DNA from: an uncultured Jannaschia sp.
GTDB taxonomy: Bacteria; Pseudomonadota; Alphaproteobacteria; Rhodobacterales; Rhodobacteraceae
Direction: 5' to 3'
NCBI RefSeq assembly: GCF_947494025.1
Contig: NZ_CANLTQ010000005.1
Location: 166,754 to 230,753 of the forward strand
DNA length: 64,000 bases
Made by a program: the position numbers and the translations under genes
The notes under the pieces: generated by a model
What the model was told of the DNA's origin: nothing
The model's database searches: none
Seen by the model: the letters and a program-made list of their open reading frames with translations, nothing else
Part shown: piece after piece, positions 1 through 64,000 of the stretch
Numbering within the stretch: position 1 is the stretch's first letter
Layout of the letters: every line of letters begins with the position of its first letter

Positions 1-519
1 GCCTTCGGCGACCTGAACGGGGTCATCGTCGCGACCGAGCCGCAGATCCTCCGCATCGAGGGGGCCACGTCGAAGGTCTTCTACCAGCTTCGCCTCGCGG
101 AGGCCTTCGCGCACCGGATGGGGCAGGCGAAGGTGCTCAACCGCCACGTCCTGTCCTCCTGGTCGGACGTGATCTCCTATTGCCGCACCACGATGGCGCA
201 TCTGAAGACGGAGCAGTTCCGCATCCTGTTCCTGGACCGGAAGAACACCGTGATCGCCGACGAGGAGCAGGCCTCCGGCACCGTGGACCACGTTCCCGTC
301 TATCCGCGCGAGGTGGCGCGACGGGCGCTGGAACTGAGCGCGAGCGCCCTGATCCTCATCCACAACCATCCCTCGGGCGATCCGACGCCGAGCGAGGAGG
401 ATATCGAGATGACGGGGCGCATCATGGCGGCCTGCGGCGCGCTCGACATCGTCGTGCACGACCATATGATCATCGGCAAGAACACCGAGACGTCGTTCCG
501 TTCCGCCGGGCTGATCTGA
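1..519 (+). CDS. radC: RadC-family JAB-domain protein (5' truncated by window edge)
   Basis: The reading frame is open from base 1, so the start codon lies outside the window; 172 C-terminal residues are visible. They contain the JAMM/MPN metalloprotease-like signature HNHPSGDPTPSEED, the hallmark of the RadC family, preceded by the usual FRILFLDRKN strand. The family was named for DNA repair, but its biochemical role is unsettled. The piece ends at a normal position (RSAGLI then stop), so only the 5' end is missing. It converges on ccrM, with a hairpin between the two genes. Family assignment is firm; cellular function is not. Confidence 0.93.
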   Translation, partial: AFGDLNGVIVATEPQILRIEGATSKVFYQLRLAEAFAHRMGQAKVLNRHVLSSWSDVISYCRTTMAHLKTEQFRILFLDRKNTVIADEEQASGTVDHVPVYPREVARRALELSASALILIHNHPSGDPTPSEEDIEMTGRIMAACGALDIVVHDHMIIGKNTETSFRSAGLI

Positions 520-528
520 TTCAGGGAA

Positions 529-566
529 AAGAAACCCCTGAACCCGACAGGCGGGAACAGGGGTTC
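529..566 (-). terminator. Intrinsic terminator between radC and ccrM
   Basis: AACCCCTG (533-540) pairs with CAGGGGTT (558-565), and an inner CCCG/CGGG stem (543-546/552-555) stacks inside it across an AA/AA bulge. On the minus strand the stem is followed by TTTCTTTT, so it fits a Rho-independent terminator for ccrM. It may also stop radC transcription, although a T-run is lacking on the plus strand. Confidence 0.7.
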
Positions 567-621
567 AAGTCGCGCCCGCCGGACATTGGACAGCGGGCGC
601 AGGCGGTAACTCGTGTCGTCC

Positions 622-1839
<1,218 letters not shown>

Positions 1840-2463
1840 TCACGCCTCGACGCACAACATCTTGCGGATCGGCGCGAAGGTTCTCCGATGATGTTGTGTC
1901 ACCCCATGCTGCAATAATCCTGCGCGGTGTGTCGCCGTGCCGTAGCCGGCATTCGACTCCCAGCCGTAGCCGGGAAATTGTTGCGCCAGCGCCACCATGC
2001 CTTGATCCCGCCGCGATTTCGCGAGGACCGACGCTGCCGCAACGGAAAGGGAGCGGGCGTCGCCGCCAACGATCAGGTCGTGCGCGCAGGCCACCCAGCC
2101 GGGCTTGTCGTTGCCGTCGATCAGGATATGGCAGGGCGGCGCGGGCAAGGCCGCGACCGCGCGGCGCATGGCGAGATGAGTGGCCTGACGGATATTCAGG
2201 ATGTCGATCTCCTCCACGCTGGCCTCGCCGAAGCCGATCTCGCAGCAGGCCGCGAGGAAGGGAACGAGCGCCTCCCGCCGCGCCGCGCTCAGCTTCTTGC
2301 TGTCGTCGAGCCCGTCGGGCGCCGGTCCGATCAGATGCACGGCGCAGGCGACGACGGGCCCGGCCCAGGGACCGCGGCCGACCTCGTCCAGCCCGACGAC
2401 GATGCGGGCGCCGCGCCGGCGGGCGTCGTGTTCGTAGTCGAGATTTGGGGGCAGGGTCGGCAT
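1840..2463 (-). CDS. rnhB: Ribonuclease HII
   Basis: RNase HII cleaves the RNA strand of RNA/DNA hybrids and removes misincorporated ribonucleotides. The protein is 207 residues from the ATG at 2463 (MPTLPPNLDY). It shows the active-site DEVGRG motif at residues 26-31, followed by DDSKKLS and the DGND motif that carries further acidic metal ligands. The ORF track extends the frame far upstream to 2922, but that extension reads through the neighbouring secreted-protein gene and has no homology, so the shorter start is used. The gene precedes ccrM on the same strand, an arrangement common in this bacterial group. Confidence 0.95.
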   Translation of the reverse strand: MPTLPPNLDYEHDARRRGARIVVGLDEVGRGPWAGPVVACAVHLIGPAPDGLDDSKKLSAARREALVPFLAACCEIGFGEASVEEIDILNIRQATHLAMRRAVAALPAPPCHILIDGNDKPGWVACAHDLIVGGDARSLSVAAASVLAKSRRDQGMVALAQQFPGYGWESNAGYGTATHRAGLLQHGVTQHHRRTFAPIRKMLCVEA

Positions 2464-2512
2464 CGGCCGGACCCTGCCCCCCTCCCGGCGTGGCGTCAAC
2501 GCGGGGGGAGCG

Positions 2513-3058
2513 TCAACGCCGTGCGGTGCGGGGAGTCCAGCCCTCGGCCTCGAGGCAGCGTGCCGCGTAGAGCGCCTTGGGGTTCGTTTCGGTGCCGATG
2601 CGGCGGAGGCATCGCGGCGGCAGAAGGCCCGGCCGGGCCACGGCGTTCCGCATGCAGGCAGCCTCGTAGCCCGCAACGGGGCCGTCCGGGACGCGGGCCG
2701 CGTCGTGGCATTGCTCCGGCAGGATGCGCGTTTCGCGGGGCGCGGGCATCGTGTCGTAGGGAAAAGGCGGATCCCATGGCGGCAACCTGTCCTCCTCGAT
2801 GCGCGCGACGGGGCGGGGGCTCCGGTTCGGGGCGGTCGGCGCGGCCCGGCCGAGCACGACTTCGGCGGGCCGGGACCGGGCGACCGGTACGTCCGGGGCC
2901 GTCCCGTCGCGGTTCCGCTCAATGATCTCGCTCAGTGCGTAGAGCGCGACGAGCCCGCCGATCACCCGCAGCGCGTCCTTCCTGTCGGCCTGCGCGGGCG
3001 CAGCGAAGGACAGGGCCAGCGCCAGCGCGACGATGGCGGCGATCGGGCAGCGGAACAT
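2513..3058 (-). CDS. Secreted hypothetical protein
   Basis: This 181-residue protein begins with a clear Sec signal peptide (AAIVALALALSFAAPAQA) and is therefore probably periplasmic. The mature part has a short hydrophobic stretch (VIGGLVALYALSEII), a proline/arginine-rich linker and a C-terminal region with four cysteines (QCHDAA, AACMRN, PPRCLRR, AARCLEA) that could form two disulfides. The ATG at 3058 is chosen because GAGGAGA lies just upstream and the signal peptide starts there; the longer ORF in the track has no such support. It sits 49 bp upstream of rnhB on the same strand. No function is recognised. Confidence 0.7.
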   Translation of the reverse strand: MFRCPIAAIVALALALSFAAPAQADRKDALRVIGGLVALYALSEIIERNRDGTAPDVPVARSRPAEVVLGRAAPTAPNRSPRPVARIEEDRLPPWDPPFPYDTMPAPRETRILPEQCHDAARVPDGPVAGYEAACMRNAVARPGLLPPRCLRRIGTETNPKALYAARCLEAEGWTPRTARR

Positions 3059-3202
3059 GGCGCGTCTCCTCGCGGTCGGAATATGGAACGGGGCAACGGC
3101 CTCCTCGCCGTCAGGGGGCCGGACGGGCAATGACAGGGCGTTGTCATGAAATAACCGACGGCTCCCATTGCCTGTCAGCGCCCGCTGACGCATCAAGATC
3201 GC

Positions 3203-3490
3203 ATGCGGATCGCGCTTCTTCCTCTGGCTCTTGTCGCCGCTCTGACGCTCGCCGATGCGGCGGGGGCGGCATGCTACGCCGATTACAAGGCCAAGAAGGA
3301 CGATCCGCTCCGGCTGCATTACGGCGTGATCGAGGTCGGGGACGGCAATTGCTCGGCCGGGGCCGCCGCCTCGGTGATCCGGGGCCGGCTCGGCGACGGC
3401 TGGCAGCTTCTGGAGGTCGAATCCGTCTTTGGCCCCGAAGGCCTGGAACAAAGGAAGGGTCGTGCCGGCGAGTTCTTCCTCCGTTACTGA
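3203..3490 (+). CDS. Small secreted hypothetical protein
   Basis: The 95-residue product has a typical signal peptide (MRIALLPLALVAALTLADAAGA) followed by a short mature domain with two cysteines (ACYADYK and GNCSAGAA). The mature part has a mixed alpha/beta-like pattern and no recognised catalytic motif. It looks like the small exported proteins that recur in Rhodobacteraceae genomes, but I cannot assign a function. Its 3' end overlaps the next gene by 29 bp, so the two are probably cotranscribed. Confidence 0.7.
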   Translation: MRIALLPLALVAALTLADAAGAACYADYKAKKDDPLRLHYGVIEVGDGNCSAGAAASVIRGRLGDGWQLLEVESVFGPEGLEQRKGRAGEFFLRY

Positions 3491-4163
3491 AACCCGGGCC
3501 GTTTCGGCCAGGATCGTGGGCTTCGGCATCGCGGCCATCGTGGTGATCCTCGCCGCGGCGGCCGTGTTCCTGTTCGCGACGTTGCCCGACGGCAACGCCT
3601 TCAACGCCCGGGTGGAGCGGCTCTTCATCGAATCCGACCTGACGCAGCGCGCGGAAATCCGGCTTCTGGAGGTGCTGGCCCAGTCCGGGACCGCGTTCAG
3701 CGACGTGCTGGCGAGCTACCGGGTCATCATCTTCGTCCTTCTCGTCTTCGCGACCGCGCTTCTCATCGCCTGCGTCGTGCTGCTGGTCGCGATCGTCACG
3801 CTGAACCGGCGGATGGGGGAGATCGAGCGGTCGGGCATCCAGGTCACGTCATTGATCCTCGCGCGGGCGGAGAACGCGGTGATGCTGAACGACATCGAGC
3901 TGAAGCTGACCGACGCCGCGATGGAAACGCTGAGCGTTCTGGCCGAGGCCCGGCTCGACGGCGACATGCTGACCGGCGCGCAGATCGAATCGGTCATCAC
4001 CGGCAAGCCCGAAGCGGATTGCGAGGAGGCGGCGGGCGCCACGCGGATCAAGCGGCTGCGCGACGCGCTCGGCAACCAGATCGTGACGCAGCTCCTGATC
4101 CGCAACATCACGCGGCAGGGCTACGTTCTGGCACTCGATCCGAAGGTGATCCGGATGACGTGA
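3462..4163 (+). CDS. Membrane-anchored winged-helix (OmpR/ToxR-type) protein
   Basis: The GTG at 3462 is preferred because AAGGAAGG precedes it; the track's earlier ATG lies inside the upstream gene. The 233-residue protein has two membrane segments (about residues 18-41 and 87-114) bracketing a ~45-residue loop. A C-terminal domain (about 145-227) follows the pattern of the OmpR C-terminal winged helix: LTDAAMETLSVLAE, then DMLTGAQIESVITG, then IKRLRDALGN, and finally the ITRQGYVL hairpin that resembles the VRGxGYRL signature. This suggests a DNA-binding domain tethered to the inner membrane, as in ToxR or CadC but with the membrane part at the N terminus. The wing assignment is by eye. Confidence 0.7.
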   Translation: MPASSSSVTETRAVSARIVGFGIAAIVVILAAAAVFLFATLPDGNAFNARVERLFIESDLTQRAEIRLLEVLAQSGTAFSDVLASYRVIIFVLLVFATALLIACVVLLVAIVTLNRRMGEIERSGIQVTSLILARAENAVMLNDIELKLTDAAMETLSVLAEARLDGDMLTGAQIESVITGKPEADCEEAAGATRIKRLRDALGNQIVTQLLIRNITRQGYVLALDPKVIRMT

Positions 4164-4180
4164 CGGGCTAGTGATCCGTC

Positions 4181-4516
4181 ATGCCCGATTATCCCCGAAC
4201 CCCCGACGGCCGCTATTTCGTCGCCAAGGGCCGCCTCTGGCGGTGCAGCGATCCCTCCCTGTCCGAGCCCGACCGCAAGGCGGCGGTGCGCGCGCTGATG
4301 GACGCGCGCCGGGCGGTTCGCGACGCAGTCGACGAGGCGGAGACCCGCGCCGCCCGCGACCGCGTGCAGGCGGCGAAGGAACGGCTGGGCGAACGCGGAC
4401 CGGTCTGGTGGGACGACGGCGCACCGGACCGAACGCGGCACGCGCCGTGGAACACGGATTACGCGGAATGGTGGGCATCGCTCGACACCGCGGCGCAGGG
4501 GCAGGGGCGGGAATGA
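4181..4516 (+). CDS. Conserved hypothetical protein, 111 aa
   Basis: This is a small, charged, soluble protein starting MPDYPRTPDGRYFV, with an alanine/arginine-rich central helix (KAAVRALMDARRAVRDAVDEAE) that could form a coiled coil. A tryptophan-rich C terminus follows (PVWWDDGAPDRTRH, EWWASLD). It has no signal peptide or membrane segment. The pattern resembles a conserved small protein of unknown role in Alphaproteobacteria. Its stop overlaps the ATG of the following Stealth-type gene (ATGA), so translation of the two is probably coupled. Confidence 0.7.
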   Translation: MPDYPRTPDGRYFVAKGRLWRCSDPSLSEPDRKAAVRALMDARRAVRDAVDEAETRAARDRVQAAKERLGERGPVWWDDGAPDRTRHAPWNTDYAEWWASLDTAAQGQGRE

Positions 4517-5442
4517 TCGACGCCGTCATCACCTGGGTGGACGGCGACGATCCGGCCCACCGCGCGCGGCGGGCGCGGTACGAGGCTCGCGGCGCCCACC
4601 CCGAGGCGACCGCCACCACGCGCTTCGCCAGCTCGGGCGAGCTTCGCTTCGCCGTCCTGTCGCTTCTGCGGTTCTGTCCCTTCGTGCGTCGGATCCACGT
4701 CGTGACCGATGCGCAACACCCGGCCTGCCTCGATACGCTGCGCTCGGTCCCCGCCGATGCCGCCCGGATCCGCGTGGTCGACCATCGGGCGGCGTTCGGG
4801 GTCCATGCCGACCTGCTGCCCGTCTTCTCCTCGCGCTCCATCGAGACGATGATCCACCGCATCCCGGACCTCGCGGAGCGATTCCTGTATCTCAACGACG
4901 ACATCTTCGTCGGACGCCCGATGCGCGAACGCGACTACTTCGACGGCGACCGTCCCATTCTGCAGGGCCATTGGCGCCGGTTCCCGAACCCCGCCGTCGC
5001 GTGGCTCAAGAGGCGCGTCCGGTCGGAGCGTCCCGGCTTCGGCGCCGCGCAACGGCAGGCCGCACGTCTGGCCGGGGCGCGCGGGCGGTATTTCTTGCTG
5101 GAGCATCAGCCGCAGCCGATGCGCCGGTCCACGCTCGCCGGGTTCTATGCCGGCGATCCCGCAGTCCTGCGCCAACAGGCGGGGCACCGCTTCCGCTCGC
5201 CCGAACAGGTCTCGCCCCTTGGCCTCGCCGCGCATCTGGAGATCGCGGCCGGCGCCCGGACGATGGCGCCGCGCGACATCGGCTATGTCCGCCCGGGCCG
5301 CCCGGGCGGGGCCGCGCTCGCGCAGGTCATGGCGCGGCTGGGGGCGGACGCCTACGCCTCCTTCTGTGTCCAGAGCCTCGACCGCTTTCCGGAGGCCGAT
5401 CGTGCCACCGTCCTGTCGGGGCTCGCCGCGCGCTACGGCTGA
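4513..5442 (+). CDS. Stealth-family sugar-phosphate transferase
   Basis: The 309-residue protein opens with IDAVITWVDGDDP (residues 2-14), the conserved region 1 of Stealth proteins. It carries conserved region 2 around residues 40-134, including RFCPFVRRIHVVTD and the hallmark FLYLNDDIFVG. Stealth enzymes transfer hexose-1-phosphate units during capsule or exopolysaccharide assembly (D-hexose-1-phosphoryl transferases); the acidic LNDD motif is part of the catalytic core. The start is the ATG overlapping the upstream stop. The nearby MsbA-like ABC exporter would fit export of a surface glycan or lipid, but the acceptor and donor are unknown. Confidence 0.82.
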   Translation: MIDAVITWVDGDDPAHRARRARYEARGAHPEATATTRFASSGELRFAVLSLLRFCPFVRRIHVVTDAQHPACLDTLRSVPADAARIRVVDHRAAFGVHADLLPVFSSRSIETMIHRIPDLAERFLYLNDDIFVGRPMRERDYFDGDRPILQGHWRRFPNPAVAWLKRRVRSERPGFGAAQRQAARLAGARGRYFLLEHQPQPMRRSTLAGFYAGDPAVLRQQAGHRFRSPEQVSPLGLAAHLEIAAGARTMAPRDIGYVRPGRPGGAALAQVMARLGADAYASFCVQSLDRFPEADRATVLSGLAARYG

Positions 5443-5574
5443 GCGCCCCGTCGCTGGACCGGAGCCGGCGCAGCGGCTAGACGCCGGGGCGATCCCGACG
5501 ATGCCGAACAGGAAAAGGCGCAGGACTTGCCCAAGGTCAGTTCCATCAAACGGCGCCCCAAGGCCGAGCGGGCG

Positions 5575-7308
5575 ATGACCGACCGCCAGATGTTCGCCCG
5601 TCTCTGGCGCGAATACCTGCGCCCGCACGCCCCGATGATCGCCTTCGCGGCGCTTCTGATGGTGATGGAGGGCAGCACGCTGGGCATCCTGTCCTGGATG
5701 CTGAAGCCGATGTTCGACCTTGTTTTCGTCGACGGACGCGAAAGCGCGATCCTGTGGGTGGGGTTCGGCATCTTCGGTCTGTTCCTGATGCGCGCCGTCA
5801 CGGGGGTGCTGCAGCGGATCGTGATGACGCGGATCTCCAACAGGACCAGCGCGGCGATGCAGGTCGACCTGCTGCGCCACGTGCTGACGCTCGACAGCGG
5901 CTTCTTCCAGTCGATGTCGCCCGGCACGCTGATCTCCCGCGTCTCCTCCGACGCCAACGCGACGCAAGGGATCTGGTCGGCGCTGATCCTCGGCGCGGGA
6001 CGCGATGCGGTGGCGCTCGTCTCACTCGTCGTGGTGGCCGTCGTGATCGATCCGCTCTGGACGCTCGTGGCGGTGGTCGGCACGCCGCTCCTCGTCCTGC
6101 CGAGTCTCGTCCTGCAACGCTACCTGCGCCGCAAGAGCGCCCGGCTGCGCGACATCTCGGCGGCCCGGACGACCCGGCTCGACGAGATCTTCCACGGCGT
6201 CACCCCGGTCAAGCTGAACGCGCTCGAGAATTATCAGAACGGCCGGTTCGCCGCGCTGACCGACGCCTTCGTTTCCGCCAAGGTCAAGGCGGCGGGCGGC
6301 TCGGCGATGATCCCGGGCTTCATCGACATCGCCATCGGCCTCGGCTTCTTCTGCGTGCTGCTCTACGGCGGGCAGGAGATCATCGACGGCGACAAGACGG
6401 TGGGCGACTTCATGTCGTTCTTCACCGCGATGGCGCTGGCGTTCCAGCCGCTGCGCCGGCTGGGCACGCTCGCGGGGACGTGGCAGATCGCCGCCGCGAG
6501 CCTCGAGCGGGTGTTCGAGCTGTTCGACACGCCGCCGACCGTGCCGATCCCCAAGGTCGCCGCGCGTCCGCCCGAATTGCCCGACACGGAGATCCGGTTC
6601 GAGAACGTGAGCCTGTCCTACGGCAGCGCCGAGGTGCTGCGCGGTCTCGACTTTATCGCGGATTCCGGGGGGACCACGGCCCTCGTCGGGCCGTCGGGGG
6701 CGGGCAAGAGCACCGTGTTCAACGTCCTCACCCGGCTCGTCGAGCCGTCGGGCGGACGCGTCACGATCGGCGGGCGGGACATTTCCGAAATCGAGGTCGG
6801 AAGTCTTCGCGCGCTTTTCTCCGTGGTGAGCCAGGACGCGCTCCTTTTCGACGAGACGGTGCGGGAGAACATCCTTCTCGGACAGAAGCACGTCACGGAG
6901 GCGCAGCTGCAGGCCGCCCTCGACGCGGCGCATGTCAGCGACTTCCTGGACGGACTGCCGAACGGGCTCGACTCCCCCGCCGGGCCGCGCGGGTCGAACC
7001 TTTCGGGCGGGCAGCGACAGCGGGTGGCCATCGCCCGCGCGCTCCTGCGGGACACGCCGATCCTGCTCCTTGACGAGGCGACTTCGGCGCTCGACGCGGC
7101 GGTGGAGGCCAAGGTGCAGGACGCGATCGCCACGCTTTCGAAGGGGCGCACCGTTCTCGTCATCGCGCACCGGCTTTCCACCATCACCGACGCCGACCGC
7201 ATCGTCGTGATGGATCGCGGACAGGTGGAGGATATGGGTCGGCACGCGGAACTCCTGACCCGCGGCGGCATCTTCGCGGGCCTGCACGCGCTGCAATCGA
7301 ACCGCTAG
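5575..7308 (+). CDS. MsbA-like ABC transporter (fused permease-ATPase)
   Basis: This is an ABC half-transporter of about 577 residues with six N-terminal membrane helices and a C-terminal ATPase. Walker A GPSGAGKST lies near residue 372, the ABC signature LSGGQRQR near 476 and Walker B LLLDEATSALD near 497, followed by the H-loop AHRLS. The domain order and length match lipid A/multidrug exporters of the MsbA family, which work as homodimers in the inner membrane. An in-frame TTG at 5527 gives a version 16 residues longer; the ATG at 5575 (MTDRQMF) is chosen because the family usually starts close to the first amphipathic helix. The substrate cannot be read from sequence. Confidence 0.88.
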   Translation: MTDRQMFARLWREYLRPHAPMIAFAALLMVMEGSTLGILSWMLKPMFDLVFVDGRESAILWVGFGIFGLFLMRAVTGVLQRIVMTRISNRTSAAMQVDLLRHVLTLDSGFFQSMSPGTLISRVSSDANATQGIWSALILGAGRDAVALVSLVVVAVVIDPLWTLVAVVGTPLLVLPSLVLQRYLRRKSARLRDISAARTTRLDEIFHGVTPVKLNALENYQNGRFAALTDAFVSAKVKAAGGSAMIPGFIDIAIGLGFFCVLLYGGQEIIDGDKTVGDFMSFFTAMALAFQPLRRLGTLAGTWQIAAASLERVFELFDTPPTVPIPKVAARPPELPDTEIRFENVSLSYGSAEVLRGLDFIADSGGTTALVGPSGAGKSTVFNVLTRLVEPSGGRVTIGGRDISEIEVGSLRALFSVVSQDALLFDETVRENILLGQKHVTEAQLQAALDAAHVSDFLDGLPNGLDSPAGPRGSNLSGGQRQRVAIARALLRDTPILLLDEATSALDAAVEAKVQDAIATLSKGRTVLVIAHRLSTITDADRIVVMDRGQVEDMGRHAELLTRGGIFAGLHALQSNR

Positions 7309-7533
7309 GCCCCAAGCGCCCGAACTCCCGCAGGAGACTGCCCGGAAAGCATAATTCCGAACTTATCTTGCGCCGGTCCGCGTCGCGCGGCGTCCATAAC
7401 CCCCGTTCCCGGCAGAAACCCGGTGGCATTGAGGCGGCCTTCATGTTCTTTTGTGTCGACCGGGCCTGCGCCAGCGGGCCCGATACGTATGAGAAGGCGT
7501 GCGTTGGAGCGCGTCCGAGATTTGGGAGACACC

Positions 7534-9141
7534 ATGTCGAAGAAGAACCAGGAACAGATCGATCGCCTCGCCGACGCCGCCCGCCGCGGCGGCCTCTCGC
7601 GCCGCGACTTCATGCATTATTCCGTCGCCGCCGGCCTGACCGCGACCACGGCAACGGGTCTCTGGACCACGAAGGCCGCGGCCCAGCCGAAATCGGGCGG
7701 CAACTTTCGCTGGGGTCTCCATGACGGCAACACCTCGGACACGCACGATCCGGGCACCTACGTGACGCGCCAGAATATCTTTCTCGCCCATACCCATCGC
7801 AGCTACCTGACGATGATCATGGGCGACGGCTCCCTCGGGCCGGACCTCGCCGACAGCTGGGAGGCGAACGAGGACGCGACCCAGTGGATTTTCGAGCTCA
7901 ACCAGGACGCCAGCTTCCATAGCGGCAAGCCGGTGACCGCCGACGACGTGATCGCGTCGCTGAACCACCACCGCGGCGACGACACGACCTCCGCCGCGAA
8001 GGCGCTTCTGACCGACGTGTCCGACATCACCAAGGACGGCGACCACACCGTCGTCGTCACCCTGTCGCGCGGCAACGCCGACCTGCCCTGGCTGATGACC
8101 GACTACCACTTCGCGGTCTGCCCGGCCAACGACGACGGCACGATCGAATGGCAATCGGGCGACGGTTCGGGACCCTACAAGATCGACTCGGGCGAATGGG
8201 GCGTGCAGTTCACGCTGAGCCGGCACGACGGCTGGCACCGCGAGGGGGCCTATTTCGACACGGTCGAGCTCCTGACGCTGAACGACCCGAACGCGCGCCA
8301 GACTGCGCTCGTCACCGGCGACGTGGACGCGGTATCGCTGATCGAGCTCAAGACGATGGCGCTCCTGCAGCGCGATCCGAACCTCGTGATCCACAACGTG
8401 CCCTCGGCCGCGGCGATCACCATGCCGATGTTCTGCGACCAGGCGCCGTTCGACAACGTGGACGTGCGCAACGCGCTGAAGCTCGCCATGAACCGCGACG
8501 AGATCATCGAGAAGATCACCTTCGGCGCCGCGACCAAGGCCAACGATTTCCACCATTCGCCGGCGCAGCCCTACTATCCCGAGGGCATCCCCCAGCGGGA
8601 CTACGATCCCGACCAGGCACGCTCGCTGTTGAAGAAGGCGGGGGCCGAGGGACTCACGATCAGCCTCAGCGCCGCCGACAGCGTTTATACGGGCGCGGTC
8701 GACATGGCCGTCCTTTATGCGGAACAGGCGCGGGCCGCAGGCATCAACGTCAACGTCGTGCGGGAGCCGAACGACGGCTACTACTCGGACGTCTGGCTGA
8801 AGAAGCCGTTCTGCCTCGTCTCCTGGGGCGCGCGCCCGACGCCGGACGTGATGTACACGCTGGCCTACAAGGACGACGCGGCCTGGAACGAGAGCCACTG
8901 GCAGAACGAGCGGTTCAACGAGCTCCTGCTGGCGGCGAAGTCGGAACTCGACAATTCGCTCCGCGCGGAGATGTATGCTGAGATGGCGATGCTGGCCCGC
9001 GACGACGGCGGCACCATCATCCCGTTCTTCAACAACTTCGTCTACGCGAACCGCGCCAATGTCGGCACGCCCGAAGAGCTGGCCGCGAGCTGGGAGAACG
9101 ACGGCGCCCGCGCCGCGAGCCGCTGGTGGTTCAACGACTGA
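7534..9141 (+). CDS. Peptide-type ABC transporter substrate-binding protein (SBP_bac_5)
   Basis: The 535-residue protein is a periplasmic extracytoplasmic binding protein of the DppA/OppA family. A twin-arginine signal is present near the N terminus (LSRRDFMHYSVAAGL), so export is probably by the Tat pathway. The mature part begins around QPKSGGNFRWG and has the family's SWEANEDATQWIFELNQ region and the DVRNALKLAMNRDEI segment. The ATG at 7534 is chosen because GGGAGA precedes it; the longer ORF start at 7423 has no ribosome-binding site. It leads a four-gene operon with two permeases and a double ATPase. The true ligand (dipeptide, oligopeptide or other) is not determinable. Confidence 0.92.
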   Translation: MSKKNQEQIDRLADAARRGGLSRRDFMHYSVAAGLTATTATGLWTTKAAAQPKSGGNFRWGLHDGNTSDTHDPGTYVTRQNIFLAHTHRSYLTMIMGDGSLGPDLADSWEANEDATQWIFELNQDASFHSGKPVTADDVIASLNHHRGDDTTSAAKALLTDVSDITKDGDHTVVVTLSRGNADLPWLMTDYHFAVCPANDDGTIEWQSGDGSGPYKIDSGEWGVQFTLSRHDGWHREGAYFDTVELLTLNDPNARQTALVTGDVDAVSLIELKTMALLQRDPNLVIHNVPSAAAITMPMFCDQAPFDNVDVRNALKLAMNRDEIIEKITFGAATKANDFHHSPAQPYYPEGIPQRDYDPDQARSLLKKAGAEGLTISLSAADSVYTGAVDMAVLYAEQARAAGINVNVVREPNDGYYSDVWLKKPFCLVSWGARPTPDVMYTLAYKDDAAWNESHWQNERFNELLLAAKSELDNSLRAEMYAEMAMLARDDGGTIIPFFNNFVYANRANVGTPEELAASWENDGARAASRWWFND

Positions 9142-9153
9142 TCGCGAAAGGTC

Positions 9154-9175
9154 CGGCCCGGCTTCGGCCGGGCCG
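9154..9175 (+). promoter_or_regulatory. Intercistronic hairpin with UUCG tetraloop
   Basis: GGCCCGGC (9155-9162) and GCCGGGCC (9167-9174) form a perfect stem closed by a TTCG tetraloop, with one more C-G pair outside (9154/9175). There is no T-run. It lies 13 bp past the binding-protein stop and before the permease genes, a place where such hairpins usually protect the upstream mRNA and lower expression of downstream genes. Confidence 0.75.
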
Positions 9176-9246
9176 CAACACGATCATTCCTTACGGACAA
9201 CAAGACGCCGGCATGCCAACGCCGGATCGGCAGGCCGGAGGCACGG

Positions 9247-10203
9247 ATGTCTGACATCTTCAAATTGGTGGCGAAGCGACTGGGGCTCGGGCTCGTGACG
9301 CTGTTCGTCGTCTCGATCCTCATCTTCTTCGCCGTGGAGCTGTTGCCCGGCGACATCGCGCAGGCGGTACTGGGCCAGGGCGCGACGGAGGAGACGGTCG
9401 CGCGCCTGCGCGAGCGGATGGGGCTCAACGATCCCGCGATCATGCGCTATCTCAACTGGCTCGGCGGCGCGCTCCAGGGCGATTTCGGAGTGTCGCTCAT
9501 CTCCGGCACCAGCGTGACCGAGGCGATCACGCAGCGGTTCCTCAACACGCTGTTCCTCGCCGCCTACGCCGCGGTCATCGCCGTGCCCTTCGCGATCATC
9601 CTGGGCGTGCTCGTCGCGCTGATGCGGGACACGCTCTTCGACCGGGCGGCGAACGTGCTGACGCTCACCTCGATCTCCTCGCCGGAGTTCTTCCTGGGCT
9701 ACGTCCTGATCCTGTACCTGTCGGTCAAGACCGGCTGGTTCCCCGCAATCTCCAGTCTGTCGCCGGGCATGGGTTTCGGCGAGCTTCTCGAGCGGACGTT
9801 CCTGCCGGCGCTGACGCTCGTCCTCGTCGTGACCGCGCACATGATGCGGATGACGCGGGCAGCGATCATCAACCTTCTGGCCTCCCCCTATATCGAGATG
9901 GCCCGCCTCAAGGGGATGCCGCCCTGGAAGGTGATCGTGAAGCACGCGCTTCCGAACGCCTGGGCGCCCATCATCAACGTCGTCGCCCTGAACCTCGCCT
10001 ACCTCATCACCGGGGTGGTGCTGGTCGAGGTCGTGTTCGTCTATCCCGGCATCGGCCAGCTCCTGGTTGATGCGGTGTCCAAGCGCGACTTCCCGATCGT
10101 GCAGGCGTGCTGCCTCATCTTCGCGGCGACCTTCATCCTGCTGAACCTCGCCGCCGATGTGGGGTCCATCCTGACAAATCCGCGTCTGCGGCATCCCAAG
10201 TGA
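9247..10203 (+). CDS. ABC transporter permease, DppB type
   Basis: The 318-residue inner-membrane protein has the N-terminal helix and gated-pore fold of DppB/OppB permeases: an opening hydrophobic segment (GLGLVTLFVVSILIFFAVELLPGD), the LRERMGLNDP segment, and the EAA loop near residues 218-240 (EMARLKGMPPWKVIVKHALPNA) that contacts the ATPase. It follows the binding protein by about 105 bp and precedes the DppC-like gene by 10 bp. It would form the heterodimeric channel with the next permease. Confidence 0.93.
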   Translation: MSDIFKLVAKRLGLGLVTLFVVSILIFFAVELLPGDIAQAVLGQGATEETVARLRERMGLNDPAIMRYLNWLGGALQGDFGVSLISGTSVTEAITQRFLNTLFLAAYAAVIAVPFAIILGVLVALMRDTLFDRAANVLTLTSISSPEFFLGYVLILYLSVKTGWFPAISSLSPGMGFGELLERTFLPALTLVLVVTAHMMRMTRAAIINLLASPYIEMARLKGMPPWKVIVKHALPNAWAPIINVVALNLAYLITGVVLVEVVFVYPGIGQLLVDAVSKRDFPIVQACCLIFAATFILLNLAADVGSILTNPRLRHPK

Positions 10204-10213
10204 AGGCGGCCCG

Positions 10214-11275
10214 ATGAGCGTTTTCGTAATTGGCTACTACTCCGTCCTGATCGCCGCCTCCTGCCTCGCCGTCTATCTCGAGCGACGGCGCGTCTTCATG
10301 CTGCTGTTCTCGCTGACGCTGATCTCTTTCGTCGCGGGGATCCTCGGTGGCGTGAGCGCGCTCAGGACGATCACGATCCTCGTCGCCGTGTTCGCGCTGG
10401 CGGCGGGCGTGTCCTACGCTTTCAAGGAGTTCCTGATACAGATCTCCCGGCCCGGCCTCGCGCGGGAGTTGCGGACGGCGCCGTTGACCGCCGCGTTCGG
10501 CATGTTCGTGATCTTCACCTATGCCATCGCCGGGATCTTCGCGCCGTGGATCGCGCCGCACGGGCAGGCGGAGGTGATCTCCACCTCTTTCGCGCCGCCG
10601 GACGCCAACATGCTGCTCGGCGCCGACCAGCTCGGCCGCGACGTCTTCAGCCGCATCGTCTACGGCGCGCGCAACACAGTGGGCCTTGCCCTCGCCGCGA
10701 CGGTCCTGGCCTTCGTGATGGGCGCGCTGGCGGGCCTGCTCGCGGCGGTGAAAGGCGGCTGGTTCGACCAGTTCATGGGCCGCTTCGCCGACGTCATCAT
10801 GTCGGTCCCCTCTCTGATCTTCGCGCTTCTGATGCTGTCGATCTTCGGCACCAGCCTCCTCGTCATCGTCGTGGTGGTCGCGGTGATCTACTCGCCCCGC
10901 GTCTTCCGCCTGACCCGCGCGGTCGCGGGCAACGTGGTGGTGATGGACTACATCGAGGCGGCCAAGCTGCGCGGCGAGGGCGACTGGTACCTCATCCGCC
11001 GGGAGATCCTGCCGAATTCCACCGCGCCTCTCGTGGCCGAGTTCGGGCTCGAGTTCTGCTTCGTGTTCCTTCTGATCGCAGGCCTCAGCTTCCTCGGTCT
11101 CGGCATCCAGCCGCCGACCGCGGATTGGGGATCCATGGTGCGGGAGAACGCCACGCTGATCTCCTTCGGCGACATCACCCCGCTGATCCCGGCGGCGGCC
11201 ATCGCGCTGCTGACGGTCGCGGTCAACTTCGTGGTCGACTGGATGCTGTTCCGGTCCACCGGTCTGAAAGGGTAA
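10214..11275 (+). CDS. ABC transporter permease, DppC type, with extended N terminus
   Basis: The C-terminal ~270 residues are a standard DppC/OppC permease (FAPWIAPHGQ, then the LGADQLGRDVFSRIVYGAR motif, and the EAA loop EAAKLRGEGDWYLIRREILPNS). About 80 extra N-terminal residues carry roughly three additional hydrophobic segments (VIGYYSVLIAASCLAVYL, FMLLFSLTLISFVAGILGG, TITILVAVFALAAGV). Typical DppC proteins are close to 290 residues, so this 353-residue form is longer than usual. The start sits 10 bp after the DppB-like stop, and the ATG gives a continuous membrane topology. Confidence 0.9.
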   Translation: MSVFVIGYYSVLIAASCLAVYLERRRVFMLLFSLTLISFVAGILGGVSALRTITILVAVFALAAGVSYAFKEFLIQISRPGLARELRTAPLTAAFGMFVIFTYAIAGIFAPWIAPHGQAEVISTSFAPPDANMLLGADQLGRDVFSRIVYGARNTVGLALAATVLAFVMGALAGLLAAVKGGWFDQFMGRFADVIMSVPSLIFALLMLSIFGTSLLVIVVVVAVIYSPRVFRLTRAVAGNVVVMDYIEAAKLRGEGDWYLIRREILPNSTAPLVAEFGLEFCFVFLLIAGLSFLGLGIQPPTADWGSMVRENATLISFGDITPLIPAAAIALLTVAVNFVVDWMLFRSTGLKG

Positions 11276-11279
11276 TCGC

Positions 11280-12971
11280 ATGGGCCGATTCAGCGAAAAG
11301 GACGTCCTCCTCGACATCACGGATCTGCAGATCGAGGGCTATTCCGACGAGACCTGGGTCCCGATCATCAAGGGCGTGGATCTGAAGCTGCACCGCGGCG
11401 AGGTGCTCGGCCTCATCGGCGAAAGCGGCGCGGGCAAGTCCACGATCGGCGCCGCCGCGATGGGCTACGCCCGCGACGGCACGCGGATCTCCGGCGGCTC
11501 CATCGAGTTCGACGGGATGGAGCTCACCACCGCCTCGGAGGGGGAGCGCCGCGCGCTTCGCGGCTCGCGCATCGCCTATGTCGCGCAATCGGCGGCCGCG
11601 TCGTTCAATCCGGCGCACAAGATCATCGACCAGCACACCGAGGCGCCCGTCCATTACCGCATCCAGAAGCGGATGGAGGCGCAGGAGGACGCGAAGGAGC
11701 TCTACGAGCGCCTGCGCCTTCCGAACCCGCAGGAGATCGGGTTCCGCTATCCGCACCAGGTCTCCGGCGGTCAGCTGCAGCGCGCGATGACGGCGATGGC
11801 GATGTCCTGCCGCCCCGACCTGATCATTTTCGACGAGCCGACCACCGCGCTCGACGTGACCACGCAGATCGAGGTGCTGGCCGCGATCCGCGACATCGTC
11901 GACCAGTTCAACACGGCGGCGATCTACATCACCCACGACCTCGCCGTGGTCGCGCAGATGGCCGACACCATCAAGGTGCTCCTCAAGGGCGAGGAGGTGG
12001 AGCAGGCAACGACCGACCGCATGCTCACCGATCCGCAGGAGGACTACACCAAGTCGCTCTGGGCCGTGCGCAGCTTCAAGCGCCCCCAGAAGGCCCGGCC
12101 GACCGACGGGACGAAGCCGATCGTCTCCGTGCGGGGCGTGGACGCGTCCTATACCGGGGGCGACAAGGTCCTCGACGACGTGTCCTTCGACATCTACCCG
12201 GGCATGACCGTGGCCGTGGTGGGCGAGTCCGGCTCCGGCAAGTCCACCACCGCGCGGGTCATCACCGGCCTGCTTCCGCCTTCGAAGGGCGAGGTGCTCT
12301 TCGACGGCGAGCCCCTGCCGCCGCGCTACGAGGACCGGTCCCGGGACCAGCTGCGCCAGGCGCAGATGATCTACCAGATGGCCGACACCGCGCTGAACCC
12401 GAAGGTCCGCATCCGCGAGATCATCGGCCGGCCCGCGCAGTTCTATTCCGGTCTGAAGGGCTCGGCCCTGAAGCAGCGCGTGGACGAGCTTCTCGACCTG
12501 ATCGAGCTCGAACCGTCGCAATACTACAACCGCTACCCGCCCGAGTTGTCCGGCGGCCAGAAGCAGCGGATCGGCATCGCCCGCGCGCTCGCCGCGGAGC
12601 CCGACTTCATCATCTGCGACGAGGTCACGAGCGCGCTCGACCAGCTCGTCGCCGAAGGCATCCTGAAGCTGCTCGACCGGTTGCAGAACGAGCTCGGCCT
12701 GGCCTACATGTTCATCACCCACGACCTTGCCACCGTCCGCTCGATCGCCGACGAGGTGGTGGTCATGCAGAACGGCCGTGTGGTGGAGCAGGGTCCGAAG
12801 GAGCAGATGTTCACGCCCCCGCACCATCCCTATACCGACCTTCTCCTGTCCTCCGTGCCGGAGATGGATCCGAACTGGCTCACCACGCTTCTGGAGGAGC
12901 GGGGCGTCGACAACATCGGCGAGGCCGCCGGCGAAACGAAGGACGGGTCCGAGAAGGCAAGCTCCGCCTGA
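11280..12971 (+). CDS. Peptide ABC transporter double ATPase (DppD-DppF fusion)
   Basis: This 563-residue cytoplasmic protein contains two complete ABC ATPase domains. The first has Walker A GESGAGKST near residue 48 and signature VSGGQLQRAM near 160. The second has Walker A GESGSGKST near 313 and signature LSGGQKQRIG near 423. Both carry the C-terminal oligopeptide-transporter tail region (EDYTKSLWAV; HHPYTDLLLSSVP). One polypeptide thus supplies both nucleotide-binding subunits that are separate genes (dppD, dppF) in enterobacteria. It ends the importer operon that starts at 7534. Confidence 0.93.
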   Translation: MGRFSEKDVLLDITDLQIEGYSDETWVPIIKGVDLKLHRGEVLGLIGESGAGKSTIGAAAMGYARDGTRISGGSIEFDGMELTTASEGERRALRGSRIAYVAQSAAASFNPAHKIIDQHTEAPVHYRIQKRMEAQEDAKELYERLRLPNPQEIGFRYPHQVSGGQLQRAMTAMAMSCRPDLIIFDEPTTALDVTTQIEVLAAIRDIVDQFNTAAIYITHDLAVVAQMADTIKVLLKGEEVEQATTDRMLTDPQEDYTKSLWAVRSFKRPQKARPTDGTKPIVSVRGVDASYTGGDKVLDDVSFDIYPGMTVAVVGESGSGKSTTARVITGLLPPSKGEVLFDGEPLPPRYEDRSRDQLRQAQMIYQMADTALNPKVRIREIIGRPAQFYSGLKGSALKQRVDELLDLIELEPSQYYNRYPPELSGGQKQRIGIARALAAEPDFIICDEVTSALDQLVAEGILKLLDRLQNELGLAYMFITHDLATVRSIADEVVVMQNGRVVEQGPKEQMFTPPHHPYTDLLLSSVPEMDPNWLTTLLEERGVDNIGEAAGETKDGSEKASSA

Positions 12972-12986
12972 CGGCGGGGCGCGACC

Positions 12987-13109
12987 TCAGACGATGGTCA
13001 TCGCCGTCAGTGCCATCGTCCCAACGATGAGTGCATAAACGAGCACCAGCGCCGGCAGGCTGCCGGCCCGGTTGCGGTATTCGCGGATGAGATCGTTGCG
13101 CGTCAACAT
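12987..13109 (-). CDS. Small single-span membrane protein, 40 aa
   Basis: A 40-codon ORF starts at the ATG at 13109 (MLTRNDLIREYRNRAG) and ends in a hydrophobic helix (LPALVLVYALIVGTMALTAM). It has an excellent ribosome-binding site, CGGAGG, six bases before the start. The track lists a longer 76-residue frame, but the upstream part lacks a ribosome-binding site. A short charged cytoplasmic head plus one membrane segment fits the many regulatory microproteins of bacteria. It sits tail-to-tail with the importer ATPase. No homologue is recognised, so it is a plausible but unproven gene. Confidence 0.5.
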   Translation of the reverse strand: MLTRNDLIREYRNRAGSLPALVLVYALIVGTMALTAMTIV

Positions 13110-13321
13110 GGCATCCTCCGAGAGAATCGGCAGCCATTTCGGCATGGCCCCTCTTTCGCCGTTATTAGAACGTGTTTCGCCGGGCAAGATCCGATTTCCG
13201 GCAATTATCGCAACCACGCGTCTGCGGTGGCGACATGGAACTGCAGCGCGGTCGGGCGACGTAGTTCCCCGCCCCGTTCCGCCCCGTCACCAGGGGGCAA
13301 GAGCGGCAGGACGCGACCGAC

Positions 13322-14692
13322 CTAGTCCGTCATCCGTCGGAAGATACGCCGCGCGACCGGCGAATAGGGCGGCAGCAGCAGCTTGAGCCACGGGCCGCGC
13401 AAGGCGGTGAACACGGCGCGTTCGTGGCTGAACTCCCGAAACCCGCGATGCCCGTGATAGGCCCCGTGACCGCTTTCCCCGATGCCGCCGAAAGGCAGGT
13501 CGTGCGCCGCGAGATGCAGCACGGTCGCGTTCACCGCGCCCCCGCCCGACCGCAGTCGCGCAAGGAAGCGGCGGGCCCGCGCGGCGTCGGTGTCGAAGAC
13601 ATAGGCGGCCAGCGGGGTGGCGCCGGCCTCGGCGCGAAGCACCGCCTCGGGGTCGCAATAGCTCAGCACCACCAGAACCGGGCCGAAGATCTCCTCCGTC
13701 ATCAACGCGGAGTCCGCCGGGGGGTCCACGACGATGGTGGGCGCGATCGAACCCTCGCTCGGAAGCTCGCCCTCTGCCACGTGGATCGCCGCGCCGCCCG
13801 CCCGCGCCTCCGCGATCAGGCGTTCGATGCGCGCCATGGCCGTCGCGTCGATCATCGCGCTGTAATCGTCGGGGAGGAAGCCCCGCGCCGCGCCGCAGAG
13901 CGCGTCGACCCATCGCGCCACATCCGCCTGCGGAACCCAGACGTGATTGGGTGCGACGCATGTCTGCCCCGCGTTGAGCCATGCGCCCCAAGCGATCATC
14001 GGTGCATGGTCCTTCGGCGACGCGCCCGGCAGGGCGACCGCCGGACTGCGCCCGCCAAGCTCCAGCGTGACGGGGGTCAGGGTGCGCGCGGCGGCCTGCG
14101 CGACCTTGCGCCCCGTCTCCGTCGAGCCGGTGAAGAACAGGTGCCCGAGCGGGAGATCCGTGACCGCCTGCGCCACCTCCGGCCCGCCGGTCACGACGGC
14201 GACCTCGTCCGGCGGGAAGACCTCCTCAATGAGCGAGGCCATCGCCGTCGCGGTGGCCGGCGTTCGCTCCGAGGGCTTCAGCAGGACGCGGTTGCCCGCC
14301 GCGACGGCCGAGATGAGCGGCATCAACGCCAGTTGCAGCGGATAGTTCCACGGCGACAGGATGCCGACGACCCCCTTCGGCTCCGTCCAGATGTCGGTCC
14401 GCCCCGGCACCGGCTGCAGCACGCGACGGGTTCGGGGCCGCGACCAGCCCGGCAGGTGGCGAATCGTATGCCTGAGGCCGGTCAGCAGGAAGGCCAGCTC
14501 CGCCGTCATCGTCTCGCTCTCGGCTCGCGGGCCGAAATCGGAGCCGATGGCGGCGATCAGTTCGGCCCGCCGGGCGCGAAGCGCCGCGCCCAACCGCTCC
14601 AGCCGGGCGATCCGCGCCGCGACGGGCGGCACGTCATCGAGCGAGAAAGCCCCCCGAAGGCGCGCATGGGCATCGCGGACGGCCCCGGTCAA
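13322..14692 (-). CDS. Aldehyde dehydrogenase, probably acting on a carotenoid aldehyde
   Basis: NAD(P)-dependent aldehyde dehydrogenase of 456 residues. It has the catalytic cysteine in GQTCVAPN (residue ~245), the general-base glutamate in LELGGRSP (~211) and the Rossmann FTGSTETGRK motif. By sequence style it is close to coniferyl-aldehyde and fatty-aldehyde dehydrogenases, the same broad group as AldH of the staphyloxanthin pathway. The TTG at 14692 overlaps the upstream stop (TTGA) and is preferred over the track's longer start, which would run into the glycosyltransferase gene. As the last gene of the leftward carotenoid operon it probably oxidises a diapocarotenoid aldehyde to the acid; that substrate is inferred from context. 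Confidence 0.88.
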   Translation of the reverse strand: MTGAVRDAHARLRGAFSLDDVPPVAARIARLERLGAALRARRAELIAAIGSDFGPRAESETMTAELAFLLTGLRHTIRHLPGWSRPRTRRVLQPVPGRTDIWTEPKGVVGILSPWNYPLQLALMPLISAVAAGNRVLLKPSERTPATATAMASLIEEVFPPDEVAVVTGGPEVAQAVTDLPLGHLFFTGSTETGRKVAQAAARTLTPVTLELGGRSPAVALPGASPKDHAPMIAWGAWLNAGQTCVAPNHVWVPQADVARWVDALCGAARGFLPDDYSAMIDATAMARIERLIAEARAGGAAIHVAEGELPSEGSIAPTIVVDPPADSALMTEEIFGPVLVVLSYCDPEAVLRAEAGATPLAAYVFDTDAARARRFLARLRSGGGAVNATVLHLAAHDLPFGGIGESGHGAYHGHRGFREFSHERAVFTALRGPWLKLLLPPYSPVARRIFRRMTD

Positions 14693-15828
14693 TGGACGTC
14701 GTAAGTCCGGCCGCGCCAGACGGCCCGATGGCCCCGCCGCGCCGCGCGCAGGGCGGAAAACTGGATCCACAGCGTCACGGCGACACCGACCGGATGCAGA
14801 AGCACGGCCAACGGCGCCTGCCGCACCTTCGCCGCCAGAAGAATCCGGGCGACCAGAACCTCCGTCGTCGCGAGGCCCGCCTGCGCCGCGGCGAGGTCCG
14901 CGCCGGTCGACAGGGCCAGAAGCAGGACGAGCGGGGGCAACAGGTGACCCCCCGCCAGCAGAACGGTCCAGACCGGCAGGGCGCGAGGGGTCGCCATCCC
15001 CTCGGTCGCGTTCTTGGTGAACCCGCCCCAGATATCCGCCCAGTTGTCGTACATCCGCACATGCGCGAGCGGCGTCGCGTCGAGGATATCGGTGCGGCCG
15101 CCGCTGTCGCGGACGTTGCGCGGCAGGTTCAGGCCGTCATGCATCCGGTCGCGGAACGCGGCGTGTCCGCCTGCCCGCCGATATGCCGTCGCCCGCACCA
15201 TGAGGAGTTGGCCGCAACCCGCCGCGAAGCGCGCGTCGGACTTCGCCATCCGCGCCATCGGCAGCGGCAGGTAGCCGATCAGCAGGACCAGTATCTGCGG
15301 AATGACGATGAGCTCGCCCAGCGTCCGGGTGATCTGCCGCGGAAAGCCGGAAACGAGGTCCAGCGAACGGCGCTCCAGATAGCCGAGCATCCGCGCGACG
15401 CAATCCGGCGCGAGGCGCACGTCCGCATCGACGAAGAGGAGGACAGGATGGTTCGCCGCCGCCGCAAGCTGGTGGCAGGCATGCTGCTTGCCGTTCCAGC
15501 CCTTGGGCAGGGGGGCGCCGCGGATCAATCGCACGCGCGGATCGGCCGCCGCGGCCCGCGCAACGATGCGATCCGTTCCGTCGGTGGACCCGTCGTCGAG
15601 CACGACGACCTCGATCTCCGCGCCGTCCTGCGACAGGGCGGCGTCCAGGGCCGCGTCGATGTTGCCGGCCTCGTCGCGGGCGGGAATCAGGATCGAGACC
15701 GGATGCGCAGCCGGACCCTTCGCCCGCGCCGGGGCGCGGAAGATGACGAGGTTGACGAGCGTGACGGCCGCGTAGAGCGATCCCAGGACGAGGGCGACGA
15801 GGGCCAGAAAGGTCAGGACGGAACTCAT
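14689..15828 (-). CDS. Family 2 glycosyltransferase, CrtQ-like
   Basis: The 379-residue protein has an N-terminal membrane helix, a GT-A catalytic domain (VSILIPARDEAGNI, VVLDDGSTDGT, the metal-binding LLFVDADVRL) and a group of C-terminal membrane helices. This layout matches CrtQ, the 4,4'-diaponeurosporenoate glycosyltransferase of staphyloxanthin synthesis, and related hopanoid or carotenoid glycosyltransferases. The ATG at 15828 is preferred because AAGG lies seven bases upstream; a GTG two codons earlier (15834) is possible. It lies between the acyltransferase and aldehyde dehydrogenase genes and would glycosylate the carotenoid carboxylate at the inner membrane. The sugar is unknown. 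Confidence 0.82.
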   Translation of the reverse strand: MSSVLTFLALVALVLGSLYAAVTLVNLVIFRAPARAKGPAAHPVSILIPARDEAGNIDAALDAALSQDGAEIEVVVLDDGSTDGTDRIVARAAAADPRVRLIRGAPLPKGWNGKQHACHQLAAAANHPVLLFVDADVRLAPDCVARMLGYLERRSLDLVSGFPRQITRTLGELIVIPQILVLLIGYLPLPMARMAKSDARFAAGCGQLLMVRATAYRRAGGHAAFRDRMHDGLNLPRNVRDSGGRTDILDATPLAHVRMYDNWADIWGGFTKNATEGMATPRALPVWTVLLAGGHLLPPLVLLLALSTGADLAAAQAGLATTEVLVARILLAAKVRQAPLAVLLHPVGVAVTLWIQFSALRAARRGHRAVWRGRTYDVH

Positions 15829-15838
15829 CGGCACGCCT

Positions 15839-16636
15839 TCAATCGCTAGCCAGATGATCGGGATCGTGTCCGCGCCCCGCGGCCATGTCGCGCAACCGCG
15901 ACCACAACCCGTAGACGCCGCCGACCCCCCGGGCGCCGCCGAGGATGGTCTCGAAGGCGGCGGGCTCGCGCGCCATCGCCGCCTTGGCGAGCCGGTCCTG
16001 CGTCGCGGTCAGCGCTGCGTCCAGCCCGTCCTGCCACGCCCCGACCGGACCGAGATCGGCGAGTGGCCGACCGAAGGCCGCGAGCGCTTCGGGGCGCTTC
16101 TCGGACCAGAACGGATATTCGATCGCCAGCGGCAGGGCCATCGCACCCGGCACCCGCGCCATCAGATGCGCGAGACCGGGCCGGAGCGCGACGGGGCGTT
16201 CGCGTGGATCGGCGAAGCGGCCTTGCGCGGTCATCCAGAGCATGCGCTTCGGGTCGCCGAGCAGATGCGTGCCGACCCGGAGAAAGCGCGCCGCGCCGGC
16301 CCGGCCCTCGGGATCGACGCCGAAGATGCCGATCCGCTTCATGAAACGGTAGCGCTCGAGCGCCGTGACCTCCATCGGACCGTAGCCCTGCCGGTCGGGG
16401 AACAGCGTCTGTCGCAAGACGAGGAAGAAGGCGGGATCCCACCATCCGGGATGATTCCCGAACACGACGACCGGCCGGTCGGCAGGTATGTCCGGCTTCC
16501 CGTCCCGAAGCACGCGGACGCCGCGGAAGGCGCCACGCATCTGTCGTCGCATGACGCTGTCGAAGAACCGGACCATCCGGGGCGACAGCATCGCCACCGG
16601 ATCGCCCGGGATCGTGCCGCCGCTATTCGGCGGCAT
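15839..16636 (-). CDS. PlsC-like acyltransferase, CrtO-like
   Basis: A 265-residue glycerolipid-type acyltransferase with the catalytic HX4D motif as NHPGWWD (His62, Asp67) and a second block resembling FPDRQGYGPMEV. It lacks a cleavable signal but has hydrophobic segments that fit peripheral inner-membrane association. It starts at an ATG 14 bases inside the 3' end of the upstream desaturase gene, so the two are translationally coupled. By position between a glycosyltransferase and a carotenoid oxidase, it probably acylates the glycosyl moiety of a C30 carotenoid, as CrtO does in staphyloxanthin synthesis. A phospholipid role cannot be excluded from sequence. Confidence 0.78.
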   Translation of the reverse strand: MPPNSGGTIPGDPVAMLSPRMVRFFDSVMRRQMRGAFRGVRVLRDGKPDIPADRPVVVFGNHPGWWDPAFFLVLRQTLFPDRQGYGPMEVTALERYRFMKRIGIFGVDPEGRAGAARFLRVGTHLLGDPKRMLWMTAQGRFADPRERPVALRPGLAHLMARVPGAMALPLAIEYPFWSEKRPEALAAFGRPLADLGPVGAWQDGLDAALTATQDRLAKAAMAREPAAFETILGGARGVGGVYGLWSRLRDMAAGRGHDPDHLASD

Positions 16637-18134
16637 GGGTATTGGCGGTGGCGTCGCGGTGCAGGCTGTCGGCGGCGATCCAGCCCGACATCAGCGCCAT
16701 CGGCATGCCCGGTCCCGGATGCGCGCTGCCGCCGGCGAGGTAGAGATCCTGCACCTGCCGCGAGCGGTTGCCGGGCTTGAAGGCGCCGTTGATGCGACCG
16801 TGGCTCGCCAGCCCGTAGATCGCCCCGTCGAGCACCTTGTAGCGGTCGTGGATGTCCTGCGGGGTCAGCGCCCGCTCGAACACGATCCGCTCTTCGAGGT
16901 CGTCCATGCCGGCGGCGCGGGCGAGCTTGTCCATGATCTTCGCCCGCTCCACCGGCAGCATTCGGGACCAGTCGTGGCCGGGCCGCAGATGCGGCGTGTG
17001 GACGAGGATGTAGAGCGCCTCGCCCCCCTCCGGCGCGACGCCGGGCTCGGTCCGCGCGGGGGCGGCGATGTAGGCGGTCGGGTCGGGCGCGGGCACGCCC
17101 CGGTCGTAGATCGCGCCGAACTCTTCCTTCGGGTCGCGGGAAAAGACGAAGTTGTGGTGCGCCAGATGCTCGTAGGCTCGGTCGAGCCCGAGATAGAGCA
17201 CGATGCCGGAACAGGCCGCCTCGCGCGACTTGTAGCCGAATTTCTGCCAGGCCTTGCCGCCGACGAGCTCCCGGTAGGTGCGCACGGAATCCATGTTGGA
17301 GACGACCTTGTCGAAGCGCAACGTCTCGCCGTTCGCGACGATTGCCACGGCGCGGCCGCCCTCGACCTCGATGCGCTCCACGTCGACGCCGGTGCGGTAA
17401 TCCACGCCCAGCTCCTCGCCCAGCCGGGTGAGGGCGGCGGGCACGGCGCGGGTGCCGCCGATCGGATACCACACGCCCTCGCCCTGCTGCATTTGCGCGA
17501 TGCCGCAAAGGACGGCGGGCGCGGCCAGGGGGGAGGAGCCGATATACTGGATGAAATGCTCCAGCATCTGTGCCACGCGGGGGTCGCGGACGTTGCGCTT
17601 GATCTGCCCGGCCACGGTGCGGTGCATGCGGAGCGCCATGACGTCCGACAGGGTCGAGAGCGTCATGTTCTCCTTCAGGTTCATCGTGTCGCGCAGATCC
17701 TCGACCGAGCGCCAGAAGAAGAACTTGTCCGACACGTCCGACAGGCGGTCGGCGACCTCCATGAAGCGCTGGAAGCCCTGTTCGTCGCCCGGGCTGAGCT
17801 TGCCGATCTCGCGCGCCGCCTCCGCCGGGTCGTCGCGCAGGTCGAGCACCGTGCCGTCGTCGTAGAAGCAGCGCCATTGCGGGTCGAGCCGCCGCAGGTC
17901 GAGATAGTCGGAAAGATCGCGCCCCGCCTCCGCGAACACGCGTTCGAGCACCCGCGGCATCGTCAGGATCGTCGGCCCCATGTCAAAGCGGAACCCCTTC
18001 TCGGAAAGCTCCGCCGCCTTGCCGCCCAGCCAGGCGTTCTTCTCCAGGAGCGTGACCTTATGGCCCCGCGCCGCCAGCGTCGCCGCAGCGGCCAGCCCGC
18101 CCAGGCCGCCTCCGATGATGCCGACGCTGCTCAT
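16623..18134 (-). CDS. CrtP/CrtNb-like carotenoid oxidase or second desaturase
   Basis: A 503-residue FAD-dependent amine-oxidase-fold protein of the phytoene-desaturase family. The dinucleotide-binding motif IIGGGLGGLAAAATLAARGH is at residues ~6-25 and the C-terminal FAD motif DLYLAGGSAHPGPGMPMALM is near the end. It starts at an ATG overlapping the upstream gene's stop (ATGA), while the track's long frame fuses it to that gene. Its paralogue directly upstream resembles CrtN more closely, so this one is the better candidate for the oxidase (CrtP) that introduces a terminal aldehyde. The order desaturase-oxidase-acyltransferase-glycosyltransferase-dehydrogenase supports this, but a pure desaturase role remains possible. 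Confidence 0.82.
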   Translation of the reverse strand: MSSVGIIGGGLGGLAAAATLAARGHKVTLLEKNAWLGGKAAELSEKGFRFDMGPTILTMPRVLERVFAEAGRDLSDYLDLRRLDPQWRCFYDDGTVLDLRDDPAEAAREIGKLSPGDEQGFQRFMEVADRLSDVSDKFFFWRSVEDLRDTMNLKENMTLSTLSDVMALRMHRTVAGQIKRNVRDPRVAQMLEHFIQYIGSSPLAAPAVLCGIAQMQQGEGVWYPIGGTRAVPAALTRLGEELGVDYRTGVDVERIEVEGGRAVAIVANGETLRFDKVVSNMDSVRTYRELVGGKAWQKFGYKSREAACSGIVLYLGLDRAYEHLAHHNFVFSRDPKEEFGAIYDRGVPAPDPTAYIAAPARTEPGVAPEGGEALYILVHTPHLRPGHDWSRMLPVERAKIMDKLARAAGMDDLEERIVFERALTPQDIHDRYKVLDGAIYGLASHGRINGAFKPGNRSRQVQDLYLAGGSAHPGPGMPMALMSGWIAADSLHRDATANTHAAE

Positions 18135-19699
18135 TCCGTTGCCTCCTCGAGGGATTCGCCAAGACTTTGCACGTTCGGGACGGGCAAGCCCAGATCCTCG
18201 GCCGCGAGTTTCGAGGCGATCCGCGCGCTCTCGAAGATGGTGGGCAGGCCGGAGCCCGGATGCGTGCCGCCGCCGGTGAGATAGACGCCGTCGACGTCCT
18301 CGAACCGGTTGCGCGGCCGCCAGTGCAGCATCTGCCCCAGGTTGTGCGCGAGGTTGAAGGTCGCGCCCCGGAAGATGCCCATCCGGCTTTCCCAGTCGGC
18401 CGGCGTGATCATCCGCTCGGTCCGGATGCGCGGACGGATGTCGTGCCCGGTCAGCCGCGACAGGCGGTCGAGGATCTTCTCGCGGTAGCGCGGTCCCATC
18501 TCGTCCCAATCGACCGCGCCGTTGAGGTTGCCCGTCGGCACCAGCACGTAAAGCGTCGAATGTCCCTCGGGCGCGAGCGTGGGGTCGGTGACGGAGGCGT
18601 TCTGGACGTAGATCGTCGGCTCCTCCGGCGCGAGTCCCGCCTCGATCTCGCGGATGTTCTCCACGTAATTCGAGGACATGTGGATCGAATGATGGTGCAG
18701 GTCGTCGAGCCGCCCCTCGAGCCCGAGATAGAGCATGAAGGTGGAGCAGGAATATTTCTTCGAGTCGATCTTGGCGTCGGTCCAGCGCCGACGCAGGCGG
18801 TCGGGGATCAGCGTCTTGGCCGAGGTCGCGAAGTCGCCGTTCATCACCACGGCATCGGCCTCGATCGTCTCGTCGTCGATACGCACGGCGCGGGCGCGGC
18901 GGCCGTCGAACGCGATCTCGCGGGCGGGGGCGGACAGGCGGATGTCCACGCCCATCTCGCGCGCCACACGAGCCATCGCGCGCGGGATCGCGTTGCAGCC
19001 GCCGATCGGATGGAACACGCCGAAGCCGTATTCGATATGTGCCACGATCGTGAAGAGCGACGGACACTTGAACGGGCTCATGCCGAGGTATTTCGACTGG
19101 AAGCTGAAGGCGAGGCGCAGGTCGGGATGCTTGAACCAGCGGCGCAGGTCCTGATCCACCGTCGCCCAGGGCCGCAGCTTCGGCAGCGCGCGCACCATGT
19201 CGCCGCGCAGGAAGTCCCGCGGGCCGTGGAACGGACGCTGCAGGATGGGCCGGAACGCGTCGAACTTGGCGATGTTCGCGGCAAGATAGCGCGGCACGCT
19301 GCGCGCATCCTCCGGGCTGATCCGCGCGGCTTCCGCCGTCAGGCGCTCGATGTCGGGCGTGGCGTCGAAGGTGTTGCCGTCGTGGAAGTGCAGCCGGTAC
19401 ATCGGGTCGAGCCGGCGCAGATCCACCTCCGCATCCAGATCGTATCCGCAGGCGCCGAAAATCTCGCGCAGGATTTCGGGGTAAAGGTAGAAGGTCGGGC
19501 CGTAATCGAAGGTGAAGCCGTCCTGCGTGAAGCTCGCGGTGCGGCCGCCGACGCGGTCCTCGCGCTCCAGAAGCGTCACCTCCGCGCCCGAGGCCCGCAG
19601 GAGCATCGCCGTGGCCAGTCCCCCGGGGCCCGCCCCGATCACCACGACGCGTCGGGCACCCGCCCGGCGCCCCGCGAAACGTCCACCCAGCGCGTTCAT
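18131..19699 (-). CDS. crtN: CrtN-like diapophytoene/squalene desaturase
   Basis: A 522-residue FAD-dependent desaturase with the dinucleotide motif VVVIGAGPGGLATAMLL at about residues 18-34 and the C-terminal GGGTHPGSGLPTIFESA signature of carotenoid desaturases. The internal YSCSTFMLYLGLEG, NIREIEAG and APEGHSTLYVLVPT segments read like dehydrosqualene desaturase CrtN of Staphylococcus. The ATG at 19699 is preferred because GGGAGA precedes it; the track's start at 19840 lies in the divergent promoter region. It heads the leftward operon, back-to-back with hpnC. The likely substrate is squalene supplied by HpnCDE, which is an inference from context. Confidence 0.85.
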   Translation of the reverse strand: MNALGGRFAGRRAGARRVVVIGAGPGGLATAMLLRASGAEVTLLEREDRVGGRTASFTQDGFTFDYGPTFYLYPEILREIFGACGYDLDAEVDLRRLDPMYRLHFHDGNTFDATPDIERLTAEAARISPEDARSVPRYLAANIAKFDAFRPILQRPFHGPRDFLRGDMVRALPKLRPWATVDQDLRRWFKHPDLRLAFSFQSKYLGMSPFKCPSLFTIVAHIEYGFGVFHPIGGCNAIPRAMARVAREMGVDIRLSAPAREIAFDGRRARAVRIDDETIEADAVVMNGDFATSAKTLIPDRLRRRWTDAKIDSKKYSCSTFMLYLGLEGRLDDLHHHSIHMSSNYVENIREIEAGLAPEEPTIYVQNASVTDPTLAPEGHSTLYVLVPTGNLNGAVDWDEMGPRYREKILDRLSRLTGHDIRPRIRTERMITPADWESRMGIFRGATFNLAHNLGQMLHWRPRNRFEDVDGVYLTGGGTHPGSGLPTIFESARIASKLAAEDLGLPVPNVQSLGESLEEATE

Positions 19700-19742
19700 C
19701 GATCGTCTCCCGTCGTCGTTGCGGTCCGGATGCGTCGCGAAC

Positions 19743-19807
19743 CCGGATTGCCAAATCCGGACAATGGCCTGATGGTTCCCCCGAGACCAGACGCCGTGCC
19801 GTCTGGT
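19743..19807. promoter_or_regulatory. Two inverted repeats in the crtN-hpnC divergent promoter region
   Basis: CCGGATT-GCCA-AATCCGG (19743-19760) and ACCAGACG-CCGTGC-CGTCTGGT (19786-19807) are perfect palindromes in the 228-bp gap between the two divergent carotenoid operons. Such paired dyads often bind a regulator controlling both directions. They do not fit the PpsR/CrtJ consensus TGT-N12-ACA. The rest of the gap shows an AT-rich TTAATATCTT stretch that could be a promoter. Confidence 0.5.
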
Positions 19808-19927
19808 AGGACACCGGGTCGCAGGGCGGGGGAGCGGCACATGTTAATATCTTCTCCGGAACACCCGGCGATCTAAGTCGATGCCGGGAATTGTCACGCA
19901 ACCATCACCTGAGGGGGCCGAACGCAC

Positions 19928-20800
19928 ATGACGCTCGCCGAGGAACGCTGGACCGAGACCCGGATCGACCGGTCGTCGTCGGATCTCGACCGTGCGGCGC
20001 GTCGGGAGAACTTTCCGGTGGCCTCGCGCCTGCTGCCGTCGGGCATTCGCGGCAAGGTCGTGGCGTTCTACCGGTTCGCGCGCGCCGCTGACGACATCGC
20101 CGACGACCCCGACACGACGCCGGAGGCGAAGCTCGCCCGGCTCGATGACTTCGCGCGCGGCCTCGCGGGGGATGACGGGGCAGGTCCGGCCGCGGCGCTA
20201 CGTCACGCGCTCCACGACGGGCGCGATGCCCCGGATGCCGTCGCCCTCGCTGCGGCGGGCGACCTGCTCGTGGCGTTCCGCCGGGACGCGCGCGGGATCG
20301 CCTGCGCCGACTGGGCCGATCTGATGTCCTATTGCGACGCCTCCGCCGTGCCCGTCGGCCGGTTCCTTCTGGCCGTCCACGGCGAAAACGCGGCGACCCA
20401 CGGACCGTCCGACGCCCTTTGCGCCGCACTGCAGGTCCTCAACCACCTGCAGGATCTCGGGCCGGACCATCGCGCCCTCGACCGCCGCTACCTGCCCGGC
20501 GACTGGATGGCGGCCGAGGGGGCCGCCGATGCCGATCTGGGCCGCCCGTTCCTGACGCCCGCCCTCGGACGGGTGGTCGCGCGTACGCTGGACGCGTCCG
20601 ACGTGCTTCTGACGCGGGCCGCCCCGCTGCCCGGCCTCGTCGCCGCGCGCGGCCTGCGCCTCCAGGCGGCGGCCACTCTCGCGCTGGCCCGGCGCTTGCA
20701 GGCGCGGCTGCGCCGGGGCGATCCGCTGACCCGGCGCGTGGCGCTTCGCCGCACCGACTTCGCCCTGGCCGGCCTGTCATGCCTGCGGTTCGTCCCATGA
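19928..20800 (+). CDS. hpnC: Hydroxysqualene synthase HpnC
   Basis: A 290-residue squalene/phytoene synthase-fold protein. The start region RRENFPVASRLLP and first aspartate-rich motif ARAADDIADD (residues 51-60) are typical of HpnC. The second metal-binding motif appears as NHLQDLGPDHRALDR near residue 170. In the three-step bacterial route, HpnC converts presqualene diphosphate (made by HpnD) to hydroxysqualene. The ATG at 19928 follows GAGGGGG. Its stop overlaps the hpnD start (ATGA), and the gene is divergent from crtN. Confidence 0.92.
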   Translation: MTLAEERWTETRIDRSSSDLDRAARRENFPVASRLLPSGIRGKVVAFYRFARAADDIADDPDTTPEAKLARLDDFARGLAGDDGAGPAAALRHALHDGRDAPDAVALAAAGDLLVAFRRDARGIACADWADLMSYCDASAVPVGRFLLAVHGENAATHGPSDALCAALQVLNHLQDLGPDHRALDRRYLPGDWMAAEGAADADLGRPFLTPALGRVVARTLDASDVLLTRAAPLPGLVAARGLRLQAAATLALARRLQARLRRGDPLTRRVALRRTDFALAGLSCLRFVP

Positions 20801-21663
20801 GCTTTGCCCGGACGACCAGCGAACGGGCCGACCGGGAGGAGGTGCGTCGCGTCGTGGCAACGGCCGGATCGAGCTTCGCGGCCGGCATGCGCGTCCTGCC
20901 CCAAAAGCGCCGCCGCGCGATCCACGCCGTCTACGCGCTTTGCCGGGCGGTGGACGACATCGCCGACGGCGACGTGCCCGACGCGCGCGACGTCGCCGCC
21001 CGCGCCGCGCTCCTCGATCGCTGGGAGGGGGAGCTGGATGCGGTCTTCGACGGCACACCCCGCACCGCCATCGGCGCGGAGATCGCGCGCACGCTCGACT
21101 GGCTCGACCTACCCAAGCGGGAATTCGTGATGGTCCTCGACGGGATGCGGATGGACGCCGCCGCCATCGTCGCTCCGGATGCAGAGCTGTTCTCCGCCTA
21201 TATCCGCCGCGTCGCGGGCTCCGTCGGCATCCTCTCGATGATCTGCTTCGGCGCCTGGCGCGGCGCCTGCTCCGAGCGTTTCGCGCTCAACCTCGCGCGC
21301 GGGTTGCAGGTGATGAACATCCTGCGCGACGTGGAGGCGGACGCGAAGATGGGCCGCCTCTACCTGCCCGCGCATGTGCTGCGCGCCGCCGGCCTGCCCG
21401 AAGACCCCGCGCAGATCGTCCGCCACCCGAAACTCTCCGATGCGCGCGCGCTCCTCGGCCGGGAAGCGCGACAGGCCTTCGACGCCGCCGCCGTGGAGAT
21501 CGGCGCGCATCGCCGCACGCTGCTCCTGCCCGCGCTGATGATGATGGGCCCCTACGAGCGGCTGCTCCGCCGGTGGGAGGCCGACTGGTCCCGCCCGCCG
21601 CCGGTTCGTTCGCGGCTTGGCAAGGTCGCAGACGGGCTGGCCGCGGTCGCGCGTCCCGTCTGA
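20797..21663 (+). CDS. hpnD: Presqualene diphosphate synthase HpnD
   Basis: A 288-residue trans-isoprenyl diphosphate synthase with both metal-binding motifs: CRAVDDIADGD and ILRDVEADAKMGRLYLP. These define squalene/phytoene synthases; the HpnD type condenses two farnesyl diphosphates to presqualene diphosphate. The track's frame starts upstream at 20332 in hpnC, but the ATG at 20797 overlaps the hpnC stop and begins a normal N terminus (MSFARTTSERADREEV). The hpnE ATG directly follows its stop codon, showing tight coupling of the three squalene genes. Confidence 0.92.
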   Translation: MSFARTTSERADREEVRRVVATAGSSFAAGMRVLPQKRRRAIHAVYALCRAVDDIADGDVPDARDVAARAALLDRWEGELDAVFDGTPRTAIGAEIARTLDWLDLPKREFVMVLDGMRMDAAAIVAPDAELFSAYIRRVAGSVGILSMICFGAWRGACSERFALNLARGLQVMNILRDVEADAKMGRLYLPAHVLRAAGLPEDPAQIVRHPKLSDARALLGREARQAFDAAAVEIGAHRRTLLLPALMMMGPYERLLRRWEADWSRPPPVRSRLGKVADGLAAVARPV

Positions 21664-22914
21664 ATGGGGCGCATCCTCGTCATCGGCGCCGGGCTCGCCG
21701 GCCTCGTCGCGGCCGAGCGTCTGTCGGATGCGGGCCACGCGGTGGAGGTGCTCGAGGCCTCGCCGAAGGCCGGGGGGCGCTGCCGGTCCTATCGGGACAC
21801 GAGGCTCGACCGGGTGATCGACAACGGCAACCACCTGATCCTGTCGGGCAACCGCGCCGTGCTGGACTGGGCCGCGCGCATCGGCGGCGCGGACCGGCTC
21901 GTGACGGGGGAGGCGGTCTATCCGTTTCTCGACCTCGCCAGCGGGGCGCGGTGGACGATCCGACCCGGCGCGGGCCCGCTCGGCATCCTCCGTCGCGCCG
22001 CACGCCCGCCCGGCATCTCCGCTGCGGCGCTCGGCCGGGACGCTGCCCGCCTTCTCGCCGCGCGCCGGACGGCCAGCGTGGCCGACGTCATCGCGCGCGG
22101 TCCGGCCTGGCCCGCGTTCTGGGATCCGATGACCCGCGCCGTCCTGAACGAGCCGCCCGAGACGGGCAGCGCCCCGCTCCTGCGCGCCGCGTTCCTGCGA
22201 AGCTTCGCGCGGGGGGCGGGCGCGGTGCGGCCCGTCTTCGCGCCGGACGGGCTCGGCCCCGCGCTCGTCGATCCCGCGCTGCCGCTTCTCGAGGGTCGCG
22301 GTGTCCGCATTCGCTATCGCAGCCCCGTCACCGCCTTGCGTGGCGCGGATCGCCTCGAGGTCATCGAAACTGCGGACGGTCCCGTCACGTTCGGCTCGGG
22401 GGATACGGCCATCCTCGCCGTTCCTGCGCGACAGGCGGCGGCGCTCCTGCCGCGGGTGGAGATGCCGGGGCCGGGGCGCACGATCGTGAACGCGCATTTC
22501 CTGGCGCCGGAAAGCGGTCTGCCGCCGGTGCTCGCCCTTCTCGGCGGCGCGGCGCAATGGCTGTTCCGGCGCGGCGACGTCGTTTCCGTCACCGTCTCGG
22601 CGGCCGAGGCGTCGGAGGTGGAGGGCCTGCCGCGCGAGGCGACGCTCGCCCGGCTCTGGCGCGACGTGGCCGGCGCGATCTTCGCGCATGGCGGGATGGT
22701 CCCCGACGCGATGCCGGTCGCACGCCTGCTGCGGGAGAAGGCCGCGACCTTTGACCAGTCGCCCGCCGGCGCGGCCCGCCGGCCCGTCGTCCGCACCCCA
22801 TGGCCGAACCTGTTACTCGCCGGGGATCATGTCCGAACGGGCTTGCCCGCGACGCTCGAGGGGGCGGTCCGTTCCGGCCTCGCCGCTGCACGGCTCGCCG
22901 CGCAGGCCGCCTGA
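21664..22914 (+). CDS. hpnE: Squalene-forming FAD-dependent oxidoreductase HpnE
   Basis: A 416-residue flavoprotein of the amine oxidase/desaturase superfamily. It starts with the FAD-binding ILVIGAGLAGLVAAERLSDA motif and ends with WPNLLLAGDHVRTGLPATLE, the C-terminal signature of this group. HpnE reduces hydroxysqualene to squalene in the HpnCDE pathway. It begins immediately after the hpnD stop. Its last ~100 bp overlap the 3' end of a convergent gene. Presence of all three genes in order makes the squalene pathway assignment strong. Confidence 0.9.
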   Translation: MGRILVIGAGLAGLVAAERLSDAGHAVEVLEASPKAGGRCRSYRDTRLDRVIDNGNHLILSGNRAVLDWAARIGGADRLVTGEAVYPFLDLASGARWTIRPGAGPLGILRRAARPPGISAAALGRDAARLLAARRTASVADVIARGPAWPAFWDPMTRAVLNEPPETGSAPLLRAAFLRSFARGAGAVRPVFAPDGLGPALVDPALPLLEGRGVRIRYRSPVTALRGADRLEVIETADGPVTFGSGDTAILAVPARQAAALLPRVEMPGPGRTIVNAHFLAPESGLPPVLALLGGAAQWLFRRGDVVSVTVSAAEASEVEGLPREATLARLWRDVAGAIFAHGGMVPDAMPVARLLREKAATFDQSPAGAARRPVVRTPWPNLLLAGDHVRTGLPATLEGAVRSGLAAARLAAQAA

Positions 22915-23469
22915 CGGACCCTGCCACGCCCCGAAGATCACCGGGTTCGCCGCGACGAAGTCGAGGAGCACGCCCGCCGGCGGCGGCCGCCGTCCGAACG
23001 TCACGGCCAGATGCGCCGCCGCCGCACCGTAGACCGCTCCGACAAGATTGGCGATCGTGTCCGTCATCGTGTCCATGTGGCCGTCGACCTGCGTATTGAA
23101 GCCGAAGAACCGGTCGAGCGTGAACTCCAGGATCTCCCACATCGTGCCGACCATCATCGAGAAACCGAAGGCCAGCACCGCGAGCATCCACACCGCCGTG
23201 CGCGCCCGGCCCCCCGCCGTCGGCAGGAGCGCCAGCCCCATTCCGACGATCGACAACGCCGCCGCACTGACGGCGTGGAGCAGCAGGTCCCACCACGGGA
23301 GCTTCTCGTAGCCGTCGGCGACCTCGCCGAAGAGAAGTGCGGTCAGCGCGAAGACGAAGACGCCGGCCACGAGGCGCCGTGGAAAGCGGATGCCCGAGAC
23401 CGCCGTGAAGATCGGCAGAAGCGCCGCCAGCGCGGCACAGACGAGGATTATCCCGAGAGCCGGCAGCAT
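22813..23469 (-). CDS. YjdF-like (DUF2238) integral membrane protein
   Basis: A 218-residue polytopic protein with about five or six membrane helices (LGIILVCAALAALLPIF onward). It carries the motif TMWEILEFTLDRFFGFNTQ followed by DGHMDTMTDTIANLVGAV, which resembles the WE-F and DTxxD blocks of DUF2238/YjdF proteins of unknown function. The start is the ATG at 23469. Its last ~35 residues are read from the antisense of hpnE and are rich in charged residues, unlike the rest, so the natural C terminus may have been extended by stop loss. Confidence 0.75.
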   Translation of the reverse strand: MLPALGIILVCAALAALLPIFTAVSGIRFPRRLVAGVFVFALTALLFGEVADGYEKLPWWDLLLHAVSAAALSIVGMGLALLPTAGGRARTAVWMLAVLAFGFSMMVGTMWEILEFTLDRFFGFNTQVDGHMDTMTDTIANLVGAVYGAAAAHLAVTFGRRPPPAGVLLDFVAANPVIFGAWQGPSGGLRGEPCSGEAGTDRPLERRGQARSDMIPGE

Positions 23470-24380
23470 CGTTCAGAACGTATCGACCGGCATCGCGACG
23501 ACATCCTCGGGCTTCTTTCGGGGCCAGGCTCCGCATTGGTACGGGCCGGTGCCTTTCAGGGCAATGCCTGCCGTGCGGGAAGGGTTCCTGCGCGTCCAGC
23601 AAGACAGGCCCGGACGGCCCGCTCCGCTCCGCCTCGGATCACCGGGGTCGGGGTCGACCGGAGTTCGGTGTCGTCGCGATCCGTCAGCCACGTTGTCACC
23701 GCTCGCTCGACCCCTCGATGTCCAGAAGGTCGATCGACGGGTCGCGAGCGAGGGGGCAGGTTGGCCTGATCCTCCGGCGGCGCCTTCACGGAGCGGACCT
23801 CTGGCCCCAACGTCGTGTCGAGGTCGTCGGCCCCGAACGTTCCAGCATGGATCGGGCCGGAAACGAACTCCCGGAACGGTTCGAACGCCTGAAAGGCGGC
23901 GCGGTCGGCGCTGTAGTGATGCGCGGCGGTGTCGTGCATGTCCGCGGTCAGCCGGACCGTGTTCCTCACCCCGCCGCGCGGAAGCGCGGGCTGTCGCAGT
24001 CGAGCGTCTCACCTATGAAGTCGGTCATGCCGAGCACGCAGGGAAGACTGTCGGAACGAACGGGCCTCATGCCGTCCTTCTCAGGCGAAGACGATCTCCG
24101 CCGGGCTTTCCGCCGCGCCTTCGGTTCCCCGCGACCGGAAAGCTGGCGATACGGTCGAACGCCAGGTCTTGAGCAAAGGCCGGACCGGCGACGATGAGAG
24201 AGGATGGCCGTCAGGATGCCGAGGCGGATCGTCATGCCCGGCCTGGACCATCGGTGCGGCCGGACCTTACGCGGCGTCGGCTCTGCGACGGTTCGATCAT
24301 GGTTCCGTTACGGCGCAGCCGGGCCTGGCGGCGCGGCGGCAATGCGGTAGAGAGATTTACGGAAACCGCCGGAGGATGCC
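23470..24380. other. Gene-poor stretch, ~0.9 kb
   Basis: No convincing gene is seen between the YjdF-like gene and the CYTH gene. The longest frames (for example minus-strand 23556-23969 and 23966-24235) lack ribosome-binding sites and recognisable domains, and they are interrupted relative to each other. Fragments such as minus-strand AFQAFEPFREFVSGPIHAGTF read protein-like, so the stretch may hold a decayed gene. The region is less uniformly coding-like in base use than its neighbours. Confidence 0.4.
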
Positions 24381-24851
24381 GTGGTGACGGAGATCGAGCG
24401 CAAGTACCTCGTGACGGACGATCGCTGGCGCGACGCGGCGACCGGAAACAAGCATCTGCGTCAGGGCTACCTCGCACGGACCGGGGCGGCCACGGTGCGC
24501 GTGCGCATCGCCGACGACGCCTCGGCGGTGATCACCATCAAGGCGACCGGAACGGCGACCACCCGGGCGGAATACGAATACGCCATTCCCGTGGAGGAGG
24601 CGCGCGAACTCCTCGACCTCGCGCAGGGCGTTCCCATCGAAAAGCGGCGACACATCGTCCCCGGGGATCCCGGCACCTGGGAGGTCGACGTGTTCGAGGG
24701 CGCACAGGCCGGGCTGATCCTCGCCGAGATGGAGTTGGAGGACGAAGCGGCGGAGATCGTCCGCCCCGACTGGCTTGGCCGGGAGGTGACGGGCGATCCG
24801 CGCTATTACAACGTCACGCTCGCCGGGCTGGACCCTGCGGACGACGCCTGA
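24381..24851 (+). CDS. CYTH-domain protein (triphosphate tunnel metalloenzyme)
   Basis: A 156-residue protein starting with TEIERKYLV, which holds the ExExK signature of CYTH proteins (Glu4, Glu6, Lys8). Downstream strands include ATVRVRIADD, AVITIKATG and LILAEMELEDE, the alternating charged strands that line the triphosphate tunnel. Family members hydrolyse inorganic triphosphate or thiamine triphosphate, or act as class IV adenylate cyclases. The GTG at 24381 is used because GGAGG lies five bases upstream. It converges with a CHAD gene, the domain most often linked to CYTH. Confidence 0.9.
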   Translation: MVTEIERKYLVTDDRWRDAATGNKHLRQGYLARTGAATVRVRIADDASAVITIKATGTATTRAEYEYAIPVEEARELLDLAQGVPIEKRRHIVPGDPGTWEVDVFEGAQAGLILAEMELEDEAAEIVRPDWLGREVTGDPRYYNVTLAGLDPADDA

Positions 24852-24856
24852 AGACG

Positions 24857-25762
24857 CTACGCCGTCCCGGCCCGCCAGAGCGACAGGTAGCGCGCCCAGC
24901 GGCCGACCAGAGCGTCCGGTTCCTCGGCCAGGAGCATCCGCCCTGAAACAAGCGCCCTGTCCGCGAGCATCGCCTTGCGCTTGCCGAGAAGCGCCCGGAA
25001 CGCCGCAAGCGACGTGGCATCGCCAAACGCCTCCGGCGTCCGGGCCAGGCGCGCCTCGAACACGGCGAGGTCGTGATGGTCGCCCAGAAGATCCGACAGC
25101 CGGTCCGCCTCCTCCGCCCAGGGGGCCATCATCGCGGGATAGACGGGCGACAGCAGGCGCGCGTGGTACCAGTGGTACTTCACCCGCTTGCGCCATTCGT
25201 GCATCGTCGCGTCGCCGCCATCGGACCGGGCGCACTTCATCCGCTTCCGCGCGCGGCTGTAGGTCTTGCGCAGGCCGGCGGCCATCGCCTCGAAGTCCTC
25301 GTCTTCCAGCGTCCAGACGGAGGCGCGGGCTCGCACCGCCTGCATCGCGTCCCGGAACGCGTCGCACCGCACGGCAAGCTCCGGGTCCGCGGCGGCGGCC
25401 TTCGCGTCGCGTGTCAGCTTCGCGCGGATCGGCCCGAAGGCGCGGCGGTCGATCTCGTCCGCGAACTGCTCGCACACGGCGTCGTAGGTGGCGATGAGCG
25501 TCTGCGTGTCCCGCATGCCCGACAGGCGTCGTGCCGCGTCGCGCAAGGCCGCGTTCTCCCGCTTGTACCCGCCCATGACGGGGCGGACGAGACGGATCAG
25601 GCCGCGAAGCTTCTTGCAGCGTTTGCGGGCCTGATGCACCCGCTCGGCCAGCGAAAGATCGGGATGCTCGATCTCGCGCAGCGCCCGGTCGATCTGCTCG
25701 GTCGCGATCCGGCGCAGGGCCGCCTGCAGGTCGTCGTCATGCGTCTCGATGCGGAATGGCAT
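24857..25762 (-). CDS. CHAD-domain protein
   Basis: A 301-residue all-helical protein with conserved basic helices. The ERVHQARKRCKKLRGLIRLVRP block near residues 41-62 and TMHEWRKRVKYHWYHARLL in the second half are the two histidine/lysine/arginine repeats that define CHAD. CHAD domains bind polyphosphate and are often fused to, or encoded beside, CYTH domains. Here the CYTH gene is separate and convergent, only five bases away at the stops. The start is the ATG at 25762; no signal peptide or membrane segment is present. Confidence 0.9.
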   Translation of the reverse strand: MPFRIETHDDDLQAALRRIATEQIDRALREIEHPDLSLAERVHQARKRCKKLRGLIRLVRPVMGGYKRENAALRDAARRLSGMRDTQTLIATYDAVCEQFADEIDRRAFGPIRAKLTRDAKAAAADPELAVRCDAFRDAMQAVRARASVWTLEDEDFEAMAAGLRKTYSRARKRMKCARSDGGDATMHEWRKRVKYHWYHARLLSPVYPAMMAPWAEEADRLSDLLGDHHDLAVFEARLARTPEAFGDATSLAAFRALLGKRKAMLADRALVSGRMLLAEEPDALVGRWARYLSLWRAGTA

Positions 25763-25833
25763 GTTATGACATTGCGTTTGGGACTGCGGTCGCGCTCCGT
25801 CCAGAACGTCTGGGTGCCCGCGTGGTTCAATCC

Positions 25834-27147
25834 TCAGCCCCGCAGGCCCGCGACGATGTCCTGACGTCGCATCGACAGCGCGGGCAGCAGCGCGATCAGC
25901 GAGGCGAGACTGACGAAGGCGAGCGCGAGCGTGACGTCCGGCAGACCGAGGGACACGTCGATCGCGAGACCGGCGCGTGCGCCGACGACCGACGCGAGCA
26001 CCGCCACGAGCCCGACCGCGAGGGCGACGCCCAGCACCGCGCCGCTCGCCATCAGCGTTACCGCAAGGCTCCAGACCACCGCGACGACGAAGCGCGCCGG
26101 GGCGCCGAGCGCGCGCAGCACCGCCATCTGTCGCCGGATGAGGCGGGTCAGCAGCGCGAAACCGGTCAGCACCGCCGCCGCGACGAGGACCTGGGTCACG
26201 AGCGTCAGGGCGGACACGATCTGCCGCATGTCGCCCAGCACGTTGTAGAGCCGCGACAGGACGGTGCCCGGAAAGAACGCCATCGTCTCCTCCGTGCCCT
26301 GGAACGCGGCGCGCAGACCGTAGGTGTCCGCGAGCGTATGGCCCCGTAGCAGGATCGCGGGCGTGCCGGGAAACAGCGCCGCGTCGAAGGGCGGGCCGAT
26401 CTGCTCCGCACGCTCCGGGGCGTGGCCCGTGGGCAGGTCATGCGCCTCCCATACCGTCTCGATGGGGAGGAGAACGGCACCGTCCCAGGGGCTGCCGGTC
26501 GGGGCCATGCGGCCGACGACGCGGTATTCGTGGCTCTCGTGCGCTTCGGCATCGGCGAAGTCCCCGATCCCGTGCGCGGGGTGCAGCGCGTCGCCGATGG
26601 CGAAGGGCGTGCCGGCGCCGACCACGGCCTCCCCATGCGCGGTCCAGGCGCGGCCCTCGATCGCGCCCGCGGACAGATGGTCGAGGAAGTTCGCCGTGGT
26701 GCCCACGACGGGCGCGCCGTCCGCGCTGTCGCCGAAGGCGAGCGGCGCGGCGAAGGCGACCGCAGGGTGGCCCGTGACCTCCGCGTAGGTCGCGCCGTCG
26801 AGGAGCGGCATGTCGGAGGGTTGCAGAAACACCGTCGCCATCAGCGCGGTGATGTCGCTTCCGGGTGCGGCGACGATGAGGTCGAACCGGTCCGCCGCCC
26901 GCGCGGTGCCGGCCCGGAGGCCACGTTCGAACGCGACGAGGCTGATCCCGGTCCCGACCGAAACGGCGATCAGCAGCACGAAGAGCGCGACCGGCACGCG
27001 GAACCGCGCGAGCAGAGCGCGCACGAGCGGCCAGGGGGCAAGCCCGCGCAGGAGCAGGGCGCCCACCACGAGGAGCGGCAGCGCCCAGGCGAGCGCGACG
27101 AGTCCGTCCTGCGCGAGGACCGGCAGGCCGTCCCACAGGTCAACCAT
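25834..27147 (-). CDS. FtsX/MacB-type ABC transporter permease
   Basis: A 437-residue permease with two N-terminal hydrophobic segments, a large extracytoplasmic domain (about residues 80-305) and three C-terminal helices. The last part (LLTRLIRRQMAVLRALGAPARFVVAVVW) is the FtsX core that couples to the ATPase. This topology fits LolC/LolE, MacB and similar mechanotransmission transporters that act on the periplasmic side rather than moving solutes through a channel. Its start overlaps the upstream ATPase gene by 8 bases. It is the third gene of an operon with a periplasmic protein. Confidence 0.85.
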   Translation of the reverse strand: MVDLWDGLPVLAQDGLVALAWALPLLVVGALLLRGLAPWPLVRALLARFRVPVALFVLLIAVSVGTGISLVAFERGLRAGTARAADRFDLIVAAPGSDITALMATVFLQPSDMPLLDGATYAEVTGHPAVAFAAPLAFGDSADGAPVVGTTANFLDHLSAGAIEGRAWTAHGEAVVGAGTPFAIGDALHPAHGIGDFADAEAHESHEYRVVGRMAPTGSPWDGAVLLPIETVWEAHDLPTGHAPERAEQIGPPFDAALFPGTPAILLRGHTLADTYGLRAAFQGTEETMAFFPGTVLSRLYNVLGDMRQIVSALTLVTQVLVAAAVLTGFALLTRLIRRQMAVLRALGAPARFVVAVVWSLAVTLMASGAVLGVALAVGLVAVLASVVGARAGLAIDVSLGLPDVTLALAFVSLASLIALLPALSMRRQDIVAGLRG

Positions 27148-27820
27148 CCAGCCGCACCTTTCCGTCCCGAATCTCGATCCTGCGGTCGAGCCGCGCGAGC
27201 AGGGTTTCGTCGTGGCTGACGGCGATTAGGCTCGCGCCACGCTCCCGGCATCGCACGAGCAGGTCGTCCACCAGACGCGTCGCCGTGGGACGGTCGAGAT
27301 TGGCCGTGGGCTCGTCGGCCAGCAGGATATCCGCGTTCCCCGCCATCGCCCGCGCGACGGCCACCCGCTGCCGCTCGCCGCCGGAAAGGCCGGGCACGGG
27401 GCGGTCTTCGTCCGCGAGGCCCAGCCGCGAGAGCAGGTCGCCGGCCCGCGCCCGGATGCCGTCCCGCGCACCGCGCGGCGCGTAGAGCGCGGCGATGGCC
27501 GCGTTGTCGGCCGCGCCGAGTTCGTCGAAGAGGAGGAAGTCCTGGAACACGATGCCGATCCGCTCGGCGCGGAACGCCGCCCGCCGCGCCTCGCCCATGG
27601 CGGTGATCGCCGCGTCCCCCCAGGCCACCGTCCCGGACGCGGCCTTGAGCAGGCCCGCCACGGCGAAGAGAAAGGTGGACTTGCCGGAGCCGGAGGGGCC
27701 GGAAATGCCGAGCGATCCCCCGGGCGTCAGGTCGAGGCGCGGCACCGACAGGAGCTCGCGGCCCCTGTCGCCTCGCACGATCAGATCTTCGACGCGCAGG
27801 CCTGGCCCGCTAGCGCCCAT
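27140..27820 (-). CDS. LolD/MacB-type ABC transporter ATPase
   Basis: A 226-residue ABC ATPase with Walker A GPSGSGKST near residue 40, signature LSGGERQRVAVARAM, and Walker B DILLADEPTANLD followed by the H-loop SHDETLL. The ADEPTANLD form is typical of the LolD/MacB/FtsE family that pairs with FtsX-type permeases. It overlaps the downstream permease by 8 bases and the upstream secreted-protein gene by 11 bases, so the three proteins are very likely made together. Confidence 0.9.
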   Translation of the reverse strand: MGASGPGLRVEDLIVRGDRGRELLSVPRLDLTPGGSLGISGPSGSGKSTFLFAVAGLLKAASGTVAWGDAAITAMGEARRAAFRAERIGIVFQDFLLFDELGAADNAAIAALYAPRGARDGIRARAGDLLSRLGLADEDRPVPGLSGGERQRVAVARAMAGNADILLADEPTANLDRPTATRLVDDLLVRCRERGASLIAVSHDETLLARLDRRIEIRDGKVRLDG

Positions 27821-28235
27821 ACGTGGCGTCGGCCAGGCGTACCATCGAGACGAAGCCGGTATCGGGATCGCGGTATTCGCCGATCTCGAGCACGCCGCGC
27901 GTCTCGATCCCGACGTTGAACGGAACCACGTCGACGATGCGCTTGGTATAGACGGCGAGGATGTTGTCGGGCCATTCGGCCGAGGTCTCGCAGAACGGGC
28001 AGACCGACATCGGCATCTTCGTCATCACGAAGAACCGGGAATCGGCCTTCAGCGGCGGGGCCATGAACCCTTCGAAGGTCGTCCGCGTGTCGACGAGCGA
28101 GAGCGCGAGATCCGACATCGTCCGGTCCTTGTTGTAAAGGTCGCGGATCCTGATGGGGGCGGTTCCAGCCCGAAGCACGGACGGGGCGGCCAGAAGGCCG
28201 GTGGCGAGCGCGAGGGTCTGGCGTCGGTTCATCAT
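27810..28235 (-). CDS. Exported periplasmic protein linked to ABC transporter
   Basis: A 141-residue protein with an N-terminal signal (MMNRRQTLALATGLLAAPSVLRAG) that looks like a Sec or twin-arginine-like leader. The mature region has GFMAPPLKADSRFFVMTKMP followed by a CPFC motif (MSVCPFCETSAEWPDN). A paired cysteine after a hydrophobic strand resembles small periplasmic proteins of the DUF3299-like type that accompany LolCD-like transporters; this is a loose comparison. GGGAGA lies upstream of tandem ATGs at 28235 and 28232. As first gene of the operon it probably delivers or receives a ligand at the permease's periplasmic domain. Confidence 0.72.
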   Translation of the reverse strand: MMNRRQTLALATGLLAAPSVLRAGTAPIRIRDLYNKDRTMSDLALSLVDTRTTFEGFMAPPLKADSRFFVMTKMPMSVCPFCETSAEWPDNILAVYTKRIVDVVPFNVGIETRGVLEIGEYRDPDTGFVSMVRLADATYGR

Positions 28236-28679
28236 TGGTGAATCTCCCAGATTTACTGAGGACCATATAGCACGAAAGATCGCGGATCCCGAGGGGCTCG
28301 ACGCAAATTCGAGGCGATTTCACCCGGCCGTGACGACGGGGTGCAAGATGGCAAATATCACGTTCTGCTCGGCCTGCCGTCGAAAAGCCGTGCGAAAGGT
28401 TTCTTGTCGAAGACCGGGACGTCCCGTCCGAACGGGTTTCAGAGCTCATCGGGATCGGCGCCAACTGGAGGTCGTCGATGTCACACCCTGCAATCTCCAT
28501 GGCGTCGTTCGGCGGCTGTCGGGATGCGTGTGTACCTGGTCATTCTGTCTGTCCCGATGGTCCGCGCCGTCGCTCCAGATCGGGGCGATCGCCAAGACGT
28601 GACTCGTCTGAACGAAACCTGACATCGAGCCTGGAAGTTACACTGTAACAGTAGAGATGTTATACCGTAACACTTGGGC
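28236..28679. other. Intergenic stretch, ~440 bp
   Basis: No gene is seen here between the ABC operon and tRNA-Arg. Small frames on both strands have no ribosome-binding site or recognisable domain. The left end must hold the promoter of the leftward ABC operon. The right end holds two spaced palindromes (listed separately). Confidence 0.5.
28637..28671. promoter_or_regulatory. Two GTTAY-N3-GTAAC palindromes spaced 22 bp
   Basis: GTTACACTGTAAC (28637-28649) is a perfect GTTAC-N3-GTAAC dyad and GTTATACCGTAAC (28659-28671) differs at one arm position. Their centres are 22 bp apart, close to two helical turns, so dimers would bind the same face of the DNA. The first also overlaps a second dyad, ACTGT-A-ACAGT. 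The regulator and target are unknown; the site is between the ABC operon and tRNA-Arg, upstream of the LacI-type gene. Confidence 0.55.
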
Positions 28680-28756
28680 TGGTGATCCCGGCAGGACTCG
28701 AACCTGCAACCTATCCCTTAGGAGGGGATTGCTCTATCCAGTTGAGCCACGGGACC
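28680..28756 (-). tRNA. tRNA-Arg (anticodon CCT)
   Basis: The minus strand folds into a full cloverleaf. The acceptor stem GGTCCCG pairs with CGGGATC (one G-T pair), followed by A and an encoded CCA. The anticodon stem ATCCC/GGGAT holds the loop CTCCTAA, giving anticodon CCT, which reads AGG. The T-arm is GCAGG-TTCGAGT-CCTGC. Confidence 0.96.
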
Positions 28757-28850
28757 CCGCGCCCGAATAGCCGCCAACGGGTCTGCTTGTCCACAGCCGG
28801 GGCAGCGCGGTAACACGGGATTTCCGATCCCGCTCGATGAGGTTTCCCGC

Positions 28851-29870
28851 GTGACGCGCCGCAACGACCGACACCGGCACCTGACGCTTCGGGACGTCTC
28901 CGAAGCCTCCGGAGTCAGCGAGATGACGGTCAGCCGCGTCCTGCGCAACCGCGGCGACGTGAGTGACCGCACGCGGGCCAAGGTGCTCGAGGCGGCGCGA
29001 CGGCTGGGCTACGTCCCCAACAAGATCGCCGGGGCCCTCGCGTCGAACCGGGTGAATTTGGTCGCAGTGGTCGTGCCGTCGCTGTCGAACCTCGTCTTCC
29101 CGGAGATGCTGGCCGGTGTTGACGAGGTGCTGGGCGACACCGCCCTCCAGCCCGTCGTCGGCACCACCGGCTACGACCCCGGAAAGGAGGAGCGGACATT
29201 GTTCGAAATGCTGTCCTGGCGGCCCTCCGGCGTGATCGTCGCGGGGCTCGAACATTCCGAGGCCAGCCGCGCGATGCTCGCCAATTCCGGCGTTCCCGTC
29301 GTCGAGGTGATGGATGTCGACGGCGAGCCGGTCGACGCCGCCGTAGGAATCAGCCATTGGCGCGCGGGCTATCAGGTCGGCATGGAGATCGTTCGGCGCG
29401 GCTATCGGCGGATCGGCGTGCTTGGAACGAAGGTGGACGGCGACCATCGCGCCCGGAAGCGGCTGGAGGGACTGGAGCGTGCGCTGGGCGAGGCGCAGGT
29501 GCCGGTCGTCGACCAGATGGCCTATTCCGGGCAATCCGCCTTCGGCAAGGGGCGCGAAATGACGGCAGAGATGCTGTCGCGCACGCCCGACCTCGATTTC
29601 CTGTTCTACACCAACGATCTGACCGGTGGGGGCGGATTGCTCTACGTTTTGGAGAAAGGGTTCGACGTGGGGAATGCGCTGGGCCTCGTGGGGTTCAACG
29701 CCTTCGCCCTGCTCGACGGATTGCCGAGGCAGCTGGCCACCGTAAACAGCCGCCGCCGCGAGGCCGGTCAGATCGCGGCACGGATCATCCTTGGCGAGCA
29801 CGGCTTCGCCGGCGAGGACCGACGTGTGGAACTGGTGCCGACGTTCCTGCCCGGCGACACGATGCGTTAA
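28851..29870 (+). CDS. LacI-family transcriptional regulator
   Basis: A 339-residue repressor-type protein. The N-terminal LacI helix-turn-helix is clear (TLRDVSEASGVSEMTVSRVLRNRGDVSDRTR, residues ~11-41), followed by the hinge helix AAGGLGYVPNKIAGALAS-like region and a periplasmic-binding-protein-like sensor domain. The sensor's style (VPSLSNLVFPEMLAGVDEVL) resembles gluconate-type GntR members of LacI family. The start is the GTG at 28851, with GAGG nine bases upstream. No sugar-catabolism genes are adjacent in the window, so the effector and target are unassigned; the neighbouring palindromes or the downstream cassette are possible targets. Confidence 0.9.
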   Translation: MTRRNDRHRHLTLRDVSEASGVSEMTVSRVLRNRGDVSDRTRAKVLEAARRLGYVPNKIAGALASNRVNLVAVVVPSLSNLVFPEMLAGVDEVLGDTALQPVVGTTGYDPGKEERTLFEMLSWRPSGVIVAGLEHSEASRAMLANSGVPVVEVMDVDGEPVDAAVGISHWRAGYQVGMEIVRRGYRRIGVLGTKVDGDHRARKRLEGLERALGEAQVPVVDQMAYSGQSAFGKGREMTAEMLSRTPDLDFLFYTNDLTGGGGLLYVLEKGFDVGNALGLVGFNAFALLDGLPRQLATVNSRRREAGQIAARIILGEHGFAGEDRRVELVPTFLPGDTMR

Positions 29871-29942
29871 CCTCAGGTTAACGATCTTCCGCGAGCGAGG
29901 GGTGGAGGCGCGATTGCGCGTCGATGCCCCGAGGATCACGCC

Positions 29943-30587
29943 ATGGCGATGCCGGACAAGATGCAGGCCAGCTACTTCCGCGGCTACGATTTCGCCGCGC
30001 CTACGATCGTGGACGTCGGTGTCCTCGCGGGCACGCCCTTCCTCTACGAGAGCTTCCCCGACCGGCGGTTCCTTCTAGTCGATCCGCTCGAGGAGAGCCG
30101 GGACACCGTGGCGCGGCGATGGCCGGGGCTCGACCATGCGTTCCACGTCTGCGCGCTCGGCGCGGCGCCGGGCCGGATGACGCTTTCGGTCGACCGTCGG
30201 CGGCTGGCGCGAAGCACCGGGGGCGCGCGGACGGGCGAGACGGCGATGCTGGAGCGGCGCGAGGTTGAGGTTCGCACGCTCGACAGCCTGACCGACGGCC
30301 TGCCCGGGCCCATCGGTCTCAAGATCGACACGGAGGGGCACGAGCTGGAGGTGCTGCAGGGCGCGACGGCCACGCTCGCCCGCTGCGAGTTCGTCGTAGC
30401 CGAAATTTCGATCAAGAAGCGCTTCGCGGGTGGCTACCGCTTTTCGCAGGTGATCGCCTTCATGGCCGTGCATGGCTTCGAGGTACATTCCTTCCTGTCC
30501 GGTCTCACGCGTGCGCCGCGCATGTCGGACGTGCTGTTCCTGCCCGCGGACGATCCGCGCTTCGACATGCCGCCGGGACGGAGCTGA
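29943..30587 (+). CDS. FkbM-family methyltransferase
   Basis: A 214-residue SAM-dependent methyltransferase. The segment TIVDVGVLAGTPFLYESFPDRRFLLVDPL is the SAM-binding region, and IGLKIDTEGHELEVLQGA is the signature block of FkbM proteins (KIDxEGxExxVLxGA). FkbM enzymes O-methylate sugars or polyketides and are common in polysaccharide and glycan gene sets. The gene starts a four-gene run (to 33839) with only 3 bases before the GSCFA gene. The target hydroxyl is unknown. Confidence 0.85.
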   Translation: MAMPDKMQASYFRGYDFAAPTIVDVGVLAGTPFLYESFPDRRFLLVDPLEESRDTVARRWPGLDHAFHVCALGAAPGRMTLSVDRRRLARSTGGARTGETAMLERREVEVRTLDSLTDGLPGPIGLKIDTEGHELEVLQGATATLARCEFVVAEISIKKRFAGGYRFSQVIAFMAVHGFEVHSFLSGLTRAPRMSDVLFLPADDPRFDMPPGRS

Positions 30588-30590
30588 GCG

Positions 30591-31742
30591 ATGAACGACA
30601 CGCCCGCTGCCAACGCACTCGAGTTCCAGCATACCCGGAAGGAGGGCGTGCACCGCACGTGGTTCCGCGGCGCGCATACCAACTTCACGCCGGACCGCGC
30701 CGGAATGGCCACGCCGGACGCCGCGCGCCGATGGGTCGTCGACGGCTGGCAGCCGGAGCAGCCGATGATCACGCCCGAGACGCGGATCACCGCCTTCGGC
30801 TCCTGCTTCGCGGCCAACATCTCGAACTGGCTGGCCGCGCGGAACTATTCGGTACTGACCCGCGACGAGGGCTCGAACGCCTATGTCGTGAAGTGCGGCG
30901 AAGGGATGGTGAACTCCTTCGTCATCCGCCAGCAATTCGAGTGGGCCTTCGAGGGGGCGCGCTTCGAGGAGGAGCTCTGGCACGGCTATTCCGCCGAGAG
31001 CTACGGCTACGACGAGGAAGTGCGGCGCCAGACGCAGGAGATCTTCGCCCGGACCGACCTGTTCATCCTGACCTTCGGACTGTCCGAGGTGTGGTACGAC
31101 GAGGTGTCGGGCGGCGTGTTCTGGCGGTCGATCCCGCAGGACGTCTACGACCCGTCGCGCCACAAGTTCCGCGTCACCACCGTCGAGGAGAACAAGGCCA
31201 ACATCCGCGCGATCCACGACCTGATCCGCCGCCATCGCCCGGAAGCCCGGATCATCTGCACGCTGTCGCCCGTGCCGCTGATCGCGACGTTCCGCCCCGT
31301 CTCCTGCATCAGCGCGAATGCCGTGTCGAAGAGCGTCCTGCGCGTCGCCATCGACGAGCTGATGCGCGAACTCGGCCCCGAGGCGAGCGGCGACGGCGTG
31401 CTGCATTACTGGCCGAGTTACGAGATCGTCACCGACGTCTTCCACTCGCCATTCAAGGGTGACCGGCGGCATCTCCCCAAGGCGGTCCTCGACTACATCA
31501 TGATGCTCTTCGAGCAGGTCTGGTGCGAGCGGCAGCCCAGCGAGGACGAGATGCGCCGCCACTGGCTTGCCGCGCTTTCGGCAGCGGGGCTCGTCTCCGA
31601 CCGGCTGGAGACGGCCATCCGGGAGGCCGACAGTGGCAAGGTCGCCCGCGTGCTCGCCAAACGCAGGATCGCGCGGCATCCCGAGATGGAGGCCGGGATC
31701 CGCGCCGAGGTCGAGCGTCTGGCCGAGACGCTGCGCGCGTGA
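30591..31742 (+). CDS. GSCFA-domain protein
   Basis: A 383-residue protein containing the family-defining motif as ITAFGSCFAANISNWL (GSCFA at residues 70-74). Supporting blocks are FILTFGLSEVWYDEVSGGVFWRSIP and TLSPVPLIATF, matching the SGNH-hydrolase-like fold. GSCFA proteins are thought to be acyl- or acetyl-esterase/transferase-like enzymes of glycan modification, but biochemical data are sparse. The gene is 3 bases after the FkbM gene, and its stop overlaps the GTG of the next gene (GTGA). No signal peptide is seen, so it acts in the cytoplasm. Confidence 0.88.
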   Translation: MNDTPAANALEFQHTRKEGVHRTWFRGAHTNFTPDRAGMATPDAARRWVVDGWQPEQPMITPETRITAFGSCFAANISNWLAARNYSVLTRDEGSNAYVVKCGEGMVNSFVIRQQFEWAFEGARFEEELWHGYSAESYGYDEEVRRQTQEIFARTDLFILTFGLSEVWYDEVSGGVFWRSIPQDVYDPSRHKFRVTTVEENKANIRAIHDLIRRHRPEARIICTLSPVPLIATFRPVSCISANAVSKSVLRVAIDELMRELGPEASGDGVLHYWPSYEIVTDVFHSPFKGDRRHLPKAVLDYIMMLFEQVWCERQPSEDEMRRHWLAALSAAGLVSDRLETAIREADSGKVARVLAKRRIARHPEMEAGIRAEVERLAETLRA

Positions 31743-33277
31743 AGCCGGTGCGCGACAACGCCCGCGCGGCGATGGAAACGCTGCCGAAAGCGGCGCGGGG
31801 GGCGGAAACAGGCACCCATGCGGGCCATCACACCGCCGCGCTCATGGAGATCGCGCGACCTGCCGCACTGACCCTTGTCGATCCCTGGACCGAGGACGCC
31901 GTGCGCGATGCCCGCGCGCTGGCGCAGGCGATCCCGCAGGCGACGCGGGACGCGCAGGCGGCGGCGGTCGCGACCGCCTATCCGGACGCGACGATCCTGC
32001 GCACGACCTCGGCGGAGGCGCTGGCCGGAATGGGGGACGGCGCGCTCGACTGGCTCTGGCTCGACGGCGGCAAGCATTACGACACGATCCTGGCCGATCT
32101 GGAGGTCGCCGCGCGCGTCGTGCGGCCCGGGGGCATCGTGGCCGGGGCCGGCTGGCACTGGGGCGCGGAACTCGGCCACCCGGTCCGCGCCGCCGTGACC
32201 GACCTGGCCGCTCGCCTGCCCGGCGCCACGGTGGAGACGCGGGGGCAATACTGGACGCTCCGCCTGCCCGATGCCGTCCGGCTCGCGCCCCGGCCGGAGG
32301 GACGGTTCCTCGTCGTCTCGACGATGAAGAACGAGGCGCCCTACATTCTCGAATGGCTCGCCCATCACCGCGCGCTCGGGTTCGACGATTTCCTGATCTT
32401 CACCAACGATTGCGAGGACGGCACCACCGCGCTGCTCGATCGGCTGCAGGCGCGGGGCGTGCTGACCCATCAGCCGAACCGCGTTTTGCGGCGCGGACCG
32501 CACAAGTCGGCGCTGAAATGGGCGAAGGATCACATCGCGACCCTTCGGGCCGAATGGATTTTCATCGCCGACGTGGACGAGTTCCTTGACATCCGCGCGG
32601 GCGACGGCACGGTTCCGGGGCTCCTGCGCACACTCGGGCCGGAGACGGACGTGGTGAGCTTTCCGTGGAAGGTCTTCGGCAATGGCGGCGTCACCGCCTT
32701 CGCCGACCGGCTCGTGACCGCGCAGTTCACACGCTGCGAGCCGTTGCCCCGCCGGGGCGGCCGACCAGCGCGGGAGGTCAAGACGCTCTTCCGAAAATTG
32801 GAAACAATGTATCATCTCGGACTGCATCGTCCTCGAATCCGAGACGAATGGGTGGATCGGATCGTCTGGAAAGCGCCCGACGGGACGGACCTTTCCGGGC
32901 GCATGAACCGGGGGCAGGTTTGGGCCATGCCCTGGGGCGGCTGCCAGGACGCGGCCTATCTGCGGCACTATCCGCTCCGCTCGCTGGAGGCGTATATCCT
33001 CAAGAAGAACCGCGGCCGGGCGAACCATGTGGGCGAGGATCTGGGCCGGGACTATTGGGAAAAGTGGAACATGGGCGGCGGTCGCGACGCCCCGCCGGTC
33101 GTGCCCGGCTTCGAGGATGCGCTGGCGGAGCTGCGGGCCGACCGGGGCGTGCGGCAGTTGCATCGGCGGGGTGTGGAATGGCACCGCGCGCAATACGCCG
33201 CGCTGATGGACGTGCCCGCCTACCGGGCACTGCGCGAGGCGCTCGGCGCGACGGAACCGGCGGACGGGACCGCCTGA
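31739..33277 (+). CDS. Methyltransferase-like domain fused to family 2-type glycosyltransferase
   Basis: The GTG at 31739 overlaps the upstream stop and gives a 512-residue protein; the track's longer start lies in the GSCFA gene. Residues ~1-180 match the next gene's class I methyltransferase (ETLPKAARGAETGTHAG; LDWLWLDGGKHYDTILADLE), but the GDDYHW block of the neighbour is GAGWHW here, so this copy may be inactive or altered. Residues ~195-500 are a glycosyltransferase of the Glyco_tranf_2_4/GT92-like type (VVSTMKNEAPYILEWLAHH, IFTNDCEDGTT, IFIADVDEFLDI). The fusion suggests a bifunctional or scaffolded glycan-modifying enzyme. Confidence 0.82.
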   Translation: MKPVRDNARAAMETLPKAARGAETGTHAGHHTAALMEIARPAALTLVDPWTEDAVRDARALAQAIPQATRDAQAAAVATAYPDATILRTTSAEALAGMGDGALDWLWLDGGKHYDTILADLEVAARVVRPGGIVAGAGWHWGAELGHPVRAAVTDLAARLPGATVETRGQYWTLRLPDAVRLAPRPEGRFLVVSTMKNEAPYILEWLAHHRALGFDDFLIFTNDCEDGTTALLDRLQARGVLTHQPNRVLRRGPHKSALKWAKDHIATLRAEWIFIADVDEFLDIRAGDGTVPGLLRTLGPETDVVSFPWKVFGNGGVTAFADRLVTAQFTRCEPLPRRGGRPAREVKTLFRKLETMYHLGLHRPRIRDEWVDRIVWKAPDGTDLSGRMNRGQVWAMPWGGCQDAAYLRHYPLRSLEAYILKKNRGRANHVGEDLGRDYWEKWNMGGGRDAPPVVPGFEDALAELRADRGVRQLHRRGVEWHRAQYAALMDVPAYRALREALGATEPADGTA

Positions 33278-33287
33278 AAGGACGATC

Positions 33288-33839
33288 ATGGCCGGAAAGC
33301 GCGACGAGACGCGGCGGAGGATGCTGGAGACACTGCCGAAGGGCGGGACCGGCGCGGAAGTGGGCGTATGGGAGGGACGGTTCAGCGAGATCATCCTCGA
33401 GGTTTGCGCACCGGCGCGCCTGCACCTGATCGACCCTTGGGAATACGATCCGCGCTTCAACAATACCGGTTTCGGGCGAAAGAAGAACGCCGAGCGCATG
33501 CCGGAAATGTACGAGACGGTCGCCGCGCGCTTTGCCGGCGACGACCGCGTCGTGCTGCAACGCGCCACGTCGGAGGCGGCGCTGTCGGAGATGGCGGACG
33601 GAAGCCTCGACTGGATCTACATCGACGGCAACCACAACGCGCCCTTCGTCGACACCGATCTCGATCTGGCCTCGCGCAAGGTCCGCCCCGGCGGCGTGAT
33701 CGCGGGCGACGACTATCACTGGAGCGACGGGGAGGGGACGCCGGTGAAGGACGCCGTGGGCCGCCTCGTGGCGCGGCTGGGCGATCGCGCCGCGCTCGAG
33801 ACGATGGGGCAGCAATACGTGATCAGGTTGGCCGGCTAG
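33288..33839 (+). CDS. Class I SAM-dependent methyltransferase (Methyltransf_24 type)
   Basis: A 183-residue methyltransferase starting MAGKRDETRRRMLETLPKGG. The SAM-binding loop is GTGAEVGVWEGRFSEIIL, the acidic strand end is LIDPWEYD, and the later block DWIYIDGNHNAPFVDTDLDLA followed by VIAGDDYHW is typical of Methyltransf_24 proteins that act on sugars in glycan clusters. It is closely related to the N-terminal half of the preceding fused protein, so the two arose by duplication. GAAAGGACG precedes the ATG. It ends the cassette that starts with the FkbM gene. Confidence 0.87.
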   Translation: MAGKRDETRRRMLETLPKGGTGAEVGVWEGRFSEIILEVCAPARLHLIDPWEYDPRFNNTGFGRKKNAERMPEMYETVAARFAGDDRVVLQRATSEAALSEMADGSLDWIYIDGNHNAPFVDTDLDLASRKVRPGGVIAGDDYHWSDGEGTPVKDAVGRLVARLGDRAALETMGQQYVIRLAG

Positions 33840-33960
33840 GGCGTCGGATGGCGATACCGGACCTCCGCGTCGGGTTTGGGGGCTGCTCGACGTGCCGCCG
33901 GGCGGGACCGTCGCAGGATCCGCGCCGATGCTGCGAGGACGCGACCGACGTCCGAAAGGA

Positions 33961-35361
<1,401 letters not shown>

Positions 35362-35386
35362 GGGCGCCTCGGGATCGGCCGGCGGG

Positions 35387-36256
35387 CTAGCGGGCCGCAC
35401 GCCCGCCCTTGCTCTTCCAGCGACGGTGGAGCCAGTACCATTGCGACGGATGCTGCGCCACCCATGACGAAAGGCGGTCGTTGAAGACCTGCATCATCGT
35501 CGCCGCGTCGGTATGCGGGATCGGCGCCTCGAGCGTGACGACGGGCCGGCCGTCGATCTCCGGGGCGAAGGTCGGGATCAGCGGCAGGTCGTAGCGCAGC
35601 GCCAGTTCGGCCGCTGCGAGCGAAGTGCGCGCGGGATGACCGAGAAAATCCAGATAGGGCGCGCCCTTCACGTACTGATCGGGCAGGATGGCCATCACCG
35701 CGCCGCCCCGCAGCGCGCGCAGAAGGTCGCGGTTGCCGGCACGGCCCTTGGCCACGATCGGTCGGCCCCCGGCTTCCAGCCCGCGCCGAAAGATCGGGTC
35801 GTAATAGGGGTTGTTGTTCGGCCGGTAGATCGCGCCCGCCTCGATCCCCTCGCGCCGGAGGATCGCGCGCACCGCCTCCCATTGGCCGTAATGGCCCGAC
35901 AGGAGGATGGCCCCGCGCCCTTCCGCCCGGGCGGCGCGCAGGGCGGCGAGCCCGTCGCCATGCGCGTCGAGAACCGCCGTCTCCTTCGCGAAGTCCTCGT
36001 TGAACCACACGCTCGCGAGGGTGCGGCCGACGTTTCGGGCGACCTCGTGCGACAGCCGGCGGCGCTCTGCCTCGGCCATGTCGGGCCAGACGCGGCGCAG
36101 GTTCGCACGCACCCGGCGGCGGAGCGGGGAAAGGCGCACGACCCACTCCGTCACCGTGCCAAGGATGCGCCGGCGGGCGGGCATGGACAGCGGACGGAGG
36201 CAGGCAAGGAGCCCGCGCAGGGCGTAGGCCTGCAGCCGGTAGACGAGATCTCTCAT
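35387..36256 (-). CDS. LpxL/HtrB-like lipid A acyltransferase
   Basis: A 289-residue lysophospholipid-type acyltransferase. The catalytic HX4D/E motif is GHYGQWE, and the segment IYRPNNNPYYDPIFRRG resembles LpxL-family proteins that add the secondary acyl chain to lipid A on the inner membrane. The N-terminal stretch (YRLQAYALRGLLACLRPLSM) is amphipathic or hydrophobic and fits membrane anchoring. It is divergent from the lytic transglycosylase gene. The precise acyl chain is not readable. Confidence 0.85.
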   Translation of the reverse strand: MRDLVYRLQAYALRGLLACLRPLSMPARRRILGTVTEWVVRLSPLRRRVRANLRRVWPDMAEAERRRLSHEVARNVGRTLASVWFNEDFAKETAVLDAHGDGLAALRAARAEGRGAILLSGHYGQWEAVRAILRREGIEAGAIYRPNNNPYYDPIFRRGLEAGGRPIVAKGRAGNRDLLRALRGGAVMAILPDQYVKGAPYLDFLGHPARTSLAAAELALRYDLPLIPTFAPEIDGRPVVTLEAPIPHTDAATMMQVFNDRLSSWVAQHPSQWYWLHRRWKSKGGRAAR

Positions 36257-36378
36257 GGCTGCCGGGGTTGACCGATCGGGGCGCGCCTTTCAAGCGCGGA
36301 GCGCCGCCGATGCCGAATCCGGGGACTCCCGGGGGGCGGGGGCATTTGCTACCGGAACCGGAAACACCGGGGGTTCCG

Positions 36379-36969
36379 ATGCGCTACGTCCTTTTTTCCG
36401 TTCTGCTTCTTCTCGCCGCCTGCGCGAGCGCACCCGAACCGGAGATGTCCTTCCGGACCCACAGCCTCCATCCGGGCGAGACGCCGGAGATCCGGACCCT
36501 GATCAACAAGTGGGCGGACCATTACGAGATCCCGCGCAGCCTCGTGCATCGGGTGATCCAGCGGGAAAGCGACTACCGCGTCGGCGCCCGGAACGGGCCG
36601 TATTGGGGCATGATGCAGATCCTGCCCGCCACGGCGCGCAACATGAACTTCGAGGGCAGTCCGCAGGATCTGCTCGAGGCGGACACGGCGCTGAAATACT
36701 CCACCCGCTATCTGCGCGGCGCGTGGATGGTCGCGGACGGCGACGAGGAGGCGGCGATGATGTGGTACGCCCGCGGCTTCTACCACGAGGCCAAGCGGCG
36801 CGGCCTGCTTCTGGCCACAGGGTTGCGCGGGGCGCTGTGGAGGAACTACGACGCCGGTCTGCGGGAGTTGCCCCCGCTCGACGGGCATGGCCGAATCGTC
36901 GCGGTGTCGGAGACCTGCAAGCCGGCCGTCGGATTCGCGGCCCTGATCGGCGCGGAAACCTGCGACTGA
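36379..36969 (+). CDS. Lytic transglycosylase lipoprotein (SLT fold)
   Basis: A 196-residue envelope protein. The N terminus [19 protein letters not shown] is a lipoprotein signal with lipobox LAAC, which fixes this start over the track's longer frame. The catalytic region is [31 protein letters not shown], with the essential Glu in the QRESDY motif and the GxMQ(I/L)xPxTA signature of family 1 soluble lytic transglycosylases. It cleaves peptidoglycan glycan strands, probably from the outer-membrane inner face. It precedes tRNA-Lys. Confidence 0.92.
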
Positions 36970-36996
36970 AACTACGGGCGACGCCTTCGGGGGGAG

Positions 36997-37072
36997 TGGT
37001 GAGCCGACAGGGGCTCGAACCCTGGACCTACTGATTAAAAGTCAGTTGCTCTACCAACTGAGCTATCGGCTC
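36997..37072 (-). tRNA. tRNA-Lys (anticodon TTT)
   Basis: The minus strand folds as a cloverleaf. Acceptor GAGCCGA pairs with TCGGCTC and is followed by A and an encoded CCA. The anticodon arm ACTGA/TCAGT holds loop CTTTTAA with anticodon TTT, reading AAA and AAG. D-arm (GCTC/GAGC) and T-arm (CAGGG-TTCGAGC-CCCTG) are regular. Confidence 0.97.
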
Positions 37073-37156
37073 TCTGAAGCGGCTCCTAAACGGGGGGTCG
37101 GGGGCCGTCAAGCGGCCCCCTTTCAAAATCGCGACGCGGCGCGTATCTGCGCGCCC

Positions 37157-37978
37157 ATGACCCGCACCCCCAGAGACGGCCTGCCGTTCATGAAGATGCA
37201 CGGCCTCGGCAACGACTTCGTCGTCGTGGACGAGCGCGCGACCGGACCCGCCGTGGACACCGCGCTGGCGCGAGCGATGGGCGATCGGCATTTCGGCGTG
37301 GGCTTCGATCAACTGGCCGTGATCCGTGACGACGCGGAAGCGGATCTCGCGCTCGTCTTCTGGAACGCGGACGGCAGCACGGCTGGCGCCTGCGGCAACG
37401 CCACGCGCTGCGTCGCGGCCCGGGAGATGGCGCGGCGGGGAACGGAACGGCTCACAATCCGGACGGAACGGGGCCTGCTTCGCGCCGAGGTGCGCGACGC
37501 GGGGCTGACGGCGGTGAACATGGGCGCGCCGATCCTCGACTGGCGCGACGTGCCGCTGGCGCGCGAGGTCGACCTGCTGCACCTGCCGCTTGACGGCGAT
37601 CCGGTCGCGACGGGGATGGGCAACCCGCATTGCACGTTCTTCGTCACCGATGCCGAGGCCGCCGACCTCGCCGCCTTCGGCGCCTTCGAGCGGCACGCGC
37701 TGTTCCCCGAGGGCACCAACGTGCAGGTCGCGCACTGCGTCGCGCCCGACCACCTCAGGATGCGGGTGTGGGAGCGGGGCGTGGGCCCGACGCTCGCCTC
37801 CGGCTCTTCCTCCTGCGCCGTGGCGGTGGCCGCTGCGCGCCGGGGGCTGACGGGGCGGTCCGTGCGGATCGACCTCGATGGGGGGACGATCCATGTCGAC
37901 TGGCGCGCGGACGGCGTCTGGATGACCGGCCCGACCGCGCATGTCTTCGAGGGCGTCTGGCCCCGGGGTGCGGCATGA
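37157..37978 (+). CDS. dapF: Diaminopimelate epimerase-like protein
   Basis: A 273-residue epimerase of the lysine/peptidoglycan pathway, converting L,L- to meso-diaminopimelate. The start [14 protein letters not shown] and first catalytic block [16 protein letters not shown] are standard. The second catalytic block, normally ACGTGACA, reads ASGSSSCA here: the expected active-site cysteine is serine, while another cysteine sits five residues further on. The ATG at 37157 is the first of the DapF N terminus; the track's longer frame enters tRNA-Lys. Its stop overlaps the mtaB start (ATGA). Overall identity to DapF is clear; the altered catalytic position needs explanation. Confidence 0.88.
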
Positions 37979-39225
37979 GCGCGCCGATCCTGTCGAATCA
38001 CGGCTGCCGCCTGAACGCCTACGAGACGGAGGCGATACGCGAGCTGGCCGCCGGGGCCGGGCTCGAGGACGTGGTGATCGTCAACACCTGCGCCGTGACC
38101 GCCGAGGCGGTGCGCAAGGGACGGCAGGACATCCGCCGCCTGCGTCGCGACCATCCGGGTGCGCGCATCGTCGTGACCGGCTGCGCCGCGCAGACCGACC
38201 CCGACGGCTTCGCCGCGATGGACGAGGTGGACGCGGTGATCGGCAACGTGGAAAAGATGCGCCGCGAGACCTGGGCCGGCCTCGCCACCGGCGGGACCGA
38301 GCCGGTGCAGGTCGACGACATCATGTCGGTGACGGAAACCGCCGGTCACCTGATCGACGGGTTCGGCACGCGCTCGCGCGCCTACGTGCAGGTCCAGAAC
38401 GGCTGCGACCACCGCTGCACCTTCTGCATCATTCCCTACGGACGCGGGAACAGCCGCTCCGTGCCCGCCGGCGTCGTGGTCGACCAGATCCGGCGCCTGA
38501 CGGAGCGGGGGTTCAACGAGGTGGTGCTGACCGGCGTGGACCTCACCTCCTGGGGCGCGGATTTGCCGGGGCGGCCGCGGCTGGGCGACCTTGTCCTGCG
38601 CATTCTGCGGCTCGTCCCCGACCTGCCGCGGCTGCGGATCAGCTCCATCGACTCGATCGAGGTGGACGACGCGCTGATGCGTGCCATCGCCGAGCAGGAT
38701 CGGCTGATGCCGCATCTCCACCTGTCGCTACAGCACGGCGCGGACCTGATCCTGAAGCGAATGAAGCGGCGGCACCTGCGCGACGATGCGATCCGCTTCG
38801 TGGAGGCGGCGCGGCGGCTCCGCCCCGACATGACCTTCGGCGCCGACATCATCGCGGGCTTTCCGACGGAGACTGAAGCGCAGTTCGCGGACTCCCTGCG
38901 GCTGGTGGAGGAGTGCGACCTGACGTGGCTGCACGTGTTCCCCTATTCGCCCCGCGCGGGCACGCCGGCCGCCCGGATGCCGGCCGTCGACGGGGCCACG
39001 ATCCGAGCGCGGGCCGCGCGTTTGCGCGCGGCGGGCGAGGCGGCCGTGTCGCGGCACCTCGCGGCGCAGGTGGGCCGCGACCACGCCGTTCTGATGGAAT
39101 CGCCCCGGATGGGCCGCACGGCGCAATTCGCAGAGGTGGCTTTCGACACGGATCAGCCGGTTGGCGCGATCATTCCCGCGCGGATCACCGGCGTCGCGGG
39201 GCGGTCCCTGACGGCGAGTGTCTGA
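37975..39225 (+). CDS. mtaB: tRNA t6A37 methylthiotransferase MtaB
   Basis: A 416-residue radical SAM methylthiotransferase that makes ms2t6A37 in tRNAs reading ANN codons. The UPF0004 domain has cysteines in [15 protein letters not shown] and VTGCAAQ for the auxiliary cluster, and the radical-SAM motif is [17 protein letters not shown]-terminal TRAM-like region ends with [14 protein letters not shown]. The start overlaps dapF by four bases. The cluster ligands and length match MtaB (YqeV) rather than MiaB, consistent with the HGCRLN form. Confidence 0.93.
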
Positions 39226-39305
39226 AGCGGTCGGACCCGGATTGGACCTTGGACCCGGTCCGACCCGGCGCTAGGCTCCGCCGGCCAAGGATCCGGAGAT
39301 CTCGC

Positions 39306-39905
39306 ATGCACGTCCTGTCCTCCCCTGCCTCGCCCTTCGTGCGGAAGGTCCGCGTGGTCCTGCTCGAGACGAAGCAGACCGACGTGGAGATCCGGGCCGT
39401 CACCTCGAGCCCGATGGGCGGCGAGGCCGTGCTGAACGCGGCGAACCCGTCGGGCAAGATCCCGGTCCTCGTGCGCGACGACGGTCCCGCGATCCACGAC
39501 AGCCGCGTGATCTGTCGATTCCTCGACCACCGGGCGGGCGCCAGGCTTTACCCGGAGGCGCGGCTCTGGGACGTGCTGGCGCTCGAGGCCAATGCCGACG
39601 CGATCTTGGAGGCGGCGCTCGCTATCGTCTACGAGAAGCGGTTGCGGCCGGAGACCCTCTGGTGGCCGGACTGGTTCGAGGCGCAGTGGACCAAGATCGC
39701 CCGCTCGCTCGACGCGCTGGAGCACCGCTCCATGCCGCTGCTGGAAGGACCGCTCAACATGGCGCAAATCTCGGTTGGCTGCGCGCTCGGCTATCTCGAT
39801 TTCCGGCTGGACGACCGGGCCTGGCGCGAAGGGCGGCCGACGCTCGCCGCCTGGGAGGCGCGCTTCGCGGCGCGCGACGCGATGCAGGTGACGAAGCCCG
39901 CTTGA
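39306..39905 (+). CDS. Glutathione S-transferase-like protein
   Basis: A 199-residue protein with a thioredoxin-like N-terminal domain ([21 protein letters not shown]) in which SPASPFVRK corresponds to the glutathione-binding serine region. The [14 protein letters not shown] cis-proline strand and [10 protein letters not shown] follow, then an all-helical C-terminal domain. The ATG at 39306 gives a standard GST N terminus; the track's frame begins inside mtaB. It overlaps the next gene through TTGA. The substrate is unknown. Confidence 0.9.
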
Positions 39906-40339
39906 CCGAGGGGCCGACGATCGAAGAGGTCACCGACCTCGCCGCGCCGCTCGCCATCCGGGCAGCGGTCTTTATCGGGGAGCAGAATGTCTCGCTCGCC
40001 GACGAGGTGGACGGCCGGGATGGCGACTGCCTGCATTGGCTCGTCACGGACCCCGAGGGGCCGGTCGCCACGCTGCGCGTCCTGCCGAAGGGCGATGTGG
40101 CCAAGATCCAGCGCGTGGCCGTGTTGCGCCGGGCCCGGGGCACGGGGCTCGGCGCGGCGCTGATGCGGCATGCGATGGCCGCGCTCGCGGCGCGGGGGTT
40201 TCGCCGCGCAACGCTCGGCGCGCAGACCGACGCGATCGGCTTCTACGCGCGACTGGGCTTCGTGGCGCGGGGGCCGGTCTACGACGACGCGGGCATCCCG
40301 CACCGCGACATGGACCGCGACCTCGGGGCCATAGGCTGA
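39902..40339 (+). CDS. GNAT-family N-acetyltransferase
   Basis: A 145-residue acetyltransferase. [30 protein letters not shown] is the start of the ElaA-like GNAT group, and [25 protein letters not shown] holds the acetyl-CoA pyrophosphate loop (RxxGxG/A). The end [21 protein letters not shown] is the conserved C-terminal strand. The TTG at 39902 overlaps the GST stop and is the only start that keeps the N terminus. Substrate unknown. Confidence 0.88.
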
Positions 40340-40494
40340 CATTCGACGCGGATGCGCGCGTTTGTCCGCTGGAACTCCGCCCCGACCTTGCGCTAAAGGA
40401 AACGAAATGCGGGCATGGGGGTCATCCCCATGCCCGACTCGCTGCTTTGACGATCGGTTCCATCGGGGCCGACACCAGACCGGGAGATGGCTTC

Positions 40495-41082
40495 GTGTCA
40501 CATGCCGACGATCACGCGGGCACCCGCCGCGACTTTCTCTACTACGCGACGGCCGCTGCCGGCGTCGTGGTCGGCGGCGCCGCCGTCTGGCCGCTGGTCA
40601 ACCAGATGAACCCCTCCGCCGACGTGCAGGCGCTGGCCTCCATCGACGTGGACGTCTCGGGCCTGGAGCCGGGCACGCAGCTGACCGTGAAATGGCTGGG
40701 CAAGCCGGTCTTCATCCGCCGGCGCACGCCCGAGGAGATTGCGGACGCCCGGGGGGTGGACGTTTCCGATCTGCCGGATCCGAATGCGCAGAACGCCAAT
40801 CTCGAGGCGGGTGTCCCCGCCGTCGACGAGAACCGCGCCTTGGCGGCGTTCGAGGCAACCGGAAGCGAGGCGGTCGACGGCGAGTGGCTCGTCATGATCG
40901 GCGTTTGTACGCATCTGGGATGCGTGCCGCTTGGCGATGCGGGCGATTTCGGCGGATGGTTCTGCCCTTGTCACGGCTCCCATTACGATACTGCCGGCCG
41001 TGTCCGGCGCGGACCTGCCCCGACCAATCTTCCGGTGCCGTTGGCGGAGTTCACGAACGTATCCACGATCAGGCTTGGCTGA
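40495..41082 (+). CDS. petA: Ubiquinol-cytochrome c reductase Rieske subunit
   Basis: A 195-residue Rieske iron-sulfur protein of the bc1 complex, which takes electrons from quinol at the Qo site. The [2Fe-2S] ligands lie in CTHLGC and [10 protein letters not shown] twin-arginine motif ([23 protein letters not shown]) and uncleaved anchor helix are at the N terminus. The GTG at 40495 follows GGGAG; the track's longer frame enters the GNAT gene. It begins the petABC operon, whose three subunits transfer electrons from quinol to cytochrome c and pump protons. Confidence 0.97.
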
Positions 41083-41094
41083 GGGGACACCGAC

Positions 41095-42456
41095 ATGGCT
41101 GGCATTCCGCACGACCATTACGAACCGCATTCCGACGCCGAGCGTTGGGTGCACAGGCGCATCCCGATCCTGAGCCTGATCTACGACACGCTCTACATCC
41201 CTACGCCCAAGAACCTGAACTGGATGTGGATCTGGGGCATCATCCTGACCTTCACGCTGGTTCTGCAGATCGTGACCGGCATCGTGCTGGTGATGCACTA
41301 CACGCCGCATGTCGACTACGCCTTCGCGAGCGTCGAGCATATCATGCGCAACGTGAACGGCGGTTGGGCCCTGCGCTACATCCACGCCAACGGCGCGTCG
41401 CTGTTCTTCGTCGCGGTCTACGCGCACATCTTCCGCAATCTCTATTACGGGTCCTACAAGACGCCGCGGGAGGTCACGTGGATCATCGGCATCGTCATGT
41501 ACCTGCTGATGATGGGCACGGCCTTCATGGGATACGTCCTGCCCTGGGGGCAGATGTCGTTCTGGGGCGCCACGGTGATCACCGGCCTTTTCGGTGCGGT
41601 GCCCTTCGTGGGCGAGTCGATCCAGGCCTGGCTGCTGGGCGGACCGGCGGTCGACAACGCGACGCTGAACCGCTTCTTCTCGCTGCATTACCTGATGCCG
41701 TTCCTGATCCTCGGCCTGACGATCGTGCATATCTGGTCGTTCCACTCCACGGGCAACAACAACCCGACGGGTGTGGAGGTGCGCCGTACCTCCAAGGAGG
41801 AAGCGGCCCGGGACACGCTGCCGTTCTGGCCCTACTTCGTCATCAAGGATCTGTTCGCGCTCGCCGTGATCCTGCTCGCCTTCTTCGCGATCGTGGGCTT
41901 CATGCCGAACTATCTCGGCCACCCCGACAACTACATCGAGGCGAACGCCCTCGCGACGCCGGCGCATATCGTACCTGAATGGTACTTCCTGCCGTTCTAC
42001 GCGATCCTGCGGGCCTTTACCGGCGATGTCTGGGTGGTGATCGCGGCGAATTGGTTGACCGGCGGCATCGTCGACGCCAAGTTCTTCGGCGTGCTCGCGA
42101 TGTTCGGCGCGATCGTGGTCATGGCGCTCGCGCCCTGGCTTGACACGTCGTCGGTCCGCTCCGGCCGCTATCGCCCGATGTTCAAGTGGTGGTTCTGGCT
42201 TCTCGTCTTCGACTTCATCCTGCTGATGTGGCTCGGTTCCATGCCGGCGGAGGAGCCGTGGGCGTCGATCTCGCTGATCGCCTCGGCCTACTGGTTCGCC
42301 TATTTCCTCGTGATCCTGCCGCTGCTTGGCGTGATCGAGAAGCCCACCGCGCGGCCGCAAACCATCGAGGCCGACTTCGCCAGCCATTACGGCGAGACGG
42401 GTGACGCGACCGGAATGCGCCTGCCGGGCGAGAAATCCGCCAAGCCGGCCGAATAA
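41095..42456 (+). CDS. petB: Cytochrome b of the bc1 complex
   Basis: A 453-residue polytopic protein with eight predicted membrane helices. Heme-binding histidines occur in the [14 protein letters not shown] / [10 protein letters not shown] pair and in [19 protein letters not shown], and the Qo-site PEWY motif appears as [16 protein letters not shown] single alphaproteobacterial cytochrome b spans the whole quinol-oxidising and -reducing core, unlike the split b6f form. It lies 12 bp after petA. Confidence 0.98.
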
Positions 42457-42468
42457 GGAGAGGGACAG

Positions 42469-43278
42469 ATGCTGTCGACCTGCACCAAAGCCCTCGCGGC
42501 TCTCGCATTCATGACCTCGGTCGCCGTCGCGGCCGAGGAGGGGGTGCATCAGGAAATTACCGATTACGAGTTCTCGTTCGAGGGACTGTTCGGCACCTAC
42601 GACCAGAACCAGCTGCAGCGTGGCCTCAAGGTCTATACCGAGGTCTGCGCGTCGTGCCACGGGCTGAAGTTCGTTCCGATCCGGACGCTCGGCGACGAGG
42701 GCGCGCTCGGCTACTCGGAAGAACAGGTGAAGGCCTACGCTTCCACGATCGAGGTCTACGATCCCGCGCTCAACGACCCCGATCCGGTCGGCGATTTCCG
42801 CCCGGCCACGCCGACGGACAACTTTCCGGAGAACAACTCTCAGGGCGCCCCCGACCTGTCGCTGATGGCGAAGGCACGAGCCGGCTTCCACGGGCCGTAC
42901 AACCTCGGTCTCAGCCAGATCGTGAACGGGATGGGCGGACCGGAATACATCGCCTCGCTGCTCGTGAACTACACCGGAGAGGAGCGGGAACAGGCGGGCA
43001 CGATCCTCTACGAGAATACCGCGTTCCCGAGCGGATGGATCAGCATGCCGCCGCCGCTGGGCGACGACTACGTCACCTTCGACGACGACGCCCCCGCCGA
43101 TCTGGTGAACGCCTCGAAGGACGTCGCTGCGTTCCTGATGTGGACCGCGGAGCCGAAGCTCGCCGCGCGGAAGCAGATGGGAATGACGGCCATCGTCGCG
43201 CTCGGTGTGCTGTCCGTTCTGCTGTATCTGACGAACAAGCGCGTCTGGTCGCGCGTAAAGGGTTCCAAGAAGTCCTAA
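42469..43278 (+). CDS. petC: Cytochrome c1 of the bc1 complex
   Basis: A 269-residue protein with an N-terminal signal (MLSTCTKALAALAFMTSVAVAA), a heme c attachment site CASCHG (Cys60, Cys63, His64), and a C-terminal membrane anchor (TAIVALGVLSVLLYLTNKRVW). It accepts electrons from the Rieske protein and passes them to soluble or membrane cytochrome c. It lies 12 bp after petB, and a hairpin follows its stop. Confidence 0.97.
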   Translation: MLSTCTKALAALAFMTSVAVAAEEGVHQEITDYEFSFEGLFGTYDQNQLQRGLKVYTEVCASCHGLKFVPIRTLGDEGALGYSEEQVKAYASTIEVYDPALNDPDPVGDFRPATPTDNFPENNSQGAPDLSLMAKARAGFHGPYNLGLSQIVNGMGGPEYIASLLVNYTGEEREQAGTILYENTAFPSGWISMPPPLGDDYVTFDDDAPADLVNASKDVAAFLMWTAEPKLAARKQMGMTAIVALGVLSVLLYLTNKRVWSRVKGSKKS

Positions 43279-43302
43279 GACGCGCCGCCAACGGCATCGG
43301 TC

Positions 43303-43330
43303 GGGCCGGCTTCCGTCGAGGCCGGCCTTT
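43303..43330 (+). terminator. Terminator after petC
   Basis: GGCCGGC (43304-43310) and GCCGGCC (43321-43327) form a perfect 7-bp stem with a 10-base loop, followed by TTTCTCG. It lies 25 bp past the petC stop and fits a Rho-independent terminator for petABC. Confidence 0.65.
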
Positions 43331-43563
43331 CTCGTTCGCAATTTTTGGTGATATCGCCCTGCGGGCCGAGATAGTGTCCGCATGTCGAAGTTTCGTAGAC
43401 TGCCTTCCACGGCCCGCGCGATCCGGGCGGCCTGCCCTGCCGCAGGACGGATCGTGATCGTCGTGGGTCTGCTGGCCGCTTCAAAGCGGTTTGCCTCCGT
43501 CCCGACTCACGGGGGATTCCCGCGGGGTCGTCCGTGCGGTTCGCTTTCGGCGGGAGATCGAAC

Positions 43564-44230
43564 ATGGACGCATTCTACACGATGGATCGTCGCAAGCGGA
43601 TCCTCGCCCGCATCTCCGCCGGTCATTCGCGCCGGGCGGCGGCGCGGGGGGTCGGGGTCGGCACAAGTCCGGCCATCCGGCCGGTGCCCGATCGCCGTGA
43701 ACGGGTGGGGCGATCGCCCCGAAGCGGCGGGGTCGCGCACCGGGAATATCGGGCGAGCCCGCACCGCCCATGGCGTTCCCGGCCGGGAACGTTCGTGTTG
43801 CGCCGGACACCGCCCTGAAGGACCCGGACCCTGACGGAGCCGGCCAGGGCGCCGTCTGCCCCGCCAGCGCCGCGCTCGTCATGCCCTACGTCAATACAGG
43901 TGCGATCAGCGCACACCTCGCCGAGATCAGCCGGCACGTCTCGCCCGGCGCGCATACCATCTTCGTCCTCGATGGTGTCGGCTGGCACAGCTTCAGGGAC
44001 CTCGTCGTGCCGGGGATCATCACGCTGCTGACGCTCTCGCCCTACAGCCCGGAGCTGAACCCGGTCGAACATCTGGCAATAGCTCCGCCAGAACCGCCTC
44101 GCGAACCGCGTCTTCGACCGCTACGACGCCATCGTCGATATCTGCGGCAACCCCTGAAACGCTCTCCTCGCCACCCCAGAGCACGTCCCCTCTATCACAC
44201 TTGCGCGGCAGGGCGCAGGTCAACAGATGA
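43564..44230 (+). pseudogene. Decayed IS630-family transposase
   Basis: The N-terminal helix-turn-helix of an IS630 transposase is visible from 43564 (RRKRILARISAGHSRRAAARG). After a central deletion, the catalytic C-terminal half resumes in another frame (VMPYVNTGAISAHLAEISRHV, then IFVLDGVGWHS and LLTLSPYSPELNPVEHL, carrying the second Asp and the Glu). A one-base loss just after VEHL then shifts the frame again, and LANRVFDRYDAIVDI reads in the third frame beside a stop codon. Part of the catalytic core, including the first Asp, is missing, so it cannot be active. Terminal inverted repeats were not identified. Confidence 0.85.
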
Positions 44231-44649
44231 TGCCGTTGGTATTTGGCGTCGGTCGACGGGCGCGGTGCCGGGTTCCCCGGGCTTCGGTTAAGCCACCCGG
44301 TTAGGTTCTTGCCGCGTCGGTCGGCCCCGCCTTGGCCTTCCTCTGTCCCTTTTCGTCACGTTGTCGAACATGACCAGGGCGGCCTTCGGGAACACGGAAC
44401 TCTTGTAAGAGCTTCTCGTCCTTCTGTGACGTCGGCTTGCGTCGACGGCGTGGGAGATCGCGAACGCCGTGCTGGTCGACCGCCCCAGATGGGTAGAGGC
44501 GCTGGCCCCATTGCGTTCAGCTTGCGGGAGCAGGCCGAACTGACGCAGCCGCGACGAACCCGTCGATCGGGGCCCGGCCACGCCCTGAGAGATCCGGTCG
44601 GACGCGCGCGGTCTTCACGGCGCACCCGCCGCAGTAGGGCACGGACACG
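44231..44649. other. Intergenic stretch between IS relic and infB
   Basis: No gene is recognised in these ~420 bp. The frames listed in the track are antisense to one another, lack ribosome-binding sites and have no domains. The stretch may contain more insertion-element debris, given the decayed transposase next to it. Confidence 0.5.
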
Positions 44650-44673
44650 AAAAAGGGCCCTCAAGGGGCCCTT
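44650..44673 (-). terminator. Terminator after infB
   Basis: On the minus strand AAGGGCCCC-TTG-AGGGCCCTT forms a strong hairpin followed by TTTTCG. It lies about 25 bp past the infB stop and fits a Rho-independent end for the rimP-nusA-ylxR-infB operon. Confidence 0.8.
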
Positions 44674-44697
44674 CGTCGTGCTCCGGCAAGGCAGGCA

Positions 44698-47151
44698 TTA
44701 GTCGAGCCTGCGCTCGACCTCCTCGCGCTCGAAAATCTCGATCACGTCGCCCGGACGAACATCGTCGTAGTTCTCGAACGCCATGCCGCATTCCTGACCG
44801 GACTGGACCTCACGGACCTCGTCCTTGAATCGCTTCAGTGTCTTCAGCGTGCCCTCATGCACAACGACGTTGTCGCGCAACAGACGCACGCCGGCGGAGC
44901 GCCGCGCGACTCCCTCGGTGACAAGGCAACCCGCCACGTTGCCGACGCCGGTAACGCGGAAGACCTCCCGGATCTCGGCGTAGCCGATGAAGGTCTCCTT
45001 GATCTCCGCAGAGAGAAGACCGGACGCCGCCTGCTTCACATCGTCCACGAGGTCGTAGATCACCGAGTAGTACCGGATCTCCACGCCCTTCTGGTTGGCC
45101 GCCGCGCGCGCCGGCGCGTTGGCGCGAACGTTGAACCCGATGACCGGCGCCTTGGAGGCCTCCGCAAGGGTGATGTCGCTCTCGGTGATCGCGCCCACGC
45201 CCGAATGAAGCACGCGGACGCGGACCTCCTCGTTGCCGACCTTCTCCATCGCCTGCATGATCGCTTCGGCCGAACCCTGCACATCAGCCTTGACGAGGAT
45301 CGGCAGTTCGCTGACGCCCTGATCCTCCTTGGCTTTGGCCATGAGCTGGTCGAGGGTGGTCGCGGCACCCGCGGCGGCACGCTTGTCCTTGGCGGCATGC
45401 TCCCGGTATTCGGCGATCTCGCGGGCCTGCGCCTCGGTTTCGACGACGTTCAACACGTCGCCCGCTTCGGGCGTCCCGTTGAGGCCCAAGACCTCCACGG
45501 GGACCGACGGCCCGGCCTCGTCCACGCGGTTGCCCTGATCGTCGACCAGCGCGCGGACCTTGCCCCATTGTTCGCCCACGACAAAGATGTCGCCCCGGCG
45601 GAGCGTGCCGTTCTGAACGAGGACGGTCGCGACCGGACCGCGTCCCACGTCGAGCCGCGCCTCGATCACCGCCCCCTGGGCCGCCCGGTTCGGGTTGGCC
45701 TTCAGCTCGAGGATCTCCGCCTGCAGCGCGATCGCCTCCAAAAGCCCATCGAGACCCTTTCCGGTCTGGGCGGACACCTCAACGTCCTGCACGTCGCCGG
45801 ACATTTCCTCCACGACGACCTCGTGCTGAAGCAGTTCGGTCCGCACGCGGTTCGAATCCGCACCCTGCTTGTCCATCTTGTTGATCGCCACAATCATCGG
45901 GACCCCAGCGGCCTTGGCGTGATTGATGGCCTCGATCGTCTGCGGCATGACCGCGTCATCGGCGGCCACGACCAGAACCACGATGTCCGTCACCTGCGCG
46001 CCGCGGGCACGCATGGAGGTGAAGGCGGCGTGACCGGGCGTGTCGAGGAAGGACAGCTTCGTATCGCCGACGGCGACCTGATAGGCACCGATATGCTGCG
46101 TGATGCCGCCTGCCTCACCGGACACGACTTTGGTCTTGCGGATCGCGTCCAGAAGCGAGGTCTTGCCGTGGTCGACATGGCCCATGATGGTGACGACCGG
46201 CGCGCGCGGCTGCAGATCCTCGGCCTTGTCCTCGACTTGGTCGATGACCTGTTCCACATCCGCCTCGGAGACGCGCTGCACCCGGTGGCCGAATTCCTCG
46301 ATGATGAGTTCCGCCGTGTCGGCGTCGATCACTTGGTTCTGCGTGACCATCATGCCGTTCTGCATCAGAGCCTTCACGACCGCGGCAACCCGCTCGGTCA
46401 TGCGGTTGGCGAGCTCGGAGACGACGATCGTCTCGGGAAGCTGCACCGTGCGCGTGACCTTCTCCTGCTGCGCGCCGCCGCCGCTGCGGCGTTGACGCTC
46501 CTGCTTGCGGCGCATGGACGCGAGGCTGCGTTGCCGACCGCCTTCACCACCGGCGAGCGCCTGGTTCACGGTGAGCTTGCCGACACGGCGGTCGGAGCCG
46601 CGAGGCTTGCCTGAATCGTCGTCCCGCTTGCGGGGGGCATCGGTGCGGCCGGGGCGCGCATCGGGTCCGAGATTGCGCTGTCGCGGTTCCGCGGCCGCCG
46701 GCGCGGGCGTCGGCTCGGCGGGGCGCGTCTTGGCCTCGACGGCCTCGCGCTGACGGCGTTCGTCCTCCTCGGCGCGCTGGCGGGCAAGCTCCGCCCGCTC
46801 GCGCTCCTCGCGCTCCTTGGCCTCGATCTCGGCGCGGCGACGGTTGCGCTCTTCCTCGCGGGCCCGCTCCTCGGCGGCGCGGCGCTCGTTGTCCTCGGCC
46901 TCGCGGGCCTTGGCGGCCTGCAGTGCCCGGAGACGGCGGTCCATCTCCGCATCGGTGGTGCTGGTTTGGCGGCCGCCCTGGGCGTTCACCGCGGCGGCGC
47001 TCTGGGCGCCGGGCTTCGGCACCTGCACGCGCTTGCGCTTGGTCTCGACGACGACGTTGTTCGTGCGTCCGCGCGCAAAGCTCTGCTTCACGGTTCCGCT
47101 TCTCGAACCGCCGCCTAGGCCAAGTGGTTTCTTGCCGTCCTGATCGCTCAT
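44698..47151 (-). CDS. infB: Translation initiation factor IF-2
   Basis: An 817-residue GTPase that places initiator tRNA on the ribosome. An N-terminal basic, low-complexity region ([20 protein letters not shown]...) precedes the IF2_N domain and the G domain with G1 [16 protein letters not shown]3 DTPGHAAF and G4 NKMDK. The C-terminal domains follow. The ATG at 47151 overlaps the ylxR stop (ATGA) and begins [15 protein letters not shown], a typical alphaproteobacterial IF-2 start; the track's longer frame is read from ylxR. Confidence 0.98.
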
Positions 47152-47780
47152 GCGTTCTTCGATTCCCTCTCGGCGGCCGGAATGCCGCCTTCTGTGTGTC
47201 TCATGCCCTGAAGCCTCGCGGCTTCCTCTACAATACGCTGCGCCAAGGTTCCAGATGCCACCGCAGCGTGTATCACGCGGTCGCGCCCGAAGGCCTGGCC
47301 GAGCTCGTCGGCGGTCAGGAAGCCGATCCATTTTCCGCCCTGCGGCGTCGACAGCTTGCCCTTGCCGCGCTCCGATCCGTCGGTCGCCTGCAGGAGGACC
47401 CGCGCCTCCTCCCGGTCGAGCATTGCCTTGACCTTCTCGTAGCCCGCGACCGCGCGTCCCGCCTTGCGGGCGATGGCGATCGCGTCCTGAAGACGCTTCA
47501 GAAGGCCGGCCTCGACCTGATCGACCAGATCCTCGGGAATGCGTACCTGTTTTTTCGCGCCCTTCGAGAACATGCGCTTCGCGACGGCCTTTTCCAAGAC
47601 CCCCCGGTCCGCGGACACGTAGATTCCGCGCCCTGGCAGCTTGCCGGTCACATCCGGAAAGATCACGTCCTCCGGTCCCACGACGAAGCGCACGAAACCG
47701 GACTTCGGACCGGTCTCGCCCGTTACGATGCAGCGACGTTCAGGTTCGTCGCGCGACTTGTTTCGGCCCCCGCGGCTCAA
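47148..47780 (-). CDS. YlxR-type RNA-binding protein with L7Ae-like domain
   Basis: A 210-residue protein between nusA and infB, the usual place of YlxR. The DUF448/YlxR domain is [22 protein letters not shown] followed by [19 protein letters not shown]. The C-terminal half ([31 protein letters not shown]) looks like an L7Ae-type RNA-binding fold, a combination common in Alphaproteobacteria. The TTG at 47780 is the only start between the nusA stop in the same frame and the conserved N terminus. A role in transcription or translation is presumed from the operon. Confidence 0.88.
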
Positions 47781-47795
47781 GCGAATCCGGGGCGG

Positions 47796-49562
47796 TCACG
47801 CCCCGGCCTCCTCGGGCTGGGGCTCGGCGTCGTCCTCGCTGGAGCCGACCACGTCCTCCGGCGAGACCCAGCCCAGCATGACGCGGGCGGTCATGATCAG
47901 ATCCTGCGCTTCCTCCAGCGAGACGTCGAACTTCTCGAGCAGGCCGTCGTCCTTCACGCGCTCGCCGTTCTGCATCGTCCAGCCGCCGGCCAGCTCCCAG
48001 TCGGCGCAGGTCGCGAACTCCTCGAGCGTCTTCACGCCGTCGGTGGTCAACACCTCGAGCATCTGCGGCGACAGTCCCTCGAAATTGGCGAGATCGTCCT
48101 GCAGGCCGTTCTCGCGCGCCGTCTCCAGCGCCTTGGCGTTCTGCGCTTCGATGTAGTCGCGGGCGCGGGCCTGAAGCTCCTCCGCCGTGCCTTCGTCGAC
48201 GCCGTCGATCACCAGAAGCTCGTCGAGATCGACATAGGCGACCTCCTCCAGATTGGTGAACCCCTCGGACACCAGCAGCTGGGCGAAGAACTCGTCGAGG
48301 TCGAGCGTGTCCATGAAGAGCTTCGTGCGCTCCTCGAATTCGGCTTGCCGGCGTTTCGACTCCTCCTCCTCGGTGAGGATGTCGATGTCGAGCCCGGTGA
48401 GCTGCGATGCGAGACGCACGTTCTGTCCGCGCCGGCCGATGGCGAGCGAGAGCTGCTCCTCGGGGACGACCACCTCGATCCGTTCAGCTTCCTCGTCGAG
48501 GACGACCTTCGTCACCTCGGCGGGCTGCAACGCGTTGACGAGGAACGTCGGCGCGTCGTCGTTCCAGGGGATGATGTCGATCTTCTCGCCCTGTAGCTCG
48601 TTGACGACGGCCTGCACGCGCGAGCCGCGCATGCCGACGCAGGCACCGACCGGGTCGATCGAGCTGTCGTAGGAAATCACCGCGATCTTGGCCCGCGACC
48701 CCGGATCGCGGGCGCAGGCCTTGATCTCGATGACGCCGTCGTAGATCTCCGGCACCTCCATCTTGAACAGCTCTTCCATGAACTCAGGCGCAGTGCGGCT
48801 GAGGAAGATCTGCGGGCCGCGCACCTCGCGGCGCACGTCCTTGATGTAAACGCGGATGCGGTCGCCGGGGCGGTAGCTCTCGCGGCCGATCTTGTCGTTG
48901 CGGCGCAGCACGCCCTCGCCGGGGTTCAGGTCGACGATGAGGTTGCCGTATTCCTCGCGCCTGACGGCCACGTTGATGATTGTGCCGACACGGTCCTTGT
49001 ATTCCTCGAACTGCTTGTCGCGCTCGGCCTCGCGGACCTTTTGCAGGATGACCTGCTTGGCGGATTGCGCGGCGATCCGGCCCATGTCGACGGGCGGAAC
49101 GATGTCGACCAGCATGTCGCCTTCCTCGGGGGCGCGCGACTGGTCCACATTGTCCATCCGGCCGCGGTCGGCATCAGTCGGCCTGCGCAGGTGGAACGCA
49201 TGCACGTCGCGGGTGTGGCTCACGCCCTCCTCGTCGATCGTGGTGGACTTGGCGCGGGTGACGAAAAAGTTCGGCCGGGCGACGGCGACGGCACTGGCCG
49301 CGCCCTGGGCGGTGGACTCGGACTTCTCGTTCTCGAGCAGATCCTCGTCGACGACGGTGCGGACGCGGGTGAACGTGGCGCGGCCGGTCTTGCGGTCGAT
49401 CGACACGCGGATGTCCATCTCCGAGCCGTAGCGCGACTTCGCGGCCCGAGCGAGGCTCTCCTCCATCGCCTCGATCACGAGGGCGGGGTCGATCATCTTC
49501 TCGCGCGCGACAGCCTCGGCGGTCTGCAGCAGCTCGAGCTGGTTTGCGGATGTGATGGCCAT
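47796..49562 (-). CDS. nusA: Transcription termination/antitermination factor NusA
   Basis: A 588-residue RNA polymerase-binding factor. Starting [22 protein letters not shown], it has the N-terminal polymerase-binding domain, S1 domain, two KH domains ([43 protein letters not shown]) and C-terminal repeats. The N-terminal domain contains an unusual extra segment of roughly 45 residues (about [11 protein letters not shown] to MDNVDQSRA) before [17 protein letters not shown]. It lies between rimP and ylxR in the conserved operon and, in well-studied bacteria, feeds back on its own operon. Confidence 0.96.
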
Positions 49563-49564
49563 TC

Positions 49565-50149
49565 TCAGTCTTCCTCACCGTCCATGAAAGTCGTCACTTC
49601 GTCGAACCGGGCCTCGTCGATCTGACCCTTGTCCTTGCGGGCGTTCAACACTTCGCGGATCAGCTCGTCGGTCAGGATGAGCTTGGCATCCGACAGCCAT
49701 TCGAACTCGAGCCCGATCGTCGGCGTCTCGGTCCCGCGCTCGATCTCGACAAGGACCTCGCTGCCCTCGATGCCCTGCAGCATGCCCTTGAAGCGCCGCT
49801 GCCCGTCGATCAGCTCCGTCGTCTCGAGCCGGGCCTCGTAGCCGGACCAGATGTCGAAATCCTTCAGCCGCGTCAGTGGCCGGTCGATGCCCGGGCTCGA
49901 TACCTCGAGCGTGTATTCCCCGTCGATCGGATCCTCCACATCGAGATTCGCGGACAGGTCGGTGCTGATCCGCGCCAGATCGTCGACCTCGATTCCGCCT
50001 CCGGGCCTGTCGGCCATGATCTGCAACGTCGGCGTCCTGCCAGACATCAGGCGCAGGCGCACGAGCTCGAACCCCATATCCTCGATGATGGGGTCGACGA
50101 TCTCGGCCAGACGCTTGTCCAGCGCGGTCTTGGCGATGAGGTCGGACAT
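49565..50149 (-). CDS. rimP: Ribosome maturation factor RimP
   Basis: A 194-residue protein for 30S subunit maturation. The alpha/beta N-terminal domain starts [28 protein letters not shown], and [20 protein letters not shown] is the conserved RimP block leading to the SH3-like C-terminal domain. The ATG at 50149 begins the family's normal N terminus; the track's longer frame runs across the leader region. nusA begins two bases after its stop. A terminator-like hairpin lies directly upstream. Confidence 0.96.
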
Positions 50150-50164
50150 GACATTTCCAGACAC

Positions 50165-50187
50165 AAAAAAACGGGCGCGCGGCCCGT
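50165..50187 (-). terminator. Terminator-like hairpin in the rimP leader
   Basis: On the minus strand ACGGGC-CGCGC-GCCCGT is followed by six more T residues, an intrinsic terminator shape ending about 15 bases before the rimP ATG. Upstream minus-strand sequence GCCGGGC could pair with the GCCCG of the stem to form an alternative structure. It therefore may act as an attenuator for rimP-nusA-infB, though it could also be a terminator for unseen upstream transcription. Confidence 0.7.
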
Positions 50188-50232
50188 CGATCTTTCCCGG
50201 TGGAGCCCGGCGGGGCGCCGCTGTTGAGAAGT

Positions 50233-50261
50233 CATATAGGGAGGGGACCGGGAACATGCAA
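50233..50261 (-). promoter_or_regulatory. Candidate sigma-70-type promoter of rimP-nusA-infB
   Basis: On the minus strand TTGCAT (revcomp of 50256-50261) is separated by 17 bp from TATATG (revcomp of 50233-50238). This matches the vegetative promoter shape and would start RNA about 75 bases ahead of the rimP start, placing the terminator-like hairpin inside the leader. It is a sequence-only prediction. Confidence 0.4.
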
Positions 50262-50306
50262 GCGGATGGGGGGATTGATCCGCGACCCATCCGCAGGAGA
50301 GTGCCC

Positions 50307-51821
50307 ATGCCCCGCTTCGACACCGCCGCGCTTGGCGACATTCCGGAGGACACGCCCGTCAAGGCCAGTGCCGGGGAGACCGACCTCGTGCTCGTCCGGG
50401 AGGGCGACGCGGTCCGGGCGTTCACCCATGCCTGCCCCCATCTCGGGCTGCCCTTGTCGAAGGGGGTGGTGCGGGACGGCACCCTCATTTGCGCCTTCCA
50501 CCACGCCTGTTTCGACACGCGGACCGGACAGCAGGCGCAACCGCCGGGGCATGGCGACCTGCGGCGCTATGACGTGACGGTGGAGGACGGGCGCGTCTGG
50601 GTCGACGTGCCCGACGACGAGGTCGCGCCGCATCCGCTTCCCGTTCATGCGCGGCGCGGCCTCGACCCGCGGCGTTTCGTCGTCGTCGGCAGCGGCGCGG
50701 CGGGGGAGGCCTGCGCCCTCGCCCTGCGCGAGCAGGGCTTCGAGGGGCAGGTCGAGATGATCTCCCCCGAAACCCGCGCGCCCTACGACCGCACGGCGCT
50801 TTCCAAGGCGGTGCTGGCGGGCGGCAAGAGCGTCGATGCGCTGACGCTCGAGGCCGCCGACGCGCTCGCGGCACGCGACGTGACGCGAATCGCCGGGACG
50901 GCTTCGGCGATCGAAGGTAATTTCGTCGTGCTGGAGGATGGCGGCCGGCACGCCTTCGACGCGGTGTTCCTTGCCCCGGGCGGGGCGCCCATCAGGCCCG
51001 ACCTGCCCGGCGCCGACCTGCCCGGCGTCCACACCTTACGCTCCGCCGAGGATGGACAGCGCATCGCCGGGGCCGCCGCCGGAGCGTCGAAGGCCGTCCT
51101 CGTCGGGGGCGGATTCATCGGACTGGAGGCGGCGCTCTCGCTCGCCAAGCGCGGGATCGACGTCACGGTGGTCGTCCGCGGCGCCGTGCCGCTCGCGAAG
51201 GTCCTGGGCGAGCGGATCGGCCGCGCGATCGCGGCCGAGCTCGAGGCGAAGGGTGTGCGCGTCCAGACCGGCGCGAATGTCGCGCGGATCGAGGGGACGG
51301 ACCGCGCCACGGGCGTCGCGCTCGAGGACGGCACGAGGCGCGAGGCCGACCTCGTCCTCCTGGCCGTCGGGGTCTGCCCGGCCACCGGCGCGATCGAGGG
51401 TCTGCCGCGCGAGGAGAACGGCGCGGTTACGGTCGCGACCGACCTTTCGGTGCCCGGCCTCGACGGCGTCTTTGTCGGCGGCGACTGCGCAGTTGCGCCG
51501 ACGCCCTTCGGTCCGGCCCGGATCGAGCATTGGCGCGTCGCCCGCCAGCACGGCATCCGCGCCGCCCGCGCCATGCTGGGCAAACCCGCCGCGCCGGACG
51601 ACATCCCCTTCTTCTGGACGGCGCTCGGCCGGCAATATCGCTATGTGGGCCATGCGGAGGGATGGGACGACGTCTTCTTCGACGGCGACCCGGCCGAGGC
51701 CTTCCTCGCGCGCTACGTCAAGAACGGGCGGATCATGGCCGCCGTCGGCGCGGGGCGGGACGCGGATCTCGCACGGCTGCATCTCGACATGAAGGCCGCG
51801 GGCGGGCCGCTGCCGGCCTAG
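50307..51821 (+). CDS. Rieske-domain flavoprotein oxidoreductase (AIFM3-like)
   Basis: A 504-residue protein with an N-terminal Rieske [2Fe-2S] domain (CPHLG and CAFHHACFD) fused to a FAD/NAD-dependent reductase with [21 protein letters not shown] and the NAD-binding [22 protein letters not shown]. The order is that of apoptosis-inducing-factor-like (AIFM3) and ferredoxin-reductase-like proteins. The final block [22 protein letters not shown] is the FAD-binding end. The ATG at 50307 follows GGAGAG, and the gene is divergent from rimP. The electron partner is unknown. Confidence 0.9.
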
Positions 51822-52057
51822 CCGCACGCCAGCAGAACGACCGTGCCGTCCGCATCGGTGCGAATATTCAGCCGGTCCGGGCGGTGGTCCATCGTCACCA
51901 TGTCGTCCGGTCCCACCACCCGGTGCGGCAGGTCGGCGGGCAGGGTGATCGCCGCGACGGGCCGGCCGATCAGATCGGCATACCCCTCCGCGCCGCAGCC
52001 ACCGTCCTCCTGACAGGCCGGCAGAATGGCGATCGGGATCAGCAGCGCGCGGTTCAT
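51818..52057 (-). CDS. I78-family peptidase inhibitor, possible lipoprotein
   Basis: A 79-residue protein with an export-like N terminus (MNRALLIPIAILPAC) whose LPAC could be a weak lipobox. The mature part GGCGAEGYADLIGRPVAAITLPADLPHRVV, then [27 protein letters not shown], has the features of inhibitor I78 proteins (VTMDYxPxRLNIxxDxxGxIxxVxCG). The family is thought to inhibit serine proteases in the envelope. The start is the ATG at 52057; its last bases overlap the 3' end of the convergent Rieske-flavoprotein gene by four bases. Confidence 0.8.
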   Translation of the reverse strand: MNRALLIPIAILPACQEDGGCGAEGYADLIGRPVAAITLPADLPHRVVGPDDMVTMDHRPDRLNIRTDADGTVVLLACG

Positions 52058-52144
52058 GATGAACGATTTCCCGCCCCGGCGCGGATTGCAATGACCCTGC
52101 CGCGTCGTCACGATGCGGCGACGCAGAAACGAAAGGAATTCACG

Positions 52145-52894
52145 ATGCGAAGGGACGCCGCCGACGGTCCGGCAGGTCGGAGGAGCCGCTCGGGGCCCGC
52201 GCGGGACCGCGCCCTCCTTGCCGTGCTGATCGATGCCGACAACATTCCGGCGAAATACGCCGAGGCGATCCTGAAGGAGATCACCGGACTGGGCGAACCG
52301 GCGCTCAGGCGGGTCTACGGCGACTGGTCGGGCGGGCATCTTCGGAGCTGGGCGGATAAGGTGCTGGAGCTTGGCCTCGTCGCGCATCAGGAAACGGCGA
52401 ACACCAAGGGCAAGAACGCCTCTGACATCGGCCTCGTGATCGACGCGATGGACATCCTCCATTCGGGCCGGTTCGACGGCTTCGTGCTCGTCTCCTCCGA
52501 CAGCGACTTCACGCGGCTGGCCTCCCGCATCCGCGAGGAAGGGCTCGACGTGATCGGGATCGGCGAGGGCAAGGCCCCGGAATCGCTCAGGAATGTCTGC
52601 AATCGCTTTATCCTGATCGAGAACCTCGTCGACGAGCCGGCGGCGCAGAAGGACGCGCCGACCAAGCGGCTGCCGCTCGACGCGCTGCCGCTGATCCTGC
52701 GGGCGATGGAGCGGATGGATCAGGACGACGAGTGGTACGCGATGGGCGCGCTCGGCAGCCAGATCATGGCGGAGATGCCGGACTTCGACACGCGCACCTA
52801 CGGCAAGCGCAAGCTTTCGGATCTTGTGGGCGAAATCAAGCGGCTGGAGACGCGGATGGACGGCACGCAGGTCATGGTGCGGCGCCGGGACTGA
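52145..52894 (+). CDS. NYN-domain protein with OST-HTH/LOTUS tail
   Basis: A 249-residue protein with a PIN-like NYN nuclease domain: LLAVLIDADNIPAKYA (acidic DxDN), RVYGDW, KGKNASDIGLVIDAMDIL and FVLVSSDSDFTRLASRIREEG hold the conserved acidic residues. The C-terminal ~70 residues (LPLILRAMERMDQDDEWYAMGALGSQIM onward) fit an OST-HTH/LOTUS RNA-binding domain. Such proteins are presumed RNases. The ATG at 52145 follows AAAGGAA. It is separated by repeats from an MFS gene downstream. Confidence 0.88.
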   Translation: MRRDAADGPAGRRSRSGPARDRALLAVLIDADNIPAKYAEAILKEITGLGEPALRRVYGDWSGGHLRSWADKVLELGLVAHQETANTKGKNASDIGLVIDAMDILHSGRFDGFVLVSSDSDFTRLASRIREEGLDVIGIGEGKAPESLRNVCNRFILIENLVDEPAAQKDAPTKRLPLDALPLILRAMERMDQDDEWYAMGALGSQIMAEMPDFDTRTYGKRKLSDLVGEIKRLETRMDGTQVMVRRRD

Positions 52895-52907
52895 CGCCGT
52901 CCGCCGC

Positions 52908-52940
52908 GTGTTACGGCCGTGTTACGGCTGTGTTACGGCT
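52908..52940. repeat. Three tandem 11-bp repeats (GTGTTACGGCY)
   Basis: GTGTTACGGCC is followed by two copies of GTGTTACGGCT with no gap, and a fourth degenerate copy (GTGGCACAGCC) follows. The 11-bp period is about one helical turn. The array lies just past the NYN gene stop and before the MFS gene. Confidence 0.85.
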
Positions 52941-52952
52941 GTGGCACAGCCG
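52936..52952. promoter_or_regulatory. Perfect 17-bp palindrome before the MFS gene
   Basis: CGGCTGTG-G-CACAGCCG is an 8+1+8 inverted repeat, made from the end of the 11-bp repeat array and the degenerate fourth copy. It is 38 bp before the MFS start and could be an operator; as a stem without a T-run it is less likely to be a terminator. Confidence 0.55.
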
Positions 52953-52989
52953 TGGGACGGCATCGCTCTCCCCCATCGACAGGCCAGCC

Positions 52990-54135
52990 ATGTCCAGACG
53001 CACCCTCGTGGCGCTGCTCGCCTTTCTGGCCTTCGTCAGCCTCGGCCTGCCGGACGGCCTCCTTGGCGTGTCGTGGCCCTCCATGCGGGACAGCTTCGGC
53101 CTGCCGCTCGACGCGCTCGGCCTGTTCGTCGGGTTCGCGACGGCGGGCTATCTGCTGTCGAGCTTCGTGAGCGGGGCGGTCCTGCGGCACGTGTCGCTCG
53201 GCGCGCTGCTGACGCTTTCGACGGGCGCGGCCGCCACGGCGCTCCTCCTCGTCGCGGCGGCGCCGGTCTGGCCGGTCCTCCTGTTCGCCGCGTTCCTCGC
53301 GGGTCTCGGCGGCGGGGCGATCGACGCAGGACTGAACGCCTACGGGGCGGTACATTTCTCGGCGCGCGTCCTGAACTGGCTGCATGCGTTTTTCGGGCTC
53401 GGCACGACGCTCGGGCCGCTGATCGTGACGGGCGTGCTGAGCTCGGGCCTGATCTGGCGCTGGAGCTACGCCATCGTCGGTTGCGCGCAGATCGCGTTGG
53501 CGATCACTTTCCTCGTGACGCGCGACCGCTGGCGGCCGGTCGAGGTGGAAGACACGGCGCCCCTCGCCTCCGCCGGGTCGGTGGAGACGTTGCGACGCCC
53601 GGTCGTCTGGCTGGGGATGGGGCTGTTCTTCCTCTACAGCGGCGTCGAGCTCGCCACGGCGACATGGAGCTATTCGTTGCTGACGCAGGAGCGCGGCGTC
53701 GATGAGACGATAGCGGGACTTTTCGTCACCCTCTACTGGGGGAGCCTGATGGTCGGGCGCGTGCTGTTCGGCTTTGTCGCCGACCGCCTGCCGCTGGTGG
53801 CGACGCTGCGGGCCTGCATCGCGGCGAGCGTCCTCGGGGCGCTCCTGTTCTGGCTGGGCACGCCCGCCCTGTCGCTCGCCGGACTGATGCTGATGGGGTT
53901 CTCGCTCGCGCCGATCTTCGCTTCGCTCATCAGCCTGACGCCCGGCCGCGTCGGCCGCGACCACGCCGACAGCGCCATCGGCTACCAGATCGCCGCGGCG
54001 GGCCTCGGGGGCGCGGTCGTGACGGCGACGCTGGGGCTCCTCGCCGACGAGCTCGGGCTCGACGTGATCGGGGTGGCGATCTTCGCGGCGACGCTGCTGC
54101 TGCTCGCGGCCTACGAGGGGTTCATGCGGAGATAG
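52990..54135 (+). CDS. MFS transporter
   Basis: A 381-residue, about 12-helix major facilitator carrier beginning MSRRTLVALLAFLAFVSLGLPDGLLGVSWPSM. The LPDGLLG motif and the loop between the two halves (TRDRWRPVEVEDTAPLASAGS) are typical of the small fucose/glucose-permease-like and drug-transporter-like MFS branch. The second half has WGSLMVGRVLFGFVADRLP. The ATG at 52990 lies 38 bp after a palindrome. Substrate unknown; a convergent MarR-type gene follows. Confidence 0.88.
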   Translation: MSRRTLVALLAFLAFVSLGLPDGLLGVSWPSMRDSFGLPLDALGLFVGFATAGYLLSSFVSGAVLRHVSLGALLTLSTGAAATALLLVAAAPVWPVLLFAAFLAGLGGGAIDAGLNAYGAVHFSARVLNWLHAFFGLGTTLGPLIVTGVLSSGLIWRWSYAIVGCAQIALAITFLVTRDRWRPVEVEDTAPLASAGSVETLRRPVVWLGMGLFFLYSGVELATATWSYSLLTQERGVDETIAGLFVTLYWGSLMVGRVLFGFVADRLPLVATLRACIAASVLGALLFWLGTPALSLAGLMLMGFSLAPIFASLISLTPGRVGRDHADSAIGYQIAAAGLGGAVVTATLGLLADELGLDVIGVAIFAATLLLLAAYEGFMRR

Positions 54136-54148
54136 GGGCGGCGGGGCG

Positions 54149-54601
54149 CTAGTCCTCCCCCTCCCGCGTGCCGAACTGGACCCGCATCTCGCGCAGCACG
54201 GGGATGGCGGCGCGGGTGCGGGCGAGGCCGATCTCGCGGACGGCCTCTGTCATGATCGGGCGGATCGCGGCCAGCGCCGCCTCCCGCGCGGTCTGGCCGG
54301 CGGGGGAGATGGCGACCCGCTTGCGCCGGGCATCGTCCCAGTCCGGGCGGACATGGATGTACCCCGCCCATTCCAGACGGTTCAGCGTGTTCGTCAGCGC
54401 CCCCCGGGTCAGGTGGAACAGGCGGGCGAGCTCCGCCGGGCTGCGCTCCTCCCGGTGCTGGGCGAGGTAGTTCAGCACGATGAAATGCGACAGCTCCATC
54501 CCCTTCGGCAGCGCGCTGCGCAGGCGGGCGCGGACGAGCTGATCGGCCGTGAGCATCTCGGAGAAGAGGGCGACGGCGAGCTTTTCGGCATCGTCGCTCA
54601 C
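54149..54601 (-). CDS. MarR-family transcriptional regulator
   Basis: A 150-residue winged-helix regulator. The DNA-binding region is PAELARLFHLTRGALTNTLNRLEWAGYIHVRPDWDDARRKRVAISPAG, with the wing and the conserved arginines. The GTG at 54601 begins VSDDAEKLAV; the track's longer frame has no support. It is convergent with the MFS gene. MarR proteins often respond to small aromatic compounds or oxidants; no ligand is predicted here. Confidence 0.92.
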   Translation of the reverse strand: MSDDAEKLAVALFSEMLTADQLVRARLRSALPKGMELSHFIVLNYLAQHREERSPAELARLFHLTRGALTNTLNRLEWAGYIHVRPDWDDARRKRVAISPAGQTAREAALAAIRPIMTEAVREIGLARTRAAIPVLREMRVQFGTREGED

Positions 54602-54704
54602 GGGCCGACGACGCCCCGCGCGACGGACCGGTCCGGGGCCGTGCGGGCGGATCGAGGCGGGGCCGGATCGCCCCGGCGTGCGGGTCGCGACGGGCCGGCG
54701 GCCA

Positions 54705-54962
54705 TCAGCCGTCGAGCAGCGCGTCGAGCTTGCCCGTGCGTTCCAGCGCGTAAAGGTCGTCGCAGCCGCCGACATGGTGATCGCCCACGAAGATCTGGGG
54801 CGTGGTATGGGCGCCGTTCGCGCGCTGCTTCATCTCGGCCCGGCGGTCCGGGTGCCGGCCGAGGTCGATCTCCGTGACCGGGGCGCCCTTGGTCGCGAGC
54901 AGGCGTATCGCGGCGGTGCAGAAGCCGCAGAAGGGTTGCGTGTAGACGTCGACAGGCTTCAT
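54705..54962 (-). CDS. grxC: Glutaredoxin (GrxC-type)
   Basis: An 85-residue thioredoxin-fold protein with the dithiol active site FCGFCTAA (CGFC rather than the usual CPYC). It includes the cis-proline strand TTPQIFVGDHHVGGCDDL. It reduces disulfides with glutathione. It is near comF on the same strand, 37 bp downstream of it, an arrangement common in this group. Confidence 0.93.
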   Translation of the reverse strand: MKPVDVYTQPFCGFCTAAIRLLATKGAPVTEIDLGRHPDRRAEMKQRANGAHTTPQIFVGDHHVGGCDDLYALERTGKLDALLDG

Positions 54963-54999
54963 GGCGGGACTCCGAGGGTTCCCCTCGCGTTATAGGCCT

Positions 55000-55758
55000 T
55001 CACCGCCCCTTCGCAACGCGGGCCAGTGCGAGAACGGTGATCCGGCGCGCGCCGCCCAGCCGCAACGCCCCGGCGCAGGCGGTGAGCGTGGCGCCGGTCG
55101 TGTACACGTCGTCGACCAGCGCGACGTGGCGGCCCTCCACCTCGGCCATCGGGCCGAGCGCGATGGCGCCGGCGACATTGGCTGCGCGGTCGGTCACGGA
55201 ACGGTGGTCCTGCATGGGCGTGTGCCGGTGGCGCACCAGCGTCATCGGCGCGAAGATCCCGTCCGACTGGCGCGCCACCTCCATCGCGAGAAGCGCCGCC
55301 TGGTTGTAGCGCCGCCGGAGCAGGCGCCAGCGATGGACGGGGACCGGCGCGATCACGGTGTCGGACGACAGCAGATCGCCGGCCCGGCGGGCCATCCAGC
55401 GGCCCGCGCCCCGGGCCAGCTCCGTCCGGTCGCCATGCTTGAGCGCGAGCACCAGCCTGCGGCCGGTCCCGCCGTAGAGGATCGCCGCGCGCGCCTCGTC
55501 CCAGGGGCGCGGCACGCGGAGGCATTCGTCGCAGCGCGCCGCCGTGTCCTGACCGGGCAGCGGAACGGCGCAAAGGTCGCAGCAGGCCCCCGACAGGAAC
55601 GGCGTATCGGTCCAGCAGGCGGGGCACATCGCGCCCGGCAGATCCACCCGCGCGTCGCACATCATGCAGGTCGCCGGATACAGCGCCTGACGCAGCGTCC
55701 CTGCGACCCTGGCGCCCGCCCGCAGGACCGGACCCGCCCTTTGCATCACCGTGGCCAT
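55000..55758 (-). CDS. ComF-family phosphoribosyltransferase-like protein
   Basis: A 252-residue protein with an N-terminal zinc-finger region (ATCMMCDARV, AMCPACW, CCDLC, RCDECLR) and a C-terminal phosphoribosyltransferase fold with the PRPP-binding motif HVALVDDVYTTGATLTACA. ComF proteins are linked to DNA uptake in naturally competent bacteria, but many species keep them with unknown role. It is divergent from the methyltransferase-like gene. The start at 55758 is the GTG/ATG region ATVMQRAG. Confidence 0.87.
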   Translation of the reverse strand: MATVMQRAGPVLRAGARVAGTLRQALYPATCMMCDARVDLPGAMCPACWTDTPFLSGACCDLCAVPLPGQDTAARCDECLRVPRPWDEARAAILYGGTGRRLVLALKHGDRTELARGAGRWMARRAGDLLSSDTVIAPVPVHRWRLLRRRYNQAALLAMEVARQSDGIFAPMTLVRHRHTPMQDHRSVTDRAANVAGAIALGPMAEVEGRHVALVDDVYTTGATLTACAGALRLGGARRITVLALARVAKGR

Positions 55759-55774
55759 GGCCTATCTCCCGGGC

Positions 55775-56587
55775 ATGTCGCAGCCGCCCCTGACTGATCG
55801 CACCGCCCTCGCCCTGCATCGCGCCCGCGCGGACGGGTCCGCCTGGTTCCTGCACGAGGCGGCGATGGACGAGGTGCAGGAGAGACTGAAAGACGTTAAC
55901 AGGTCGTTTACGGCGCCCGCGATCGTGACCGCGCATCCCGAACTCTGGCGGGACGCGGTTCCCGGCGCGCGGGTCGTGCCGGAGGCGGAGGTGCTGGACC
56001 TCGCGCCCGGCGCGCACGACCTCGTGATCCACGCGATGTGCCTGCATTGGGCCGACGATCCGGTGGGCCAGCTCATCCAGTGCCGCCGGACGCTTCGGGA
56101 GGACGGGCTGCTCCTCGTGGCGATGCTGGGCGGCGAAACGCTCGCGGAGCTGCGCGCCGTGCTCGGACAGGCGGAGGCGGAGGTCGCGGGCGGGATGAGC
56201 CCCCGCGTCGCGCCGATGGGCGAGATCCGCGAGCTCGGCGCGCTGCTGGGGCGGGCGGGGCTGGCCCTGCCGGTGGCGGACGTGTCCACGCTCCGGGTGC
56301 GCTACCGGGATCTGCGGCATCTGGCGGGCGACCTTCGCGCGATGGGGGAGGCCAACGCGCTCGCCGCCCGTCACCGGGCGACGGCGCCGCGGGCGATGTT
56401 CGCGCGGGCCGATGCGCTTTATCGCGACGCCTTTCCCGACGCGGACGGCATCTCGGCCACGTTCCAGATGCTGTTCCTCACGGGATGGGCGCCGTCCGAC
56501 ACGCAACAGAAGCCGCTCCGTCCGGGATCGGCGCGGACGCGGCTGGCGGATGCCCTGGCCGTACCCGAACTGGAGACGAAGCGGTGA
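55775..56587 (+). CDS. Methyltransferase-like protein (BioC/NDUFAF5 group), motif I not evident
   Basis: A 270-residue protein resembling the NDUFAF5/BioC methyltransferase group in its downstream blocks (LDLAPGAHDLVIHAMCLHWADDPVGQLIQCRRTLREDGLLLVAMLGGETLAELR). The glycine-rich SAM-binding motif I (VLDLGxGxG) is not evident; the corresponding region reads TAPAIVTAHPELWRDAVPGARVV. The ATG at 55775 is used because the track's earlier starts overlap the divergent comF. Its stop overlaps the hemH start (GTGA). Without motif I it may be inactive or scaffold-like. Confidence 0.75.
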   Translation: MSQPPLTDRTALALHRARADGSAWFLHEAAMDEVQERLKDVNRSFTAPAIVTAHPELWRDAVPGARVVPEAEVLDLAPGAHDLVIHAMCLHWADDPVGQLIQCRRTLREDGLLLVAMLGGETLAELRAVLGQAEAEVAGGMSPRVAPMGEIRELGALLGRAGLALPVADVSTLRVRYRDLRHLAGDLRAMGEANALAARHRATAPRAMFARADALYRDAFPDADGISATFQMLFLTGWAPSDTQQKPLRPGSARTRLADALAVPELETKR

Positions 56588-57636
56588 ACAAGATGGAGAC
56601 GCGGCCCCTGCCGCATGCCCCGGCGGACCATCCGCCGATCCGGACCGGCAAGGTGGGGATCCTGCTCGCCAATCTCGGCACGCCCGAAGGCACGAGCTAC
56701 TGGCCCATGCGTCGCTACCTGAGCGAGTTCCTGAGCGACCGGCGGGTGATCGACTACTCGCCCCTCATCTGGCAGCCGCTGCTGCAGGGCGTGATCCTGT
56801 CGACGCGGCCATCCCGGTCCGGCAAGGCCTACGCCTCGATCTGGAACAGGGAGGCGAACGAGAGCCCGCTCGCCACGATCACCAAGGCGCAGACCGCCGC
56901 CATGGCCGAGCGCATGCGGGCGCGTTTCGGCGACCGCGTCGTGGTCGATTACGCGATGCGCTACGGCAAGCCCTCGACCATCGACCGCGTGCGCGAGATG
57001 CAGGCGGCGGGCTGCGAACGCATCCTGTTCTTCCCGCTCTACCCGCAATATGCCGGCGCGACCACGGCGACCGCGAACGACCAGTTCTTCCGGGGTCTGA
57101 TGAAGCTGAAATGGCAGCCGGCCGCGCGCACCGTGGCGCCCTATTTCGACGATCCGCGCTACATCGACGCGCTCGCCGCGTCGGTCGAGCGGGCCTATGC
57201 CGCCGCGGAGTTCGAGCCGGACATCCTCGTGTGTTCCTATCACGGGCTGCCGAAGCGCTACCTGATGGAGGGCGACCCCTACCATTGCCAGTGCCGGAGG
57301 ACGACGCGGCTGCTGCGCGAGCGGCTGGGCTGGGGCGAGGACCGGATCACGACCACCTTCCAGTCCCGTTTCGGGCCGGAGGAGTGGCTCAAGCCCTACA
57401 CCGTGGAGGAGGTCGCGCGGCTGGCAGAGGCGGGAAAGCGGAGGATCGCGGTGATCGCGCCCGCGTTCTCGGCCGACTGCATCGAGACGCTGGAGGAAAT
57501 CAACGAGGAGATCCGGGAAAGCTTCGAGGAGGCCGGCGGCGAGCGCTTTGCCTACATTCCCTGCCTCAACGACGACGCCGCGCATGTGGACGCGCTGGCG
57601 GAGATCGTGGCGGAGAACCTGTCGGGCTGGATCTGA
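56584..57636 (+). CDS. hemH: Ferrochelatase
   Basis: A 350-residue enzyme that inserts Fe2+ into protoporphyrin IX, the last step of heme synthesis. Conserved blocks are ILLANLGTPEGTSYWPMRRYL, RYGKPSTIDRVREM, FFPLYPQYAGATTAT and SYHGLPKRYLMEGDPYHCQC, the histidine of the last being the metal-binding residue. The GTG at 56584 overlaps the upstream stop and has GGAGACG ahead; an ATG three codons later is possible. It likely shares a transcript with the upstream methyltransferase-like gene. Heme supply fits the nearby bc1 genes, though not directly adjacent. Confidence 0.95.
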   Translation: MNKMETRPLPHAPADHPPIRTGKVGILLANLGTPEGTSYWPMRRYLSEFLSDRRVIDYSPLIWQPLLQGVILSTRPSRSGKAYASIWNREANESPLATITKAQTAAMAERMRARFGDRVVVDYAMRYGKPSTIDRVREMQAAGCERILFFPLYPQYAGATTATANDQFFRGLMKLKWQPAARTVAPYFDDPRYIDALAASVERAYAAAEFEPDILVCSYHGLPKRYLMEGDPYHCQCRRTTRLLRERLGWGEDRITTTFQSRFGPEEWLKPYTVEEVARLAEAGKRRIAVIAPAFSADCIETLEEINEEIRESFEEAGGERFAYIPCLNDDAAHVDALAEIVAENLSGWI

Positions 57637-57661
57637 GCCCGACCGAGGTCCCCCGGATGGA

Positions 57662-57790
57662 TCAGGCGCTGATGAGGCGCCCCGTGAAGGTGCGGGTGCC
57701 GACGCGAACCTGGCAGAGCCCGTCCTGCAGCATCTTCACGAACCTTCCCTGGATCGAAAGGTGATTTCCGATGATGATGGTCTTCAACAT
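57662..57790 (-). CDS. Small conserved-looking protein, 42 aa, after hemH
   Basis: This ORF is below the track's size limit. It starts at ATG 57790 with GAGGGA six bases upstream and ends at 57662. The product MLKTIIIGNHLSIQGRFVKM... has a short alternating strand pattern, ending RVGTRTFTGRLISA, and no signal or membrane segment. The pattern resembles small proteins I recall downstream of hemH in Rhodobacteraceae, but I cannot verify homology. The protein-like composition and good ribosome-binding site argue it is real. Confidence 0.6.
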   Translation of the reverse strand: MLKTIIIGNHLSIQGRFVKMLQDGLCQVRVGTRTFTGRLISA

Positions 57791-57903
57791 GATGCGTCCC
57801 TCATGAACGAGCCGGTTCCAGAACTCCGAACCTACGCATCAGCATTGGGCATGAAAGTTAATTCGTCCCTAACCGGGCATAACTTTGCGTGACAATTTGT
57901 GAT

Positions 57904-58317
57904 TCAGAGCCAATCGCGCAACACCGGGACGAGCGGCACGTCGGCGGGCGGCATGGGGAAATCTTTGAGATTTCCGGGGCGTACCCATTTCAGGACCTGC
58001 TCTTCCCGCGCCGCGGGCCGACCGTGCCATTTTCGGCACACGAAGAGCGGCATGAGCAGGTGGAACGTCTCGTAGGCATGCGACGCGAAGGTGAGCGGGG
58101 CCAGGCAGGAGGCCCAGGTGTCGATCCCGAGCTCCTCCTGCAATTCGCGGATCAGGGCCGCCTCGGGCGTCTCGCCGGGTTCGACCTTGCCGCCCGGGAA
58201 CTCCCACAGGCCGGCCATGGACTTGCCCGGCGGCCGTTGCGCCAGAAGCACGCGGCCGTCGGGGTCGACCAGCGCGACGGCGGAGACGAGGACGACCTTC
58301 ACGGACGATGCCGTCAT
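57904..58317 (-). CDS. mutT: 8-oxo-dGTP-type Nudix hydrolase MutT
   Basis: A 137-residue Nudix protein. The Nudix box is GGKVEPGETPEAALIRELQEELGI (fits GX5EX7REUXEEXGU), and LAQRPPGKSMAGLWEFPGGK precedes it as in MutT. It hydrolyses oxidised nucleoside triphosphates to limit mutation. It lies just downstream of argJ on the same strand, 7 bp after its stop. Confidence 0.93.
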   Translation of the reverse strand: MTASSVKVVLVSAVALVDPDGRVLLAQRPPGKSMAGLWEFPGGKVEPGETPEAALIRELQEELGIDTWASCLAPLTFASHAYETFHLLMPLFVCRKWHGRPAAREEQVLKWVRPGNLKDFPMPPADVPLVPVLRDWL

Positions 58318-58324
58318 CGGGGCG

Positions 58325-59677
58325 TCAGGATCGGTAATCGGCGTTGATCTCGATGTAGCGATAGGTCAGGTCGCAGGTCCACATCGTATCCTCCGCGTCG
58401 CCCAGACCCAGATCGACCGACAGCGTGATCCGGTCGCGCTTCATGTAGGAGACGCCCGCTTCCTCCGTGTAGGTCCGGGCGACCTGTCCCTCTTCGGCCA
58501 CCGTGATCTCGCCGAAGCGGATGGTCAGCCGGTCCCGTTCGGCCTTCGCGCCGGATTTGCCGACGGCCATGACGACGCGGCCCCAGTTCGGATCCTCGCC
58601 CGCGACGGCGGTCTTGACCAGCGGCGAGTTGGCGATGGCGGAGGCGACGCGGCGGGCATCCGGCCCGTTGGCGGCGCCGGTCACGCGGACCTCCAGCAGC
58701 TTGGTCGCGCCTTCGCCGTCCATGACGAGCTGAAGCGCGAGGTCGTGCATGACCTCGTGCAGCGCGGTCTTGAAGGCATGCCCGGCGGCCGTGCGGGCCG
58801 AGGCGATCTCCGCATGGTCGGCCTTGCCCGTCGCCGCGACGATCAGGCTGTCGGAGGTGGAGGTGTCGCTGTCCACGGTGACGGCGTTGAAGGTCCGGGA
58901 GGTGATGTCCCTGACCATCGATTGCAGGGTCCGCTCGCTCACCTTCGCGTCGGTGAAGACGTAGGCGAGCATCGTGGCCATGTCCGGCGCGATCATGCCG
59001 GAGCCCTTGGCGATGCCGGCGATCCTGACGGCGGTCCCGTCGATCTCCACCGTCCGGGCGGCCCCCTTCGGAAAGGTGTCGGTCGTCATGATCGCCTCGG
59101 CGGCCCCGGCCATGCCGTTCGGATCGAGCCGTCCCGCCATGTCAGGAAGGACATCGACGATGCGGTCGTGCGGCAGCGGCTGTCCGATCACGCCGGTCGA
59201 GGCCGTCAGGACGCGGCTGGCGGGCAGGCCGAGGGCCTGGCTCACGCCCTTGCAGACCGCCGCGACCGATTCCGTTCCCGCCGCGCCGGTGAAGGCGTTG
59301 GCGTTGCCGGAATTGACGAGGATCGCCCAGCCGCCCGAGGCGTCGCGCGACTTGAGCTTGCTCTGGCAATCGAGCACCGCGCCCGACCGGGTGGCCGAGC
59401 GGGTGAACATGCCGACGACCGAGGCCCCGGCCTCGATCTCGACCAGCATGACGTCGGTGCGGTCCTTGTACTTCACGCCCGCTTTGGCGGTCGCGAAACG
59501 CACGCCGTCGATGGCGGGCAGGTCGGGGAAGTCCGGCGCGAGCGGGGAGACGAGCGGGCCTTTCGGCGCGTCGAGCCGCGCCTCCAGCTCCTTCACCCTG
59601 GCCTTGAGCTTTTTCTTCGACCCCTTGGCCTTCGACTCCTTCCCGGAATCCGTGTCTTTCTTGCCGGACTTCCCCAT
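58325..59677 (-). CDS. argJ: Bifunctional glutamate N-acetyltransferase/ornithine acetyltransferase ArgJ
   Basis: A 450-residue enzyme of arginine synthesis that recycles acetyl from N-acetylornithine to glutamate. The self-cleavage site lies in KGSGMIAPDMATML, with Thr235 as nucleophile; cleavage gives two subunits. A lysine/glutamate-rich N-terminal extension of about 35 residues (GKKDTDSGKESKAKGSKKKLK, then a short coiled-coil-like ARVKELEARL) precedes the normal start VSPLAPDFPDLPAIDGV. The ATG at 59677 is adopted; a shorter start is not obvious. The gene is downstream of the parvulin gene and upstream of mutT. Confidence 0.94.
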   Translation of the reverse strand: MGKSGKKDTDSGKESKAKGSKKKLKARVKELEARLDAPKGPLVSPLAPDFPDLPAIDGVRFATAKAGVKYKDRTDVMLVEIEAGASVVGMFTRSATRSGAVLDCQSKLKSRDASGGWAILVNSGNANAFTGAAGTESVAAVCKGVSQALGLPASRVLTASTGVIGQPLPHDRIVDVLPDMAGRLDPNGMAGAAEAIMTTDTFPKGAARTVEIDGTAVRIAGIAKGSGMIAPDMATMLAYVFTDAKVSERTLQSMVRDITSRTFNAVTVDSDTSTSDSLIVAATGKADHAEIASARTAAGHAFKTALHEVMHDLALQLVMDGEGATKLLEVRVTGAANGPDARRVASAIANSPLVKTAVAGEDPNWGRVVMAVGKSGAKAERDRLTIRFGEITVAEEGQVARTYTEEAGVSYMKRDRITLSVDLGLGDAEDTMWTCDLTYRYIEINADYRS

Positions 59678-59680
59678 CGC

Positions 59681-60505
59681 TCAGTTCTCCAGAAGCGAGT
59701 CATCCCGGATCAGGGAGGGGTCGATCTCCTGCTCGGTGCGGGTCACGTCGGCCTCGGAGACGAGGCGGGCCACCTCCTCCTGCAGCCGCTGGCCCTGGAC
59801 CTGCGCCTCGAGCTCGGCGCGGACCTCGTCGAGGCTCGGCGCCTCCTGCTGCCGCGTCTCGTTGAGGCGGATGACGTGCCAGCCGAACTGCGTCTGGACC
59901 GGATCGCTGACCGAGCCGGGCTCCATGCCGGCGACGGCCTCCTCGAACTCGGGCACCATCATGCCGGCGCCGAACCAGCCGAGCTCGCCCCCGTTCGGGC
60001 CGGACGGGCCGGTGGAACGCTCGCGGGCGACCTCGGCGAAGTCGGCGCCGCCGCGGACCTCCTCGGCGATGGCCTGCGCCTCCTCCTCGGTTTCCACGAG
60101 GATGTGGCTGGCATTGTATTCCGTGCCGCCCTCGGCGTCGCCGAACTGCGCATCGTAGGCGTCCTGCACGGCGGCGTCGTCCACGGGCTCCGCCGCGATG
60201 CGCTCCATCGCGCGATTGGCGAGGAGGCCACGCGTCTCGTTGTCCACGGCGAGCCGGTCGGTCTCCGTGGTCTCGGAGGCATCCATGAGGGCCTGCTGCT
60301 GGATGATCTGCTCCAGCATGCCCTGATACAGCGCCTCGTCGGGCATCTGCTGGTATTGCTCGGGCAGGCGGGCGCGGAGCGCGACGAGGTGGCCGAGCGT
60401 GATGTCGGTGCCGTTCACGGTGGCGAGAACGGTAGACGCGTCCTGCGCCTTCAGCGGCGTGGCAAGCGCCATCGCGATCGCGGCGCCGGTCAGGAGATGT
60501 TTCAT
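59681..60505 (-). CDS. Periplasmic parvulin-type peptidyl-prolyl isomerase
   Basis: A 274-residue exported foldase. The signal peptide is MKHLLTGAAIAMALATPLKAQ. The parvulin domain includes SHILVETEEEAQAIAEEVRGGADFAEVARERSTGPSGPNGGELGWFGAGMMVPEFEEAVAG and FGWHVIRLNE, the standard rotamase core, flanked by helical chaperone-like regions as in PrsA/SurA. The ATG at 60505 follows AAAGGAAA; the track's upstream start lacks it. It is divergent from secA, consistent with a linked export role. Confidence 0.92.
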   Translation of the reverse strand: MKHLLTGAAIAMALATPLKAQDASTVLATVNGTDITLGHLVALRARLPEQYQQMPDEALYQGMLEQIIQQQALMDASETTETDRLAVDNETRGLLANRAMERIAAEPVDDAAVQDAYDAQFGDAEGGTEYNASHILVETEEEAQAIAEEVRGGADFAEVARERSTGPSGPNGGELGWFGAGMMVPEFEEAVAGMEPGSVSDPVQTQFGWHVIRLNETRQQEAPSLDEVRAELEAQVQGQRLQEEVARLVSEADVTRTEQEIDPSLIRDDSLLEN

Positions 60506-60563
60506 CGGATTTCCTTTCAGGCTCCCTCGAGCCAGACAGTCATGGCGTCCCAATGGGCGTTCG

Positions 60564-60591
60564 TTGACACCCGTCGGGGCGGGTCTTAAGT
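60564..60591 (+). promoter_or_regulatory. Candidate secA promoter
   Basis: TTGACA (60564-60569) is separated by 16 bp from TTAAGT (60586-60591) in the gap between the divergent parvulin gene and secA. The -35 element is a perfect match and the -10 a weak one, so this is only a candidate. Confidence 0.35.
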
Positions 60592-60687
60592 GCGGCCAAG
60601 ACGAATTTTGACCGCGCCCTCCCCGTGATTTACCCCTCTGATATGGGGCCTTCCCGCGGTCGGCAAGGGCGCGAGGACAGGACGGAC

Positions 60688-63390
<2,703 letters not shown>

Positions 63391-63686
63391 GCGGCGGCCG
63401 GGGCGGCTGTGCATCCGGTAATAGTTCTGCCTAAGTTGTAGTAAGGTTCTGCCGGAATTCTTTCATTTCCAGAGTATAACATATTAAAGTACAGTCTTTC
63501 ATACTGTTGTTGGCCTCCTGGGTAAGTAGGGCTCCCTCCGATCTGAAAACCGTTTGACATCTGATACGGCACCCGTTCACCTCTTGTTCCCAAGGGTCCG
63601 GACCCTTTCCTCAGCCATCCCCGTGCCGTTGCCGGCCGGGACGCGGCCCGCCCCGATCGGCCGCGAAGCCTGTCGAAAGGACGAGC
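63391..63686. other. Intergenic stretch with AT-rich tract after secA
   Basis: Bases ~63420-63560 are much lower in GC than the rest of the window. The tract includes TATAACATATTAAAGTACAG and a short inverted repeat ACAGT-N7-ACTGT, and TTGACA occurs at about 63554. No terminator with a clear T-run follows secA. A minus-strand frame through the tract reads protein-like but has no start-site support. Confidence 0.5.
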
Positions 63687-64000
63687 ATGCCCTGCATCCC
63701 CATCGTGGCCGCGCGCTTTGCCGAAGTGCCTTCCGTCACCGACATCGAGCGCCGTCTGTACGCGCACCTGGCGCAGCTTCGGGGGCAGCGGACCGGGAGC
63801 GACCTTGGGACGCCGTCGGACGGTGACGAGGACATCCACGTATGGCAGTTCTGCCTGCCCCGGTCCGGCAAGCTCCGCATCCATCGCCGCGCCCGCGTCG
63901 TTCACGGCCGCGCCGAAGCCGCGACCGGTCTTGCGCACCTGTCCTCCGCGACCCGCGCCCGGCTCTCCGTCCTGCGCGACGGGGCCGACCTCGTGGCGAT
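63687..64000 (+). CDS. Hypothetical protein (3' truncated by window edge)
   Basis: A frame opens at ATG 63687 with AAAGGACG upstream and continues without a stop to the window end, so the track omits it. It begins MPCIPIVAARFAEVPSVTDIE and continues through EDIHVWQFCLPRSGKLRIHRR to ARLSVLRDGADLVA. The visible ~104 residues are arginine-rich and have no signal peptide or recognised domain. Its codon use resembles the neighbouring genes. It could be an orphan or accessory gene; the family is not recognised. Confidence 0.55.
   Translation, partial: MPCIPIVAARFAEVPSVTDIERRLYAHLAQLRGQRTGSDLGTPSDGDEDIHVWQFCLPRSGKLRIHRRARVVHGRAEAATGLAHLSSATRARLSVLRDGADLVA

Follow-up and report, generated by a model that had tools for sequence, protein, structure and literature searches.

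A cassette of Jannaschia, a marine bacterial genus, encodes a fusion protein whose N-terminal Methyltransf_24 (MT24) domain is most likely, judged from its residues, a conserved pseudo-methyltransferase joined to an apparently intact glycosyltransferase. The fusion is probably a glycosyltransferase with a pseudo-methyltransferase docking or ligand-binding domain which, with a set of optional enzymes, would decorate a cell-surface glycan. The N-terminal domain has retained the methyltransferase fold and the SAM-binding residues but would have lost metal-dependent catalysis; it would act by docking or by binding a ligand (the acceptor glycan, or SAM/SAH) without catalysis, and would position or control the attached glycosyltransferase. 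The optional GSCFA protein (a putative acyl transferase or esterase), FkbM methyltransferase and active MT24 enzyme would further decorate the glycan, the order of these reactions being part of the proposal, and the surface glycan itself would be the product of genes at other chromosomal or extrachromosomal sites.

Gene layout

Four genes were located head to tail on the forward strand of the window (the whole 64 000-nucleotide stretch of DNA analysed), in the close succession described in the earlier note, and each product gave the expected Pfam domain. The FkbM-family methyltransferase gene (29943..30587; PF05050, E 1.7e-14, 54.7 bits against a cut-off of 22.7; NCBIfam TIGR01444, 46.3 against 37.7) is followed after a gap of 3 bp by the gene for a GSCFA-family protein (30591..31742; PF08885, SGNH-hydrolase clan, E 3e-41, 142.2 bits against a cut-off of 25). 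The fusion (31739..33277; 512 aa by translation) has a GTG start at 31739 that overlaps the GSCFA stop by 4 bp (GTGA), and a free MT24 enzyme with a complete D-x-x-H ... D site is encoded after a gap of 10 bp (33288..33839; PF13578 7.7e-17, 62.5 bits against a cut-off of 26.3). Within the fusion, the degenerate MT24 domain (31739..32293; PF13578 1.2e-12, residues 23-135) scored 49.1 bits against the same cut-off of 26.3, and the C-terminal GT2_4/GT92-like glycosyltransferase domain (32294..33277), which contains a DxD motif (DVDEF), matched PF13704 (E 1.6e-21, residues 197-290, 77 bits) and PF01697 (2e-7, 31.3 bits), both above cut-off. No kinase family was matched by Pfam profiles in any of the four proteins. 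An acyl-transfer role for the GSCFA protein is a guess, because no member of the family (PF08885) has a known activity (PMC9487903).

Upstream and on the same strand, a LacI-family regulator gene (28851-29870) ends 72 bp before the FkbM gene. Downstream, convergent with the cassette on the opposite strand, come the genes for a serine dehydratase (33961-35400) and for a lipid A acyltransferase-family protein (PF03279; 35387-36256). The earlier statement that no polysaccharide genes flank the cassette therefore holds for polysaccharide genes proper, but has to be qualified for the lipid A acyltransferase-family gene close by.

Recurrence of the fusion

A GTDB contig scan returned eight full-length fusion relatives, all from the genus Jannaschia (63-87% identity), and the full-length fusion was present in 16 of the 21 Jannaschia genomes searched, the window's own genome included. 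With the N-domain profile, 397 genomes drawn from the Rhodobacteraceae gave two genera beyond Jannaschia that have the fusion (G224 and G337), and G796, a second genome from the genus of G337, also carries it. The order GSCFA, fusion, free MT24 of the window was recovered in G337 and G796, with identities to the window of 56-57% for the glycosyltransferase half, 64-67% for the methyltransferase and 70-71% for the GSCFA protein; an FkbM gene lies ahead of GSCFA in both, that of G337 being a different FkbM. The earlier note had left room for a cassette without recurrence elsewhere and for a sequencing error merging two genes. The first is answered by the gene order in G337 and G796, and the second was ruled out because the same fusion recurs in 15 more Jannaschia genomes and two other genera.

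Besides the fusion in these two genera, fusions of the reverse order (GT2_4-MT24) were seen in three other Rhodobacteraceae genera (G293, G327 and G152; L198:8012-9727, L200:8932-10611 and L209:7381-9159). Their D/H/D catalytic site is complete. The joining of GT2_4 and MT24 thus arose at least twice.

In a class-wide sample of 385 genomes, MT24 relatives were present outside the family and no fusion was identified, the longest open frame (G541) alone having been examined; this seeming fusion (L256) proved to be an overlapping ORF. No relative turned up when viral contigs were scanned, and a viral origin was rejected. Carriage of the complete fusion on a plasmid was rejected as well, since none of the plasmid records covered 80% of it. 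A literature search for pseudo-methyltransferase-glycosyltransferase or Methyltransf_24 fusions, thin in subscription journals, returned nothing relevant.

Loss of the catalytic site

Nineteen fusion N-terminal domains were aligned with 36 further MT24 domains recovered in these searches, with numbering according to the free MT24 enzyme of the window. The fusion N-terminal domain and the free enzyme of the window are about 38-40% identical; their paralogy, and the contrast of GAGWHW in the fusion with GDDYHW in the free enzyme, had been noticed correctly before, and the catalytic residues were found to be lost in every orthologue. Asp113, His116 and Asp142 were invariant in the canonical domains (36/36). 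In the fusion domains, position 142 was Gly throughout (19/19) and position 116 was Lys in 18 and Tyr in one. In the window's fusion the DGNH motif has Lys in place of His, a second change, beyond GAGWHW, that the earlier note had missed. The N-terminal domain of G796 agrees with these losses, and the fusions of nine genomes without a free MT24 gene have the same substitutions. A new motif, [GA]G[WL]xW...[EQ][LM]G[RY]PV, is shared by the fusion domains.

The spacing of the three positions (113/116/142; D..+3..H and D..+29..D) is that of D275/H278/D304 in MycE/ThnM1, column equivalence with the MycE site resting on motif, spacing and weak profile matches to MeT1, TylE-type and MycE chains. In MycE/ThnM1, Asp275 and Asp304 bind Mg and are in contact with the diol of the sugar (PMC9275233), and the general base of MycE is a His (PMC9539859). 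The free enzyme has the entire metal/base triad (Asp, His +3, Asp +29) and the fusion N-terminal domain does not; with the catalytic base and second metal ligand gone, the metal-dependent methylation carried out by its relatives is not expected of the domain. The free enzyme was modelled with a mean pLDDT of 84.6, and Foldseek gave MeT1 as the top match (TMq 0.71) and also MycF. In the AlphaFold2 model of the fusion, the N-terminal domain was confident and matched O-methyltransferases in Foldseek, MeT1 among the top matches; the glycosyltransferase half had pLDDT mostly <50, too poor for interface analysis.

Replacement of two of three otherwise invariant residues in essentially all fusions weighs against a bifunctional enzyme, in which the N-terminal domain would still methylate independently of the metal site, Lys116 perhaps serving as base, and the sugar added by the glycosyltransferase would then be methylated. 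Behind the GG pair the fusion domains have a variable residue (H, F, R, N), which thus offers no obvious substitute base. The second tandem copy of the fusion in G224 (L156:11642-13207) has lost the SAM-binding motif as well and still keeps the GSGLNWAEQLGYP segment of the surrounding fold and a glycosyltransferase half with a DxD-type motif (DADEF), an argument against SAM turnover being the conserved property. A bifunctional enzyme would, on the other side, fit the retention of the SAM-site residues E24, G26, G30 and D49 in 18/19 fusion domains, which leaves room for a metal-independent methyltransferase, and that of D113, likewise in 18/19. The full catalytic set of the reverse-order fusions in three other genera also shows that coupling of glycosyl and methyl transfer within a single chain is found in the family. 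Taken together, we regard the bifunctional enzyme as unlikely and a pseudo-methyltransferase as the better description of the domain.

Phylogeny and selection

In a tree of MT24 domains, those of the fusions formed one clade (support 100/100) on a long branch. Pairwise dN/dS of the N-terminal domain was 0.13-0.34, below 1 in 7/7 pairs and higher than in the glycosyltransferase half in 6/7 pairs, ratios that are approximate because dS was high in several pairs. The domain is under purifying selection; with dN/dS below 1 but mostly above that of the other half, it is constrained, less tightly. The long branch, and evolution of the domain faster than that of the glycosyltransferase half, the free enzyme and the GSCFA protein in most pairs, could be taken to mark a decaying, functionless relic of a duplicated gene. 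Against decay, dN/dS is clearly below 1 in every pair, the open reading frame has been kept in every orthologue, other genera included, and the new shared motif is conserved, so that a relic appears very improbable.

The free MT24 enzyme clustered in the tree with MT24 genes of other Rhodobacteraceae. Ten of those genes (L196, L199, L201-L207 and L211) immediately follow ahcY, which encodes S-adenosylhomocysteine hydrolase, and AhcY is 83-100% identical across the ten genera with an adjoining free MT24 gene. The arrangement suggests a methyltransferase coupled to SAH recycling.

Cassette composition and chromosomal position

Across the 16 fusion-bearing Jannaschia loci, GSCFA was present in 12, FkbM in seven and free MT24 in seven, and one Jannaschia genome had the fusion with no GSCFA, FkbM or free MT24 gene nearby. 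The fusion is the constant part and the other three genes are accessories; the compact four-gene unit first described is present in the window, but its composition is not fixed.

This variation bears on the possibility that the N-terminal domain is a catalytically dead partner, serving as regulatory pseudo-subunit in a heterodimer with the free MT24 enzyme. The free enzyme is a paralogue whose gene follows the fusion after 10 bp in the window, and it has this position behind the fusion in seven Jannaschia genomes and in G337 and G796. However, no free MT24 gene was found genome-wide at E <= 1e-3 in 9/16 fusion-bearing Jannaschia genomes, where the domain is degenerate in the same way, nor was one found in G224. 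An obligate heterodimer, with the pseudo-enzyme always accompanied by an active paralogue, was rejected on this co-occurrence of 7/16 only. A dead partner of any kind seems improbable, and an optional interaction may occur in the genomes that carry the free enzyme. Of the dead-partner idea as first put forward, the dead site is strengthened by the second lost residue and the conserved loss; an obligate partnership is not supported.

Most loci have the cassette between a LacI gene and an sdaA-type gene. This slot can be empty, since in the cassette-less genome G313 the LacI and SdaA genes are near neighbours with a small opposite-strand ORF alone called between them, and in the cassette-less G308 the LacI gene adjoins a lipid A acyltransferase-family gene. 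It is doubtful that LacI is a dedicated regulator of the cassette, because an orthologue (61-83%) was present in 16/16 genomes tested, cassette-bearing and cassette-less alike. In G298 (L149) the cassette is rearranged, the LacI gene standing between an upstream FkbM gene and a downstream fusion.

Glycosyltransferase half and target of the cassette

DVDEF was invariant in the Jannaschia fusion orthologues, and DVDEF or DADEF was found in 18/18 fusions examined. The best relative of the glycosyltransferase half (49%) is encoded on a Pontibrevibacter plasmid and adjoins a GSCFA gene whose product is 57% identical to that of the cassette; the cluster also contains glycosyltransferases, two methyltransferases (one MT24), a DegT-type aminotransferase, an FdtA-like cupin and an ABC ATPase. 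Other GT2_4 genes lie beside the fusion in G337, G796 and G224. On the strength of the Pontibrevibacter cluster, annotated as of polysaccharide type, and these GT2_4 neighbours, surface-glycan decoration, as the earlier note had suggested, is plausible; no polymerase, flippase or exporter gene adjoins the cassette in the window, so this target rests on the relatives.

The same lack of export and polymerase genes in the window's cassette would suit a soluble or secreted product, such as a small glycoside or a glycoprotein, in place of a surface polysaccharide, and MT24/TylF relatives of known function act on macrolide sugars. Yet no biosynthetic gene cluster features adjoin the cassette, and its closest contextual relative belongs to a polysaccharide-type cluster. 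We therefore hold a soluble product to be a minor, though real, possibility, and a surface glycan the more plausible target.

Long open frames (750-900 aa) with a GT2_4 match are common across the family, and a GT2_4 protein of 750-805 aa was seen beside one of 346-348 aa (L214:8451-11703 and L195:12092-15383). The N-terminal region of about 400 aa in the long proteins had no Pfam match and a weak likeness to glycosyltransferase domains; its interpretation, in the family-wide 750-800 aa glycosyltransferases, as a dead glycosyltransferase domain was not retained, the hhalign probabilities of 9.5 and 40% being weak.

Comparison with known systems

The sugar O-methyltransferases MycE/ThnM1/TylE and MycF/TylF have the class I fold and D-x-x-H ... 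D site in common with the free MT24 enzyme. Compared with this group, the fusion N-terminal domain no longer has the His or the second Asp and is joined to a glycosyltransferase, and the cassette domains have weak sequence similarity to the solved structures. MeT1 of Mycolicibacterium hassiacum, a methylmannose polysaccharide methyltransferase, has a D-x-x-H segment that aligns with the free enzyme, but the identity is low (about 16%), and MeT1 belongs to a different lineage and is not fused. Klebsiella O7 ORF6 consists of an N-terminal methyltransferase, a kinase, a coiled coil and two C-terminal glycosyltransferase modules (PMC11231755); like the fusion, ORF6 and WbdD bring a methyltransferase and glycosyltransferase modules together in one chain or in a surface-polysaccharide pathway. 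Their methyltransferase is taken to be active and comes with a kinase domain, whereas the window's fusion has a degenerate methyltransferase and lacks the kinase, coiled coil and CBM. Having no kinase, it does not show the methyltransferase and kinase in one chain that characterise the WbdD/ORF6-O7 chain terminators. The fusions of G293, G327 and G152 unite, like the window's fusion, a GT2_4 and an MT24 domain in a single protein, but in reversed order, with a complete methyltransferase site and with methyltransferase domains in a separate clade.

Pseudo-enzymes fused to pathway partners are well known among kinases, and to our knowledge are little described among methyltransferases in glycan assembly. 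A more specific role, in which the N-terminal domain would be a built-in reader, binding a glycan end (methylated or not) or SAM/SAH and so switching or guiding the glycosyltransferase, is quite unlikely on present indications; if true, such a reader domain would be an undescribed coupling of methylation state to chain extension. The cassette also provides a small genetic setting for probing the activity of a GSCFA protein. The most useful part of the finding is the contrast between the two domain orders, one of which lost the methyltransferase site and the other kept it. The complete free paralogue 10 bp downstream and the complete-site reverse fusions are natural controls for the fate of a fold after catalytic loss.

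Follow-up and report, generated by a model that had tools for sequence, protein, structure and literature searches.

Dispersed, helically phased 11-bp repeat arrays in Jannaschia and further array families at shared loci and orientation

The array and its neighboring genes

Does a short run of tandem repeats beside a transporter gene act as the operator of that gene, or does it belong to something larger? The question is raised by one intergenic region of the window, by which we mean the whole 64-kb stretch of DNA from a marine Jannaschia that was analyzed. The original prediction described three 11-bp GTGTTACGGCY units merging into a 17-bp palindrome and proposed that a repressor binds there cooperatively and controls an MFS gene, with the product of a convergent MarR-type gene as candidate binder. 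The sequence itself was confirmed as described, with three units at 52908-52940 running into the palindrome at 52936-52952. The whole region at 52908-52961 reads GTGTTACGGCC GTGTTACGGCT GTGTTACGGCT GTGGCACAGCC GTGGGACGGC, and Tandem Repeats Finder gave the array at 52907-52954 its top score for the 64-kb window (61). The three exact copies of GTGTTACGGCY in the window all fall within this array, and four occurrences were counted when up to one mismatch was allowed, compared to 0.89 expected.

We found that the array comprises five plus-strand units, two beyond the three first noted, at a spacing of exactly 11 bp. The sequence and its alignment with 25 other copies define U1 (GTGTTACGGCC, 52908-52918), U2 (GTGTTACGGCT, 52919-52929) and U3 (GTGTTACGGCT, 52930-52940). 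U4 (GTGGCACAGCC, 52941-52951) has the core GTGGCAC, of the form GTGNCAC that almost all copies retain, and the weak terminal unit U5 (GTGGGACGGCA, 52952-52962) has the core GTGGGAC, which is present in most copies, not all. The 17-bp palindrome (CGGCTGTG-G-CACAGCCG, 52936-52952) is the overlap of U3 and U4 with the first base of U5.

Upstream, on the plus strand, lies a gene for an NYN-domain protein with an OST-HTH/LOTUS domain (52145-52894; Pfam PF01936, 3.5e-36; PF12872, 7.4e-10), with 13 bp between the end of its stop codon and the array. Downstream on the same strand is the MFS transporter gene (52990-54135; PF07690, 3.4e-28), followed by the convergent MarR-family gene on the minus strand (54149-54601; PF12802, 3.3e-12). 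No sigma-70-like promoter site was found within 51.8-54.8 kb. Elsewhere in the window, at 16623-22914, it was noted that several genes resemble a carotenoid-synthesis cluster (desaturase-like and synthase-like starts), with no array nearby.

Fifteen copies in one genome and selection on their cores

A genome-wide motif search was made in G000, the window's own Jannaschia genome (4.39 Mb, 215 contigs). A two-unit motif allowing up to three mismatches gave 34 overlapping matches at 15 separate places, compared to none for a reversed control pattern, so the array is not confined to the MFS/MarR locus. A profile built from 26 copies, using sequence only, recovered the same 15 copies of G000 together with 14 from the sister species G018, all with E <= 3e-11. 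Across 21 Jannaschia genomes, further profile matches began at E of about 0.016 and were short and partial, and no such array was found in the 19 other Jannaschia by this search. We refer to these copies as family A. When 84,980 species genomes were scanned for exact two-unit matches, the only one found beyond G000 and G018 was a Thiohalomonas metagenome-assembled genome, and a scan of IMG/VR gave a single contig; neither has an extended array. An origin in phages or distant relatives was set aside, as these matches lack a three-unit array and were taken as chance. No occurrence of the long array motifs was found in the literature searched.

Family A follows one plan, in which U1 to U3 are GTGTTAYGGCY, U4 is GTGNCACANC and the weaker U5 carries GTGGGAC. 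The shared unit is GTGNNAY-N4 at an exact 11-bp period, with the core GTGTTAY three times, then GTGNCAC and often GTGGGAC. Only the inner TGTGNCAC(A) of the window's palindrome is common to the family. The full 17-bp palindrome is retained in few copies, and its outer arms are paired in 75% of cells across the copies, which is not above shuffled columns. The palindrome therefore does not appear to act as a functional dyad.

For 14 of the 15 copies in G000, the corresponding place in G018 holds an orthologue with exactly the same unit spacing, and no counterpart in G018 was found for the fifteenth (L070). Between orthologous arrays, the five core positions of each unit differed at 7 of 280 sites (2.5%) and the spacers at 55 of 224 (25%; Fisher p = 2e-14 for core versus spacer). 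The two middle core positions differed at 13 of 112 sites, the aligned 150-bp flanks at 17%, and the outer core of unit 4 at none of 70. Because cores differ at 2.5% compared to 25% in spacers and 17% in flanks, the family A cores appear to be under selection in a fixed helical register; recruitment of copies by similarity to the consensus biases this comparison toward intact cores, a bias limited by the retention of 14 of the 15 copies. The idea of cooperative binding to phased direct repeats thus stands in its general form, supported by selection on GTGNNAY cores, whereas the target, the binder and the dyad first put forward do not.

Family A copies beside unrelated genes

The genes neighboring the family A copies are unrelated to one another. 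Their names were mostly judged from translated starts, and they include thiY-like ABC genes, glmS, two ABC-F genes, marC, moxR, glyS/ppdK, lpdA, queA, gltD and rpsL, in addition to the NYN/MFS pair of the window. Some copies are flanked by convergent gene ends and one by divergent starts. One copy lies inside valS, on the antisense strand and coding in frame, in both species. Since copies are found beside unrelated genes, between convergent ends and inside valS, the context of family A is unlike that of a regulon. It was also noted that the valS array (L073, at about 4037-4091, and L087) alters a loop of ValS, with THATAVPQMSHSGNTAVTRGSA compared to ATGNPTQVAGGAPVRQT in G015.

This distribution bears directly on the proposal that the convergent MarR protein binds the array as the operator of the MFS gene. 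Regulators of the MarR family often act on adjacent genes, and the start of the MFS gene is only 27 bp past U5. However, the other 14 copies stand beside unrelated genes, between convergent ends or inside valS, and the palindrome is not conserved among copies. The MFS gene lies between the NYN and MarR genes only in G000 and G018; in most other Jannaschia these two are close convergent neighbors with neither the MFS gene nor a family A array between them, and the MFS gene thus looks like a lineage-specific insertion. A MarR gene was found near the NYN gene in 16 of the 19 other Jannaschia, every one of which is without family A, where the operator model has array and MarR occurring together. 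As most other species have NYN followed by MarR without MFS gene or array, MarR is not tied to family A, and we consider control of the MFS gene by this protein highly improbable.

The placement of copies relative to transcription was also considered, as the array could act at the RNA level, where, once transcribed downstream of a gene, it would serve as a hairpin terminator, an attenuator or a stability element. Ten of the 15 copies sit after a co-directional upstream gene, the copy in the window gave a good fold (57 nt, z -5.4), and 93.8% of cells across family A copies are compatible with a G-U-rich hairpin of 13 bp. Against this, the remaining five copies are either antisense or flanked by diverging genes, the pairing counts of both palindrome and hairpin are not above column shuffles, and family C, described below, is without structure. 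The array region of the window had neither a terminator match nor a T run, and Rfam gave no match at the gathering score. An RNA-level role is therefore unlikely, and a strand-specific RNA hairpin in family A only is possible.

Further array families at the same loci

At positions of G015 syntenic to family A, we found 11-bp arrays of a different sequence, GTRCACCCCNY (family B), and at the glmS, queA and gltD loci of G008 a third, GGGTGATCYRY (family C). Where 11-bp arrays were sought de novo in other species, the search covered selected loci. In each of the three families, about three repeats end in a terminal half-unit that differs from them. Family B was present in 8 of the 21 Jannaschia, and a sample of 298 genera of the taxonomic family contained it in 6. 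Family C was common in G002, G003, G004, G008 and G016, and it was also found in the B-carriers G005, G009 and G010. Mutual exclusivity of the families was thereby ruled out, and because B and C coexist in these three genomes, the two could be distinct systems instead of variants of a single one. B and C were not above background in the two A-carriers, and G006, G011, G012, G013, G019 and G020 gave few or no matches to any family. The gene-orientation contexts of the other families were likewise mixed, at ++20/--14/+-6/-+3 and ++8/--7/+-4/-+3.

We assessed whether loci are shared by mapping the flanks of the 15 family A loci onto near-complete genomes and looking no more than 400 bp from each expected position for an array of family B or C. 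Family B occupied 4 of 15 mapped loci in G015 (null mean 0.03, p 1e-4) and 4 of 14 in G017 (null mean 0.16, p 3e-4), and family C occupied 3 of 14 in G008 (null mean 0.10, p 5e-4) and 2 of 13 in G016 (null mean 0.08, p 0.003); the circular-shift null lets arrays fall outside intergenic DNA, which arrays prefer, and thus yields p values that are somewhat too low; the four genomes also have common ancestry. The B and C arrays at shared family A loci had the same orientation in 13 of 13 cases. Inspection by eye showed more loci shared across families, in G005 and between carriers of B and C. What is new here is that phased arrays have loci and orientation common to species while their sequence family differs.

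Mobile repeats or binding-site arrays

The main rival explanation is that the arrays are mobile short interspersed repeats, REP- or MITE-like with an unknown or lost transposase, that spread by copying into shared hot spots and whose present function, if any, would be secondary. The dispersed copies are near-identical, the three families are patchy over the species tree, and a relative has no array at many of the syntenic loci. Additionally, on the opposite strand the terminal unit of many copies starts with CGTC, like the CGTC-tagged repeats of alphaproteobacteria, for which there is no known transposase (PMC3733652). The arrays resemble REP sequences, REPINs and CGTC-tagged repeats in being short, dispersed, extragenic with some intragenic copies, lineage-specific and provided with a CGTC end (PMC3733652), but differ in their 11-bp tandem structure and in having neither an 8-9 bp stem with a 4-5 nt loop nor a RAYT. 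No stem of 8-9 bp was found by the tag, as the outer arms of family A are unconserved and the consensus sequences of B and C form no such stable hairpin.

G000 has no RAYT (PF01797), and a REP/RAYT system was rejected on this basis; the PF01797 match in G018 is a fragment. This fragment (L180, G018:C30:12639-12776) belongs to an IS200-like Y1 transposase and covers PF01797 positions 77-121. Mobility would also leave unexplained the core-specific constraint between species, as well as the identical orientation at all 13 shared loci when the arrays are oriented almost at random with respect to genes, and no ladder of decayed copies was seen in the profile search of the 21 Jannaschia. Families B and C, moreover, yield no stable hairpin on folding. 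We consider mobile repeats a possible explanation that falls short of probable.

Our preferred reading, which we hold to be about evenly balanced between right and wrong, is that the window feature is one member of a dispersed family of binding-site arrays with a chromosome-scale rather than a promoter role. From what was computed (the family, its positions, the selection on cores, and the shared positions and orientation) we infer a bound protein and a role of this scale. Each copy would be a directional stretch of about 50 bp in which three to five 7-bp cores, one per helical turn, line up along the same DNA face. The reader would most likely be an oligomeric sequence-specific DNA-binding protein placed head to tail along the array, as three or more such cores with a fixed end present the geometry typical of oligomers bound along direct repeats. 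Its function would probably be to organize, anchor or mark places on the chromosome rather than to control neighboring genes, and a role of this scale is proposed because the placement of the copies follows neither promoters nor gene ends nor the direction of genes. In related Jannaschia, families B and C would follow the same plan, in part at the same loci and in the same orientation. Against the binding-site explanation, the near-identical copies within each family suggest spread by copying, which it does not explain.

A further proposal, which we advance only tentatively and hold to be doubtful, is that the arrays are landmark sites whose loci and orientation stay fixed from species to species, whereas the 11-bp sequence recognized there is replaced (A, B or C). 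Such landmarks would form a chromosome-wide site system of interchangeable or turning-over specificity with a putative reader, and positions on the chromosome would then be conserved independently of the recognized sequence. To our knowledge, short dispersed chromosome-organizing sites are known in few bacterial lineages, mostly as single motifs. Jannaschia has three families phased at one helical turn that share loci and orientation, not sequence, and near-complete genomes exist. The genus thus allows one to ask directly whether positions persist independently of the recognized sequence.

Comparison with known systems

The closest described model for the geometry of the arrays would, by analogy, be the operators of the MerR-family proteins CarH and CarA, in which an oligomer binds, on one DNA face, a tandem series of three or four direct repeats of 11 bp, to which a pseudorepeat is sometimes added (PMC9304148). 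The repeat consensus is nnnnTnnACAn, and the operators overlap carotenoid promoters (PMC9304148). The arrays share the tandem 11-bp direct repeats on one DNA face, but differ in carrying GTGNNAY at 15 unrelated, mostly non-promoter places. By inspection, the family A unit GTGTTAYGGCY has no TnnACA, and promoter overlap of the CarH type is not seen, several arrays lying between convergent ends or inside a gene. Sites of the OmpR/PhoB family are likewise direct repeats about one helical turn apart. CenR, a response regulator of this family in Rhodobacter, recognizes TGA-N8-TGA, with sites up to 100 bp upstream of regulated units (PMC9275681). A CenR-type response regulator was rejected as the motif differs.

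KOPS, the FtsK-orienting sequences, are a chromosome-wide, gene-independent, directional motif. The arrays are similar in all three respects, but are not single 8-mers and number about 15 rather than hundreds. The recognition-helix region of FtsK gamma was identical in 20 of 21 species, with one G-to-A change in G007. FtsK was excluded as the reader, because its recognition helix does not track array family. Replichore polarity, convincing by eye in G008 and G016, was not significant on testing, as the best splits (19/25, 15/17 and 32/46) were reached by 74, 17 and 76 of 300 shuffles.

Two further observations concern the arrays of other species. In G001 (L166, family B) and G008 (L215, family C), arrays apparently lie inside the same gene at a similar place. 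In G016, the repeat TTTCACGTTTTGGGGG was found in several intergenic regions (L190, L192 and L195) where other species have arrays.
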